From NCBI RefSeq assembly GCF_026210795.1, contig NC_089441.1, positions 3,472,001-3,536,000 of the forward strand: 64,000 nt of DNA. Reading direction: 5' to 3'. Origin of the DNA: Rhizophagus irregularis. Lineage: Eukaryota > Glomeromycota > Glomeromycetes > Glomerales > Glomeraceae. A program made the position numbers and the translations under genes. The notes below the pieces were generated by a model. It saw only the letters and a list, made by a program, of their open reading frames with translations. It made no database searches and was not told where the DNA came from. Positions 1 to 64,000 of the stretch are shown piece after piece (position 1 is the first letter of the stretch; each line of letters starts with the position of its first letter).

Positions 1-220
1 AATGGCTCAAATCTAATTACTGGATCACAAGATAATTAATTGTAAAATATTTCTCTGGTATTATACAATTCTATGAAATTTTTCAAGAGGGATACTATGC
101 ATGAGGAGTATTATGACCTGCAATATATGGTAAGTATATTTTAATAAAATATAAAGTAAAATAAAAATTTATATAGTCTTAATGTTTATAAAAATATAAT
201 AAAAATATCATATAAAAAAT

Positions 221-416
221 GGTATCATAATATATACATGCTATCCAAATTATTTTGGGATGCCATAATTATAATTTGGGATGCCGTAATTTATTTAGTT
301 TATATATAATTTACTATGTAAAGTGCTAAAATAATTTGGGATGTCATAATTGAATTTGGGATTTTACTTATAATTACGGCAGCCCAAAATAATTTGGGTG
401 GCATGTATATCATAAT
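221..416. mobile_element. Short foldback MITE with ~40-bp inverted repeats
   Basis: The left arm (about 223-273) and right arm (about 369-412) are imperfect inverted complements sharing the core CCAAATTATTTTGGG and the flank ATATACATG. Between them the phrase ATTTGGGATG recurs twice more. There is no coding sequence. The size (~190 bp) and the terminal inverted repeats fit a non-autonomous DNA transposon. The target-site duplication is not clear, so the superfamily is left open. Confidence 0.6.
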
Positions 417-471
417 AGATATTTTCAAATAATAAAAATCATTATTTTATATCAGAGGTTGTATTACCATC

Positions 472-800
472 TTTAAATGCAAATATATCAAGATTTACTG
501 ATCCATTTTCTATAATTTTAGGCCTGTTGGAAAGCCCTTGTTCTAGACTTTATAAGTGAAAAAAGAACTCGCCGATTGAATCATTAGATCTGAAAATATT
601 TATGTTTAAAGTTGAGGTACGAATTTTTAATATGCTTAAATGTAAATATCTTGGGATCCACTAATCCATTTTTTATAAATTTAGGCTCTTTGGAAAGCCC
701 TTGATCTGGTCTATATAAACGAAAAAAGAGCTTGCCAATTGGATTATTAGATCTGAAGATATTTACGTTTAAAGTTAAGATAAAAATTTTTAATATATAT
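472..800. repeat. Tandem duplication of a ~163-bp unit
   Basis: Unit 1 (about 472-634) and unit 2 (about 635-800) align end to end. Both hold GGAAAGCCCTTG, then GAAAAAAGA, then ATTAGATCTGAA and a TTTAAAGTT close. The copies differ by scattered substitutions, so the duplication is not recent. There is no open reading frame; function is unknown. Confidence 0.75.
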
Positions 801-1042
801 AGTAAGTGCTAAGAATTATATTAATTTAAAAGAAATATTTACCAAATTATATAATAATATTAAATAAAAATTTTTTTAATACTCATCCCCAATTTACTGT
901 ATATTATATAGTATTTTGTATAATAAAAATGTAATAAAATCAATATTTTAATTAAAGGTAAAAAATCAGCCCATATGCTGAAGTAAATGCATGCACTGTT
1001 AAAATAGAAATGTGGCGCAGTAATTTTATGTAGATCAATTTT

Positions 1043-1310
1043 GTGGATCATTTCATAAATCCCTTGATTTTTTCGATTTTCTTGATTTTCTTGATTTTCT
1101 TGATTTATTTGATAAATCTGATAAATCTAATAAATTTGATATATTTGATTTATCTTATTTATTAATTTTATTAATTTTATTTGTTATATTTTATTTATTT
1201 GATATATTTATTTTATTTTATTTATTTATTTTATTTTATTTATTTTATTTATTTATTATATTTGTTTTATTTATTTTATCAAATATTCTTGATTTTTATT
1301 TTATTATAAA
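1043..1310. repeat. Low-complexity TTGATTTTC / TTTATTT repeat tract
   Basis: The tract runs from repeated CTTGATTTT units through ATAAATCTGATAAATCT-like steps into degenerate TTTATTTTATT. It looks like a decayed microsatellite with no coding signal. The following 1311-1608 stretch is unique, AT-rich sequence in which I see no gene; its 3' part, with AATAAAAACC near 1490, could be the end of an old LTR, but no partner LTR is visible. Confidence 0.7.
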
Positions 1311-1608
1311 TAGTGATAGGATTTTACCAAGTAGAGGGAGGTCAGTTAGTTAGTTAAGAATCGTATTGTAGTTTTTGAGTTATACGAAAAGAGTATTATT
1401 CCCAGTAGTATAATTCAAGATAGTTAATTTCGCAACTAAGAAATTATCTATATTTTTGTTGTATTCAAAATCTTACATTATTTTAATAAAAACCTATTTT
1501 CTTTAATTGAACATCCAACGTTATTTTACGTGATTATTTGTGATCAACTTAAGACTCTCCTATTAAGTTAAACTCCAGTTAACCTGTTAAAGCGTTAAAG
1601 TTTTTCAG

Positions 1609-3900
1609 TTGACTTTAATCGTTAACAGGATAACAGCACCATCTACATCTCAAATCATTCCAGTTAAAGCAGATGATAATGATCTCATGGATCTTAAGGA
1701 GAAAGATTTCTGTGGTAGTAAGGTAGTGATCACAAGTATATCATCTGCATTCCAATCTAAGCCAGCTTATAATTATTCCTATTTTCACAACAAAATATTG
1801 GATCAATATCCTAATCTATATAGAGAATGTAGTTGTGAAAATTTTGATTATTATGGGATTACTGATAAGACATCATGTAGGAACTATATCTGCCTATTAT
1901 GCAAATTAAATCATGATGATGAAGAAATAGAAGGTAGGTATAAAGCAGAATCTTACTTTATTAAATGTGAATAGCGTAAATTGAGATAGTTGCGTAGTCT
2001 CATTACTTTACAATAAATAGTCTAGAAATTTTAATCTTTTTTTTTGAATGAATAGGTCTATATAAGAAAAAAGGAATTTAAATTGTTTGCAGTCATATAA
2101 AAAGGAAGATGACTGAGTCTATTAAAATACTAACTGCTAATTATCTGGATTGGCATGCCAAATTAACTGGATTACCAAGTATTTTGACAGACAAGATTCG
2201 TTCCAAATTATACAAAGATATAAAAAAAGAAACTGGAAATTAGTCATGGCAATTATCAGAAGTGCATGTATCAGAAGCTAGTCTTCTCATAAATTTGAAG
2301 CCAGAAAATAAAGCAACCTATTTATCTTCTTCTAAGCAATGTGAAGAAAAAGGGCTTATTACCTTCGATGCCAGACCCGACCCAGAATTAATTATCAAAT
2401 CCGTTTTAGAACATTTCACATACTTGAAGTTTCAGAAGGATTGATAATTATAATTTTGCATTATCTTAGCCGTGGAGTTCAACATGCCCTATTTGTGATG
2501 GAAAACATGGGAATTATGAATTATATGGCTTATGGTACCATAAAAATGGGAACCAGTTCTCTTATGATCCTGAGCTAGCAAAATTGTATTCTCAAGATGA
2601 GTTGGAATATTGTCTTACCTGCAATACTTCAAGCAATAAACAAGTTCACAATTGTAATTATAGCATAAGTGATCATGTAAGATTGATCAGCTTAAATGCG
2701 CAGTACAGTATCGGTAAAATTCTTGCCGAAGAATAGGTGCTATGTGACGTAAGATTTACATATATATTTCGCATTATTTCCCTATCAGTAAAACAATATT
2801 CGAATATGGATATTTTTTGACTATCAATCCTTATTTAATTTGGGATATCTATATTAATCCTGAAGCCATCTTAACAAATGACGAAATGCATTGCGTAATT
2901 GCTGGTGAAAATCTGGGAACTGTTTTCTGCGAAATTTATATGATATAAAAACAAGCTGGTAAAAGGTCTATTACTAAGTTTAATCCTGCACTGAGGCAGT
3001 ATAGATAAATCACATATCGAAACTCTTGCAATAAATATCATTAGCAAAGCTAACAGCTCCCCCTCTTCCGGTGAGAACACTAATATCCCAAAAGTACCTT
3101 AGCTTTGTGTGGACACATCTTTTACCAACAATGTCTTAAAAAGAATCTGGTGGATGGTGAATCGAGTTGCCCTTATGATAGTTGTAATAAAGATATCGAA
3201 ACTTTTCTCTCTCCAGATCTTTTTAATGGAACATCATCCATGACAGCCCTCATGAATGTTGATATCAATGATGAAGCGCTTACAGAAGAATCTGGGTTAC
3301 CAAATAACTCTAGAGACATTGCGCCAGAAGAGCAAAGTGTTGCTTATGTCTCATCTAAGTCTACAGGTGACCACACATCGAGTACCACGCAGAAGAAACG
3401 TTCTAGAAAAGATAGTAATGAATCATTCGCATCTACTTCCAGTAAAAAAATAAAGAAGACTGTTGATCGGGATATTAAAGAATTGTCTACCGCTGATCCT
3501 GGAAATGAAGAAATCTTGCTAACCAAACCCACCCCTAGACCGAACAGTGACTCAAATATTTTCCTCAACCTATATAATAAAATTATCGATGGTGAAACAA
3601 GCTTAAAGATAACGCAAGAGTTCTTTGCTATTATTTTGATTTTGGAGTAGCATTGAAGGAACGGTATGATCATTATAGATCATTAAATCATGGTGATTTG
3701 GCATCTCTCTCTAGTTGCCAAAGATGAAGCTCTTCGAAAAAGAACTGAAAGAGCTCGAAAAGTCTATGGTCTTTTTAGTAGCATTGATGTGAATGCAGAC
3801 AAAGGTAGGGCAATAATAAAATGAGTTAAAACTTTTTCACTATCAACTATTACGGGTTTTTCTTGGGATGACATTAAATATATAATTGTTAAAATGCTTC
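1609..3900 (+). pseudogene. Broken multi-domain gene with CPxC and RING-like cysteine modules
   Basis: Several plus-strand pieces in different frames read like one decayed gene. Piece 1609-1974 has a Cys-rich segment (CSCENFDYYGI ... CLLCKLNHDDEE) ending GRYKAESYFIKCE. Piece 2109-2444 continues it after a stop. Piece 2470-2735 holds STCPICDGKHGNYELYG and a later CLTC. Piece 3100-3650 starts with LCGHIFYQQCLKKN ... SCPYDSC, the second half of a RING-type zinc-binding pattern, followed by a Ser/Lys-rich linker containing a KKRSRK cluster. A last piece (3720-3900) reads RTERARKVYGLFSSID. Frameshifts and stops separate the pieces, so no intact product is predicted. The arrangement resembles lineage-expanded RING-like proteins I associate with Rhizophagus; that link is from memory and function is unknown. 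Confidence 0.5.
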
Positions 3901-3909
3901 GTAGATAGA

Positions 3910-4658
3910 TAAGATTGTATTAATAAAGAATCTGTAAAGATTTTCCGTCAAGTTGTGTTTGAATGATTTTCACAATGCGAAATTATTTTTTGAATATATA
4001 AAAAAATTGCAACTAGCACTAATTTATAAATTTTATTCATTAGTTTTAATTTTACATTATCTATGTTTTGGTATAATAAGAAAAGAAAAGCAAGATTGAG
4101 ATTATAATTATGAAATGTATGTTTGTGAGAAGTTACTTATATACTAGATATAAAGTTGTTATAAAAAATATCTAAAAATTCTACATATTTATCATGATTA
4201 TCAAAAAATACAATTGCTTTGAATAACCGACTTCTGATATGTCAAAGCATCAGATGATGCCATTGGGGTAAAACTAATACATATAAACAAGAGGACTTAT
4301 AAACTAAATTATTAGGTTGAATGGACGGATTTAAATTCAATTTACCAGCAGCAAATTTTCTGATGTTAACTTCCAAATTTCTCTTGATGTAAAAGTCTAA
4401 GAGATCAAGAGCTCTTAGGCTGTTGAGTATTTTGGTTAAGAATATTGACTGTGACAGAAATTCTGTTTGATTTTGTTTTTTTACTACTACATTTATCGTT
4501 CTTATGTAGTGGTAATTGATTGTCTTCTGGTTTTGGAAGCAGGAGACGGGCATTCCTTTTTGGTCTTCTGATTGTTGTGGGATAATAAATCCTATACTTA
4601 TTTCCAATTTTTTGTTTACCTCTATTGACAGAACTTCATTCTCCGATTTCTTAGAAAG
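3910..4658. other. Intergenic, no confident gene
   Basis: This AT-rich stretch lies downstream of the small minus-strand gene at 4659-5033. An open frame on the minus strand (4242-4607) has ordinary amino-acid composition but no recognised domain and could be readthrough of the gene's 3' flank; it is not called. Confidence 0.5.
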
Positions 4659-5033
4659 TTAAATTTTGTGTGAGATCGGCTTTATTAAATCGGGTAGTAT
4701 ATTAATAGACTTATTACCAATTGATCCTTGTCTAGTAACTCCATCAGCTGATCCAGAGTTAGCAGAGTCAGTACCATTTTTACAAGCTTCATTTTTCTTG
4801 TACTCGAGGTATGCTAGAAGTTTAACAGATAAAGTTTAAAATTCGAGACTTTTCAAATGTTCTAATTAATTATAAATACCTAATATTTCTTCGTCCTCTT
4901 CAAAAGGTTCTCCGGCTTCTTCCCACTCTTTTAATGCAGTTAAACTTAAATCTTTCCTGAAAGATTCTCTCATTCCAGGCTCTTCTAGTAATTCTAAGGC
5001 CTTTTGGTGTCGTAAAGCTCGTAGTTCATCCAT
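4659..5033 (-). CDS. Small two-exon acidic/helical protein, unknown function (102 aa)
   Basis: Exon 1 is 5033-4880 and exon 2 is 4813-4659, with a 66-bp GT-AG intron (4814-4879). The spliced frame is 103 codons including TAA. The N-terminal half (MDELRALRHQKALELLEEPG ... LKEWEEAGEPFEEDEE) is strongly helical and acidic and continues across the junction into LAYLEYKKNEACKNG; the C-terminal third is Ser/Gly/Asn-rich and ends PISHKI. No domain is recognised and there is no signal peptide or membrane segment. The in-frame junction with good splice signals argues for a real gene, but a relic of a longer reading frame is possible because open sequence continues downstream. The start is the first in-frame ATG. 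Confidence 0.55.
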
Positions 5034-5644
5034 ATTGACTAGTTTTTTTCGCGTTGAAAATCAAATAAATCAAATGAGTCATTTTATATTATATTTTTTT
5101 GTGTAACTTATGTAATCATTACCGTACATCATAAATCATTTATCATGTGAAGTACTCTAAACCCGATCACCTGAAATGCGCAGTAGTATGCCGATTTTCT
5201 ATATATCATACGCAGTAATACGTATTTACTGACTGTATTTACTATACTGCACGGTCTATAATATTCCTTAATATTAGTATTTTCATATTATAAGATTCAG
5301 GTATTTTATTAGATATGAAATTTTTACTTTAAATCTAGTATTTCGCACAAATTGATTTATGACATGGTATGACCCTAATTGCTCCTGAATAATAAAACCG
5401 TATTTGCAAATATCTTTTAATCTAGCAGTCTGATTTTGATAATCTTTTTTTATTTGATCAGGGTAACGAGACCTATCAGCTATCGATTAAAAAAAAATCA
5501 TTAAAATTAGATCACTAGATCTTGAAATAATAATTTTTGGAGGTTGAATTGAGTCCGAATTGAGTTCAAATCAAATCAAATTTCAGAGAAGAAATTTGAT
5601 TTATGCGGAACACTAAATTAAATCAGTACTTCTAGAATTTTAAA
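5034..5644. other. Intergenic, AT-rich, nothing recognised
   Basis: There is no open frame, tRNA or inverted repeat of note. The 5' part would hold the promoter of the small minus-strand gene. The 3' border is the TA target duplication of the next transposon. Confidence 0.5.
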
Positions 5645-5646
5645 TA

Positions 5647-6590
5647 TGGTCCAGTGCAAAAAGATTTGTACATCAAAATAAATGTCAATAGGAAATTTTT
5701 TTTCATTTTTTTTTATATAAATCTTATTAGTATATATTCGGAAATATTATAATATTATTATTATACCAAATTGTGCATCACCATCAGATTCACTATAATT
5801 ATTAAATTCTTTATTAATTAATTGGATATTTTCATTAGCCTCAATATATACTAAAATATGCCTTGGTATTTTAAACACTTTTTTCTAAAATTCATTATAA
5901 TCTTTACTAAGTTGACTTCATTTTTTAATGCATTTAAAAGTATATTTCAAACAGGCAATAATTTAGGATCTTACAATTTCACCTTTTACAACTGCTTAAA
6001 CACCTTCAATTGGCTGTAGTTCATAATAATAGGTGACATATAAAAACTTCATGATCATATTGTTTTGCTATTTTAATGCAAGAAAATAGTACCATTTTCT
6101 TGTGCATTTAAATCAGCTCCAATAGTTCTAGTTTTCGTAATTCATTTGAAAAACAATATTGACTTCCAGTTTTTCATGCTTGAAGTTGGATTAGGCCATC
6201 CAAAGTGTTTTATGTGGTGTAAATGTGCAATCACTGTACTTATTCCAGTCTAATGTAATGCTTCCAACTGTACCCTTGATACAATTAATGTTTCAGAAAC
6301 TTACTTGCGTAATTTAAGTTCCAGATGACTTTATTTTGTAAAATTAGCCTTTAGAAGATAATTATGCATACTTTATTATCATTAGTTTTTCATTGTCTGT
6401 TAGTGGTATGCCACTTCATTTTAAGGAAGAAGGAAGTATCATACAATAAAAAAAATTTTTATCAGCAAATTCAGGCAATTATTTACTAATAAATATGTAA
6501 ATCTCAGCCCGTTATGTTTAGTTTTACAAAATTTTCTTTGGCGTAAATCTTGTCCTTTTTTAGTGATGTACAAATCTTTTTGCACCAGAC
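5647..6590 (-). mobile_element. Decayed Tc1/mariner-like (ITm) DNA transposon
   Basis: The termini are inverted repeats sharing GTGCAAAAAGATTTGTACAT (left about 5650-5676, right about 6562-6590) and flanked by TA on both sides (5645-5646 and 6591-6592), the classical Tc1/mariner target duplication. The interior reads on the minus strand as a shattered transposase. The clearest remnant is ELQPIEGV followed by a stop and AVVKGEIVR, which matches the xLNPIExxWxxxK context of the last catalytic acidic residue in DDE transposases of this group. Many stops are present and it cannot be active. Length is 944 bp. Confidence 0.8.
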
Positions 6591-6592
6591 TA

Positions 6593-7262
6593 TATCACTA
6601 AAATAACTCATATTGGTAATTTTAAGTCTAATAATTTAAGTCTAATATTTTTATAGAATACAATTCAATATATAAGTTTTATATAAAAAAAAAAGTTAAT
6701 TAGAATATCAATTTTAATAAATACAAGTTGAGTATACTAATATATCTTTTAGTAGTATTTCAATCTGTATTCAAATTAAACTGAATATTTTTTTTTCAGA
6801 TATCTGGATTTGCAGTTTTTATTTAAATTATAATTTAAATAAAAAAAATATCTGATTTAAATTAGAATTTGAATAAATTTTTATTTGTTTTTTTTAGCAT
6901 AGTATTATAATTTATATAATTAAAATTTACAAATTATTTATAGAAATAAATATATAATTTTATTAAAGTGTGATCATTATAGATAAAATTTTAAATATTA
7001 AAAAGTAAAAACATTGAAAATACTCGCATCATATATTGACCAACTGAAGTTTAAAATAAATAAAAAATTATTTTTCATATTTATATTATTTTTAAATGAA
7101 AAATATTTTTTTAGTGTAGTACTTTTATATATATTTTACTTTTAATATTTTTAAATAATTTATAAATACATTGTGGTTAAAAAAAAAAAATGAAAATTAT
7201 TCAAAATCAAATTACAAAAAATTAAGATATTATAAAATGGAAAAAATATTTTTACACAAATA
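6593..7262. other. AT-rich non-coding stretch
   Basis: Extremely AT-rich sequence with homopolymer runs and no coding signal on either strand. Confidence 0.6.
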
Positions 7263-7424
7263 TATGGGGTCTTTACAATAGAAAGATACAAAACTCAAAA
7301 AATATCAAAAATTAAATTAATATTAAATTTGCATTTATTTTAGTAAAAAAAATATAATTAGCATATAAAGTAAAATTAAATTTTTTTTTGAGTTTCGTAC
7401 CTTTCTATTGCAAAGACTCCATAT
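7263..7424. mobile_element. 162-bp MITE with ~40-bp inverted repeats
   Basis: The left end (TATGGGGTCTTTACAATAGA onward) and right end (revcomp TATGGAGTCTTTGCAATAGA) are inverted complements for about 40 bp, extending through AAACTCAAAAA. The centre is AT-rich without coding potential. It fits a Tc1/mariner-type MITE, though the flanking TA duplication is blurred by the AT-rich context. Confidence 0.7.
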
Positions 7425-8206
7425 GATAATATATCTTCTTTTTGGTAATTTTCTCATATTAAATATATTGATTATTTCTTATTATATAACATTGTTAAGT
7501 TTTTTGATTTTTGAATAAATATCACATAAACTTTATATATATATTATAAAGCTTTTAAAAGATATATATTATATGTATTTTGCTTATTCTATGATTTTAC
7601 TTAAAGATCAAAGTATGATTTAGAGTGGTGTTTTTGGTTTTTATATATGAAATATTATAAAAGATGCATTGCAAATTTGCAATGCACCTACATATAAAAT
7701 TTAAATCCTTATAAAATTTATATAATTATAACAACTTTTTTTTAAAAATTAAAATCTTAGTATAAATATAATTTGATTTAAATAATTCTTTGATTTTTTT
7801 AAAAAAAAATGAATCTTATTTTAAAAATTGTCTTACTAACTCAACACATTTATCTGTAGTAATATTTAACTGTATATAAAAATATTTTATTAATTTAAAA
7901 TTTTATAATTAGTTAATTTATAAAGAAATATTAAACAATAATTTGAAATAATACTGAAATAATATGAAATTACTTTAAATAAAAATGTTAAATAAAATTA
8001 GAATTATGAAATTTTACAGTCTTAGATAATTTTAGCTAAATTTGTAATTCTAGTTAAATTAATATTATATAATACTAGAAAAATAGTTTAGTTATTGGCT
8101 AATTATAGTGGTATAAAAAATTTTTAATATTACACAGATTTGTAATTCATTAATTCTGGCTGGTATTATAAATTCTGGCCAAAATTATTGCTGCTGTCCA
8201 TGAGTA
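7425..8206. other. AT-rich spacer with a 22-nt perfect palindrome
   Basis: No genes are seen. A perfect palindrome, TGCATTGCAAATTTGCAATG plus CA, lies at 7665-7686 and stands out as the only GC-containing island in this stretch. A GGCC-containing motif (TTCTGGCCAAAAT) sits at about 8173-8185 and has relatives at about 8416, 42400 and 62980. Confidence 0.5.
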
Positions 8207-8235
8207 CAGTGTGTAACACCATAAGACATCCAATA

Positions 8236-9820
8236 AAATTGATGATTTTCAAATATTAATAAAAAATATTGAGATGATATTACTAAACTCTATTCAACTA
8301 CGCTGAGATAATTAAAATCGAACTATTATATCAAAAGTTATAGGCTTTTAAAATATGGAATTTTACTATATCTGGTTCCAATTTGACCCTTATAAATTTG
8401 GCCTGCATTATAATATTTTGGCCAAATCGTAAATATGTAATATAATGAATTTTATATGAAATATCGTATAGTACGTTGAGATCCCTCTATTCCCTCTGTC
8501 ATCAATTTACAGAGTTGCCACATTGAACGGGCATTCTCATGGTCGAACGAACGAATAAACGAACAAATGAACAATTAAACGAACAAGCAAATAATCAACG
8601 GCATAATTAACAAACAACATACAACAACATATAACAACAACATTCTTGGTTCACAACATAAATAGCGTTAGTAATATAAAACGTCGAACGATATAAAATA
8701 AATTTAACTTCTCTGAATTTTCTCCAAATTATATCCACTTTTACCTTTAATTTTAAACTTCGATAGCTCTCGCTACGAATTATTACTTTTCAAAAGTGTA
8801 TATTTAATTCATCTTAAAATTTTCATTTTATTCAATTAAAATTAATTAAGCAAACATTAATTAAAGTTTAGGGCGAACCTATTACCTTTAATTAATATTA
8901 AACTTTACTAACAAATAATTAAATGAAACTTATATTTTTATTGTGGATGTGCGATCTCTCTGAGATATGGAATTACTTTGAATTCCGCTCTCTATTTAAA
9001 CAAATTTTATGCTACTTTCTATTCTAATATGTGCTATCTATATACTATCTTTTATGTTCTTTTTACATATTATCTTTGAACTATCTTTCTAATATGCTAT
9101 CTATATTTTAAATACGCTATCTTTTAATATGCTATCATTTTAATATGCCATTTTAATATGCTATCTTTAATATGCTTTTATATTATCTTTTTAATACACT
9201 ATCTTTCAATATATTTCTATTTTTAATATGTTATAATCCATCTTTTATATTCCATCTTTTATGTTATCTTTTTATATTATCTTTTTATATTATCTTTTAC
9301 ATTATCTTTTACATTATCTTTTATAATATCTTTTATATTATCTTTTATATTATCTTTTATATTATCTTTTCATATTATCTTTTTATATTATCTTTTACAT
9401 TATCTTTTATAATATCTTTTATATTATTGTTTTTATGTATTTTCATTATGCGTGTTCCTTTAGTCCGCTATTCCTCCATTTTATATGATTTATCTTTTGT
9501 GGCTTATAATTATTCTTTCTAATTGTTCTTATTGTTAAAGATTGCTAGGCTGCAATTGATTGACTCTAATTATTCTATTGGTTCTTTGTTAATCATTTGA
9601 TAAATATTACATCATGTAGATCATTACTCTGCCTAAATGTTTATCCTTTTCGGCTAATCATTTATCCATCTACGCCAATTCATAATTAATTTGTTCGTTC
9701 TTAATATTTGGCAATTATATTTGGTGATTGAATTTTATCATCTTTTCATGCTTGATATTTGGCCGTTTACAACATAATAAACTAATAATACATGAAGATC
9801 TGACAATTTGTAATCAAAAA
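8236..9820. other. 5' region of the outer transposon, non-coding, with TATCTTTT repeats
   Basis: This holds AACGAACAAATGAAC-like repeats (8540-8590) and, at about 9037-9435, a long tract of TATTATCTTTT and TGCTATCTTT units. An open frame across the tract is purely repeat-driven (Ile/Phe/Tyr-rich) and not a gene. The 1.6-kb length is unusual for a transposon 5' end, so an older insertion may be buried here, but I could not define borders. Confidence 0.5.
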
Positions 9821-11478
9821 TGCCAAGAGTAAAAAAAAAGTTTTACATTTGCGAAAAATAGCAAAAATTTCTGCAAAAGTAAAGCAACAAAAGGTATAAA
9901 TAAATGAAAAAATCATATTCTTTATCTTCATAATTTTAATCTTTTTTTTTAGTTTTTTGAAAATCTAGATGATAAAAAAAAATATAATTCCTCTGATAAT
10001 GAAGAAGGATTTGAGTGGGAAGATGGATACTTTAATAAAAAAAGTTTATTTCAAATTCTAGTTGATAATATAAAAAATTTAAAACCATCTAAACGTCTAC
10101 TTACATATCATGGAAATTCTGATAGAACAAAAAGAAGGAAAAGGAAGTCTATACATGAAGCTATTAAGGCTAATGGTCAAACATTAGATAAATTTTTTAT
10201 ATTGAATAAGAATGATGATGAAAGAGAAGAAGGAAATGGTGATGATGAAAGAGAAGGGAATGGTGATGATAAAAAAGAAAAAGGGAGTGATGAGTTAAAC
10301 AATCAATTATTAGATGAATATATCTTAAAAATTGAGAATAAACTTAAAACTAATAAAAAAATAACATCAGGTCAAAAGGTTCAATATAAAGCAGTTCAAT
10401 ACTTTTTTCAATTACAGAAATCTGGTTATTGTAAATTGGAATCTGCTAGACAATTACTAAATTGTGGAGAATAGTTTTTAAAATGTGTTCAAACTTGGGC
10501 TAAATCATATGCATTATATGACAATATTCTACAAATTGGTCGTGGTAAATATCCAGGAAAAAGTCTAATTGATAATGAAGATATTTGGCTTAAAATTTTA
10601 TCATATTTACGAAAAGTAAAATATAATGTAATAATTCAAAGTTTTTGTGATTATGTGTTGTCAGAAATATTGCCATCCTTAGGAATTGAAACAAAAACAA
10701 CAATAAGGTAAAAAATCAAATATTTACCTTTAAGTTTTTGAATAATATTTAATTATTAACAATAACTTTAATTTTAAGTATTTGAACAGCAAATAGATGG
10801 TTGAAAAAAATGGGATTTGTTTATGATAGATATCAAAAAGAAATGTATGTAGATGGACATGAAAGACCAGATGTAGTTGAATACCGAAAACAATTTTTTG
10901 AAAGAATTAGCATGTAAGTTTATCTAAGAATAATAGATTTAAATAAATTTAATTAATTAATATAATTTATATAATATTATAATTTTATTTTAGGTATCAA
11001 AATCTAATGCCAACATTTGAGAGTAATAATCTTGAAAGATGAATTGATCCAATTTTAAATGAAAATGAAAAATTACATATACTTGTTATTCATGATGAAA
11101 CTATATTCCAATCAAATGATAGCCTAAAATCTGGATGGATGTCAAATGAAGAATAACCTTTACGTAAAAAGGGTCAGAGATGTTTAATTCATATTAGTGA
11201 TTTTTTAACAGATATTATTAGAAGATTAAAATTAAATAATGATCAAATAAAAGAAGTTGGGAATTCTATGTATCATGAAGTACGTGTAATGATTAATCCA
11301 GGTAAAAACAGGATCCTGCTTACTTATAATAAAGGTCACTGTAGAAAATTAGCCCTTTACTAATAGTTTTTACCTTACTTTTTTCTTAAATTTTATTGGT
11401 TAATTAGCTAAAAAGAAAAAAAATCATAACAATGTAACATAAAATTTCCTTTTATAATAGGATCTGCAAAGAATTTTA

Positions 11479-12773
11479 CAGAGGGTGATCAAAATTATCT
11501 GGCCACTTTGTTTTGGCAAATTTATGCCGATTATGACGTAATAACATGATGTAATCAATACATTATTTTGTATTTATAATCATGATAAACATACCCCTTA
11601 ACTTCATATTTTCTAGAACTTTCTAAAAATATGAAGCCACTTACCCCAAAAACATGTGATGCAATTGTTTATGGGCATAATTGTGAACAATCAAGTTATA
11701 CAATTGCTAAACAGTTGGGATGTGGGAAAACAACTGTTAATGATATACTTAAGCGCTTTCATAAAACACACTCCTTAACACCAAAAAAACAAACTGGTCG
11801 TCCACCCCTTCTTAATTCACCAGCTCAGCAATAGCTTAAAGAATTTGTTCAAGAAAATGGTAAAAACTGCTGACTTTGCACAAAAAAGCTTGCTACAATA
11901 TGGACAGCACATACAGAACAACTTGTTTTTGCTATTACTATACGCTGTAACCTTAAGAAAGTTGGGCTAACAGCTTGTATATCTCGTAAAAAACCTGCAC
12001 TGTCAGAAGCACATTGTCGGGCTACCATGCTTGAATGGGCTATGCGCATGAAAATTGGAGTGCAAGAAAATGGAGACGTGTGCTTTTTTCTGATGAAAGC
12101 ACTTTTACACAGTTTCAACAAGGACATCAGGGAAAGATATGGCGTGAACCTGGTGAAGAATTAAATCCTAATTGTATTTCAGTTACTGTAAAGCATAGTC
12201 CTAGTAAAATGTTTTGGGGGTGTTTTTATGAAATGAAGGCACAAATGTTCATTAAATGGTTCGGTTCTAATTCGAATATATCTTATAACCATTAAGGATT
12301 ATGTTGTACCTACTTTACAAAGGCATTTTTCACAAGGTAATGGGATTTTCCAAGAAGATAATGCCTCATCACATCGTTTAAAGGTTGCTACAGCTGCACG
12401 TGAAAACGCTAGAATTGTGGTGTTTGATTGGCCTGCCCAAAGTCCTGATCTCAATCCAATTGAGAACCTTTGGACAGAGATGAAAATGATGGTTCACCGT
12501 CATACACCACCACCATCTAATATTAAAGTGCTTAAAAAATATGTTAAAGATGTATAGAAAGATATTTCTCCAGAATATTATAAAAAATTGGTTAATAGTA
12601 TGCCTAAGAGAATTGAGGCAGTTATTGCCGCAAATGGTAATAGAATTAATTATTAATTTTTACATAATTTAATAAATTAAATCATAAATAAAAACATTGA
12701 TTTTAAATATTTATTTTTTTTTTATAAAAATTTTTTATTTTTAAAGTAGCCAGATAATTTTGATCGCCTCTCG
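11479..12773 (+). mobile_element. Tc1-like transposon nested in the MITE
   Basis: Terminal inverted repeats share GATCAAAATTATCTGGC (left about 11487, right about 12747-12763) and lie inside a TA duplication (11477-11478 and 12774-12775). The 1295-bp size is standard for Tc1 elements. It inserted into the MITE, which had itself inserted into the outer transposase gene, giving three levels of nesting. Confidence 0.9.
11631..12654 (+). pseudogene. Tc1/mariner transposase with frameshifts and stops
   Basis: The N-terminal part (11631-11833) has a helix-turn-helix of the Tc3/homeodomain-like type (SYTIAKQLGCGKTTVNDILK) followed by the GRPPLL basic linker. The DDE domain continues in other frames: VLFSDESTFTQFQ (first Asp, about 12078), FQEDNASSH (second Asp, about 12355) and AQSPDLNPIENLW (third catalytic residue, Glu, about 12440-12475), ending with NRINY and TAA at 12654. 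Lesions include a TAG at about 11832, a TGA near 11870, a frame change near 12280 and a TAG near 12555. The residue order is that of a DD34E transposase, but the gene is inactive. Its sequence is otherwise well preserved, so it is younger than the outer element. Confidence 0.85.
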
Positions 12774-13805
12774 TATATATGATTTTTACGCTTAGGCTTT
12801 AAATGTGACCTATCTTATAAGTAAGTGGGATTCTGTAAAAACTTTGATGGATGGTGGAATATAGATAAGTTACTTGAGCAGGTAATAAATATATAAATTA
12901 AAAAATATTTGAAAAATATTAGTAATTGACATTGATATTTGTAATTATTTAGATAGTAAATTGGGCTATACTTATTTTTGAAAAAACTCATCCAAGTGCA
13001 ATTGCTGTATTTGCCTTTGATAATTCTTCAAGTCATGGAAAATATGCTGATAATGCATTAAATGCAAATCATATAAACTTGAATCTAAGTGAGAAACAGG
13101 CTAAATTACGTAATATAATCTTTAATGGACAAATTCAACATATGAATTTTCCAAATAATTATTATAATAAAAATTTACGCAAAAAACTTAAAGGAATGAA
13201 AATTATTTTAGAAGAAAGAGGTTTATAGCCATTAATAATATTGAAAGCATATTGTGGTAATAATGAATATAATGTTAATTCTCAATGTTATGCAAGGCAT
13301 ATTCTTTCAAATTAACCTGATTTTCTTGATACTAAACCTTTAATTTAAGAAATTATTGAAGCAAAAGGTCATAAGGTTATATTTTATTCAAAGTTCTATT
13401 GTGAACTTAATTATATTGAAATGTATTGGGGAGCAGCAAAACGGTATGCTCGTCAGCAATATGACTATAGTTGGACAGAATTACAAAGAGTTGTTCCACT
13501 TGTATTAGATTCAGTTCCTGTTAGTCATATTAGAAAATATGCTAGAAAGTCTGCATGATATATGGATTGTTATAGAAAAGGTTTGGATGCTAAACAAGCT
13601 GAATATGCTGTACAAAAATTTAAGTCACATAGAACGATACTTAATTCGATTTTAACAAATATTGATTTTTTATATGATTGATGCTTAATTCTGATTAGTT
13701 TAAAATATAAAATCATGTGATTTATTATGGTCACGTGATATATATAAGAAATAAAATTTGGTTGCTCAAATAAAAAGTGGATGTCTTATGCTGTCACACA
13801 CTGTA

Positions 13806-15459
13806 CTATATAATTTTTAAATCAAGTATTTTGTATAATACTTAGAGTATTATATATGTGCAATGTAGTATGGTAATTTTATTAATTAAAAATATGAAAT
13901 AAAAACTAAATATTTGTAAAATAATTTCAAATTTCAATAATATTGATTCTATTAAATTTGAAGATAATAGATTATTACTAAATTTCAATTTTAAAAGTTT
14001 TGTATAATTGCATACTAATTAACCAAATTAAATGTAATAATTTGGTAATAGTAATGATATTAATTATAAATAATTTAAAAATTATTTTATTAGTAAAAAT
14101 TAATGATTACTAAATAATTTTATTATTTTGTATTTTGAAAATTTATAATAATTTATGATATTTTATTATATATTTATTTTATTAAATCTATACTTTTTTT
14201 TTATTTCTTATATTTTATTTTATTTTATATTTTTATATTTTATATAAATAATAAAAATGAAAAGATTAAAAAAAAATCAGAAGGAGAGTTAAGCAAATAA
14301 TGTAATTTATAATATTTTATTTTACTTTTAAGATTTTTTGAATTAAAATTTTTTTATTGTTATTATATAAAAAAAAATATTTTTTGTTTATAATATATTA
14401 CAATATATTAAAAAAAAATCACGTAAAACTGAAATTTTATTTATAAAAAGTTTATAATATACTTTATTAATATTAAAATTTTAATATTAATTTATAAGAA
14501 TTATTTTTTTAAAAAAAATAATATAAATATATTCTTTAAAATAGTTAAAATGTTTATCTTTATTTTAAATATATAAATTATTATACATACTGAATTTTTT
14601 AATAATAAATAATCTAAATTAAACAAAATTGCATATATTATAAAATAAACTTTTCTTTATAATATATTTAATTTTAATTAGACTAGACCAATTAAAAGGT
14701 TTGTTTAATATAATATGTATGTAAAGTTAAAGTGATAAGGAGAAATATAATTAAACAAAGATTTTTAATTGACTGAAATATGAATATTATAATAATTTTT
14801 ATAATTTTTGAACAGTTATATAGTTTTTTCAATCAAATTTATTAATATATATTGTTTAAAAAAACAAAAAGAAAAGAAAAAACTATTTACCTTAGTCTAG
14901 TCTTATCAGATTATTGAGAAAATTAATATAAATTATAATATAAAATTAAATTTATTTTTATAATAGTTTAATTCAATTTCTTAATTAAAAACTAATAATC
15001 CATTCATATAAAAATTTAAAGTTTTAATTAATTAATAAGAAATTTAATATTAATGAATACATATAATGATTTGCTTAATTTTAATTTATTAGATTATTAG
15101 ATTTAATTATAATTTATTCAATTTTTATTTATAATAAAAACCACATTTAATATGATGACAATTTATATGTTATCTTTATATTATACGAAAGATAAATCTA
15201 ATGAACTAATTGCTATCACAAAAATTTTTAATATTTCAAACAATTTAAATGAATACCCTTATTTTTTTCACAATTTAAGAAATAAAATATAAATAGATTG
15301 AACTACAATATCAATTGTCAATACAAATTTGAAAAATTACAGAATTATATTAAGATCAAACCCCAAAATATATTCTAAAATAAACGATTTTGTATCATTG
15401 CTATATTTTTACTGATCATTGATTTTCTTAGTTCAGAAAAAAGACAGACACGTGTATAA
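13806..15459. other. Very AT-rich intergenic region
   Basis: About 1.6 kb of AT-rich sequence with no supported open frame. A TCACGTGA octamer lies just before it, inside the right end of the outer transposon (13731-13738). The 3' end is the downstream flank of the SDR gene on the minus strand. Confidence 0.6.
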
Positions 15460-16610
15460 TTATAATTTAGATTTATTTGCAATAGCATACTCTCTTCCCA
15501 CATCTTTACCATATAAAAGAGTTCCACCATCGATTCTAATTGTGGTACCAGTTACCCAAGCTCCAGCACGAGAAGCAAGATACAAGGCTGCACCAGATAT
15601 ATCTTCTTCATTACCAAGGCGTCCTAAAGATCATTAGCCACACGTTAAAATTATTTTTTTTATTTCAGGCAAATGGAATTTAATGTAATAATAATAACCT
15701 TGTGGAATTTCCTCCATAGCAAGTTTTCTATCAAGGACACTCAAGTTCATTCGTGAAGGAATTATTCCTGGGGCTATTACATTAACATTCACACCACATG
15801 GACTAATTAAAAAAGATAGTTTAATTTTTAGAACAAAAGAATTAACGAAAAAAAACTAAAAATATTACGTGAGATAAACGGCTAAATTCCTTGCAAGAGA
15901 ATGCGCTGCAGCTTTTGAAGTATTATATACCATAGTGGTTCTATTCATTTTCATTTTATCCAAACTCCTAAAATCCCCTTCAATTATACCAGCAATACTA
16001 CCCATAATAATAACTTTGGAAGGATTTTCTGGTGCATTACTTGCTTTCTCAAGTAAAGGCAGACAACTAAATAACCAAATTAAAATTTATATGAAATTCA
16101 AATTATCAATCTTTAAAAATTATTATTATTTTACTTACGCAATAGTCATATAATATACACTTATGACATTCAATCTATAAACTTTATCCCAAACCTTTTC
16201 AGGGACTTCTTTTAAAGGAGTTGGCCATGACGTACCTGAATTATTTATTAAAATGTCCAATTTGCCATTTTCCTTTTCACTAATTTTATTGGCTATTTTT
16301 TCACATTCTTCTTTTATAGTAATATCAGCTGTAATTGGGATACATTTTCCTGGCCCTCCTAAACTATTCAATTCAGCAGCGGCTTTTTCATAAAAATAGA
16401 ATTTTATTAAATCATTTTATAATGTTAAAAAATAAACTAAATTATACCTTCTTCAAGATTTTTTTGCTTCCTAGAGGCAATATAAACTTTTGCACCATTC
16501 TTGACAAATGCTTTTGAAATCGATTTACCAAGTCCTGTGCCTCCTCCCGTTACTAATGCTACTTTTCCTTTAAGTGAAAATAAATTTTGTGCTAATAAAT
16601 TTTCTCCCAT
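15460..16610 (-). CDS. Short-chain dehydrogenase/reductase, RhlG-like (290 aa)
   Basis: Five exons (16610-16448, 16382-16139, 16066-15869, 15802-15699, 15623-15460) join to 291 codons. The protein is a classical SDR with one Rossmann domain: TGGGTGLG dinucleotide-binding loop at residues 21-28, NNSG at 101-104, catalytic Ser159 in MGSIAG, and the Tyr183-Lys187 pair in YNTSK, then the APG cap and the GGT near the C terminus. Length is standard for the family. The start GENLLAQNLFSLKGKVALVT and the APGIIPSRM segment resemble RhlG-type 3-oxoacyl reductases; the exact substrate cannot be told. The preceding upstream ATG is out of frame, so Met at 16610 is chosen. No signal peptide is visible; cytosolic, NAD(P)H-dependent. 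Two decayed relatives lie at 17421 and 27000. Confidence 0.9.
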
Positions 16611-17420
16611 TGTTTTCAAACATTAAAGAAGAAAAAAATTTTCGGATGCGATGCGGATCAATATTTAAAAAAATTTGTAGATCATATTTCTGACGCAAGT
16701 TGTTTATTGTTTAGCGCAAAAGAAGTTAAATTATTGTGAGAATTCTAGCCTTAAAGGTTTATTCCACAAATTTTTAAAATTAGAGATAAAGCAAATACTA
16801 AACCTGTCTATTTATTACTAAAAAAAGGTGGTATGAATAAATTGAAAAGGGGCAAGTACAGTATATAAATTCGGGATCGACATCAAATTTCCTAAAACTA
16901 CGTGTAATTGCAAAGAGTCAAATTTGAAAAGAAAATGCTGGACGCATTCTTAATATATCTGATACATGTTTGGAGCAATATATATATAATAATATGCGAT
17001 CAAAATTTACAATTCCCGTGGGGAACTATTACCTATAAGTTTTCACCGTACAATTACTCAATAAAGCTAAGGAAAGCTCCGGAAATGATATGATACCGAG
17101 ATGATTTATATTCAGAACAATTTCAAAAGCAATTTATTTGAGCAAATTATCATTTAATAACATGATGTAAATTGACGAATTCATTTTGTTTATATAAATA
17201 AATCATTTACATTTAGGTTATTAAACGATCAGGATGCACATCTAACTTATTTTGGTTCTCTTTTCATCTAATTGAATTAAATGAAATGGAGAAATTGAAT
17301 AAGACATCAAATTTTGATGATGCTTGTGGATTTTTGTATCTTTGCAGCAAAAGTATTACAATCAAATGATGCCAAACGAGGGCAAAGTTATAAGTAGAAA
17401 AACAAGCGCGTTGGCAAAAG
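16611..17420. promoter_or_regulatory. SDR gene upstream region
   Basis: AT-rich DNA between the SDR start and a decayed SDR copy. It would contain the SDR promoter. I see no clear TATA box, only short AT runs, and no other gene. Confidence 0.35.
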
Positions 17421-17765
17421 TTGAAAGTTGAAGTATTAGTAACAGGAGAAGGTACAGGACTTGGTAAAATGACATCAAAATCATTTATTAAGAATGGTGC
17501 AAAATTTTATATTTCCTCTAAAATTCTTGAAGAAGGTAAAATATGGTTTGTCGAAGTTTTAAAATTAGAAATAATCTAATAAAATTCTATTTTTGTGAAA
17601 AAGCCGCTACAGGATTGAATAGGTCGGGAGAATGTATTCCAATCACAGCTGATATTACGATAAAAGAAAAATGCCAATAAAATTAGTGAAAGGGAAAATG
17701 GTGAATTAGATATTTTAATTTGCGTGTCTGCACAATTTGATGATATAGCTGGTACTGCATTCAAC
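17421..17765 (+). pseudogene. Decayed SDR copy, exons 1-2 equivalent
   Basis: The plus strand here reads LVTGEGTGLGK ... SFIKNGAKFYISSKILEEG, an intron-like gap, then AATGLN..GECIPITADITIKE and ENGELDILI. These correspond residue for residue to exons 1 and 2 of the SDR gene at 15460-16610, and the intron lies at the same place. The copy is on the opposite strand, lacks the start, catalytic Tyr/Lys and C terminus, and is frameshifted. It is a genomic (not retro-) duplicate. Confidence 0.8.
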
Positions 17766-19914
17766 AAATATGATTGTCAATTTGTTTTTCAATTTACTAA
17801 TTAAAAATTTATTAAAAAACATTTATTCCTGCAAAAATAATTATTTGTGATAGTGATTGTTTTCTTTGCAAAGTGATTATATTATAGCTAAATCCTTATA
17901 TAAATCGAATGCAATTTATGCAATTTGAAAAAAGAAAACTTTGGTCACGTGAAAAAGAAATTAGTAGTCACATGAGTTATAATTTTTTATCTTGATCACA
18001 AAAAAGGAACTATATTGATGTATTTATGTGGTTACATTTGTCAATTTCCTTGCTTTCATGTGATTCCATAATTTTGATACAAGCGGACCATTTGGACGTT
18101 TATGGTTCCAATGAGACCATTATAAATCCTATGATGATCAGGGTTTGTGAAACAGATTAATATTCAAAAGTGAAGATCATAACAATGATGAAATTTCAAA
18201 CATTACACAGTAAATTCAAACATAATTGACTATTTCAGTTCTTTTTTAACGATGAATATATATATATATATATATATTTTAAAAAAGCCTCTCAAATCTC
18301 AATGCAACAAGCAAAGAGCTAAAATATTGACTTGATATGTATTCTGTTGAAAGAGAAAAATTCGAGAGTTTTTACAACTTTTGATATTATGGTAAAACCA
18401 ACACTAACTATAAAGGCAAAGAGACGACCAGTATAAACCTTCAAAAGAACCAAAAGAGGATCTATTTAACATGAAATCTTGGAGAACTAAAGTTTCAGAC
18501 TAATCTATAATTACGCAATGAACAATAGTCATCATGCTATACATTGCATTATGTAACATTGATCATAGCATAATATTAAAAAAAACCTGCTTATAAACTT
18601 GTTCTAACTGTATTTTAAAAAAAATTAAAAGCTCATCAATATATTTCATATATCTTTTACGGGTTTATTATCTGCAAATCTGTAAATTATAGCGTTACGC
18701 GCAATTTTTTTTTGATATTAAGAGGTTAGTTGCGATGTAAAAAAATATAAAACAATAAACGTCATATTTTACGATTTAGCATTTAAGCCCATTTGGATAA
18801 ATTAGATAATTCAGATTATTGATTGGTTCTCAACATTATTTTTTTAACGATATAAAGTATGATGAAAAATGATAATTATAACCGAACATTGTAAGGTTAA
18901 TCATAATTTGCATGTAAAATAATAAATAAATTTTGATTGGTATATTTCATTAAAGTGTGAATTAATGACAATTGGTACAAACAAAAGAAATAAAAATTAT
19001 TTGTTTTGATCACATTATTAAAATTAAACTCAACATCGCTATTGTCATCATCGAGATGTTGTATCACCATACACTGCTTCTATATTTAAGTTTTTGATCC
19101 CCTCTAATTTCCTTATTTAACTTCAAGTTCAATCAAGTGATCCTCCTTAACTAATGATTTTTTATACCATATATATATATAGTATATACCGAATTTGTCT
19201 GCTTTCTAAACGAAACTTTTTTTTTGCGAGACTTCCCATTTAAAGAAATCGAGCTACCTATATCTTACTTCCCAAAAAAGAATCCCCAACTCTCACAATT
19301 TTCCGCCACTCTCTTTGATATATATATTATATCAATATATATATATATATCACCTCAAAAAAAAAAAAAAAGGGAAAAAAAATTTTTTTTCTTTGTATAT
19401 ATCTTCCTTAAACATTACATTACTTCTAAAGAGAGATTATATTACCTTTTTTCGATTTCTTTTTTATTTGGGAGTGCTTTTTATAGTAAAATTGAACTAT
19501 TTTCTTTGTTTCAAATCTTTGGAACTTCCTATTCTGTTTCACATTCTTCGCGTCGCGCTAACGAAAAAAATTTAAAATTAACCCAATATATCCAAAACGA
19601 AATTAATATTATTACATAACGAATAATATTTAACTTAAAGAAACTCCCTTTTTTAAAAAAAAGAAAAATACGGACTTTAATATAAAAGTCTAGAAAGAAC
19701 AACCAATTCATACTTAATACAAAACTTTTTTGGTTTTTTTAAATTGAAAAATAAATATTTCGTCATTCTATCACTCAACACTAATATAAAAGTAGTAAAT
19801 ATATCCTCTTACTATAACTCCGAGTTTTTAACAGATTTTTATATAAAAAAACTATTCTTGAAACTTTTATTACCGCCGTGTAATTTAGTTCTTTGAGTAC
19901 AATTTTTATAAAAT
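17766..19914. promoter_or_regulatory. Long upstream region of the WD40 scaffold gene
   Basis: About 2.1 kb without a supported gene. It holds a TCACGTGA octamer (17945-17952), a (TA)n microsatellite (about 18257-18281), further TATATA runs near 19170 and 19320-19350, and long A and T homopolymers (19218-19225, 19357-19392). The last 700 bp, with its pyrimidine and A-rich runs, is the likely 5' UTR/promoter. Short open frames at 19224-19619 are low-complexity and not called. Confidence 0.4.
18257..18281. repeat. (TA)n microsatellite
   Basis: An uninterrupted run of about 12 TA units in the upstream region of the WD40 gene. Confidence 0.9.
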
Positions 19915-22900
19915 ATGTTTGCCCCGAGATCTTCAAGACCACTTACTGTTGCTTCTTATCCTCAAAATAATCGTCTGAGACGTAAAAAGAAAGGCGAAAA
20001 TGCTGCTCCTGCTGTTAGTATCTTAATAATATTCTAAGTTATATTTCTATAATTATTTATAGGTCAAACATAATAAAATTAAAAAATTACTTTTTTGTGA
20101 TAAATATTTTATTAATGTTATGCTGATCTTATTTTGAGAGATTATAAAAATTAACAAATTATATGTTTTTAACATTATAGATTGAATTAGAAAGAATTCT
20201 TGGGTTAACAGCATCAAAACCAACTTCAATGGCAACAGCCCCTTCATTAGATCTCGTAGCCTATGCAGCTGGTTCTGTTGTGGTATTATATAATCATAAA
20301 AAAAATAAGCAAGTAGGTTTCTTACATGCATCATCAACCGCTTCTCCATCACCCCTTTCAAATCAAGCAAATTCTGCTTCGTGGTCGAATGCTTTCCCAA
20401 ATCGTCATACGATTGCTGGAGATGTTACCATAAATCCATTAGGCTCTTTGGGTTTAATAGACCCTTCTGTAGCTAGTTCAAATAATGCTAGTAGTTCTTC
20501 AAAGAAAACCCCTGTTAGTAATAAAGCAAAACCAATATCTTGCGTGGCATTTTCTCCTGATGGTAATTTCTTGGCTGTTGGTGAGGTATTGTATCGTGTT
20601 AAAATAATATGCGTCAGACGAACATTGCACCGCATGATCTACATTGTTACACGAATCTAACATATTTTTATTATTATTTAGACCGGCCATCAACCGCGTA
20701 TCTTAATATGGGAAGTTCAATCAAGAACACTTATAAATGAACTAAAAGGACACAAGTATGGAGTACTAGCACTTCTTTTCTCACCGAATATGAAATATAT
20801 CGTATCATTGGGTTTTCAGGTAGTTGAACAACATAAATCACATCAAATCACAAACAGGACATTTAATGCATAAATTTATTGACTTTCTTGGTGTTATATT
20901 TTTAGCATGATGGATATTTAAATGTGTGGAATTGGAAAACGGGCGCAAAAGTCGCATGTAATAAAATCACTACAAAAGTTCACACTTTGGCTTTCAGTCG
21001 TAACGGATCGTTTTTCGTGACGGCTGGTCTAAGACACGTGAAATTTTGGTATTTTGATCCAAATGGTAATCTACCAAAGAAACCAGCCGTGAGTAATTTT
21101 AGCTTGTAATAAAAAACTCTTGTAAAATAATAGTATTGTTTAGAAAAATATTGGGTTTAAAAAATTTATTAGGGTCAATCCATACAAAACTCTGCTCAAG
21201 TTTTGGATGGACGTTCTGGTATATTGGGAGATTTAAGAGAAAACAATTTTGTTGATGCAGTTTGTTGTCAAAAATCAGACCACACATATTTTGTTACCTC
21301 CAATGGATTATTATGCATGTTTACGGAGGCCAGGTTAATGGATAAATGGGTTGATTTGAAGGTCTGTGAAAATTTAATTTACGAAGAAAGTAATAATATT
21401 TTTTTTTTTATGCACAATATTCTAAGTAAATTAAAATTTTTGATAAAGTAGGTCAAAGGCGCCTTGTCGATTGCCGTTAGCGAACAATATATTGTGTGTG
21501 CATGTACAAACGGAATTGTAAGGTAAATATTAGAAAAAAAAAAAAATTATTTCTATTTCATATGAACTTATTTTAGAACTTATGTTTAACCTGATCACAG
21601 GTTATTTGAACCGGTAACGTTAAAGTATATAGGCACTTTACCGAAACCACATCCACTAGGAGTTGATTTAACTTTACAAACTGGAACCACATATAATGGT
21701 TCTGGTGATCCAAATGAAATATATCCTGATACAGTTTCAGTTAAGTTGGACGCCGAAACCGGTAAACTCTCATGTATATATAGCGATCATAGTTTTTTCA
21801 TATGGGATATCAAAGACATAAAGAAGATAGGAAAATATCGAAGTTTTCTTTACCATTGTGATACAATATGGGGTGTAGAGGTAAGAATTTCTTCATAAAT
21901 AATTTATCGCAAAGAGTATATCATAGAAATGGTATTTTATAATTTTACGCAAAATGCGTATAATGTATGCCGCCGATACATGCATTATTTTTAAAGATAG
22001 TAATTGAAACAAATTCTTTGTCATTTCTTCAGATGATTCCAAGTCGTAATTCCACAGCCACTACTACTTCATTTCCTGAAAATACGTTCGTAACGTACTC
22101 TGCTGATAGCACAATTAGATTTTGGAATTTCGATAATAATCCTATTTCTGCCGGTGGAAATGAACCTGGATCTAGTAATATTAAAAGGAATATTTATAGC
22201 AAAGAATGTATTAAGATCGTTTATGTTGATCCCGACGGAACTTACAAATCTGGTGCTGTTGTTGCCGCTAAAAATGACGAGAATGGTATTATATTAATCT
22301 TTTTTTATATAAGAATTATTATTTGTACTTTTATACATTCGTATTAATAATTAAATATTTTAGAATCATCGGATAATAATACGGGAAATTCTGTTGCGCC
22401 AGTTGAGGCTGGCATTCGTACTTTGAGAATTAGTCCAGATGGTAAATTCATGGCATCTGGAGATCGAGGAGGAAATTTAAGGTATTTAAAATTTAATTTT
22501 TGTGTTTATATATTTCTTTATAGAATCGCTTAAAATGATTTTCATAATTTTTAGAGTGCATGACCTTGACACCTTTAAAGAAATAACTTATCAAGAAGCA
22601 CACGATGCAGAAATTTTAACTATTGAATTTACCAATGGAAGTTTGCCTGGTAAGTGAAAACAAAAGAGAAATAAATTTACGACATAATATTGTAGTAACA
22701 ATTATTTTTTATTAGATTCGCCGTATTTAATTGCCACCGCGAGTCGAGACAGAATATTGCACGTTTTTGATATTAAAAATAATTTCCGATTAATACAAAC
22801 ATTGGATGATCATTCTTCTTCAATAACCGCCATAAAGTTTACTAATGATGGCGGAAGATTGATTAGTTGCGGTGCCGATAAAAGTATTATATTCAGAAGC

Positions 22901-25900
22901 CGACAAAATGTATGATTAATAACGAAAAAAAAATTGCTTTATGCAATCCAATATCAAATATTTATTTAAAAAAATTATTATTATTTTTTTTTATTAGAAT
23001 GGCGGGTTTCCTTGTTATGTGACGTATCATAATATATCAGGAAGATCTACAGTGTTTGACATGGATATTGATATAACAAACAAATATATTTCTACTGTAT
23101 CTGGCGAACGTCGATTAAATGTGTTTCATATTGATACAGGAAAGAATGTTCGTTCTTATAAATCTGATACACCCGAAGAAGTCAACGCTCAAGAAGGAAG
23201 TCTTATTAAGATTTCTTTGGATCCTGGAGGTGTACATGCAGTTACTGGTGGCTCTGACAAGAGTATTAGACTCTTTGATTTTTCAAATGGTAATATATTG
23301 GGTAAAGTGTTGGGACATTCAGAATTAATTACAGGAGTTAAATTTACACCAGATTGTGAACGTGTAATATCAACATCGGCAGATGGATGTATTTTTGTAT
23401 GGAAAGTTTCTGATGAATTAGTAACTAAAATGAGACAAAAATTTTTGGATAGAAGTGGAGTAGGTCAATCGATGGAAAAAATCTCACCTCACCTCTCACC
23501 AACACAAACTCCACCATCATCTCAACCAAGAATGACTATGCCAGCTCAGAAACCACAATCACTTATGATGGATCTTCAAGCGAGTGATGGTCAAGAACCA
23601 GAATTTACAGTACGAAGAGCACCTTTAAAAGCAAAAAAATCTCTCGGATCTCTTACACCCGCAGATCTTCGGTCCGAGGAATCTTTGAAAAAGCCAAGAA
23701 GACCCGCATCATTTTCTAATGATAACACAGAACAATTTAAATCTGCACAAGTTACACCTTCTCCAAGACCTGTATCAGAATTTTCTCCGACATCTCCTAG
23801 ATCATCTGAGTTTTCAAATAGTCGTTTGCCCCAACCTTCTTCACCTTCTTCACCGTCCCGACCTGTAGTTTCTATAGCTGATGTAATATCTACACCACCA
23901 TCATCACCAAATCACGCAAAAAGAGAGTCATGGAAATTACTAAGTTGGGCTAAAAAGAAGAGCTCTAAAGATAAAGAGGAAGAGAGAGAGAAACCTAAAG
24001 ATTCGGCAGAAAACATGACTGCAAACATCACGTCAGATAATGGATTTCCTGTTCGTAGTCCAATTAATTTTGAAAAGAAACTACCCGCTATACCTGGTAA
24101 ATCAATTCCTAAAGTCAAGTCACGAAGTAAATTACGTCAAGATTCAACTAAATCTATGTTGAGAGTCAATTCAAATGATACGAATGATAATGAATTTAGC
24201 TCATTTTCTGATATGGATGAATCATTAACTCTATCACCGCCTTTATCATCTAATCGACCTCGGCCTACGATTGAAGACGATTTTGGTGATGATGATGATG
24301 ATGATGATATTTCTTCACCGAATGCAGGGGAAAATTCGTCGAATGATGATAATGAAGATACCGAAACAATTTATATTGAGTCGCAAGGAGAAGAGGAATT
24401 TGATGAAACTGTCGATGACGAAGGTAATTCTTCTAATAGAAATCGCCGTAGAGGTAGTTTCGTTGGAAGTATTAAAGTTGTTGAATTAGACGATAGAGCA
24501 AAATCGCCTTCAGGAAGCGATAAAGACATCGAAATCGAAATTAGCTATGAAGGAGAACAAGAAGAAAATGAAGAAGAGGAGGATGTAGATAGTGGAGAAG
24601 ATAATGCCAAGAAGTTGGAAATATATTTACAAACTCCTGTAAAAGGTTGTTTTGGTGAGAATATACATGATCAAAATTCTGAAGAAAATTATGATCAAAA
24701 AGCAAGTGATGCAATGTCAAAAAAACGTCAAAGTTTTACAACGAAATTTTATTCTGGGAGTCATATAACTGCGAATGGTGGAAGAAATAGTTTAGTGGAA
24801 GCATTAACTAAAATAATGGGTAATCCTGATGGGAATGATGATTTTAATGGAGAAAATGAAGATAAAATTGAAAAAGCTTTAGAAATTTTACAGGGAAAAG
24901 CTAATGAAATAATTAGTAAAGAACGTGAAGCTAACGTTGAAGACGAGCAACAGCAACCATCATCACCTATTATTACTGATAATAACACTGATAAAAAGAC
25001 GTTACCGACTTCTCCCTCGACACTTGCTAAACACGATAAAGTGGAACAAGTGGAACAAGTGGAACAAGATAAAAGTAAAAGTATAATTATCGAAGATGGA
25101 TCCAAAAAAATCATTGAAAAAGGTTATGGTCTCGGCATTACTGTTGATGATAAAGTTGCCGATAATGATTCTGATACTGATGGTAATAATAATATTTTTG
25201 TTTCTGCTCAATTTATTGTTTGTAGAATAATATAACTAAAAACTTCGTTTTTATTAATAGAAGCAATTACTCGTCATAGTACAAGTAATACACTGACATC
25301 AGATAATGAAGATGGTATAATGAAGGATGTGATAATGTTGACTGATTTGTTAGAGAAAGTACTTACAACATACAATAAAGCGTCATCTAATAAAAAGAAT
25401 GAAAGTATCACCAAATTACTTTCTGAAAGTTTGAAAGGAATGATGGAAGATATTCAAAAATGTATTGGTATAGAGGATAATAAGCAACAACCTAAAGTAC
25501 CAGAAATTGTTGAGCCAATTAACAGTAATAATATTGATCATGATGATGAAGGTGATGTAGAATCAAACGTTTCTTATACGACAGCATTAACGACACATGG
25601 GGTTCAATATTCGCCTCCAATCAATAATACTAATAATTTAAGTAATGATTCAAATAAACAACAAGAACAATTATCTGAAGATAATACACAAAATTTATTA
25701 GAAAAATATTCTGATTTATTGGTTAAAATGGTCGAAGACAAAATAACAAAAATTAATACTCCACCACCATCAAATAGTATTCCCAATGGTAATACACCAT
25801 TAGTAACTTCACCTGTTCTTTCCAATGGAACTAATAGCACTACTAATAGACCTTCTAAAAGTAGAAGTTTTGGTGGTGTAATACCTGTGGGTATTGGCAG

Positions 25901-25928
25901 GTCCAAAACCTCGAAGTCAACCAGATAA
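19915..25928 (+). CDS. MAPKBP1/WDR62-like WD40 scaffold protein (1625 aa)
   Basis: Thirteen exons: 19915-20013, 20181-20585, 20682-20819, 20906-21088, 21173-21361, 21452-21522, 21601-21880, 22033-22285, 22364-22481, 22555-22649, 22716-22909, 22998-25182, 25261-25928; all junctions keep frame. Residues ~40-815 are WD40 repeats, opening [20 protein letters not shown] and including [49 protein letters not shown] and the closing [13 protein letters not shown]. This order matches animal MAPKBP1/WDR62, scaffolds for JNK signalling and spindle poles. The rest is a Ser/Pro-rich then acidic disordered tail with an Asp run near residue 1105, a VEQ triplet repeat, and helical segments near 1425-1470 and 1560 that could serve dimerisation. 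Exon 1 uses a GTTAGT donor. Function in fungi is inferred only from the animal proteins. Confidence 0.85.
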
Positions 25929-26570
25929 TTATAATAATAATGAACTTTTGGGTTAAGATTAATACATTTATAAATACATTTATCATATATATTTATTGCA
26001 CATAGAGTTAGGTGAAAATGAGATTTTATTAGTATTAAATATCTTATAATACAGTATAAATATTTTTTCAAACATTTTAATATTTAATATGAACAACAAA
26101 ATGTCTAAATATAATGTAAAAAAAGAACACTTAATATTTTTTTTAATTTATTATTAACAGCATACAATTTATAAAAAAAACTTTTTTTGGTATATCGAAT
26201 TATATAATAAACAAAAGTTTCTTATTGTAGAAAATGATTCTTAACTTATTATGAAAGTCATTGTTAACCTAATTTGACCTGATATTCCGGTTAAATATGC
26301 CTAAAGTTCATAAAAAACTAGATTCGCCCAATTCTTACTACCAATTTTAATACTCAAGTTAGGCGAGATATCAACAACATCGGATTTACATCCTGAGAAA
26401 ATAAATAAACATATATACAGTAGTCATTTGTGTTCCCGACCCGATGACCATTACAATAGGTTATCAAAAGTCACGGGCAGACTTTTTTTTTCGAATGTTT
26501 ACTGCATGTCATGACGAGATATAGTAACGAGTTGTTTTCAAAAAAGTCTTTAACCTAAAAATTGCTCATC
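25929..26570. other. 3' flank of the WD40 gene, no gene
   Basis: AT-rich, probable 3' UTR and terminator of the WD40 gene for the first few hundred bases, then intergenic sequence. No open frame of note. Confidence 0.5.
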
Positions 26571-26905
26571 TATTGAGGCTAGAGACATGAAAATACCATC
26601 ATTCGATGCGTAATCCAATGAGCTTTCCCTCTACGATCGATAGACGATGTAAAGCTTTGATATTTTTGCGTCCAATTCGGTAATCACTTTTAGTATGCAA
26701 AATGTCGAGATGTTACATCGCAAAAGCTCATTGGATTTGTCATAATGAGACGCATCGAATGGTGGTATTTTGTGTATCTTCATTAGATGAAAAGTTATTG
26801 GTATTTTTAAGTTTAAAGACTTTTCATTATTTATCGAGGTAGAGACATGAAATACTACTATTCGATGCGTCTCATCCATCATGACGAATCCTATGATCGT
26901 CTTCT
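26571..26905. repeat. Three-copy repeat in direct and inverted order
   Basis: The module with GAGACATGAAA followed by ATTCGATGCGT occurs at about 26578-26612 and 26842-26876 in direct orientation. An inverted copy (ACGCATCGAATGGTGGTATT) lies at about 26751-26770, beside AGCTCATTGGATT, which is the complement of AATCCAATGAGCT at 26610-26622. The first two copies can fold on each other into a long hairpin. No coding potential; probably a MITE relic. Confidence 0.6.
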
Positions 26906-26989
26906 AAAATTACTGGATGACGAATTAATGCGGTTTAACATTCAAAAAAAAAAGTCTGCCTACTGAATTTTGATACATTAACATTTGCG

Positions 26990-27550
26990 CCACTTGGACT
27001 ACCTTTTTCAAGGAATTTTTTTTTACAAATAAAAATTACGTGAGATAAACTATCAAATTCCTTGCAAGAGAATGTGCTACAGACTACCCGTTTAATAAGA
27101 CCCTCAAGACCTCCAATAACACCTTTCTTGCTTAAGAAAAGGTGAGCAATTAATTAATTTGGAGCTTGTAAGTTGTAACCTTAAGAAAAGTTTATTTTTT
27201 GTTCCAGTTTGACCAACAAAATAAACACCAATAATATTTAATCTAAACTTTTTATCTGCATTTTCAGGTGGAAACCCCCAGAATTATTTTTAATCCAATT
27301 TATCATTTTCACTCTAACCAATTTTATTGGCTATTTCCTCACATTCTTTTTATTGTAATACATTCTCCTGATCCTCCTAAACTATTCAATTCAGTAGCAG
27401 CTTTTTTACAAGAGTTTATTTTATAATTTATGTAAATAAATTTTTGTTAATTCAAAATATAACCAAGATATTTTGTTTTCTATAGATAACCATTCTTGAG
27501 AAATGCTTTTATTAAGTCCTGTATTCTACTCGTTACTAATGTTACTTTTC
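26990..27550 (-). pseudogene. Second decayed SDR copy
   Basis: On the minus strand the order of remnants follows the SDR gene at 15460-16610. About 27495-27545 gives VTLVTSRIQDLIK-like Rossmann residues; about 27357-27400 gives AATELNSLGGSGEC; about 27255-27340 corresponds to the NKI..EN.K.D segment; and about 27040-27085 matches the LARNLAVYLT exon end with its donor GTAATTTTT. Frames are broken throughout. Two pseudogenes plus one intact gene within 12 kb point to local duplication. Confidence 0.7.
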
Positions 27551-27965
27551 CATTGATAATTTAAATAAAAAAGAAACCGATATAAATTTTATCAATCGGG
27601 TAATACATTTTTAGCTAGAATTAAGAAATTTAAAGAACTCGATTACTAATATCTGATATGGAAAAAAGATAATCATTAGTTGATAGACAACCATAACTTA
27701 TCAGGAATTTCTAATTTTCTGAACATCTTTTGATCCGAGTTCATTTCTTTTTTCCGGCTTACTTTTTTTTCCGAGCACTTTTCTAATTCTAGGATGACCC
27801 GTTTTAACATCATTTGCAAAAACAAAAAAATTCACGAGCATCATCTAAATTTGGTATATCCTAATATTTGTTAGTAAGATAAGATGAGAGGTTAAGCAAA
27901 ATGCATCCCGTCGATCATTAATAAAATTCAAAAGTTTCTTGGTCGTTAGCATCTTTTGTGAACAA
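27551..27965. promoter_or_regulatory. Kinase gene upstream region
   Basis: About 400 bp between the SDR relic and the kinase start. It should hold the kinase promoter; no unambiguous TATA or factor site is visible. Confidence 0.35.
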
Positions 27966-30776
<2,811 letters not shown>

Positions 30777-31163
30777 GTTAGTTTAGCTAGAATGTTATTT
30801 AGTTAGGAAGAAAAAAAAAAAAATATTTTCATGTTTATTTTTATTCCATTTTTTTTTTAATAAAAACATTTCTTTCAACTCGACTAATCTGCATAAGAAT
30901 TTTTGATTGCACTGGAGCATCTACAATTTTAGAAAATAAACAAACCATATAAAAAATATTAGATTACAAACTCTTTGACAACCTACTCAAAAGATTAATG
31001 AATTAAATATATTTTTTATTATATAAAATTTTAAATTAAAAAATATAAATATATAACACCACATCATCATCTGTTTTGTTACATTACTATCATAGATTTT
31101 ATAATACCAAATAAATAAAGATCTAAAATAAATAATTAGATTAAATAAATTCTATAATATACA
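30777..31163. other. Convergent intergenic region between kinase and PDI genes
   Basis: AT-rich DNA holding the 3' ends of both convergent genes, with AATAAAAAC near 30860 on the plus strand and AT-rich minus-strand signals near 31110. No gene. Confidence 0.5.
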
Positions 31164-32865
31164 TTACAAATCCTGATGGGTTATTACTTTATTTTTATGG
31201 AAATTTGTCAATATATTTTTTCTGATTGTGAAATCATCGATTTTACTGGCTGAAATTGTACCAGATTTAATGATTTTATCTAACCTAGCAATTTCATTAT
31301 CAACATAATTATTCTTATCTTTAATTTTTTCCATAACTTTAACATAATATAAAGCAAACCTAATAAATTTTTTAAAAATGTTAGTGATAATTATAATATT
31401 GAATACAAAAAAAAAATTTACGAACTTTGAATCCGATTTTTCCGCAGCGTCTTTTGTTTCTGTGATAACTAGATCAATCTCTTTCTGAGTGATTGCATTC
31501 GTAAATTTGACTGCCAAGGCATCTAATTCAGGTACTCTACCAGCCTATATATACAATAAAACAAATCAGACTTAAATAACTCTCATAATAGATCTTATAA
31601 ACCAAACTTTTACAATTATTACCTCTTCAGATAATCCTCCACCAACAAGACGATGCGTTCCACAATTTTTGTTCAAGAAATCAATAAAATCTTGTTCTGT
31701 TCTTCCACCTTGATAATCAATCGTTGTTTTATTTTCTCCTTTTGGGAAAAATTTAATCGTCGGAAATCCACGAACATCATACCTTTTAGCGACAGGTTCA
31801 TTTTTTGTAGCATCCATATTGGCAACGATACACTAATTAATTATTGAAGTGGGAGGGAACTTGTGAATTTTCTCAATAATATATTAAAAACGCGTAATTA
31901 CGTTAAAAATCATAGTATTACTATTACATACATCAGATTCTTGAGCATAATCTTGAGCGACCTTCTCGTAAGTTGGAGCTGTTGATAAATTTTATTAGGC
32001 TATTATATATTAATAGCATCACATTATAGGATTCAAAATTTCTTACCAAGATTTTTACAATGCCCACACCAAGGAGCATAAAATTCGACCTTAAATAATA
32101 TAAAAATGCGCGTTCAATATCTTAAAATTTAACATAACAAATGTAAACCTAAACAATTCGGCAAAATACCAATGCATTCTTCTTAGGATCCAAGGCAATT
32201 TCATCAAAATTCCTGGAAGTAAGTTCCGTGACCGAAGAAGTGGGTTTCTTAACTCTAGATCTCACGCCTAATTATATCAAATATTACGTAAAAAAATATT
32301 TTTTTTCGTAAATACTACAAAACAAATATCAAATAAATTACCGGTTTTTTCTTCAACAAAAGAAATTAAACTTTCTAAATCGCGTCCTTTATCATATTCA
32401 TCAGGATTATCTATTACACCTTTATTGAACCATTTCAAAGTAGGGTATCCACCAACTCCAAAACGATTTCCTAAATCCTTGTGATTATCTAGACAGAGAA
32501 ATAATATTAGCATTAGACTTAAAATTAGAAGAATAGCATAACAACATTACATTACCTGCGTCAACCTTTGCGATGATTACTTGATCTTTGGCATGTGAAA
32601 ATGAATCGGCAAGTTGTTCATAAACCTAAAGGCTCAAAGGATTAGAGTCGGGAAAACTAAATTAGCTGTTTCAATACGTTCATTAACTTACGGGTGCCAA
32701 CTTCTTACAGTGACCACACCATGGAGCAAAAAATTCCACTAGTGCAAATTTATCTTTACCAACTAGTTGATCGAAATTAGTCGGCGTTAAGTCTAAAACG
32801 TTGTTTTCACTTGCAAAACAACTAACGATAAGCAATAAGAGAATAGTCAAAAATGATAATTTCAT
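31164..32865 (-). CDS. Protein disulfide isomerase, ERp38/P5-like with ERp29c domain (367 aa)
   Basis: Nine exons: 32865-32692, 32625-32556, 32488-32342, 32267-32170, 32089-32047, 31978-31932, 31832-31623, 31544-31426, 31359-31164. A signal peptide ([18 protein letters not shown]) is followed by two thioredoxin domains, each with [10 protein letters not shown] (active-site CGHC at residues 50-53 and 171-174) and the usual cis-Pro (GGYPT, RGFPT). The C-terminal ~100 residues (LDALAVKF ... YYVKVMEKI) are a helical ERp29-C domain. The a-a-D order is that of fungal ERp38 and plant PDI-D proteins that form and shuffle disulfides in the ER. The protein ends THQDL, so the last four residues HQDL are a non-standard form of the H/KDEL retention signal. 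The last intron uses an unusual GTTCGT donor, chosen because only it keeps frame. Confidence 0.9.
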
Positions 32866-33419
32866 GTTTGAAAAAATTCAAAAAGTTCAGTAGAGTTGTG
32901 GGCTACCAAACGACCGAGTTCCAAGCTCAAAAACGGTAAATCGCGATAATTAAATACGTGGCAACATCTTATTTTTTCTTGTATATGGGAATCATTATAT
33001 ATTATTGGATGATAATGCGTCAAACTCATTCCCGATTATTAATAATTAATGTTACACATGATTTGAACTAACACCTTTTTTAATTCCGGGCTCCAAAACA
33101 GGAATTGATTTTAGCCAATCCCTATCAACAAACTGTTCTTATAGTAAAAGATTTATTATATTAATGGGTTTATTATTAGTGTAAATTTTATCAAAAGAAT
33201 TATAAAATATATTTTTTAAAATAAGATTAACTGCTATTTTATTGAAAATTAATTTAAAATACTATTCGGATTTTTGGATTTGACTAAATATTTTTAACGA
33301 TCACCACTACCAAAATCAGTGTGCAATAATAAATTTAATATATTCAAATTTAACTATTATATATATGTTAATAAAAATTTTTTATTTACAACTTTTAAAT
33401 GTAAATTAGCTTTTTTAAA
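32866..33419. promoter_or_regulatory. Gap between PDI start and eIF3c 3' end
   Basis: The ~550 bp hold the PDI promoter next to 32866 and the eIF3c 3' UTR next to 33419. No open frame or repeat was found. Confidence 0.4.
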
Positions 33420-36400
33420 TTAAGATCGATACCGATTTTGTTGTGTCCTTCCACGTACACTATTACCCAAAACATTATTAAAATTATTTCGACCTCTTTG
33501 TTGTTGACCGTCTCTTTTTTGATACATAGTTCTTTTTTCAGTGTTTTGTTGTTGGCTTGTTTGACCTATTTAAAGAATGAGAGGTTTCATTGTTAATTAT
33601 GAATAATTAAAACTTTTCTATTATTAAATAAACACCATCATACCTTTTTGTCTATGTTGATCTCTCTGATTTTGTCCAACAGCTTGTTTTTGTTCCAAAG
33701 TTCTTTCATTAGCTTCAACGAATGAAGTAGCTTTTTCAGCAAACATTAAAGCTAATTGTTGAACTTTGGTATGTTCAACACGATGTAATACAACAACATT
33801 ATTAATTTGGTCTAATGAAGCTGCTAATTCCTCATTCCAAATCATTTTTGATACAATAGACGTAACTGTATTTATTGGCAATGAAAACATCGTTGACAAC
33901 TGTTCAAGCCCTAATGTCGTATAATATGAAGAATATGTAAATAAATAAGTTCGAAGACCTTCTTCTTGAATTTTTCTATTTAACATTTCTTTAATTTTTT
34001 GTGTTTCAGGCATTAAATCCCAAATCTTTATTGCACTAATTAGTTCTTGACATTTTTGCCATTCACCAGCTGCGAGTGCTTTAGCTGCTCCCATAATATG
34101 ATCTCTTGTATTTTCAGGTGGTCCTGTTAAAATTAAATAGTAAAGTTATTTATTGTGCGATATTAAAAACTATAATTTATCCAACTAACAAATTTCCTTC
34201 CAATAATTCTTTGAACTTTACGTTTGACTTCTTCAAAATCAAAATACTTACCACTAAAAACTTGTCTTTCGTTGTAATCCAACATTCTTCTAAATGGTTT
34301 ACTGATAACTTTTTTACGAGCCTCGGGATTTGATCCAGCAGCCGCCATAGCAGGAATTTCTAATAACATAGAACAAGTCAAATATGCACATTCAAGTAAT
34401 TCTAGATTAATATGCATATGGAATGGTAATTGACGTTGACGATCTAATTTTTCTTGTTCCGGTGGAAGTTGTGAATATTTTTGTAATTGTAAACCCTATA
34501 AAAATTCTAATGATTAATTCAATTTAAAAAAGATGGTCAACATAAATAATTTTTGATTTACTTGAGCTAATAATTCTTTCACACGTCCAGTACCGCAAAT
34601 TTCTTGTAGACAGCTCTGAGATTCTTTAATCATCCCTTCACGGAAAGCACAAAGTCCAACTTGTACCATAGTGCGATTGTGTAAAATTTGGGTACCAACA
34701 TCGCTAAGTTGAATATTGTCTTGTAAATGTGACATTAAAAGCATATCACGTGCAATATAAAATCGGTTGTGCAGCGCATGATGGTAAATATGACAAAGCA
34801 TTGCACGAGTACGAAGTAAAGACTCTCCTTTCTTGTAAAGGTAAACACAGAGAGCGTGAATAAGATCAGAAGAATCTTGTGTAATCGCAGGTGGAGTAAT
34901 TGAAGATTTAAGATTCGAAGGGAGTGATTGAGAAACCGTATTTTCAACAGTCTGTATAACTTGATCGGGCTATATAATATTGGTATTATCAATAACAGGG
35001 ATGTAAATAAATATATATATTTATATAAAATAAAGATAAATATGGTATAAACTTTAAATGATCTTCCTTACCTTATAATATAAATGTTCCAATCTTCTCA
35101 TTACCACTCTACTCGTACTCTCATTTAAATCATTTTGTTCGAAATAAATTTGCCCTCTCACGATTGTTGCATATAATTCAGTTTCATCTTTCAATCTATC
35201 CACATAATCGGTAGTATGTGGATCAATATTCTGTAAAGATTTCGTAAACTCATCATCTAAACGATCAATGAAAGAAACGATAGATCCGCGTATGCCAAAT
35301 GTTTGACCTGGTTCTATAACTGGTTCCTTATCTTCTTCTTCTTCTTCAACATGATCATGAATCATAAAACTAGGGGTTGATTCCAAAATTGTTAAGAGTT
35401 GATTTATCTCCTTTTGTGTGCTTTAAATAACGAAAAAATAAAATTGTTAGTAAGAGTTAACAAAATCATATAACGAAGATATCGTTTTCTTACCTTTTCC
35501 ACATATCGACATTCATGTAATTACTCATACTCGGATTATAGTCAAATTGGGCAGGTATTAATGCAAGTAAGACTCGGACTTGTTGATATGATGTAGCAGC
35601 AACACCTAAAAGTTTTTGAAGGATTTTAATTTGTTCTAAACGGTCCGTATTCTTTTTTCCTCTTGCTTCCAAGATTTCTCTCAATTTTTTGAACAAATTA
35701 TCAGAAGTGTACTCAATGGGTCTATTCCCTTTCCCAACTTGTTCGAAACCTTCATCATCAAGAGCATCAGTAGATTGTAATGAATCATCCTTTTCTATAG
35801 GTGATGATTTTTCAATGTCACCATCTTCATTATCCTCTTCTTCTGTTTCAACCGGATTCTATTTCAACGAAAATATATATATATATATATATATAAGTAA
35901 ATTAGAATTTGAAATTACATTTCTATAAAAAATTTAATTACACTTACTTGTCTCCATTTTTCAACTTCGTCTTCAAATTGACGAACAATCTTTTTGATTT
36001 TATTTTTCATTGAGTTTAATGCTTTAGCTTGAGTTGCATTAATTTTTTTCTTTGCTTCTTTTTCTTTTTGCAAAGCTTCATTAAGAAAATCTTCAAGTGA
36101 AGCAATCGTTTTAATGTATACACGTGGCATTCCAATTGACCCAAAAGATTTACTAACGATTTTATTTAATTTTTCGAATTCTAATAAATAAATTAAATGT
36201 TAAAATTTGTTCTTTGAACTTTAAATTAAAAGCTATCAATTACATACCATTTTGAATAGCAACCCAATCATTAATTTTTTTAGCATTTTCAATAGTTTTA
36301 ACAGATGATTCAAGAGCATCTAATTTTTTATCTTTAGCAGATTTAACCTCCCTTTTCTCATCTAAATCAGATTCATCTGAATCGGATACCGCATCTTTAA

Positions 36401-36563
36401 GAAATTTACTTCTACCACCAGCACCTGCTGCGGGTTTTGACGTTGCTTCATCTTCTGAAGAAGAAATATGGTCATCCTCAGACTCTTCTTCTTCATTTGA
36501 TGAAATAATTTCATCATCATCATCAGTTTCACTATCTGATCCACCTCGGAAAAATCTTGACAT
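33420..36563 (-). CDS. NIP1: Translation initiation factor eIF3 subunit c (846 aa)
   Basis: Eight exons: 36563-36248, 36180-35948, 35858-35494, 35420-35072, 34969-34562, 34495-34252, 34123-33644, 33565-33420, summing to 847 codons. The start [20 protein letters not shown] and the acidic Ser-rich first 70 residues are the signature of eIF3c, which here would bind eIF1/eIF5. The middle ([40 protein letters not shown]) and the C-terminal PCI domain ([23 protein letters not shown]) follow family order. The tail is Gln/Arg/Asn-rich (QQRGRNNF). eIF3c is a core subunit of the 43S pre-initiation complex in the cytosol. Length is within the family range. It is divergent from MED22, with 480 bp between. 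A mutated copy of its exon 1 and intron 1 lies at 38409-38774. Confidence 0.95.
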
Positions 36564-37043
36564 TTTTTAATAACCTTAAATATCAAATTAGTTAAAATAA
36601 ATTAATTATAATTAGTTCTCTTAGATTTCTATGATAATAAGGTTTAAACTATCCTAACGAAACAACTTTAAAAAAACTTTTATTTCACAAATACACCTTT
36701 TTTTACCCCCATTCCAAATCGGATCAAACATTTTATAACGTAAATTAAAAAATATATATAAATATATATAAAGACTTACCTAGAAATATAAAGGTATTCT
36801 TTCAATTGACAAAGCAATATGGTTGTGATTTCAAAATTCCCGGCTTAAAAAATTTGTTATATCATGTGATTAAAATTTTTCTGTGATCATCTTATCTGTT
36901 ATGGACGAATAAAATATTTTTTTTTTTACCGGCAAGTTTGGTGGCGCAGTAATTTAAATTTCCTCTGCTAACGTTTTTCAGATAATTTGCATGAAAACGC
37001 GACTTACAAATTTTTTACTTATAAAATTCTGTAATTTATAAAA
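36564..37043. promoter_or_regulatory. Divergent promoter region, eIF3c / MED22
   Basis: The 480-bp gap separates two head-to-head genes and must carry both promoters. It has TATATAAATATATATAA near 36750-36770 and a GTGGCGCAG motif near 36940. Which elements act on which gene cannot be told from sequence. Confidence 0.45.
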
Positions 37044-37805
37044 ATGCAGAGACAAGGACCTTCAAGATTTATAACAGATGCACCAATAACGTCAGCTTTA
37101 TCATTAAATACGAATCAATTAACAGTAGGAGGTACAAAAACAACAACATTAGCTTCTCAAAATGCTTTTTTATCCAATGTAGAAGAAGAACACAACAAAA
37201 AATTAGATAATGAAATTGAACAAATTATATCAAGTTTTCGTGATATCGTTAAAAGTTCAGGATTTCATGAAATGGTTAGAATGCCTGGTAGAAATGAAGA
37301 TAAGGTACAATGCTCTTTTTTTTCACAAAAATTATTATAAAGTTAAATAAGTTTTTTTTTCTCTAATTTGAAATTAAAGCAAGTTGATAAAGACAAATAT
37401 AGAAATTCTTTAGATGGTTTTGTAGTTGAATTAAGAGCCGCTAATTTGGTATTTGTTCACTTTACGTTTTTAATTTAAAAAATTTATTTTTCATTAATCT
37501 AAAGAGATTATACTTTAAATAAGGTGCGAGCTTGCGAAACACTTTTGACAATGACACATGATTTAAAAGCAACCCTCTTGCTGAATGACACGCAAACTTT
37601 AATGCAGTTACATGAAAATCGCCGAAAAGCATTAAATGCTAGAACGCAAAAAATAAAATCAAAAATTTTACAATTAAATGATGTTATTAGTGAAGCTATT
37701 TGGGAAATGGAAAGTGTTTTGGGCGGAAGTCAACCAAATGGTGGTTCAAATAAAAATTTATCTAGTATTTTCGAAAGTGACATAAAAATGGAAGATATTA
37801 GTTAG
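37044..37805 (+). CDS. MED22: Mediator subunit 22 (203 aa)
   Basis: Three exons: 37044-37304, 37380-37448, 37524-37805, together 204 codons. After a ~45-residue Ser/Thr/Ala-rich leader, the conserved part has the Surf5/Med22 coiled-coil pattern: LDNEIEQIISSFRDIVKSSG, then YRNSLDGFVVELRAANLVRA, then CETLLTMTHDLKATLLLND. MED22 sits in the Mediator head module and links activators to RNA polymerase II in the nucleus. The C-terminal ~75 residues (basic helix LNARTQKIKSKILQLNDVI and an Asn/Gly tail) exceed the shorter fungal orthologues. Identification rests on this pattern and length. Confidence 0.82.
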
Positions 37806-38408
37806 ATTAACATATTTTATTATTCAACAAAATATAATTAATTTTGATATAAGATGTTCACAAAAAATTATTTCAGATATAAGTTGTATTAAAACCAAAG
37901 AAAAGATTTCAATTTACAATATTGATAGTAATTATAGAATTAGTAAACATCCATCAATACTTCTTCTTTTATAATACAAGATATTATAATATTTATTTAA
38001 TCTATCATTACAGTGCAATAAATTAATTCCCAGATTACAGATGGTTTACAGGTAGTTTACAGGTAAAAAACTGACCCAAAAAATTTATTTTATTTTTACA
38101 TAAAAAATGGTTAGGCATTGTAATAAGTTTGCTAACCCAGAATGATCAGAGATGGATTTACTCTTAAACTAGTTTATACTGTAATTACTATTTCTAACAA
38201 TGAAAATTATTAAATAAGTAATATTTTTTTTTTATTTTTATTTTTATTTCTTTTTTTTTTCATAAATAACTAATAATGAAAAGTGTAATTTTTATTGATT
38301 ATTGATTATATAAATTTCAAACAAATTATCTTAAATAAAATTTAAAATTTAAAAAAGCTGTAAAAAATTAAGTTAACATTTTGTTAACTTATTAATTTAT
38401 TTACATGT
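37806..38408. other. MED22 3' flank, no gene
   Basis: AT-rich. Contains a short repeat, ATGGTTTACAGGTAGTTTAC-like, near 38040. No open frame. Confidence 0.5.
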
Positions 38409-38774
38409 TAATAAATAAATTAAATGTTAAAATTTGTTCTTTGAACTTTAAATTAAAAAGCTATTAATCATATATTATTTGAATAGTAATTCAATCATTA
38501 ATTTTTTTTAGCATTTTCAAAAGTTTTAACAGATGATTCAAGAGCATCTAATTTTATCTTTAGCAGATTTAATTTCCCTTTTCTTATCTAAGTCAGATTC
38601 ATCTGAATCAGATACTGCATTTTTAAGAAATTTATTTCTATTATTAATACCTACTACAGATTTTACTATTGCTTCAGCTTCTGAAAAAGAAATATAGTTA
38701 TTTTTAGACTTTTTTTCTTCATTTAATGAAATAATTTCATCATTATTATCAGTTTTACTATCTGATTTATTTCC
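38409..38774 (-). pseudogene. Segmental copy of eIF3c exon 1 and intron 1, heavily C-to-T mutated
   Basis: This block aligns with 36181-36545, that is, the complement of eIF3c intron 1 and most of exon 1, in the same orientation. The intron is retained, so the copy arose at DNA level. The copied exon carries stops on the coding strand and has lost its start region. By hand alignment nearly all substitutions are C-to-T or G-to-A (about 44 against about 5 of other kinds), an extreme bias discussed in the findings. Confidence 0.9.
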
Positions 38775-39720
38775 AACTTTAATCTGATTTCAATATCAGT
38801 ATTCTGAATAAAATAAAATAATCGTCAGTTATGTATATTGTATAGATCAGAAATAAATAAACAGTATTTACCTTAGTAAAATTTACTGTAAGTTTATGTT
38901 TTCTCTAATAAGGTTTTAAATAAAAAATAGATATTAGCTCTGCAAACTCTACAAGCTTTAGGTCACTTTTTCGTAAATACAAAACAATATATTTCATTTT
39001 AATATACCTTAGTTGCAAAATGTTTCATCTATACTTCAATAATTTTTTCATTAAAACTTTTTTTTTACTTTAATATACAGAATGTTTCTTATCTATATAA
39101 CAGGTAAAAAAAATCATTCTAATGTGCACTTCTATTAACTAATCAACTATATGTTAAATTAGCCAGCAAGTTATTGCAATAAAGAGGTCATTATCTATAT
39201 AATGTATAGGCTAAGATGAAAGATTTGGAAGCATAAAACTTAACAAAATTCTAGCAATTTGATTGGATTTATATGTATATAGATTGCAAACTGCAAATTA
39301 ATATAAGGTTTGTATAACTTATATATAATGTAATAAATAGATAATATTTTACTAATGTAATAATAATTGATTTTTAAATAACTGTTTTTTGGAAAATACT
39401 TTCAACCTTTTTAATTATATCTAAATAATGAGTAATAGAATTCTAGAAAAATTATATCTAACTCATTTATCCAATAATTGATGACAATACCAATTTTATT
39501 AATAGTCTTATTTTCATTATATTAAAACTAATATTTCAATTGATTATTAGTTTATTATAGTAAGTAATAAGTAATCTACAGAACCAATAAGTCTAAATAA
39601 GTATATATAAATAATATAATAATAAAATATATGTATAAAATACTTTAAACAATATTTTACAGTTTAAATTTTTTATTTATTTATAAAAATTTAAGTATGA
39701 ATTGAAAGTATGTAATATTA
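38775..39720. other. AT-rich spacer, no gene
   Basis: No supported open frame, hairpin or repeat border. Ends at the CACTA terminus at 39721. Confidence 0.5.
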
Positions 39721-40887
39721 CACTAGTCAAAAACTAGGTAAACATAGCTTGAGCTTGAATTTTATTAATTAATGCCGAAGTGACTTTAGAGAAACACAGA
39801 GTGATCTAAAAAGCATCGCAACAAGTGCAGAACTAATAGAAAAACAAAGAACAAATAATCTTCCAAAATTACATATAAGAAAAGCTAAGATTATAAACCC
39901 CACCCTCTCTATATAAATAACTACGCTACTCCCCCAAATATATCTCAAAATGGGTAAAGTCAACTATGCTATACGTAACCCATCCAGCGCCGTACCCACT
40001 CCTGAATCGGTAAAAACCTCTGACCTACCATTAGCACTATCGAAACGCATAAAATTCAACCCTGTTGATTACATCTTATGGATAACAAACCTATTTCGCA
40101 AAGACCACCAGGAACTTTTTAGTGTCGTGCAGTCCAGCCGATGGGGAACTTTTTAGTGTTGTGCAATCCCCGAAGGACACCCACCTCATTGCGAACAATC
40201 CCAAACGGAGGACACCCACCTCATTGCGAACGATCCTTCGACCTAAGATCTACCTAGATAAGTCAATCCAATGATAGTCCAACATGTGACCACCATGATC
40301 AGCATACTACAAAAACTGCAGTACCCAACCTGTCACCCCCTTATCACCCGAATGATGATCGATTTTAAAAATTGTAACACCAAGCCACCATGATGATCAA
40401 ATTTTCCAGTATCCCCCCACCCCCAAAGAAAATAAGGTTACACCGAAAAAAGCGACCAAGAAAAACAAAAAGCAAAAAATAAAGACATAAACCTCAGGAA
40501 AACTCGAAGTGCAATGAGAAAAACCCGAGTAAAATTCATCAAACATACACCTCAACTCCGTCTCCTTATTTTAGAAAACTAACTCCCCAGTTAACAACAT
40601 CAACTAGCAAGAAATACGTTGGTCAGGAGCTCCTTCCAAGAAAACTAGTCAAAAACTAATATATCGGGTAGCAGATATGTATCAGATATGTACCCGATAT
40701 GTGTAGTATTAATGCAGAAAATTGGGTACCTGATATGTGTAAGATATGTGTAAATATATATATCGTCTATATATCATTTACATATTATATACATATCGGA
40801 TACCCGATTTTTCTGCATTAATACTACACATATTGGGTACATATCTGATACATATCTGCTACCTGATATATTGGTTTTTGACCAGTG
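39721..40887. mobile_element. Palindromic CACTA-like MITE (copy A), split by an insertion
   Basis: The element starts CACTAGTCAAAAACTA at 39721 and, after an insertion, resumes at 40659 and ends GTTTTTGACCAGTG at 40887. The halves are near-perfect inverted complements (left GATATGTACCCGATATGTG, right reverse complement of CACATATTGGGTACATATC), so ~245 bp can fold into one hairpin. TTA lies on both flanks. CACTA/CACTG ends with a 3-bp duplication are the mark of the CACTA (En/Spm) superfamily. Related copies lie at 43683, 43914 and 49020. Confidence 0.75.
39737..40643 (+). mobile_element. 907-bp insertion with 15-bp target duplication, possible truncated LINE
   Basis: The insert is flanked by exact copies of ACTAGTCAAAAACTA (39722-39736 and 40644-40658). 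A ~15-bp target duplication is typical of non-LTR retrotransposition. The insert is visibly richer in C and G than its surroundings. A short frame at 39950-40155 starts MGKVNYAIRNPSSAVPTPES and ends HQELFSVVQSSRWGTF. Internal tandem duplications follow: GGAACTTTTTAGTGT twice (about 40110 and 40145) and GGACACCCACCTCATTGCGA twice (about 40176 and 40207). No reverse transcriptase is present, so it would be a 5' fragment or non-autonomous derivative; no poly-A tail is visible, which weakens the LINE reading. Confidence 0.6.
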
Positions 40888-41163
40888 TTAATGACTTCTT
40901 TAAGAGTCAGGTTGATTTTGAAATGGTCTTTTAGATTTTATATTAATAATTTTTTTGTGAATTCCAATTTTAACATTATTTTTAACCAATTGCTAAGAAT
41001 CTTTATGAATAATTTAAAATAAATAAACTATTAGTTATACATTATTTTTTTAATTATACAGGCAAATTATACCAACTACCTTAAATGGTTTGAGATATCT
41101 GTCACTTTTTTTTTTCCTTATTAATAATACTAAATTGAACTTTAAAATTACTTTATAATATCT
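40888..41163. other. Spacer between two MITEs
   Basis: AT-rich and without recognisable features. Confidence 0.4.
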
Positions 41164-41171
41164 ATTATCAC

Positions 41172-41415
41172 AGGATCCCACTTATTTCTAATAAAGGTTT
41201 CTGGAAAAAATTTCAAATTTACTAGTAATTTTACCTTATTCCAATTCTTAATATTATTGGTTAATTGATTTAAAAGGAAAAAAATCATAATAATATAGTG
41301 TAATATTTCCTTTTTTAGATATAATTTATCTATTTATAGTAGGATCATCAAAATTTTTTTTTAGTGACTTTACCTTAAAGTTATGGTAACCTTTATTATA
41401 AGTAAGCAGGGTTCT
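41172..41415. mobile_element. 244-bp hAT-like MITE, same family as 11310-12834
   Basis: Left end AGGATCCCACTTATTTCTAA, right end (reverse complement) AGAACCCTGCTTACTTATAA. An 8-bp duplication ATTATCAC flanks it on both sides (41164-41171 and 41416-41423). The centre shares TTATTGGTTAATT and AAAAAAATCATAA with the copies at 11310, 42590 and 48870. No coding sequence. This intact copy defines the family borders. Confidence 0.8.
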
Positions 41416-41423
41416 ATTATCAC

Positions 41424-42342
41424 AATTATTAATAGGTAAAATTCTTGTAAATACATGCAGAGAAGTTTATTTTTGATGTTAAAATAAATTTTAAGAAAAA
41501 ATTTTAATTAAATTATATTTAAGATATATTAATAATTAATGAGATTATAAAATGCTAATATGCTTATATATTTTTGCAAAAATTGGTTAATATCATTATT
41601 CAAATAAGAGGTTTTAAGATTTTTGCAAATTATTACCATCAGTTTTTTTATCAAAAGTGGAATTATCACATCAGTTTTTCCATTAGAAGCAGAATTATCC
41701 CTATTAATTTTTCTGTTAAAAATAAAATTATTACTATCAATCTTTTTACTTTTAAATACTTTATAACCTTCAGACTTTTTAGATACTTTACCATCTAAAA
41801 GCTAAAACTTTATCACAAACTTATCAAAAATTAGTATATTTATTAAATACACATAACAAACAGCCAATAGAAAAAAAAAAACTTTAGCAGTAAAATTTTG
41901 CTCATTATGTTACTAACAAATAAAGATTAGGGGAGTTACATATATTACATAATATTCAGTTTAATATAAACTTACTTCCCCCCTCTTGTCAGATTTAATA
42001 ACCAATTAAATTATAATATTTATAAATTATATATTTTATTAAGTGTAATGTAAGATTTTGGTTACCCTCCTTCCCCCTTTGATAATTACATAATATCTGT
42101 AAGCTCCTTATTCTAATAGTATTTTAGTTTGCTATGTAATAATTACATTCAAAACCATTTTGTTATATATGCATTTGCATTAACAACTAAAGAATTAAAA
42201 GCAGAAATTGGCAAAAAACTTACAAAAAAATTGTTTTTTGTACATGATAGAAATCCTGCTATATAGAATTCTACTTTAGAAAAGGAATCTGAAAATAAGT
42301 TTAAAAATGTAGTTTAAAATAATGTTATTAAAGATATAAATA
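41424..42342. other. AT-rich non-coding stretch
   Basis: No gene is supported. Contains two pyrimidine-rich patches (near 41975 and 42065). Confidence 0.5.
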
Positions 42343-42477
42343 CCGTATTTTGCGGTAAGTAAGCATCCCCGAAAGTAAGCACCCCTGGCCAGAATTATGG
42401 CGATTTTGGCCAAAATTATGAGGATCTTGGCCGGCATCAAGTGCAAAAAAGGGGTGCTTATATACCGCAAAATACAG
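42343..42477. mobile_element. 135-bp Tc1/mariner-type MITE
   Basis: Ends CCGTATTTTGCGGTAAGTAA and (reverse complement) CTGTATTTTGCGGTATATAA are inverted repeats running on into AGCACCCC. TA flanks each side (42341-42342 and 42478-42479). The centre holds two GGCC motifs, TGGCCAGAATTAT and TTGGCCAAAATTAT. Confidence 0.8.
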
Positions 42478-42589
42478 TAAGCCTTTTCATTTATATTATA
42501 AGAAAATTCTCTCTATCTAATTTGTAATATTTACTATTTATTCATCAAAGAAACTGCAAACAATTATTTTTCCTTTAATTATAACAAGA

Positions 42590-42725
42590 TCTCATTTATT
42601 TATAATAAAGGTTATTGTAAAAAATTGGTCTTTTGCTAATGATTTTTATCTTATTTTTTTCCTAAATTTTATTAATTAATTAATTAAAAAGAAAAAAAAT
42701 CATAATAATTAGAATATAAAATTTT
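42590..42725. mobile_element. Partial hAT-like MITE of the 41172 family
   Basis: Starts AGATCTCATTTATTTATAAT and continues through TAATAAAGGTTATTG and AAAGAAAAAAAATCATAATA, matching the left and middle parts of the 41172-41415 element. The right terminus is missing. Confidence 0.6.
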
Positions 42726-43682
42726 ATTAAACTTTACTACTCATTGAAATTATTATAATTTTTAATAAGTAATGATAAAAATTCTTGTGATAATTTGGAT
42801 ATATATTCTAACTTTAATGATAATAAAAATAAGAATAAGGATAATCTAAAAGTTGAAATTGAAATCAATTCAGATATTATATCCATCAAACTAAAATCAA
42901 AGAAAAAAACTATAATTATTAGTATATTTTACTAAAAATAGTTTAATAAATACTTGAATATTATTCTCTAAAAAGTTTATGGTTGATATAATATATAGTT
43001 CCTCTACTTTTCATAAATTTCAATAAGTTCTATATCTTTATTTTCTTTTCATTACTTTACAATTTAACTTACATTATAATCCATCTAACTAATATAAGAA
43101 TTATACATTTTAGAATAAAATGCTAATGACTTAAGTGAATTGATAAGAAAATTGAAAGTATTTACAAGAAAGTATCAAATATTCCAATAATACTCTAAAC
43201 TCTGATATAGAGAAACTTTTTAGCAATTTAAAGTAAGTACAAATTAATGTATAACTTTAAACTGAAAAATGGCAATTTACTAGATTTTAAAATTGATGGA
43301 ATTTTTCAATCTATTAATAATACAGTAGGTTATTTAAATTTAAAATAATAAAATTATTTAATAAATATATTAATATTGATGATTTTTTTCAATATTTAAA
43401 AAATCATATTTGTGAATATTAGGATTAAAATTGTTTATTTAAATTTCTTCAAAATCTTATGATTAGTTTTTCCAAAATTTTACTATAATTTATTATAGTT
43501 TTGGCAAGATTTTAGTAGTTTTGGCATTTATAATAAGTTTTGTTAAATTTTGTTTTTTTTCAGAATTTTACTAATTTTTTAATAAGACTTTTATATTATA
43601 GTTTTGGTAAAGTTCACCATTTTAGTATTTTACCAACTTGCCAAAATCCTTCAGTTTCTTTAGCAACTTTAGCTAGAATATG
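42726..43682. other. AT-rich non-coding stretch
   Basis: No supported gene or repeat border. Some TTTTGGCAAGATTTTAG-like imperfect repeats occur around 43480-43640. Confidence 0.5.
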
Positions 43683-43860
43683 CATTGGTCAAAAACTAAT
43701 ATATTAGGTAACAGTCTAGCAGACATGAAAATTGGATACCTAATATATGTAAGATATGTGTAAATATATATTGTCTACATATCATTTACATATCATATAC
43801 ATATCAGTACCCAATATATATATAATATATATATTTACACAGTACTATTAAGATAGGTTA
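43683..43860. mobile_element. Degenerate palindromic CACTA-like MITE (copy B)
   Basis: Starts CATTGGTCAAAAACTAATAT and keeps GTAAGATATGTGTAAATATA and the ATATCATTTACATATCATAT centre of copy A. The right end is eroded. About 50 bp separate it from copy C. Confidence 0.6.
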
Positions 43861-44487
43861 TCCTATGGCCTAAGGTAAAGTTTACATATAAAACTCTTTA
43901 AAGATCCTACTATCACTGGTCAAAAACTAATATATCGGATAGCAGATATATATCAGATATATACCTGATATGTGTAGTATTTAAGGTTGCTTGCCGAAAC
44001 CTGTTTGGCCTAATGCTGAAAGGTGAAACCTCTTATATAGTGCCGAAACGCCGAAACGCCGAAACTGCGAAACCTGTCAAAATTGCGAAACTGCCGAAAC
44101 ATGCCGAAACCTCTATAATAGGTTTCTCCGTAGTTTCGGCATAGTTTCATAAGATTTGCATATAGTTACGCCAAGTTACACCAATTAATAATATAATTTA
44201 GATGATCAAATAATCTACAGATAAAAGATTAAACTTCAATATTTTACCGTCGTCTTAGTTCTTTTAAGCTTTATCTAGTGTTAGAATTTTCATTTCTAAC
44301 TCCCATATTAATATTATGATATTACACGTTTTTACAGTTTTTTTTTAAGGGGCTTATATTCATTAAAGGAAAATGCGTAACATGCATTTAATAAACCCAA
44401 TTCCGTCATCTCCTTTAACACTGAACTAAAGTTTCTTTTACTTTCTTCCATTTTCTTAATAATAATATTAATAATAAACTGTTTCAA

Positions 44488-46790
44488 ATGACTGATCACA
44501 TAGAAGATTCACCCATTAAAATGAAAAATAGAGGAGGTCGGCCACCTAATAGCATTTGGGAAGATATTAATAAAGGAGAAGCTGTTGGTTCTGGCAAATT
44601 TGCCGCCTCCTGCAAGTACTGTAAGAATACATGGTCACGCGGTGAAGTTTCAAAGCTCGAAGAGCATCTTTCAAACCATTGTCCAGATGCGCCAGCAGCA
44701 GTTGTTAGAAGGTATATGACTAAAGTAATGGAACGGCAAGATAAGTCCAAGTCATCCAAAAAAAGAAAATACTCTGAAGGTCAAAGTAACATGGATGATT
44801 ACCATGATTCAACAGAGCTTAACGAACAAAGATGTACACGAATTAATCGTGCATTAGTTAAATTTTTTATTGCGTGCGGAATTGCGTTTAGAATAGTGGA
44901 ACATTCCTTTTTTATCAATTTTATAAAAGAGCTTAATGCCAGGTACAATATACCAACAAGGGAAGTATTAGTAAATCAACTACTTGAACGTGAATTAGCT
45001 CAAGTGAACTTCAAAGTTAATTCTGAGCTTGAAAAGGAAACGAATTTAACGTTAGGTTTGTTAAATTAAATAGGCTATCATACGTCATTTTTATTTAATC
45101 TTACTTACTATATAATATTAATTTATAATTTAGCCTTTGATGGTTGGACGTCTGGTACACATCGTTCAATTTGGAACTTCATTGTAATGACTCCGTCGCG
45201 TAAAGAATATCTTTATCAACTTTCTGATTTGTCTGAAAATTCGCACACTGCAGAATATCTAGTTACGGTAATTGAAAAGGTTATAGAAGGTATTGGAGAA
45301 GATCGAATATGTGCTGTAGTTTCCGATAATGCGGCCAATGTTCGTAATGCACGAAAAATTATACATGAGAATCATCCAAAGATTGAGAATGTGCGATGCG
45401 TTGCACATTCTATCAATTTAATTGCATGCGACATTGTCGGAAGGAGAAGTTTGGGGAACGTTTATTAAAACGTGTTAATATTTTGACAACCTTTTTTAGA
45501 AGTTCTCATCAGGCTAATGCAAAACTTGCTCAAATAATTAAAGAAAAAGGAATTAGTGGAGGAGGATTAAAATTATATTGCAAGACACGCTGGACTACTG
45601 CTAGTGAATCCGTAAATTCAGTAATAAATTTGGAATCGGCACTAGAAGAAATGGCCAGCGATCACGATAAAGTGCTAACAAATGATAAAATAAAACCGAT
45701 TATTCAATCGAGAAATTTTTTTCAAATTTACGAGTTCTTGGATTTGTTCTGGATCCTCTAAGAAAAGCAGTACTTTCATTAGAATCGAGAAGAGCTACAC
45801 TTGCAGATTGTTTCCTGAGCTTGGCAAGACTTGCAGCTACATTAAAAAAGTTACCCAAATCATTAAATCCTGCATTCCGAAGTCATTGTATCAAAGTAAT
45901 AAATGAAAGATTTGATGAATTCGATGATGATAAGTATATTACTTGTTTTTTATGGATCCCAGATTTAGAAACGCGCCACTTAAAAAATGCGCCACATGAG
46001 AATTATCAAATGTGCAGCTTAATCAGGAAAAATTTAGGTTTCGACTGTTACGAAGCTGAAACTTTATGTGATCAAATACAGAAATATATTAATGAGCAAG
46101 AGCCATTTGACCTAGATATCGGTTTTGCTAAAGATAATCCCGTGAATTGGTGGAAATATATTAATACCGAAGCAGGAACCAGATGTCGCATGAAGAATTG
46201 CAAGTTATCTATTTGCAATATGTCCTAACTCAGCAACTTGCGAACGTGGATTTTCGACTTTAGGATGGCTATTTCATAAACGTCGCTTAAATCTTAATGT
46301 GGATAAACTAGAATCCATGTGCAAATTAATTTTGTATTGGAAATCCAATTCAAAAACTGAACTTGGATTTTATGGAATTGATCAAAAAAAGAATACTCGT
46401 CTTAGTGATGATGAGATCAATATACGTATTGCAGAAGCTTTTGCAGAAAATGACGATGAGGAATATAATGAGGAGCAAGCTTCTACTCAGAGATTAACTA
46501 CAAGCGGCGAAACAATACCCGAAGACAATTGCCGTGTAGTAATCGAAAGTCTATGGATTGATCAATTTGTTAATTTATCGCATGATTCAATTACTAGTGA
46601 AATCGGCGATATTCCAAGAGATATATTGGATGATTCAGATGAAAATAATGCGGAAGATGATGAAGTTGATGATAGTGGTAATAACAAGAAATACCGGAGA
46701 AGGTGACTATGATTATGATATAGATGATGTATTAGGTATGGATGACGGTGATAATAATGACAATAATTATGATGATAATGAGGAATAATA
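44488..46790 (+). pseudogene. hAT transposase with BED zinc finger, recently disabled
   Basis: Exon 1 (44488-45055) opens with a BED zinc finger at residues ~22-65 (C42, C45, H60, H64/C65 in SCKYC ... HLSNHC). A GT-AG intron (45056-45133) leads to AFDGWTSGTHR (first catalytic Asp), VSDNAANVRNA (second Asp), CVAHSINL, CKTRWTT, and the C-terminal dimerisation block SATCERGFSTLGW with the catalytic Glu. An acidic tail follows. Lesions: a frame change near 45440-45460, another in a T run near 45715-45722, and a third frame change plus a TGA near 46170-46200. Apart from these the residues look intact, so the gene died recently. Related elements elsewhere in the genome could still supply a working enzyme; that is inference. 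Confidence 0.88.
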
Positions 46791-46979
46791 ATAATGAGAA
46801 ATAATTACAATAGTTAATCCAATGAGAATTAATTCTAATATCATATGATTTAAATAATGATACTATTTAGGAAATAAATGATGTAATTATGCAGGGCAAA
46901 ATATTCGCGATCAAAGTCCAGTTAACGTATAATTATGCAGGCAATGCAGGCAATTGTAATTTTATATTATATTTTAAAA

Positions 46980-47125
46980 CATTGCAATTTAATTAAGGAA
47001 TAAGGATAAGCATATTATATTTTAAAAATAGTGCAATTTAATTAAGGAATAAGGATAAGCATATTATATTTTAAAAATAGTGCAATTTAATTAAGGAATA
47101 AGGATAAGCATATTATATTAGAATC
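46980..47125. repeat. Triple direct repeat (~48-bp unit) in the hAT element
   Basis: The unit containing GTGCAATTTAATTAAGGAAT followed by AAGGATAAGCATATTATATT occurs three times in a row between the two hAT genes; the first copy reads TTGCAATTT. It looks like replication slippage in the 3' region of the transposase gene. Confidence 0.8.
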
Positions 47126-47457
47126 AATAAGTTTTAAGGACTTCGTTAATTAAATTTATTACATTAGATCAATAAATTTTAAGAACTGCGTTACAAAAAA
47201 AATTTAGAACTGCGTTAATTAAATTTATTACATTAGAATCAAAACTGTGTTTATTTTGTTACAAATACTTTAATTATGTAGAATGTTATTATGTTCGTCA
47301 GTTCATGTTTTAAACATTATAACGAATTTTAAAATTATTATAAATATTATGAAATTTGAATTTTTTTTTCGCAATTCAAAACCAAATTGTATTTTAATTT
47401 TCAAATTGTATTTAATTTTCAAATTTCAAGTTACGAAAAAAATCATAAAAATAAAAA

Positions 47458-48130
47458 ATGGCAGCATTAGTACCTTTTGTCCCACCGCCACCACCAGTAT
47501 TCCAATGGACGATTAACGCAGCTAGGCAATTAATCGCGGAGCGGAAAGCTTACATCGGCAATTCGAAAGAATTGCAAACCGTCATCATGTAAATGCGTGG
47601 ACAATAATAGCAAATAGGGTGTTCGTTGCGACGGGATTTGCAAGCGGCAATTGTAGCAATGCCAAACAAAATGGAATGCCCTCAAACGAGGTTATGAAAA
47701 CCTCAGTAGGATAATAAATAATAATGATGACGACATTCCTATTATAAGCCCAAATAGTTTCGATAGAGCGTGTTTTGCTGATATGAACGATGAATTCTGG
47801 TTACAAACCGGTAATTATTATTAATTATTATTTTAAATTAATTTTATTTAGGCAATTCATTCAATTCATTAATATTTTTATTGGATTTTAGATCTGTTTA
47901 GACGAGAGTATCGACGGCAGCGTCTGCGCATGATTGACGTCGATATGAATATAGATTGCGAAGGGAAAGAAGAAGGTCGCGATCCAGGTGCCGATCGAAG
48001 TAGATCAAGAAGTAGAGATAGAAGACGAGATAGAAGTAGAGATAGAAGACGAGATAGAAGTAGAGATAGAAGATGGGACAGAAGTAGAGATAGAAGAAGA
48101 GGTAGAAGCAGGTCCCCACATAGAAGATAA
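47458..48130 (+). pseudogene. Second gene of the hAT element: SANT/Myb-like plus RS-rich tail, frameshifted
   Basis: From ATG at 47458 the frame reads MAALVPFVPPPPPVFQWTIN and AARQLIAERKAYIGN, slips to FERIANRHHVNAWTIIANRV, and slips again to WNALKRGYENLSRI and FADMNDEFWLQT. An intron (47811-47891) precedes LFRREYRRQRLRMIDVDMN and a tail of SRDRRRDRSRD repeats ending SRSPHRR. The W ... IAN ... W ... WNAL spacing resembles SANT/Myb or MADF DNA-binding folds; the RS-type tail would be strongly basic. Two indels break the frame. A separate DNA-binding accessory gene is familiar in PIF/Harbinger elements but unusual for hAT elements. Function is inferred only from composition and position. Confidence 0.6.
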
Positions 48131-48651
48131 AGATATTATTAAATTTTAATTTTTATTATATTTTTAATCGTGTATTTTATTAGTTTAATATTAAATATTA
48201 TAAAATAAATATTTACATACAAAAAATCATATTGTCTTTAATCTTTATTCTTATAAATTGTTTAAATGCCGAAACTCTAATTAAATCATATAGAAAGTAT
48301 TGCCGAAACGCCGAAACAGTTTCGGCAAGTTACGGCAGTTTCGCGATTTTGATAGGTTTCGCAGTTTCGGCATTTCTTGATGATTTCGCGAAACTAGTTT
48401 CGGCAGTTTCGCGTACGCCATTCTGCCGAAACCCTCCCCCGGGATTTCGGCAAGCGAACCTTAGTAGTATTAATGCTGAAAATCGGGTGACGATATGTGT
48501 ATGATATGTGTAAATATATATATCGTATACGTATCGAATGCGTATGTATATGATATGTAAATGATATGTAGACGATATATATATTTACACATATCTTACA
48601 CACATTAGGTACCCGATTTTCAGCATTAATACTACACATATCAGGTACATA

Positions 48652-48819
48652 CAGTCAAACCTCGATATAGCGAACTCGATATAGTGAATTTTTCAGACAA
48701 CTATAATAAATTTCCCTCGCTATAATGAATTAACCAATCAAATCTCTTAAAATCTTCACTATGTATTATAGCGAAGTTATGGCCCGAACCTGTGGGTTCG
48801 TTATAACAAGAAGTGACTG
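48652..48819. mobile_element. 168-bp Tc1/mariner-type MITE
   Basis: Left CAGTCAAACCTCGATATAGC and right (reverse complement) CAGTCACTTCTTGTTATAAC are terminal inverted repeats, with TA on both flanks (48650-48651 and 48820-48821). It interrupts the right arm of CACTA-like copy C. It has no coding sequence. Confidence 0.8.
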
Positions 48820-48867
48820 TATCGATACCTATCTGCTATCCGATATATTAGTTTTTGACCAGTGTAT

Positions 48868-49012
48868 AAAAGGAAATTTTCTGTTACATTATTACGATTT
48901 TTTTCCTTTTAGCTTAATTAACCAATAAAATTTAACGGAAATCTAAGATAAGGTTTTATATGAAAGTGAAATTTCTACTTAGTAAATATCTTAGTAGTGG
49001 AGGGAGTCCTAT
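48868..49012. mobile_element. Partial hAT-like MITE, inverted relative to 41172
   Basis: Reads as the complement of the 41172 family: AAAAGGAAATTTTCTGTTAC, then TTACGATTTTTTTCC and TTAATTAACCAATAAAATTT. The right border is AGTCCT near 49010. No matching duplication was found on the left. Confidence 0.55.
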
Positions 49013-49019
49013 TACACGT

Positions 49020-49124
49020 ATTTTAAACATATCAGGGTACCTGATTTTCTGCATTTTTACTACACATATCAGATGTATATCTGATATATATCTGCTACCC
49101 GATATATTAGTTTTTGACTAGTGA
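49020..49124. mobile_element. Right half of a palindromic CACTA-like MITE (copy D)
   Basis: Contains GGGTACCTGATTTTCTGCAT, TACTACACATATCAG and the terminus TTTTTGACTAGTG at about 49124, matching the right arm of copies A and C. The left half is absent. Confidence 0.65.
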
Positions 49125-49966
49125 TGTAAGATCTTTTAATAATATTACAATAAAGTTTACATAAAATAATTACAGTTTAAATTATAATTAATTTAAAAAA
49201 TTGCTTACTTAATATATAAAAAATTAACTTTACTTAATCTAACTTTTAAAGTAATAAATAATAGAAAAATAAATTCTACAAAAATTCCTATTAATAAATT
49301 TTTAAAATGAATTTAAGTATAAAGTAAAGTATTTTATTTGTAAATAATTGGTAATATATATAATTTAATATTTCATTTTATAAGAAGTAAAAAGTGCATT
49401 TAAATTTTTTATATAGATTTATAAAGGATTCCAAAACATCTTTTATTTAACTTACAACCTAGTAAATAGTTTTTGTATAAATTTGTACCAATTGGGCTCA
49501 TCCATATATAATTGGCTCTAGATTGGCTTAAATTTGGATTATTTTTTGCATAAATTTGAGCTAATTTCAAGCCAATAAGCCTGTTTGGTATAAATTTATA
49601 CAAAAACTATTTACTGGGCAAATAATATATAGTAAAATCAATATTGATATTAGAAATACAATTTTACTAACATTAGATTTCTTTTATCAAGATGAATCCA
49701 AATAATAAAATTTTAAAAAATATTTCTATAATATGCAATTCTGGCTAAAAACTTCAATGTGAATTATATTAAAGATATTTGGAATCTTATCCATAAATTT
49801 CTATTTAGATTTACTTTTTACTAGTAATTAATATAATTATTAAATAGATTTAATAATATATAAACAAATGTAATTTATTTATTTAATATCAGTATAATAA
49901 ATAGAATTTTATTGTTATTTCTAATAAACCTTTTTAAATTTATTAAATAAATTTCCAATCTAATTT
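49125..49966. other. AT-rich spacer before the ATP11 3' end
   Basis: No supported gene. A short inverted repeat, TAGTAAATAGTTTTTGTATA (about 49451) against its complement near 49597-49615, brackets 49451-49615 and may be another small foldback element. Confidence 0.45.
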
Positions 49967-51157
49967 TTATAAATTTTTTATTAAATCCTTATATTCAAAT
50001 TTATCAGGATATTTATGAAATTTTTCAACTAAATTTAATTCATCATTTGTTCCACTAACATAAAATTTTTGCATCGCATAAGCAAGATATTGAGCAGATT
50101 TTAAAGAAATTAATTTTGGTTGAATAATTTCACCATGCATTAAAACAATTCCTTTAAAATCCATAAGTTCAGGAAAATGAGTTAATACCATATGATGTTT
50201 TGATTCAATACCATGAGTTTTATATTCTAATAAAGAAGTGAAAAAACATTGATGGAATTGAAATTGAAGAATATAAAATTCTAATCCATGCTCTTGAGGT
50301 AAAGGAACAACAAACTGATTATTTTTTATAATAAAAAATAATAATGTTAATAATCATTAATTCATAAAAATTATTAGAATTAAAAGTAAAAAATTACCAT
50401 AGGATATTGTTGTCCGCGTTTAAATAAGGTTCTATAAGTTTCAGCAGGAATAACGGCAGACAAACAATTTTTTGTAGAATGATATTCTAACCATATTTTT
50501 TCGATTGTTTCAGAATCATGATCTTTTATCTTTTCCATATTTAATATCTTGTCAAGAGTCTAAAATTCAATAGATTTAACATATCGCCATAAAAAAAAAA
50601 ATAACAATAGGGATAATGTTATAATTATTATCTTACTTTGACATTTGGTGGTGGATTCATTGTAGCTTCTGTATAATTTTTTTTCTGTGATGAATTCGTT
50701 TCACTTTCGGTTGATGAAATTTTTTTTGGTACAAAAAATGAATTCTTTTGAATTGCTTTTAATCTTTCAGCTTTCATTTCTTCCACAGAAGAAAAATTCT
50801 CCCTTTTAAATTGCGATACAAAGAAAATCAATTTTGTTGTATTTAAATAAGTTTCGCAAAAAAAATAATGATTTATACTTTTCAGCTTTGATTTTTAATT
50901 TATCATAATATTTTTCCATATATTTTGAATTTTTTGTATCTTTCGAAGGTATAAACTGAAAGTGATCTTAAAATTCATTTAATAAGAATTTACAAATAGA
51001 TACACGAGTATTGTTAAAAAAAATAAGCAAACCAACCAGAAGTCACTTTAGAAAATCGCATTTGGGTTTGAACTCTTTTAAGAAATACATTTTGTTTATT
51101 TTGTTTAATAAATAAAGAAGAAAGAGAAAGTGTAGAATTTCTAAGACCGGTATACAT
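49967..51157 (-). CDS. ATP11: ATP11-type F1-ATPase assembly factor, mitochondrial (287 aa)
   Basis: Five exons: 51157-51047, 50955-50879, 50802-50637, 50559-50398, 50314-49967, giving 288 codons. The first ~37 residues (MYTGLRNSTLSLSSLFIKQN ... MRFSK) are basic, Ser-rich and free of acids, a mitochondrial presequence. A Lys-rich coiled helix (MEKYYDKLKIKAEKENFSSV) is followed by the ATP11 core with TLDKILNMEKI and the signature block FFTSLLEYKTHG ... HHMVLTHFPELMDFKGIVLM, then FYVSGTNDELNLVEKFH. The family chaperones the F1 beta subunit in the matrix. Exon 1's donor (GTGACT) is the only one found that keeps frame and is the least certain boundary. Only 126 bp separate its start from the GlyRS stop. 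Confidence 0.87.
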
Positions 51158-51283
51158 TTTTTTTTTTGAACTGATATATGCCTGATGCATAATTTATAAT
51201 AATCATGAAAAAATCCGATTGGCCGATAAAAAATGTACATTGATAATCATTAAATATAAACTTGATTTATTAATATTTAATCA
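51158..51283. promoter_or_regulatory. 126-bp gap holding the ATP11 promoter and GlyRS 3' end
   Basis: AT-rich, too short for much more than a core promoter. No TATA box stands out. Confidence 0.4.
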
Positions 51284-54222
51284 TCAGTCGAGTTCTTGCT
51301 GCGTGAAAGTTGGATATGTTTCCATAACTTTTTCCCAAGTGGTACTTTCTTCCAATAAATCCTTTAGAACTTGGAGTATGGTATCAATCTATTAAATGAA
51401 TAATTATTAAGATTTTTTTGAGCATTAAAAAGAATTATTAATTAACTAAAAAAGTATATACTGTACATTTTCTCTTATTTGTTTTGTGCTATCTCGTTCT
51501 CGTAACGTTATTGTGCGATCATTCACGGATTGGAAATCTATTGTAATCGCGAATGGTGTTCCAAGTTCATCGTTACGTGCGTAACGACGTCCGATAGAGT
51601 TAGAGGAGTCATCAACTTTAATTGCAATACTTAGCTTGCGAATCCGTTTAGCTTTTGATTTTAATAATAATATATTAATATTTCAAGACTTATAAAATAA
51701 TAATTAATGATGATATAAGGTATTTTATATGTTTACCGAGCTCGTCAACAAGGTCTGTAAAAGCTGGATTATTACTTAGTGGGACTAATAAACATTTGAA
51801 AGGAGCAACACGCGGAGGGAACGATAAAACCTATCCATGAATTATATGTTAGTGATAAAAAATAACAAATAACGTAATTACGTAATTGTTTATCAATTTC
51901 TATTCTTACTGATCTCTGTTCATCGTCTTTACGTGTCCAATATACGTGTTCAATTAAAGAATATAAAATACGACCAATACCAAAAGAAGGCTCTATTACA
52001 TTAGGAGTATATTCCCTGACTAATATTGTTTATCAAATAAGTAGTTAGATCATGAATGTTATAATATTAACACGTTAAAAAATTAATTTACCATGTTCTG
52101 TGAAAGTTTGACGTTTAATTGTTAAATATTCACTTGTAATTTCATATTGATTTCCGTCGGTGCCAGGAACTTTTGTAGTACTAAATTTTAATTATTTTAA
52201 ATGATTAAAACAAATAAATATTCAAATACATACAAAAAGATATGTATATATGTATATTTAATATAGAATATCAAATAAAATTACCCATTTCCATCTTCTA
52301 AAGCTTTTTTCAAGGCCTCAAGTTGTTCTTCATTTAAGCTAGTCAAATAATCCTCTACAGTTTTTGAGTTTTGTCTTAATTTAGGTCCAAAGACTTTTTT
52401 ATTAATTTCTAACACGGTTTTATCATAAATCATTGGTTCGGCTAAATTCTCTCGTACTACAAGTTTTTCCTTGGTACGATTTGAGTGAACTGTTAAGTCA
52501 TATGCTGATCTATCAGCACAACCAACGCATTCAATCCATCCCTAATAATTTTAAAAATTGACGTATTAAAAATAAGAAATCAGAGAAAAAATAATTGCAA
52601 ATCTAGCAAGTTAACAAAATGGATAACTAACATAGCTATTATGAATGTCTGCATCCCAACAATCACATGCATAATGAGCCATTTCATTAGGCATATGTTG
52701 ACGGAATCGAAGCCTATCTGGCTTAATTCCGAGTTTAGTCAAAAACAAGTATGTCCTGGCTAAGAAATAGCCAAGAGTTTCGTTATCTACAATTTTCTAA
52801 ATTAAAATAAACCCTTTCTTTAGAAAAAATATTAATAATTTATACGTTAATATCTAAATAAACTAACTTTTTCTACAGCTTCGCCGATAGCCATTTCGAT
52901 AGGATCCATTTTACCTTCTGATTGTACAGATCGAGGAACGAGACGAAGTTTTATATCTTTCACCTCATTAAAACGAGAATGAGTCTTATTGTTAGGATCC
53001 ACATAATGTTCAATTTCAGCCATAGTAAATTCTCTGAAATAAAATAAAGTAAATAAAAAAAAAAACACTTTAAAAGCTTAAAAAAATGAAAATGATGATA
53101 CGACCGATTACCTGACTCTGATAAGGCCAGATCTTGGACTAATCTCATTTCTAAATGAACGACCAATTGAAGCTGACGCGAACGGCATCTTGTCATTATT
53201 GAATTCAAGAAATCTTTTAAAATTTAAAAATTGACCTTGAGCCGTTTCTGGTCGAAGATATCTTATTCATAAAAACGCGTAGAAGCACAGTAACTTTAGT
53301 AACAAATATATTTATAAATAAACTCGTTTTAATTAAATTTACCCTTTTTGATGTCCAGTAGGACCAATACTACTTTCAAACATCAAATTAAATTCCTCGG
53401 GTTCGGTTAGATCATTACCAGTCTCAGGACTCTTTATATTATATTTACGTATGACTTCTCCAATTTCAACACCATTATAATTGCTGATCTAAAGGAATAT
53501 TCCCGTAAGCACATTATATATAATGTCCCAATAAACCGAAATTAAAAACTAATTTACCCGTGTTATAATATCTTCATATTCCGCCTTAACAGAATCTTCC
53601 AATTTTACCATCTGAGACTTATCATTCTTCTTTTTGCTCTTCTCTGATTGAACGTTACCATCTAATTTAGCTCTAGCTTGCTTATCACCTTCTAATCTAG
53701 TTTCTAGTTCTTGTTTAATAAGGTGATCAGCACGATATATATCACTAGTTTTCAATGAGTCTTTAACCATCCAGTCTGTAAATTTATCAACATGACCGGA
53801 AGTTTTTAATACCTCAGCCGGCGTCATAATGCTACCATCCATTTCAAGCATATCTTCCTCTAATATAAAATGCCTGCGCCATAAATCAATGATATTTGCT
53901 TGAAGCGCACAGCCTGGAGGACCATAGTCATAAAAACCGGCAACAGCTTGGAAAATTAAAATTTAATAAGAAAACTTAATATGAAAATGGTAATAATTGC
54001 TGACGTTAAAAATTTTGATAAAAATAACTTACCACCATAAATTTGGAAAGAAGGTGTATAAAAAAAACGTTTCTTCAATACTTCTTCTAATGTAGTACGA
54101 TTGAATGTGGCCATACTTGAATATAATTTGACACGAAAAAATTGTTGAGTGAGAGTCTTAAACTCGAAGGGAAAGTTTTTTTTAAGGTTAAATGAATATC
54201 TTTTCGTTTGAATAGAAATCAT
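51284..54222 (-). CDS. GRS1: Glycyl-tRNA synthetase, probably cytosolic and mitochondrial (681/645 aa)
   Basis: Twelve exons: 54222-54033, 53946-53558, 53488-53343, 53261-53112, 53033-52868, 52796-52632, 52541-52285, 52180-52092, 52019-51910, 51830-51737, 51651-51467, 51388-51284; total 682 codons. It is a eukaryotic dimeric class II Gly[28 protein letters not shown] (245-251), motif 2 with FRNE (278-281), [11 protein letters not shown], motif 3 EPSFGIGR (527-534) and a C-terminal anticodon-binding domain ending FTQQELD. Two in-frame starts exist: Met1 and Met37 (54114). Residues 1-36 ([20 protein letters not shown] ...) are basic with a single Glu, like a mitochondrial leader, so alternative initiation could give both forms as in yeast and animals. 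That dual use is inference; the enzyme identity is firm. Confidence 0.95.
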
Positions 54223-54583
54223 ATACTGGGGCTTTGATGTGACTCACTCTAGATAGTGATGTGTTGTTTATCAATTATCATGGAGTGAGTTATATATAGC
54301 ATAAGTGATAGATAATATTCATATACCACAATATATAGTCTATTTTATGTATCACTCCCACAAATGTTTTCACACCCCGCGAAATAATTTCAAAATCTAC
54401 GGGTTTATTGATAACCCTATTCACTTAGCCTATTAATTTTGATCGACATGATTTTTCACATCATCACGTGAAATAATGAGATAATCAATAAACTGATTTT
54501 TTTTTTAATTTCGCATTTTTATGAGAAGTATAGACCTTTATTCAGAACTATTTGTGAAATTTTAGAAGAATTACCCAAAAATT
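54223..54583. promoter_or_regulatory. Divergent promoter region, GlyRS / acidic protein
   Basis: The 361-bp head-to-head gap carries a TCACGTGA octamer at 54464-54471, about 110 bp upstream of the acidic-protein start, and TTATATATAGC near 54290. It should hold both promoters. A short ATG-started frame at 54520-54564 lies just ahead of the plus-strand start and could act as an upstream ORF. Confidence 0.45.
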
Positions 54584-55586
54584 ATGATTATTCCGTCGAC
54601 TTATAATACCGATAGTGAGAAATCGCTTATTGATTTGAAAGCTAAAGTTAATAACGGCAAAAAGACAAATATAAATTGGAACAACGTGGGAAAAGTTGTT
54701 AATAGTGAAGATATGAATAGAGAAACTGATAGTAACGAAGGGTCAGATTCGGATAGCGAAGATACAAGCACAAGTGATGATGATAAAAGTAGTGAAGAAA
54801 TAGTTGCTAGTGAGGAGTCGGATGTTAGCGAAGATTCTGATAACGAAGATGCAAACACAAATGATAATAATAATAGTAGTGAAGGGACAGACATGAGTGA
54901 AGAATCGGAAAGCGAGGAGGTGAATGTAAGCAGAATCGTAAACAAAAAAATTATTAACAAAGGAACAGACTCGAGTGAAGATGTTCAAGATGACGAATCA
55001 GGTTCAAGCGAAGATTCCGATAGTGACGGTTCGGATTCTAGTGAAGATGGCGATAATGATTTAAATTTGGATAATTTAAATTTGGATAATAGTTCAGAAA
55101 TGGACGTAAATATAAGAAATTCATCTAATGCTAATATTGAAGCTAGTATTGATATAAACATCGAAACAGATAGTAGTGACACAGATAATGATATAAACTT
55201 TGATACAGAAATGAATTCATCAGAATTAGATGATAATGTTGGAACGGTTCCCGAGTTGAATTATAGAGATGATGATATAGGATTAAATCCAGAACAATTA
55301 GAATTACTAGGTAAGACAAAATGATAATATAATAATGTTTTTTTTTTTCGTTGAAACTTGATTGAAAATTTTTTTGATTTATTCATTAGAAAAATCAGAA
55401 AAAATTCGAGAATTTTTAAAGGATGATTATTTAAGAGAAATAATTCTTCAGATTGATCATGCTGCAAGAAATAATAATCGTAATATTGAAGAGATGTTGA
55501 ATAATGGAAGAAAGAATGATGAAATGTTTCATAATTTTACTGAAGAAATATTAAGTATCATGTATGGAAATCAAATAGATTTTTAA
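54584..55586 (+). CDS. Highly acidic Ser/Asp/Asn protein with ZNHIT3-like C terminus (307 aa)
   Basis: Two exons (54584-55310, 55390-55586) join in frame to 308 codons. Residues ~45-220 are low-complexity SSED/DSDSE runs that would be disordered and are rich in casein-kinase-2-type sites. The last ~70 residues form a helical block: LNPEQLELLEKSEKIREFLK, then DDYLREIILQIDHA, then FHNFTEEILSIMYG. This resembles the C-terminal domain of ZNHIT3/Hit1 proteins that act in box C/D snoRNP assembly, where the segment follows a HIT zinc finger. No Cys/His finger is seen here, so either the match is coincidental or the finger was lost. The role is unknown; the resemblance is only by eye. It converges on the oxidoreductase gene with 72 bp between stops. 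Confidence 0.7.
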
Positions 55587-55658
55587 AAATATAGACTTTA
55601 AATAAAATATATTCCTTTAAGTTTTAATAAATACATCAAAAATTCATACATTAAGAAA

Positions 55659-57551
55659 TCAAAGTTTACTTTTTACATTTTCATCATTAACTTTGACCAA
55701 CATTTTACCAGTATTATAACCATTAAATAATTTCAATAAACCATTTGGAGCATTTTCTAATCCATCAATAATATATTCTTTTCTTTTGATTTTTCCTTCT
55801 TGTAACCATTTTGCCATATCTTTAATTGCTATAGGGAATTTTTGAGCGTAATCAAAACTGGATATTAAAAGAAGAGAAAGAGAAGAAGATTAATAATAAT
55901 CAAAGATATTATACTAAAACAATAATATAAAGTCATTATCTACACTTACATAATAAAACCTTCCATTTTAGCACGTTGGGTAATGAGAGCAGTATAAAAA
56001 GCAGGACCTTTAGGTTGTTTTTCATTATATTGACTAATAGCACCACATAATACAATTCTACCGTTTTTGGCAATTCTTTTTAAACAATGATCCAATATAT
56101 CACCACCAACATTATCAAAATAAATATCAATATATTGTGGTGTAGCTTTGGCTAGTTTACTTGCAAACTCTGGATCACGATAATTTAATGCTATATCAAA
56201 TCCCAAATCATTCACTAACCAATTACATTTTTCTTCGGAACCCGCAATTCCAATTACGCGTGCCCCCTTTATTTTTGCGATTTGACCTACCGTACTACCT
56301 GTTGCTCCTGCTGCCTGTTAAATAAAAAAAAGGAAGTAAGAAAAAGCAAGTTTCGAGCAAAGGTCGATGGGAAGTTCTATTTACCCCGGAAACGACAACT
56401 GTATCCCCTGGCTTTGGTTTACCTACATGAATTCATGTTAAATTTCGTATTAAAAAAATAAAATTAATAAATAAAATTAACAAATAATTGGATTACTTAC
56501 CAACTTTATCCGCAAAATTATTTGAATAGAAAACGTAATTCGCGTATAACATATGAAGTCACATGATCAATAATTAAATCACGCGTTTTTACCACTTGAA
56601 AGCACGTTCACTTACCGTCAAGTAAACCGAAGTAAGCGGTCATGCCAGTTCCACCAAAAATTCCAACGTAATCACGAAGTGATGCACCAGGTGGTGGACT
56701 AAATATTCATAAGCAAGTTAATACGTGAATAAAATATAGCGAATTGTTATCGTTCAGTCGATTAGAACCGATGTTGTCAATAACTATTATAAATACTTAT
56801 ATACTTACGTGATTTTTTCAATATCTTGACCATTGGTTAAAGCATATTCTTGCCATCCTGAATTTTTATTAATTAATTTTATGAATTTGATTATAAATGA
56901 GAGTTCAAAATTAAATTCCAATATTTACCTAAAAACCCTTGAACTTTATCGCCGACTTTAAATTTAGGGTTTTTAGATAAGACGACCTCTTTAATGAAAA
57001 GAAACATATAATATATATATATTAAATTATTTATGTTTGAATTAAATGTACAATGAAAATATAATGAATTTACCTCCAACAATTTGACCGCGCATAATTT
57101 CGTTTATTTCTATATAAAATAATATAAAATTCAATGTCTATTTATTTGTTTTATTGTGACTTGATAAAAAAAGAAATTTTTTTTTATTTACCTACTGGTC
57201 TTATATAGCTATTATAAAGAAAAATATTAATTTTCGATTTTAATTCGATTAGATTAACCATGAAATTTATTCTTTAAAAAAAAACACAATTACCTTCTAG
57301 TAGCATTCATCCATCCGCGCATGGCTAATAGATAAATTTAAATAAATATCATTCATATCAATCAAAATAAAAGCAAAAAGCAATTCTATACCTGGATCCA
57401 ATGAAAGGTAATAAGCTTTAACTAATAGTTGTCCATCTTTTAAATCAGCCAGAGTAGGTATTGGATTTTTTACAATAGTAAAAGTTTCTTTTGGGTCAAA
57501 GGCACCAAAAGGACGTTTTGAAAATAGAACTTGTGTATTTTCTTTGGACAT
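55659..57551 (-). CDS. Medium-chain NADPH oxidoreductase, prostaglandin-reductase/CurA type (346 aa)
   Basis: Exons: 57551-57392, 57324-57294, 57208-57192 (17 nt), 57109-57074, 56988-56929, 56857-56809, 56698-56616, probable 56503-56501 (3 nt), 56422-56385, 56314-55950, 55857-55659. The protein begins MSKENTQVLFSKRPFGAFDP, has the AMRGWMN catalytic-domain motif, the nucleotide-binding AAGATGSTVG (160-169), GIAGSEEKC, YFDNVGG and KRIAKNGRIVLCGAISQYN. These define the zinc-free MDR group (leukotriene B4 dehydrogenase, curcumin reductase, plant double-bond reductases), which reduce alpha,beta-unsaturated carbonyls with NADPH. A cytosolic enzyme; substrate unknown. Without the 3-nt exon the frame still holds but the conserved LLDVGKPKPGD loop loses a Val. 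Confidence 0.88.
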
Positions 57552-57850
57552 TTTTAACAAAAATTCAGAAATATTGGGAGGGAAGGAGCTAAATTTTTAT
57601 GCACATCTTAACATGTAAGATTACGGGATTACAGGGGGTCCGTGAGAAATTTTGGAATAGTATTTTTATTTTTAATAATTAAGTAATAATTAGTTATGTA
57701 AGATATTTTATAACTGATATGAAAGAATAAGCAAATTTTCATTGTGGGCAAAAAAAGTATCCTGCATCCTTTCCAAAATCGGTAATTAATAATATAATGT
57801 TTGTTTTTTTTAAAGAAATAATTAATTAACTTTTTAGCACCACTTTTTTT
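57552..57850. promoter_or_regulatory. Oxidoreductase upstream region
   Basis: About 300 bp before the next inverted repeat. It should contain the oxidoreductase promoter; no clear motif is seen. Confidence 0.35.
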
Positions 57851-58182
57851 TGTGCCAGGTTCGTGGCGTGGCAATTTTCAAAAAAAGGGGCATTAAGGAT
57901 ATTTTTTCTTTGGCATAAAAGCTTTTAAACTTACAATGTAGTTGTAATTTCACCTGCTCTGCAAGTTTACTTAGGATTCGGAAGAAGGTTTTGAATGTCG
58001 ATTTTGACTTTGATTGATTTTTACCATCTTTTTTGTCAAATAAGTCGATAACGATATTTAAAACCGCCTTTGTCGCTCTAGGTAAACTTGAAGAACAGTC
58101 AAAATTACACCTAGCTAGTAACTTTTAATGATAATTTATTTTTTTTTTTTATGATTTTGTTGCGCCACAAACCTGGTACACA
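57851..58182. mobile_element. Probable MITE with ~28-bp inverted repeats
   Basis: Left TGTGCCAGGTTCGTGGCGTG and right (reverse complement) TGTGTACCAGGTTTGTGGCG are imperfect inverted repeats about 330 bp apart. A second inner pair (CAAGTTTACTTAGG against TAGGTAAACTTGAAG) adds to the hairpin. No duplication is obvious. No coding sequence. Confidence 0.5.
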
Positions 58183-60946
58183 AAAAATAAATGCAAATGG
58201 CAGGAAATTTATATAGTATTTTTGCCAAGTCTTAAAATGGAATATATTAATAAAAAAATTCTCAATACTGGTATTTATATATAATATTTTGAAAATATAC
58301 TTTTTCAAATTTTTTGAAAAAAAAAAAAATAATTATAATAAATGAAAATCAAAGTAACTAAAAACATTACAAATTAAATAATTAAAAATATATACAAAAT
58401 AAAAACTTAAAAACTTATTAATATATTATTTAAAATAAATTACTATATATTTTTAAAAAATTTTTATTTAATATTGAATTAAATTATTATTTGTAGTGTT
58501 TTTCTCAGGGCCAAGACAATTACTTATGTGGCCTTAAAGCTGTCAGCAGATGAGAAACTGAATTATATTATTATATTGCAAATATAATATATATATACTA
58601 TAATATATACCAAATTTTTTAAAGTTAAATAACTCATTACACTATTACAATTATGTTTTATTTAATATTTTCTGTTAAAACACTGTACCATATACTTTGA
58701 ATCAAATTTATTGCTGGCTATCTTAATACCTATTTTGTGATTTTGGTTAATTCTTTATTTTATTTTTACTTTTATAAAATTTGACATAAATTTTAGTTTA
58801 GATACATAATAACCTTTATAGATAAAAGATGTTTTTACCTAAAGAACTAAGAATAGAAATACTTTTTCAAAAGTTGATACAAAGAATTTGTTTTATTGAA
58901 TTTTTTTTATAAGCAAGCATTGTACTCAATTTTTTAATAAAGAATTAACCACACTTCTTTATGTTATTCTTCACAATAAGAAATGTTCCATAAAACCATT
59001 ATATTGCCATTCTCATCACAAAGATCAATCACAAATCCTTATTCACATATGGGGTAGATGATACTTATAATGAATTTTAATATTTGTGGGTAGGGTTTCA
59101 CGTTTTAAATCTCATCAAGGAATTATTACTCCATTGAAATTTACTTTAACATAACCCATATAATCATGAACAAAGTGCATTCATTATTAGACAATGACCA
59201 TGTCTAATAACTGACTTTTAGTTCTGCTTTGCATTTGCTAAATAATCTTTCATAACGATCGCGTCTTTGTCCCATTATTGCGGATTAAAATTGATATAAA
59301 CAATTGACAAATACCCAATGATCCAAATAATCATACTATATAATTCCAATTATTGACCTAAAAAAAAAACATTAAAAAATAATTAGTTATTAATTTATAT
59401 ATCAAGTAATTATTAACTATATAGAAAATATTATTTTTAGTCATTTAACGACAATGTAGATTGGCCGTAGCAATCTTAATTTAAGGCCGAAATTTACGCG
59501 ACCCAACGGGAGCCATCTTACCATTTTGTAAACGTGAATTAGAAACAAGGCAGTTATTCTGCCAAACAAAAACTAAAGAGGTCGCGAAACCGCGAGGGTG
59601 TATAATCGGTACGATGAAATTGGAGAGTTTATTAAAGTTCGTGAACACGCGATACTAAGTACTTATATTTTTAATATCAAATGTATATTTAGCCATTACT
59701 GTTACACCAACTGCAAATTCCGTGTCATCTCCCAAGTTTACGTACTGTATTAACTTATACTTAACAAATTTATCTTAACATTTATCCGTAACGAAATAAG
59801 ACAATGTTGGAAAGCCAAATAACGAGAAAAGAAATCTTTATCGTTACTAATTTGGCAATTGATAATCTTTTTAGGAAATGATTTTTTTTTCAATCCTCAG
59901 ATTTTAAATAATCAAGAAAAAAAAAAGAAAGAAAAAGAAAAAAAAGAAGAAAAAAAACAGCCATGAACCAGATGACCTCAAAACGTCATATTCACAGTTT
60001 TCACACTAATCACTAATGTCAGTAATGTGTTACGTGTGATACATCAGTTACACTGAAATTTTTATTAGGTAAAATTCTAAAATTCTTTAACCTTTTTTAT
60101 TAAGACCCATTATGATTAATAATTTTTTGACAACGGGAACACTACTACGGAACTAAACAAAACAAATATTAACAATATTAAATTCGAGTAATTTTGTTCT
60201 GGCAATGCGGAATAAGTAATGTTTTTTCCCGGGATTTTAATTATTTTTTAGACTTTTTAGGAGAGAGTACTAAAAATAGGTATCCGATTTATTCCTTTGA
60301 AAAAAAAATAAATATTTGGTTCTTTGTTAGAAAAAAAAAAGAAAGAAAAAAAGGAAAAAAAATTTTTTCATATAAAAAATTTTTTTTTCTTCTAGAATCA
60401 GATAATAATTGATAACGAAAAAAAAAGTCACGAAATGGCCGGCATTACGCAACTAAGTGACGGATAGTGCGTGACGAGTAGGATTTTGTTACTAAAAATT
60501 TCTAAGTCCCCCAGATACTTATGAAAAATGCAAACAAGGAAGGGTGTGACTCCGGTGATGAAAATGTCACGTGATTTTTCGTGACATTTTTTTTCAGGTT
60601 ACGCTGGGTGCAAATCATAATGATCTAAATCAACAAACACGGAAGAAATGATCTGTTTTCCGGGATTCAGTTCTTTTATTCGTTTCTTATTAGTATACTA
60701 TTTTTAAACATGTGAATCTATTACATAATTGTATCTGGCATGATATCAATTACGGAAGAAACGGAACGCTTTTTTTATTTTTACATAATCAAAAAAAAGT
60801 ATAAATATAGCCCCCTATACACCTAAAAAATAAAAAAAAATCCAAAATTTATCATATATATATATATATATATATATATAAACATTTTCCAAAAAAAACA
60901 AAAAATTAAAAAAAAACAAAAAATAAAATAAAATTAAATAAAAACG
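58183..60946. other. Long non-coding region
   Basis: No gene of confidence in 2.7 kb. Up to 59450 it is AT-rich. From about 59450 it is more varied, with CGCGACCCAACGGGAGCC, GGTCGCGAAACCGCGAGG and long A/G runs (59919-59960, 60331-60362), then AAAATGTCACG...CGTGACATTTT, an inverted repeat around a TCACGTGA octamer (60567-60574). A TATA-like GTATAAATATAGCC lies at 60799-60812, followed by poly-A and a (TA)n run (60857-60881), directly before a small open frame at 60947. The frame at 60194-60412 is low-complexity and not called. Confidence 0.45.
60567..60574. promoter_or_regulatory. TCACGTGA octamer inside an inverted repeat
   Basis: A palindromic E-box-type octamer, the core target of bHLH factors, embedded in a larger inverted repeat (AAAATGTCACG / CGTGACATTTT). 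It is 380 bp upstream of the small frame at 60947. Further copies lie at 61133 and 61507. Confidence 0.35.
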
Positions 60947-61117
60947 ATGCCCAATAACAAAAGCATTGATAAAAAAAACAAGTTGAAAAAGGAGAGAGAG
61001 GAGCGCAGAATAATTAGATTATACAGAGGTACCAACAATCTTCTTCTTCTATCTGTTACAAAACGACATGTATCATCCACGCAAGAAGAGGCAAAATCAA
61101 AAGATGATGAAACCTAA
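60947..61117 (+). CDS. Candidate small basic protein (56 aa)
   Basis: A single-exon frame of 57 codons starts MPNNKSIDKKNKLKKEREER and ends KSKDDET with TAA. The N-terminal 25 residues are Lys/Arg/Glu-rich and helical. The centre is LYRGTNNLLLLSVTKRHVSS. It lies about 145 bp downstream of a TATA-like box (60801-60808) and directly after an A-rich leader, an arrangement like a yeast-type 5' UTR. No domain is recognised. It could instead be the 5' part of a spliced gene, or chance. It is too short for composition alone to prove. Confidence 0.4.
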   Translation: MPNNKSIDKKNKLKKEREERRIIRLYRGTNNLLLLSVTKRHVSSTQEEAKSKDDET

Positions 61118-63420
61118 TTAATTGGTCTAATGTCACGTGATCTAATCATAAAAAAAAAAAAGGGGGATGTGTGGTACGACGTTGATCGGTGATTTCTTTG
61201 TTGTTGTATGATTACACCTTCCAATCCTTCCATAGAATTCTATCATATTTTTTGTTATTGTAGATTATTATTATTATGTATATTATGTATTATGATTTTT
61301 TTTTAAATATTTGTAAAATATCTTTTTTAGGTTATAAATATAAATATAATATCATTATTTATCTTTTTATATATACATAGGTTTAAATATTTTTTTTATG
61401 ATTTTTTTTGTAAGATTTATTGTAGAAGAGTCAATGTTAATATGGTTAACTACATATAGAGGATGTAAGATTGGTTTATAGATTTTTCTAGAAAAAATTC
61501 GGTGTGTCACGTGATTAGTATAACTCATTGGCTCGCATTATGGAATAAATTTCCGAAACAAAAAATTATGAGTTAAAATATTTCTTTTCATCAAAAAAAT
61601 TGCGAATAATATAGATATATTTTTTTTTTTAGATAAAAATTAAGATTTGATTTATTTTAAGCTTGATAAAAATATATTTATTTGAATACTTGAATGAATT
61701 TTGTACAAAAGATGAATTATTTAATAGTTTAAACCAAAAAGTAAACAATTGATATCCATGTTAACAAAAAAAAAAATGCGGAGAAATTATTTATTATATA
61801 AAAGGATATTTGTGGTCAATTTTAATGGGATTCGAAAAAGGAACATCAAATTTTGATTTGAATAAATTTTGGGAAGATCTTTGTCATATGTAACAACATA
61901 TTAGAATAAAAAATATAATGATATATTATAAAATAACAAAATGTTTAGTGTATATGTAACGCAAGTTATCCAATAAAATATATTTCCGATTCTTTTTTGA
62001 AATTAACTGGAAAAGTTTGATTTGCTTTTGTTATTTTTAGAAGGAATTAAAAATAGATTTTATATATAGATTATTGATCTACATAAGAATAATATTTTGA
62101 TCCAAAAAAAAAAATTTCATTTTATATTTAGAACAATTTGTTATATTCGAGAATGAAACATTGTTAAAAATTAAAATTATGATTAAAGTATTTATTATCT
62201 ATACGAATCTTACATCATTGTATACCTGCTCACTTTATATATTTATTATATCAAATTTTAATATATCTTTTTTGTTCTTTTATATCTTTTGTTACAATGA
62301 ATCAACTTCGGTCGACTTCTAATACTATTTTGACAATACGTGTTATATTACGTAAAGTGGGCGAATTTTAGTAAAAAAAATTTTTTTTTACTGCGCAACT
62401 GCCAGTCTGCCACAATAAAATAAAAGCAATAATTCAAACATTAATTAAAATCCACGAAAAAAAAAAAAATTTAATGATGTATTATTTACATATGGTCATG
62501 CACTCATGTACTCGTGTGTTATCTTATCGAAAATGTGCGTCGTAAAGATCGACATTCATTCAACTTTAAAATAAGATTTTGAATAAATTACCTATAAATG
62601 AAACTTAAAAGTGGTTATCGTTCGAGAAGTAAAGATCTCGATTGATCTAAATTTATATATATTTTTTTTTTTAAAAAAAAAACGAGGTTATTTTTTGCTT
62701 GAATGAAACCTATTTTTAAAAATTAGCTATTTTTGTTTGTTGATTTTTTAAAAAAGATGACGGTACACAAGCGTACATAAATCGAACACTTTTCTCGAAA
62801 AAAAACCTTATATGAGAACCAATCACAGATTTGTTTATTTACGGATATGTATAAAAGAGAAAAAAGTTTTTATATTTCGATTTTGTAAAAAGAATATTTA
62901 TTATACCGAGTTTGCTATAATTATAATTAAGCACCCTTTTTTTTCATAATGCCGGCCAAAGTTATACAAAATTTTCGGCCAGAATTTATTAATGCGGGCC
63001 AGCCGGCCAGGTGTCATTTATCATCAAGAATTCTTTTGATACATGTACATATATATACATATATTGCAAAATATTCAAATAGTTTTACCGAAATTTTGAT
63101 CTAATACAATAAAATTATTAGCCGCAACATAAACAAAAAAAAATAAGGAATAACCACCAAAATTTTTTTGAATTTTTCTTCTTTTCTTTTCTTTTTTTTT
63201 TATTTTTAGATTTTAAATAAATTTATTTTTAAACTATTTACTGGTAAATATAAACAAAACAAAAGTTATCAGTCATCATCTTTAGCAGTAAAGTATTCAA
63301 TATGTGAAAATTAATTACATTAACCTTTTTTTTTTATATAAATACGACAATTTTTTTACCTGTTTCAAAATTCATCAGGAAAATAATAATAATAATAATA
63401 ATAATTAAAAACAAATAAAA
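61118..63420. other. Long non-coding region with E-box octamers and a GGCC-rich patch
   Basis: No supported gene in 2.3 kb. TCACGTGA occurs at 61133-61140 and 61507-61514. A GGCC-rich, partly inverted patch (GCCGGCCAAAG ... GGGCCAGCCGGCCAGG) lies at 62952-63010 and echoes motifs at 8173, 8416 and 42395. From 63150 on there are pyrimidine runs, a TATATAAATACG box (63335-63350) and an (AAT)n run just ahead of the frame at 63421. Confidence 0.45.
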
Positions 63421-63687
63421 ATGTCGTTAGCACGAGACTTTCATTCAAATATTCGTTCTTCTATTCGTATTAATGATGTTTTACAACGTCGGCGACGGCA
63501 AAGACAAGCCAGAAATTTAATTTCAAATAATCCAAATAATAATAATCAAAATAATAATCAAAATAATAATCAGAATAATAATCAGAATAACCATCAAAAT
63601 AACCATCAAAACAACAATCAAAATATCCTACTTTTTCAACGCCAACAATATGCACAACAGTTGTTTAATGGCTCTTCTTTTTATTAA
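63421..63687 (+). CDS. Small Asn/Gln-repeat protein (88 aa)
   Basis: The frame starts MSLARDFHSNIRSSIRINDV, has an Arg-rich stretch (LQRRRRQRQARN), then a tract of NNNQ/NNHQ repeats (about 63520-63620), and ends FLFQRQQ-like and GSSFY with TAA. A TATA-like box (TATATAAATA near 63340) and an A-rich leader precede ATG, which favours expression. The Asn/Gln tract would be disordered and prone to self-assembly. No homologue is recognised. The opposite-strand frame is its shadow. Confidence 0.5.
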   Translation: MSLARDFHSNIRSSIRINDVLQRRRRQRQARNLISNNPNNNNQNNNQNNNQNNNQNNHQNNHQNNNQNILLFQRQQYAQQLFNGSSFY

Positions 63688-64000
63688 AATTACGCAGTTT
63701 AATGTAATATTATATAAACAAATATTTATATATGCATTATATGCATTTTATTACATTTTAATTATATTATACCTAAGATCTTCGTTGTTATGATGATGAT
63801 ATAAAGTTATTAGTTGTCGTACATTATATATTTAGTTAGTAAGGGTAAGATTTATTTTTTAAGCTTAAATTATGAAAGAATTATTTAAATTAGGAAAATT
63901 TTTAAATTAGAAAAATTTTTAAATTAGGAAATTTATAAATTATTAGTTATTATGTATTTTTTTTTATGATAGATTTGTAATATTGATTATATCCCATATT
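63688..64000. other. 3' flank to window end
   Basis: AT-rich. Contains three tandem AAATTAGGAAAATTTTT-like units near 63885-63935. No gene. Confidence 0.5.

Follow-up and report, generated by a model that had tools for sequence, protein, structure and literature searches.

Introduction

Several groups of DNA transposons carry a separate gene for a Myb/SANT protein. Such a gene has been described for the PIF/Harbinger, NuwaI, NuwaII, and Pangu transposons (PMC4482050, PMC9179366). The Myb-like protein of Harbinger interacts with the transposase, permits the joint nuclear import of the two proteins, and binds to the terminal repeats (PMC9179366). For the extra ORFs of Harbinger-type elements, the function has been termed still unknown (PMC4482050). 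Another kind of accessory gene, encoding a TET/JBP dioxygenase, is carried by several lineages of fungal DNA transposons, hAT7 among them, and has been transmitted between lineages (PMC12730594); the main text of that paper contains neither "Rhizophagus" nor "Glomer-". In Rhizophagus irregularis, hAT belongs to the superfamilies that have expanded recently and are expressed, and the main texts of the two reports, supplements aside, mention no such gene under the word "Myb" (PMC11075540, PMC8647823). It is also known that hAT proteins of the BED type recognise subterminal repeats that often contain CGG, while the one R. irregularis BED-type hAT protein tested preferred AT-rich motifs (PMC8097297). 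No hAT element with a Myb/SANT second gene was found in the literature listings searched, which lie outside the subscription journals and Repbase Reports. Elements of the hAT type are usually regarded as one-gene elements.

Here I describe a hAT family of R. irregularis that has a Myb/SANT gene with an RS-rich tail beside its transposase gene. What appears to be new is this putative Myb/SANT-RS partner in a hAT element; Myb/SANT genes in Harbinger-type elements are known (PMC4482050, PMC9179366), and so is the transmission of an accessory gene in the case of TET/JBP (PMC12730594).

Results

I analysed a window of 64,000 nucleotides, which is the whole stretch of DNA studied here. A preliminary description had placed a hAT element at positions 43982 to 48463, and these coordinates proved to be right. 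The element is 4,482 bp long and is flanked by an 8-bp target duplication, GTAGTATT, at 43974..43981 on the left and 48464..48471 on the right. The left terminal inverted repeat (43982..44005, forward strand) begins with TAAGGTTGCTTGCCGAAA, and the right one (48444..48463, reverse strand) ends with TTTCGGCAAGCGAACCTTA. The first 24 bp of the element match the end of a 247-bp MITE at another locus (L002). Each end has a subterminal block, at 43994..44139 and 48269..48432, with seven CCGAAAC motifs in either strand. Thus counted, seven motifs lie in the first 160 bp, seven in the last 230 bp, and none in the middle of the element. Three 49-bp direct repeats (46972..47119) separate the two genes. 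Among 20 family copies with both ends to hand, the 8-bp duplication was found in 16, namely 14 by a script that demanded 7 or 8 matching letters of 8, and two (L053/L015 and L059/L021) from the output of that script. It was found in none of the other four (L036, L045, L052, and L062), and L062 is without the left end.

The transposase gene has two exons in the forward strand. Exon 1 (44488..45055, coordinates transferred from the open copy L035) encodes a BED-like finger and the start of DUF659, and exon 2 (45134..46788) encodes the remainder of DUF659, a hAT dimerisation domain, and an acidic tail. Exon 2 is frameshifted in the window, and the reading of this copy breaks off after 300 codons. 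The open copy L035 encodes a transposase of 740 amino acids from the two exons. In Pfam searches, this protein matched DUF659 (87.9 bits, E 7e-25) and the hAT dimerisation domain PF05699 (23.7 bits, cut-off 21.4, E 4e-5), while the match to the BED finger PF02892 stayed below the cut-off (17.8 against 20.6 bits). The 8-bp duplication, DUF659, and the hAT dimerisation domain place the window element in the hAT superfamily. An assignment to PIF/Harbinger was rejected, since the domains are of the hAT type, the duplication is 8 bp rather than 2-3 bp, and the Harbinger domain is absent from the Pfam matches. An Rfam scan of the window gave no match. A promoter scan found nine candidates against 8.1 expected from shuffled sequences, a comparison made with a bacterial model that is not meaningful for a fungus.

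The second gene spans 47458-48130 in the same strand as the transposase gene, as the preliminary description had claimed. Exon 1 (47458..47810) encodes a Myb/SANT-like domain and a DEFW motif. It is frameshifted in the window, where it has 353 bp against 352 in the open copies, and the window copy hits a stop codon after 44 codons. It is followed by a predicted phase-1 intron of 81 bp (47811..47891) with GT..AG borders. Exon 2 (47892..48130) encodes the RS-rich tail, which consists of 53% arginine and 15% serine; the tail appears as described before, and the intron borders given here amend that description. Judging from these sequence features, the gene is probably spliced, and joining the exons across the intron gives a protein of 197 amino acids. 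Neither gene of the window copy is intact, whereas other copies are open. Of the SANT/MADF-like character proposed earlier, only the SANT part stands. The Myb/SANT-like domain PF13837 scored 37.7 bits with the whole protein and 39.9 bits with exon 1 (cut-off 27), and it is the only Pfam domain over its cut-off. MADF (PF10545) was rejected with 14 bits in exon 1 against a cut-off of 22, and Myb_DNA-bind_3 and Myb_DNA-bind_5 were also below their cut-offs. A profile built from nine sequences found GT-1, a plant DNA-binding protein, as the nearest solved relative; its trihelix (PDB 2ebi and 2jmw) matches residues 16-80 with an E-value of 1e-4. An alignment of the SANT sequences found no relatives in a profile search of viral contigs, nor among the genome contigs of a contig collection.

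Is this gene more than a chance ORF? I searched the genome (146.7 Mb in 32 contigs) with the DNA sequence of the second gene and scored 40 of the 99 candidates. All 40 cover the whole query at 91-100% identity, which argues that the gene is real and conserved. The frame, the intron, and the domain are conserved as well, so that a chance ORF is out. Many copies are decayed. Under a strict rule, the second gene is open in nine of 37 distinct copies and not open in the other 28; one copy of this set was unreadable for lack of a splice motif, and L036 fails the rule by its last two residues alone. Among 30 transposase loci, where the script demanded exact splice and start motifs, the transposase is open in six, the second gene in eight, and both in three.

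The element belongs to a multicopy family, and a search with half of the transposase gene scored 40 of 246 candidates. No copy that lacks the second gene altogether was found among the 30 transposase loci examined (L033-L062); the alignment of each extends at least into the start of this gene, although the gene is interrupted or incomplete within the stretch examined in L054, L055, L058, and L060. The wider comparison took 73 of 84 transposase matches, the other 11 being additional pieces of copies already included, together with 92 places from 152 second-gene matches. Close transposase places, defined by at least 71% identity and including the broken window copy, have the second gene downstream in the same strand within 12 kb in 63 of 67 cases, some of these places being pieces of one copy. 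The four exceptions are all partial matches; in three cases, a second-gene place lies 13-16 kb downstream. Thus, the second gene is a fixed part of this hAT family. Beyond the family, six distant hAT relatives (56-67% identity, among the best 79 of 1,018 transposase candidates) have no detectable second gene. Its gain here, or its loss elsewhere, therefore postdates the divergence from these relatives. It also follows that hAT transposition does not require the second gene.

A protein search that used the second gene as query, and in which 150 of 270 candidates were scored, revealed a further group of genes at 34-42% identity. The representative in L063, hereafter the cousin gene, encodes 184 amino acids and shares 38% identity with the second gene over 103 amino acids. 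Its layout is, in order, a MAAL start, PF13837 (42.7 bits in the SANT exon, and MADF again below its cut-off with 18.1 against 22 bits), DEFW, a phase-1 intron at the same place, with an acceptor located to within a few bases, DRR-YEYR, and an RS tail. A comparison of the two SANT exons gave a pN of 0.47 and a saturated pS of 0.87. Of 52 cousin places, from which short fragments and rows of the hAT family were excluded, 43 have one particular large, transposase-like ORF (L064) downstream in the same strand and nine do not, with 92 of 152 ORF matches used. The distance is usually 1.6-2.9 kb and at most 6.6 kb. When a 3,152-bp DNA query covering the cousin gene together with the beginning of the ORF was used (40 of 269 candidates scored), eight matches were unbroken over the full length and many more were in two pieces. 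Since this stretch recurs as a whole, the cousin gene and the ORF share one repeated unit. Thus, the possibility that a host gene had been captured only at the window was excluded, because the homologue belongs to a second multicopy element.

What kind of element is it? About 600 codons of the L064 ORF were read. In these, Pfam searches with pieces or joined exons gave no match except a weak one to BAH. The ORF is probably not of the hAT type, since no hAT domains were found in the approximately 600 codons and no hAT transposase matches were listed at such places. A KDZ transposase (PF18758) was rejected for the codons read; all 25 genome candidates were scored and none adjoins L064. The CACTA/Plavaka profiles PF02992 and PF18759 had no match at the ORF in pieces, in joined exons, or among the listed genome matches, which were compared in part. 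By eye, the ORF has a D..C(2)C layout resembling that of the CACTA/Plavaka clade described in PMC12730594. A weak 52-residue match between a viral contig (L065) and an exon of L064 was regarded as chance; it sits in an ORF read by eye as an integrase.

In the hAT family, variants were scored against the majority codon and grouped by the number of copies carrying each. For variants found in single copies, the nonsynonymous to synonymous ratio (N/S) is 2.78 (second gene) and 2.73 (transposase gene), close to the 2.88 and 2.99, respectively, that are expected without constraint. Those carried by exactly two copies likewise show no visible constraint (3.0 and 3.5). In variants carried by at least three copies, N/S is 1.0 in each gene (7:7 in the second gene and 13:13 in the transposase gene). 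Fisher tests of shared against single variants gave p 0.02 for the transposase gene and p 0.005 for the pooled data; for the second gene by itself, the test fell short of significance (p 0.11). The pattern leans towards a source under selection at the protein level, from which dead copies decay freely.

Discussion

The element of R. irregularis resembles PIF/Harbinger elements in bearing a separate Myb/SANT gene beside the transposase gene, but its transposase and its 8-bp duplication are of the hAT type. It also differs in the RS tail of the Myb/SANT protein, which is not mentioned in the available portions of PMC4482050 and PMC9179366. The nearest relative of the second gene found here lies in another type of element in the same genome, not in an identifiable Harbinger element.

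I consider it somewhat probable that this is a two-gene hAT family in which the second gene encodes a co-mobile DNA-binding partner that aids the transposase, similar to the Harbinger Myb-like protein. The SANT part would most likely bind DNA, which may be the element ends, a promoter, or target chromatin. The basic Arg/Ser tail may serve in nuclear localisation and in contact with a protein or nucleic acid. By analogy with the Harbinger Myb-like protein, the second protein may help the transposase to reach DNA, a role that the preliminary description had also proposed. In favour of the partner reading are the domain matches, the tie of the second gene to the family, the 8-bp duplications, the pooled test of shared variants, the cousin gene in another repeated unit, and the published work on Harbinger (PMC9179366). 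Against it, the BED-type transposase could bind the CCGAAAC repeats unaided, six distant hAT relatives do without a detectable second gene, the second gene by itself is short of significance in the test of shared variants, variants in exactly two copies show no constraint, and the extra ORFs of Harbinger-type elements have been called unknown in function (PMC4482050).

Should the transposase itself occupy the CCGAAAC repeats, the SANT protein may instead target the promoter or affect silencing. It would then be an anti-silencing or self-activating factor that stands outside the transposition complex, binds the promoter or silenced copies, and sustains transcription. This is rather unlikely but deserves attention for several reasons. 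The CCGAAAC motif is restricted to the element ends, and binding there is perhaps served by the transposase, since BED-type hAT proteins bind subterminal repeats (PMC8097297). The TET/JBP genes of fungal transposons, hAT included, have been proposed to aid the escape from methylation (PMC12730594), and many hAT copies of R. irregularis show low methylation (PMC8647823). An accessory gene common to different element types fits equally well. On the other hand, PF13837 alone is over the cut-off in the second gene, and no enzyme or methylation-related domain was found in it.

Could the RS tail work in RNA processing, either by promoting the splicing of the mRNAs of the element itself or by bringing the element to splicing bodies, as suggested in the preliminary description? 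The arginine and serine content of the tail, its preservation in the cousin gene, and the presence of an intron in each gene of the element are consistent with such a role. However, Pfam found no RNA-binding domain in the second gene, and the composition equally suits a basic tail for nuclear localisation or DNA contact, so that I regard this role as improbable. A functionless passenger captured by chance is just as improbable; although 28 of the 37 copies of the second gene are not open, the transposase gene is equally decayed (24 of 30 not open), the frame, the intron, and the RS tail survive in a second element although identity is down to 38% and silent sites are saturated, and the shared variants lean conservative.

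As to the partner reading, the cousin gene raises the question of whether such partners move between elements. From the sequences compared, the Myb/SANT-RS gene looks like an accessory gene that may have been exchanged between transposon types. In this respect, it resembles the TET/JBP gene, which is also an accessory gene common to several lineages of fungal DNA transposons including hAT, but the product is a Myb/SANT-RS protein rather than a dioxygenase and the duplication is 8 bp here against 7 bp there (PMC12730594). It is quite possible, though short of probable, that one Myb/SANT-RS lineage is a travelling helper found in hAT, in the element judged by eye to be CACTA/Plavaka-like, and, via distant PF13837 relatives, in CACTA. 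If this is true, DNA-binding partners would be exchangeable between transposase superfamilies, and transposon families might share targets or aid the movement of each other. Some of the many Myb/SANT-like genes in the genome would then be transposon cargo rather than host regulators. A conserved Myb/SANT-RS gene in a hAT family, with a homologue in a different mobile element, also suggests that the two-gene design of Harbinger has originated or spread repeatedly, and it lends itself to testing whether a DNA-binding accessory gene passes from one transposon type to another.

The distribution of PF13837 in the genome was also analysed, with 150 of 246 candidates scored, and many of these fall in the repeated units described above. 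Among the 63 other PF13837 places, eight have a relative of the L064 ORF at a distance of 2.1-4.9 kb in the opposite strand and 55 do not; as 1.05% of the genome lies within reach, about 0.7 would be expected. When 99 of 162 matches to the tnp2 (CACTA) transposase were compared, 11 of 70 PF13837 places, at which the SANT genes are known from the domain match alone, lie within 8 kb of such a match, against about 0.8 expected. In seven of these 11 places, the SANT gene is located 2.36-2.44 kb downstream of tnp2 in the same strand.

Probable two-gene and possible three-gene elements

It was found that a gene for the Myb/SANT-like domain PF13837 lies about 2.4 kb downstream of a match to the CACTA transposase profile tnp2, on the same strand, at no fewer than seven places in the R. 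irregularis genome, including (paired coordinates) C6:5697180/5700035, C8:2288850/2286264, C27:1488961/1486377, and C2:3228328/3231197. These pairs likely represent another two-gene transposon family. At L063, where the cousin SANT-RS gene (a homologue of the second gene of the hAT element) resides, a further reading frame (L063:949-2045, minus strand) encoding an acidic, lysine-rich product lies upstream of that gene. Since the repeated unit holding the cousin gene starts at or before L063:2050, this frame may be a third gene of that element.

The hAT element and its surroundings

A 49-bp repeat lies between the transposase gene and the second gene, and its number differs from one copy of the element to another. 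The window element has three (46972-47119), whereas L035, a copy with an open transposase, has two. The window element seems to have been inserted into another repeat, because it is flanked by two inverted repeat pairs (43912-43979 with 49058-49125, and 43726-43803 with 48543-48622; 46-68 nt, 90-94% complementary). A short element-like stretch at 48649-48822 has 27-nt inverted ends (ATACAGTCAAACCTCGATATAGCGAAC) and is perhaps a Tc1/mariner-like MITE.

I also found a 247-bp non-autonomous element (MITE) at another genomic locus (L002:1272-1518), with an 8-bp duplication (GTCTCGAT). Its ends, TAAGGTTGCTTG and GGCAAGCAACCCTTA, resemble those of the hAT family, whose transposase might mobilize it. 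A decayed stretch resembling this MITE (78% identity, E = 1e-33) remains at window 43431-43596, about 400 bp upstream of the full hAT element.
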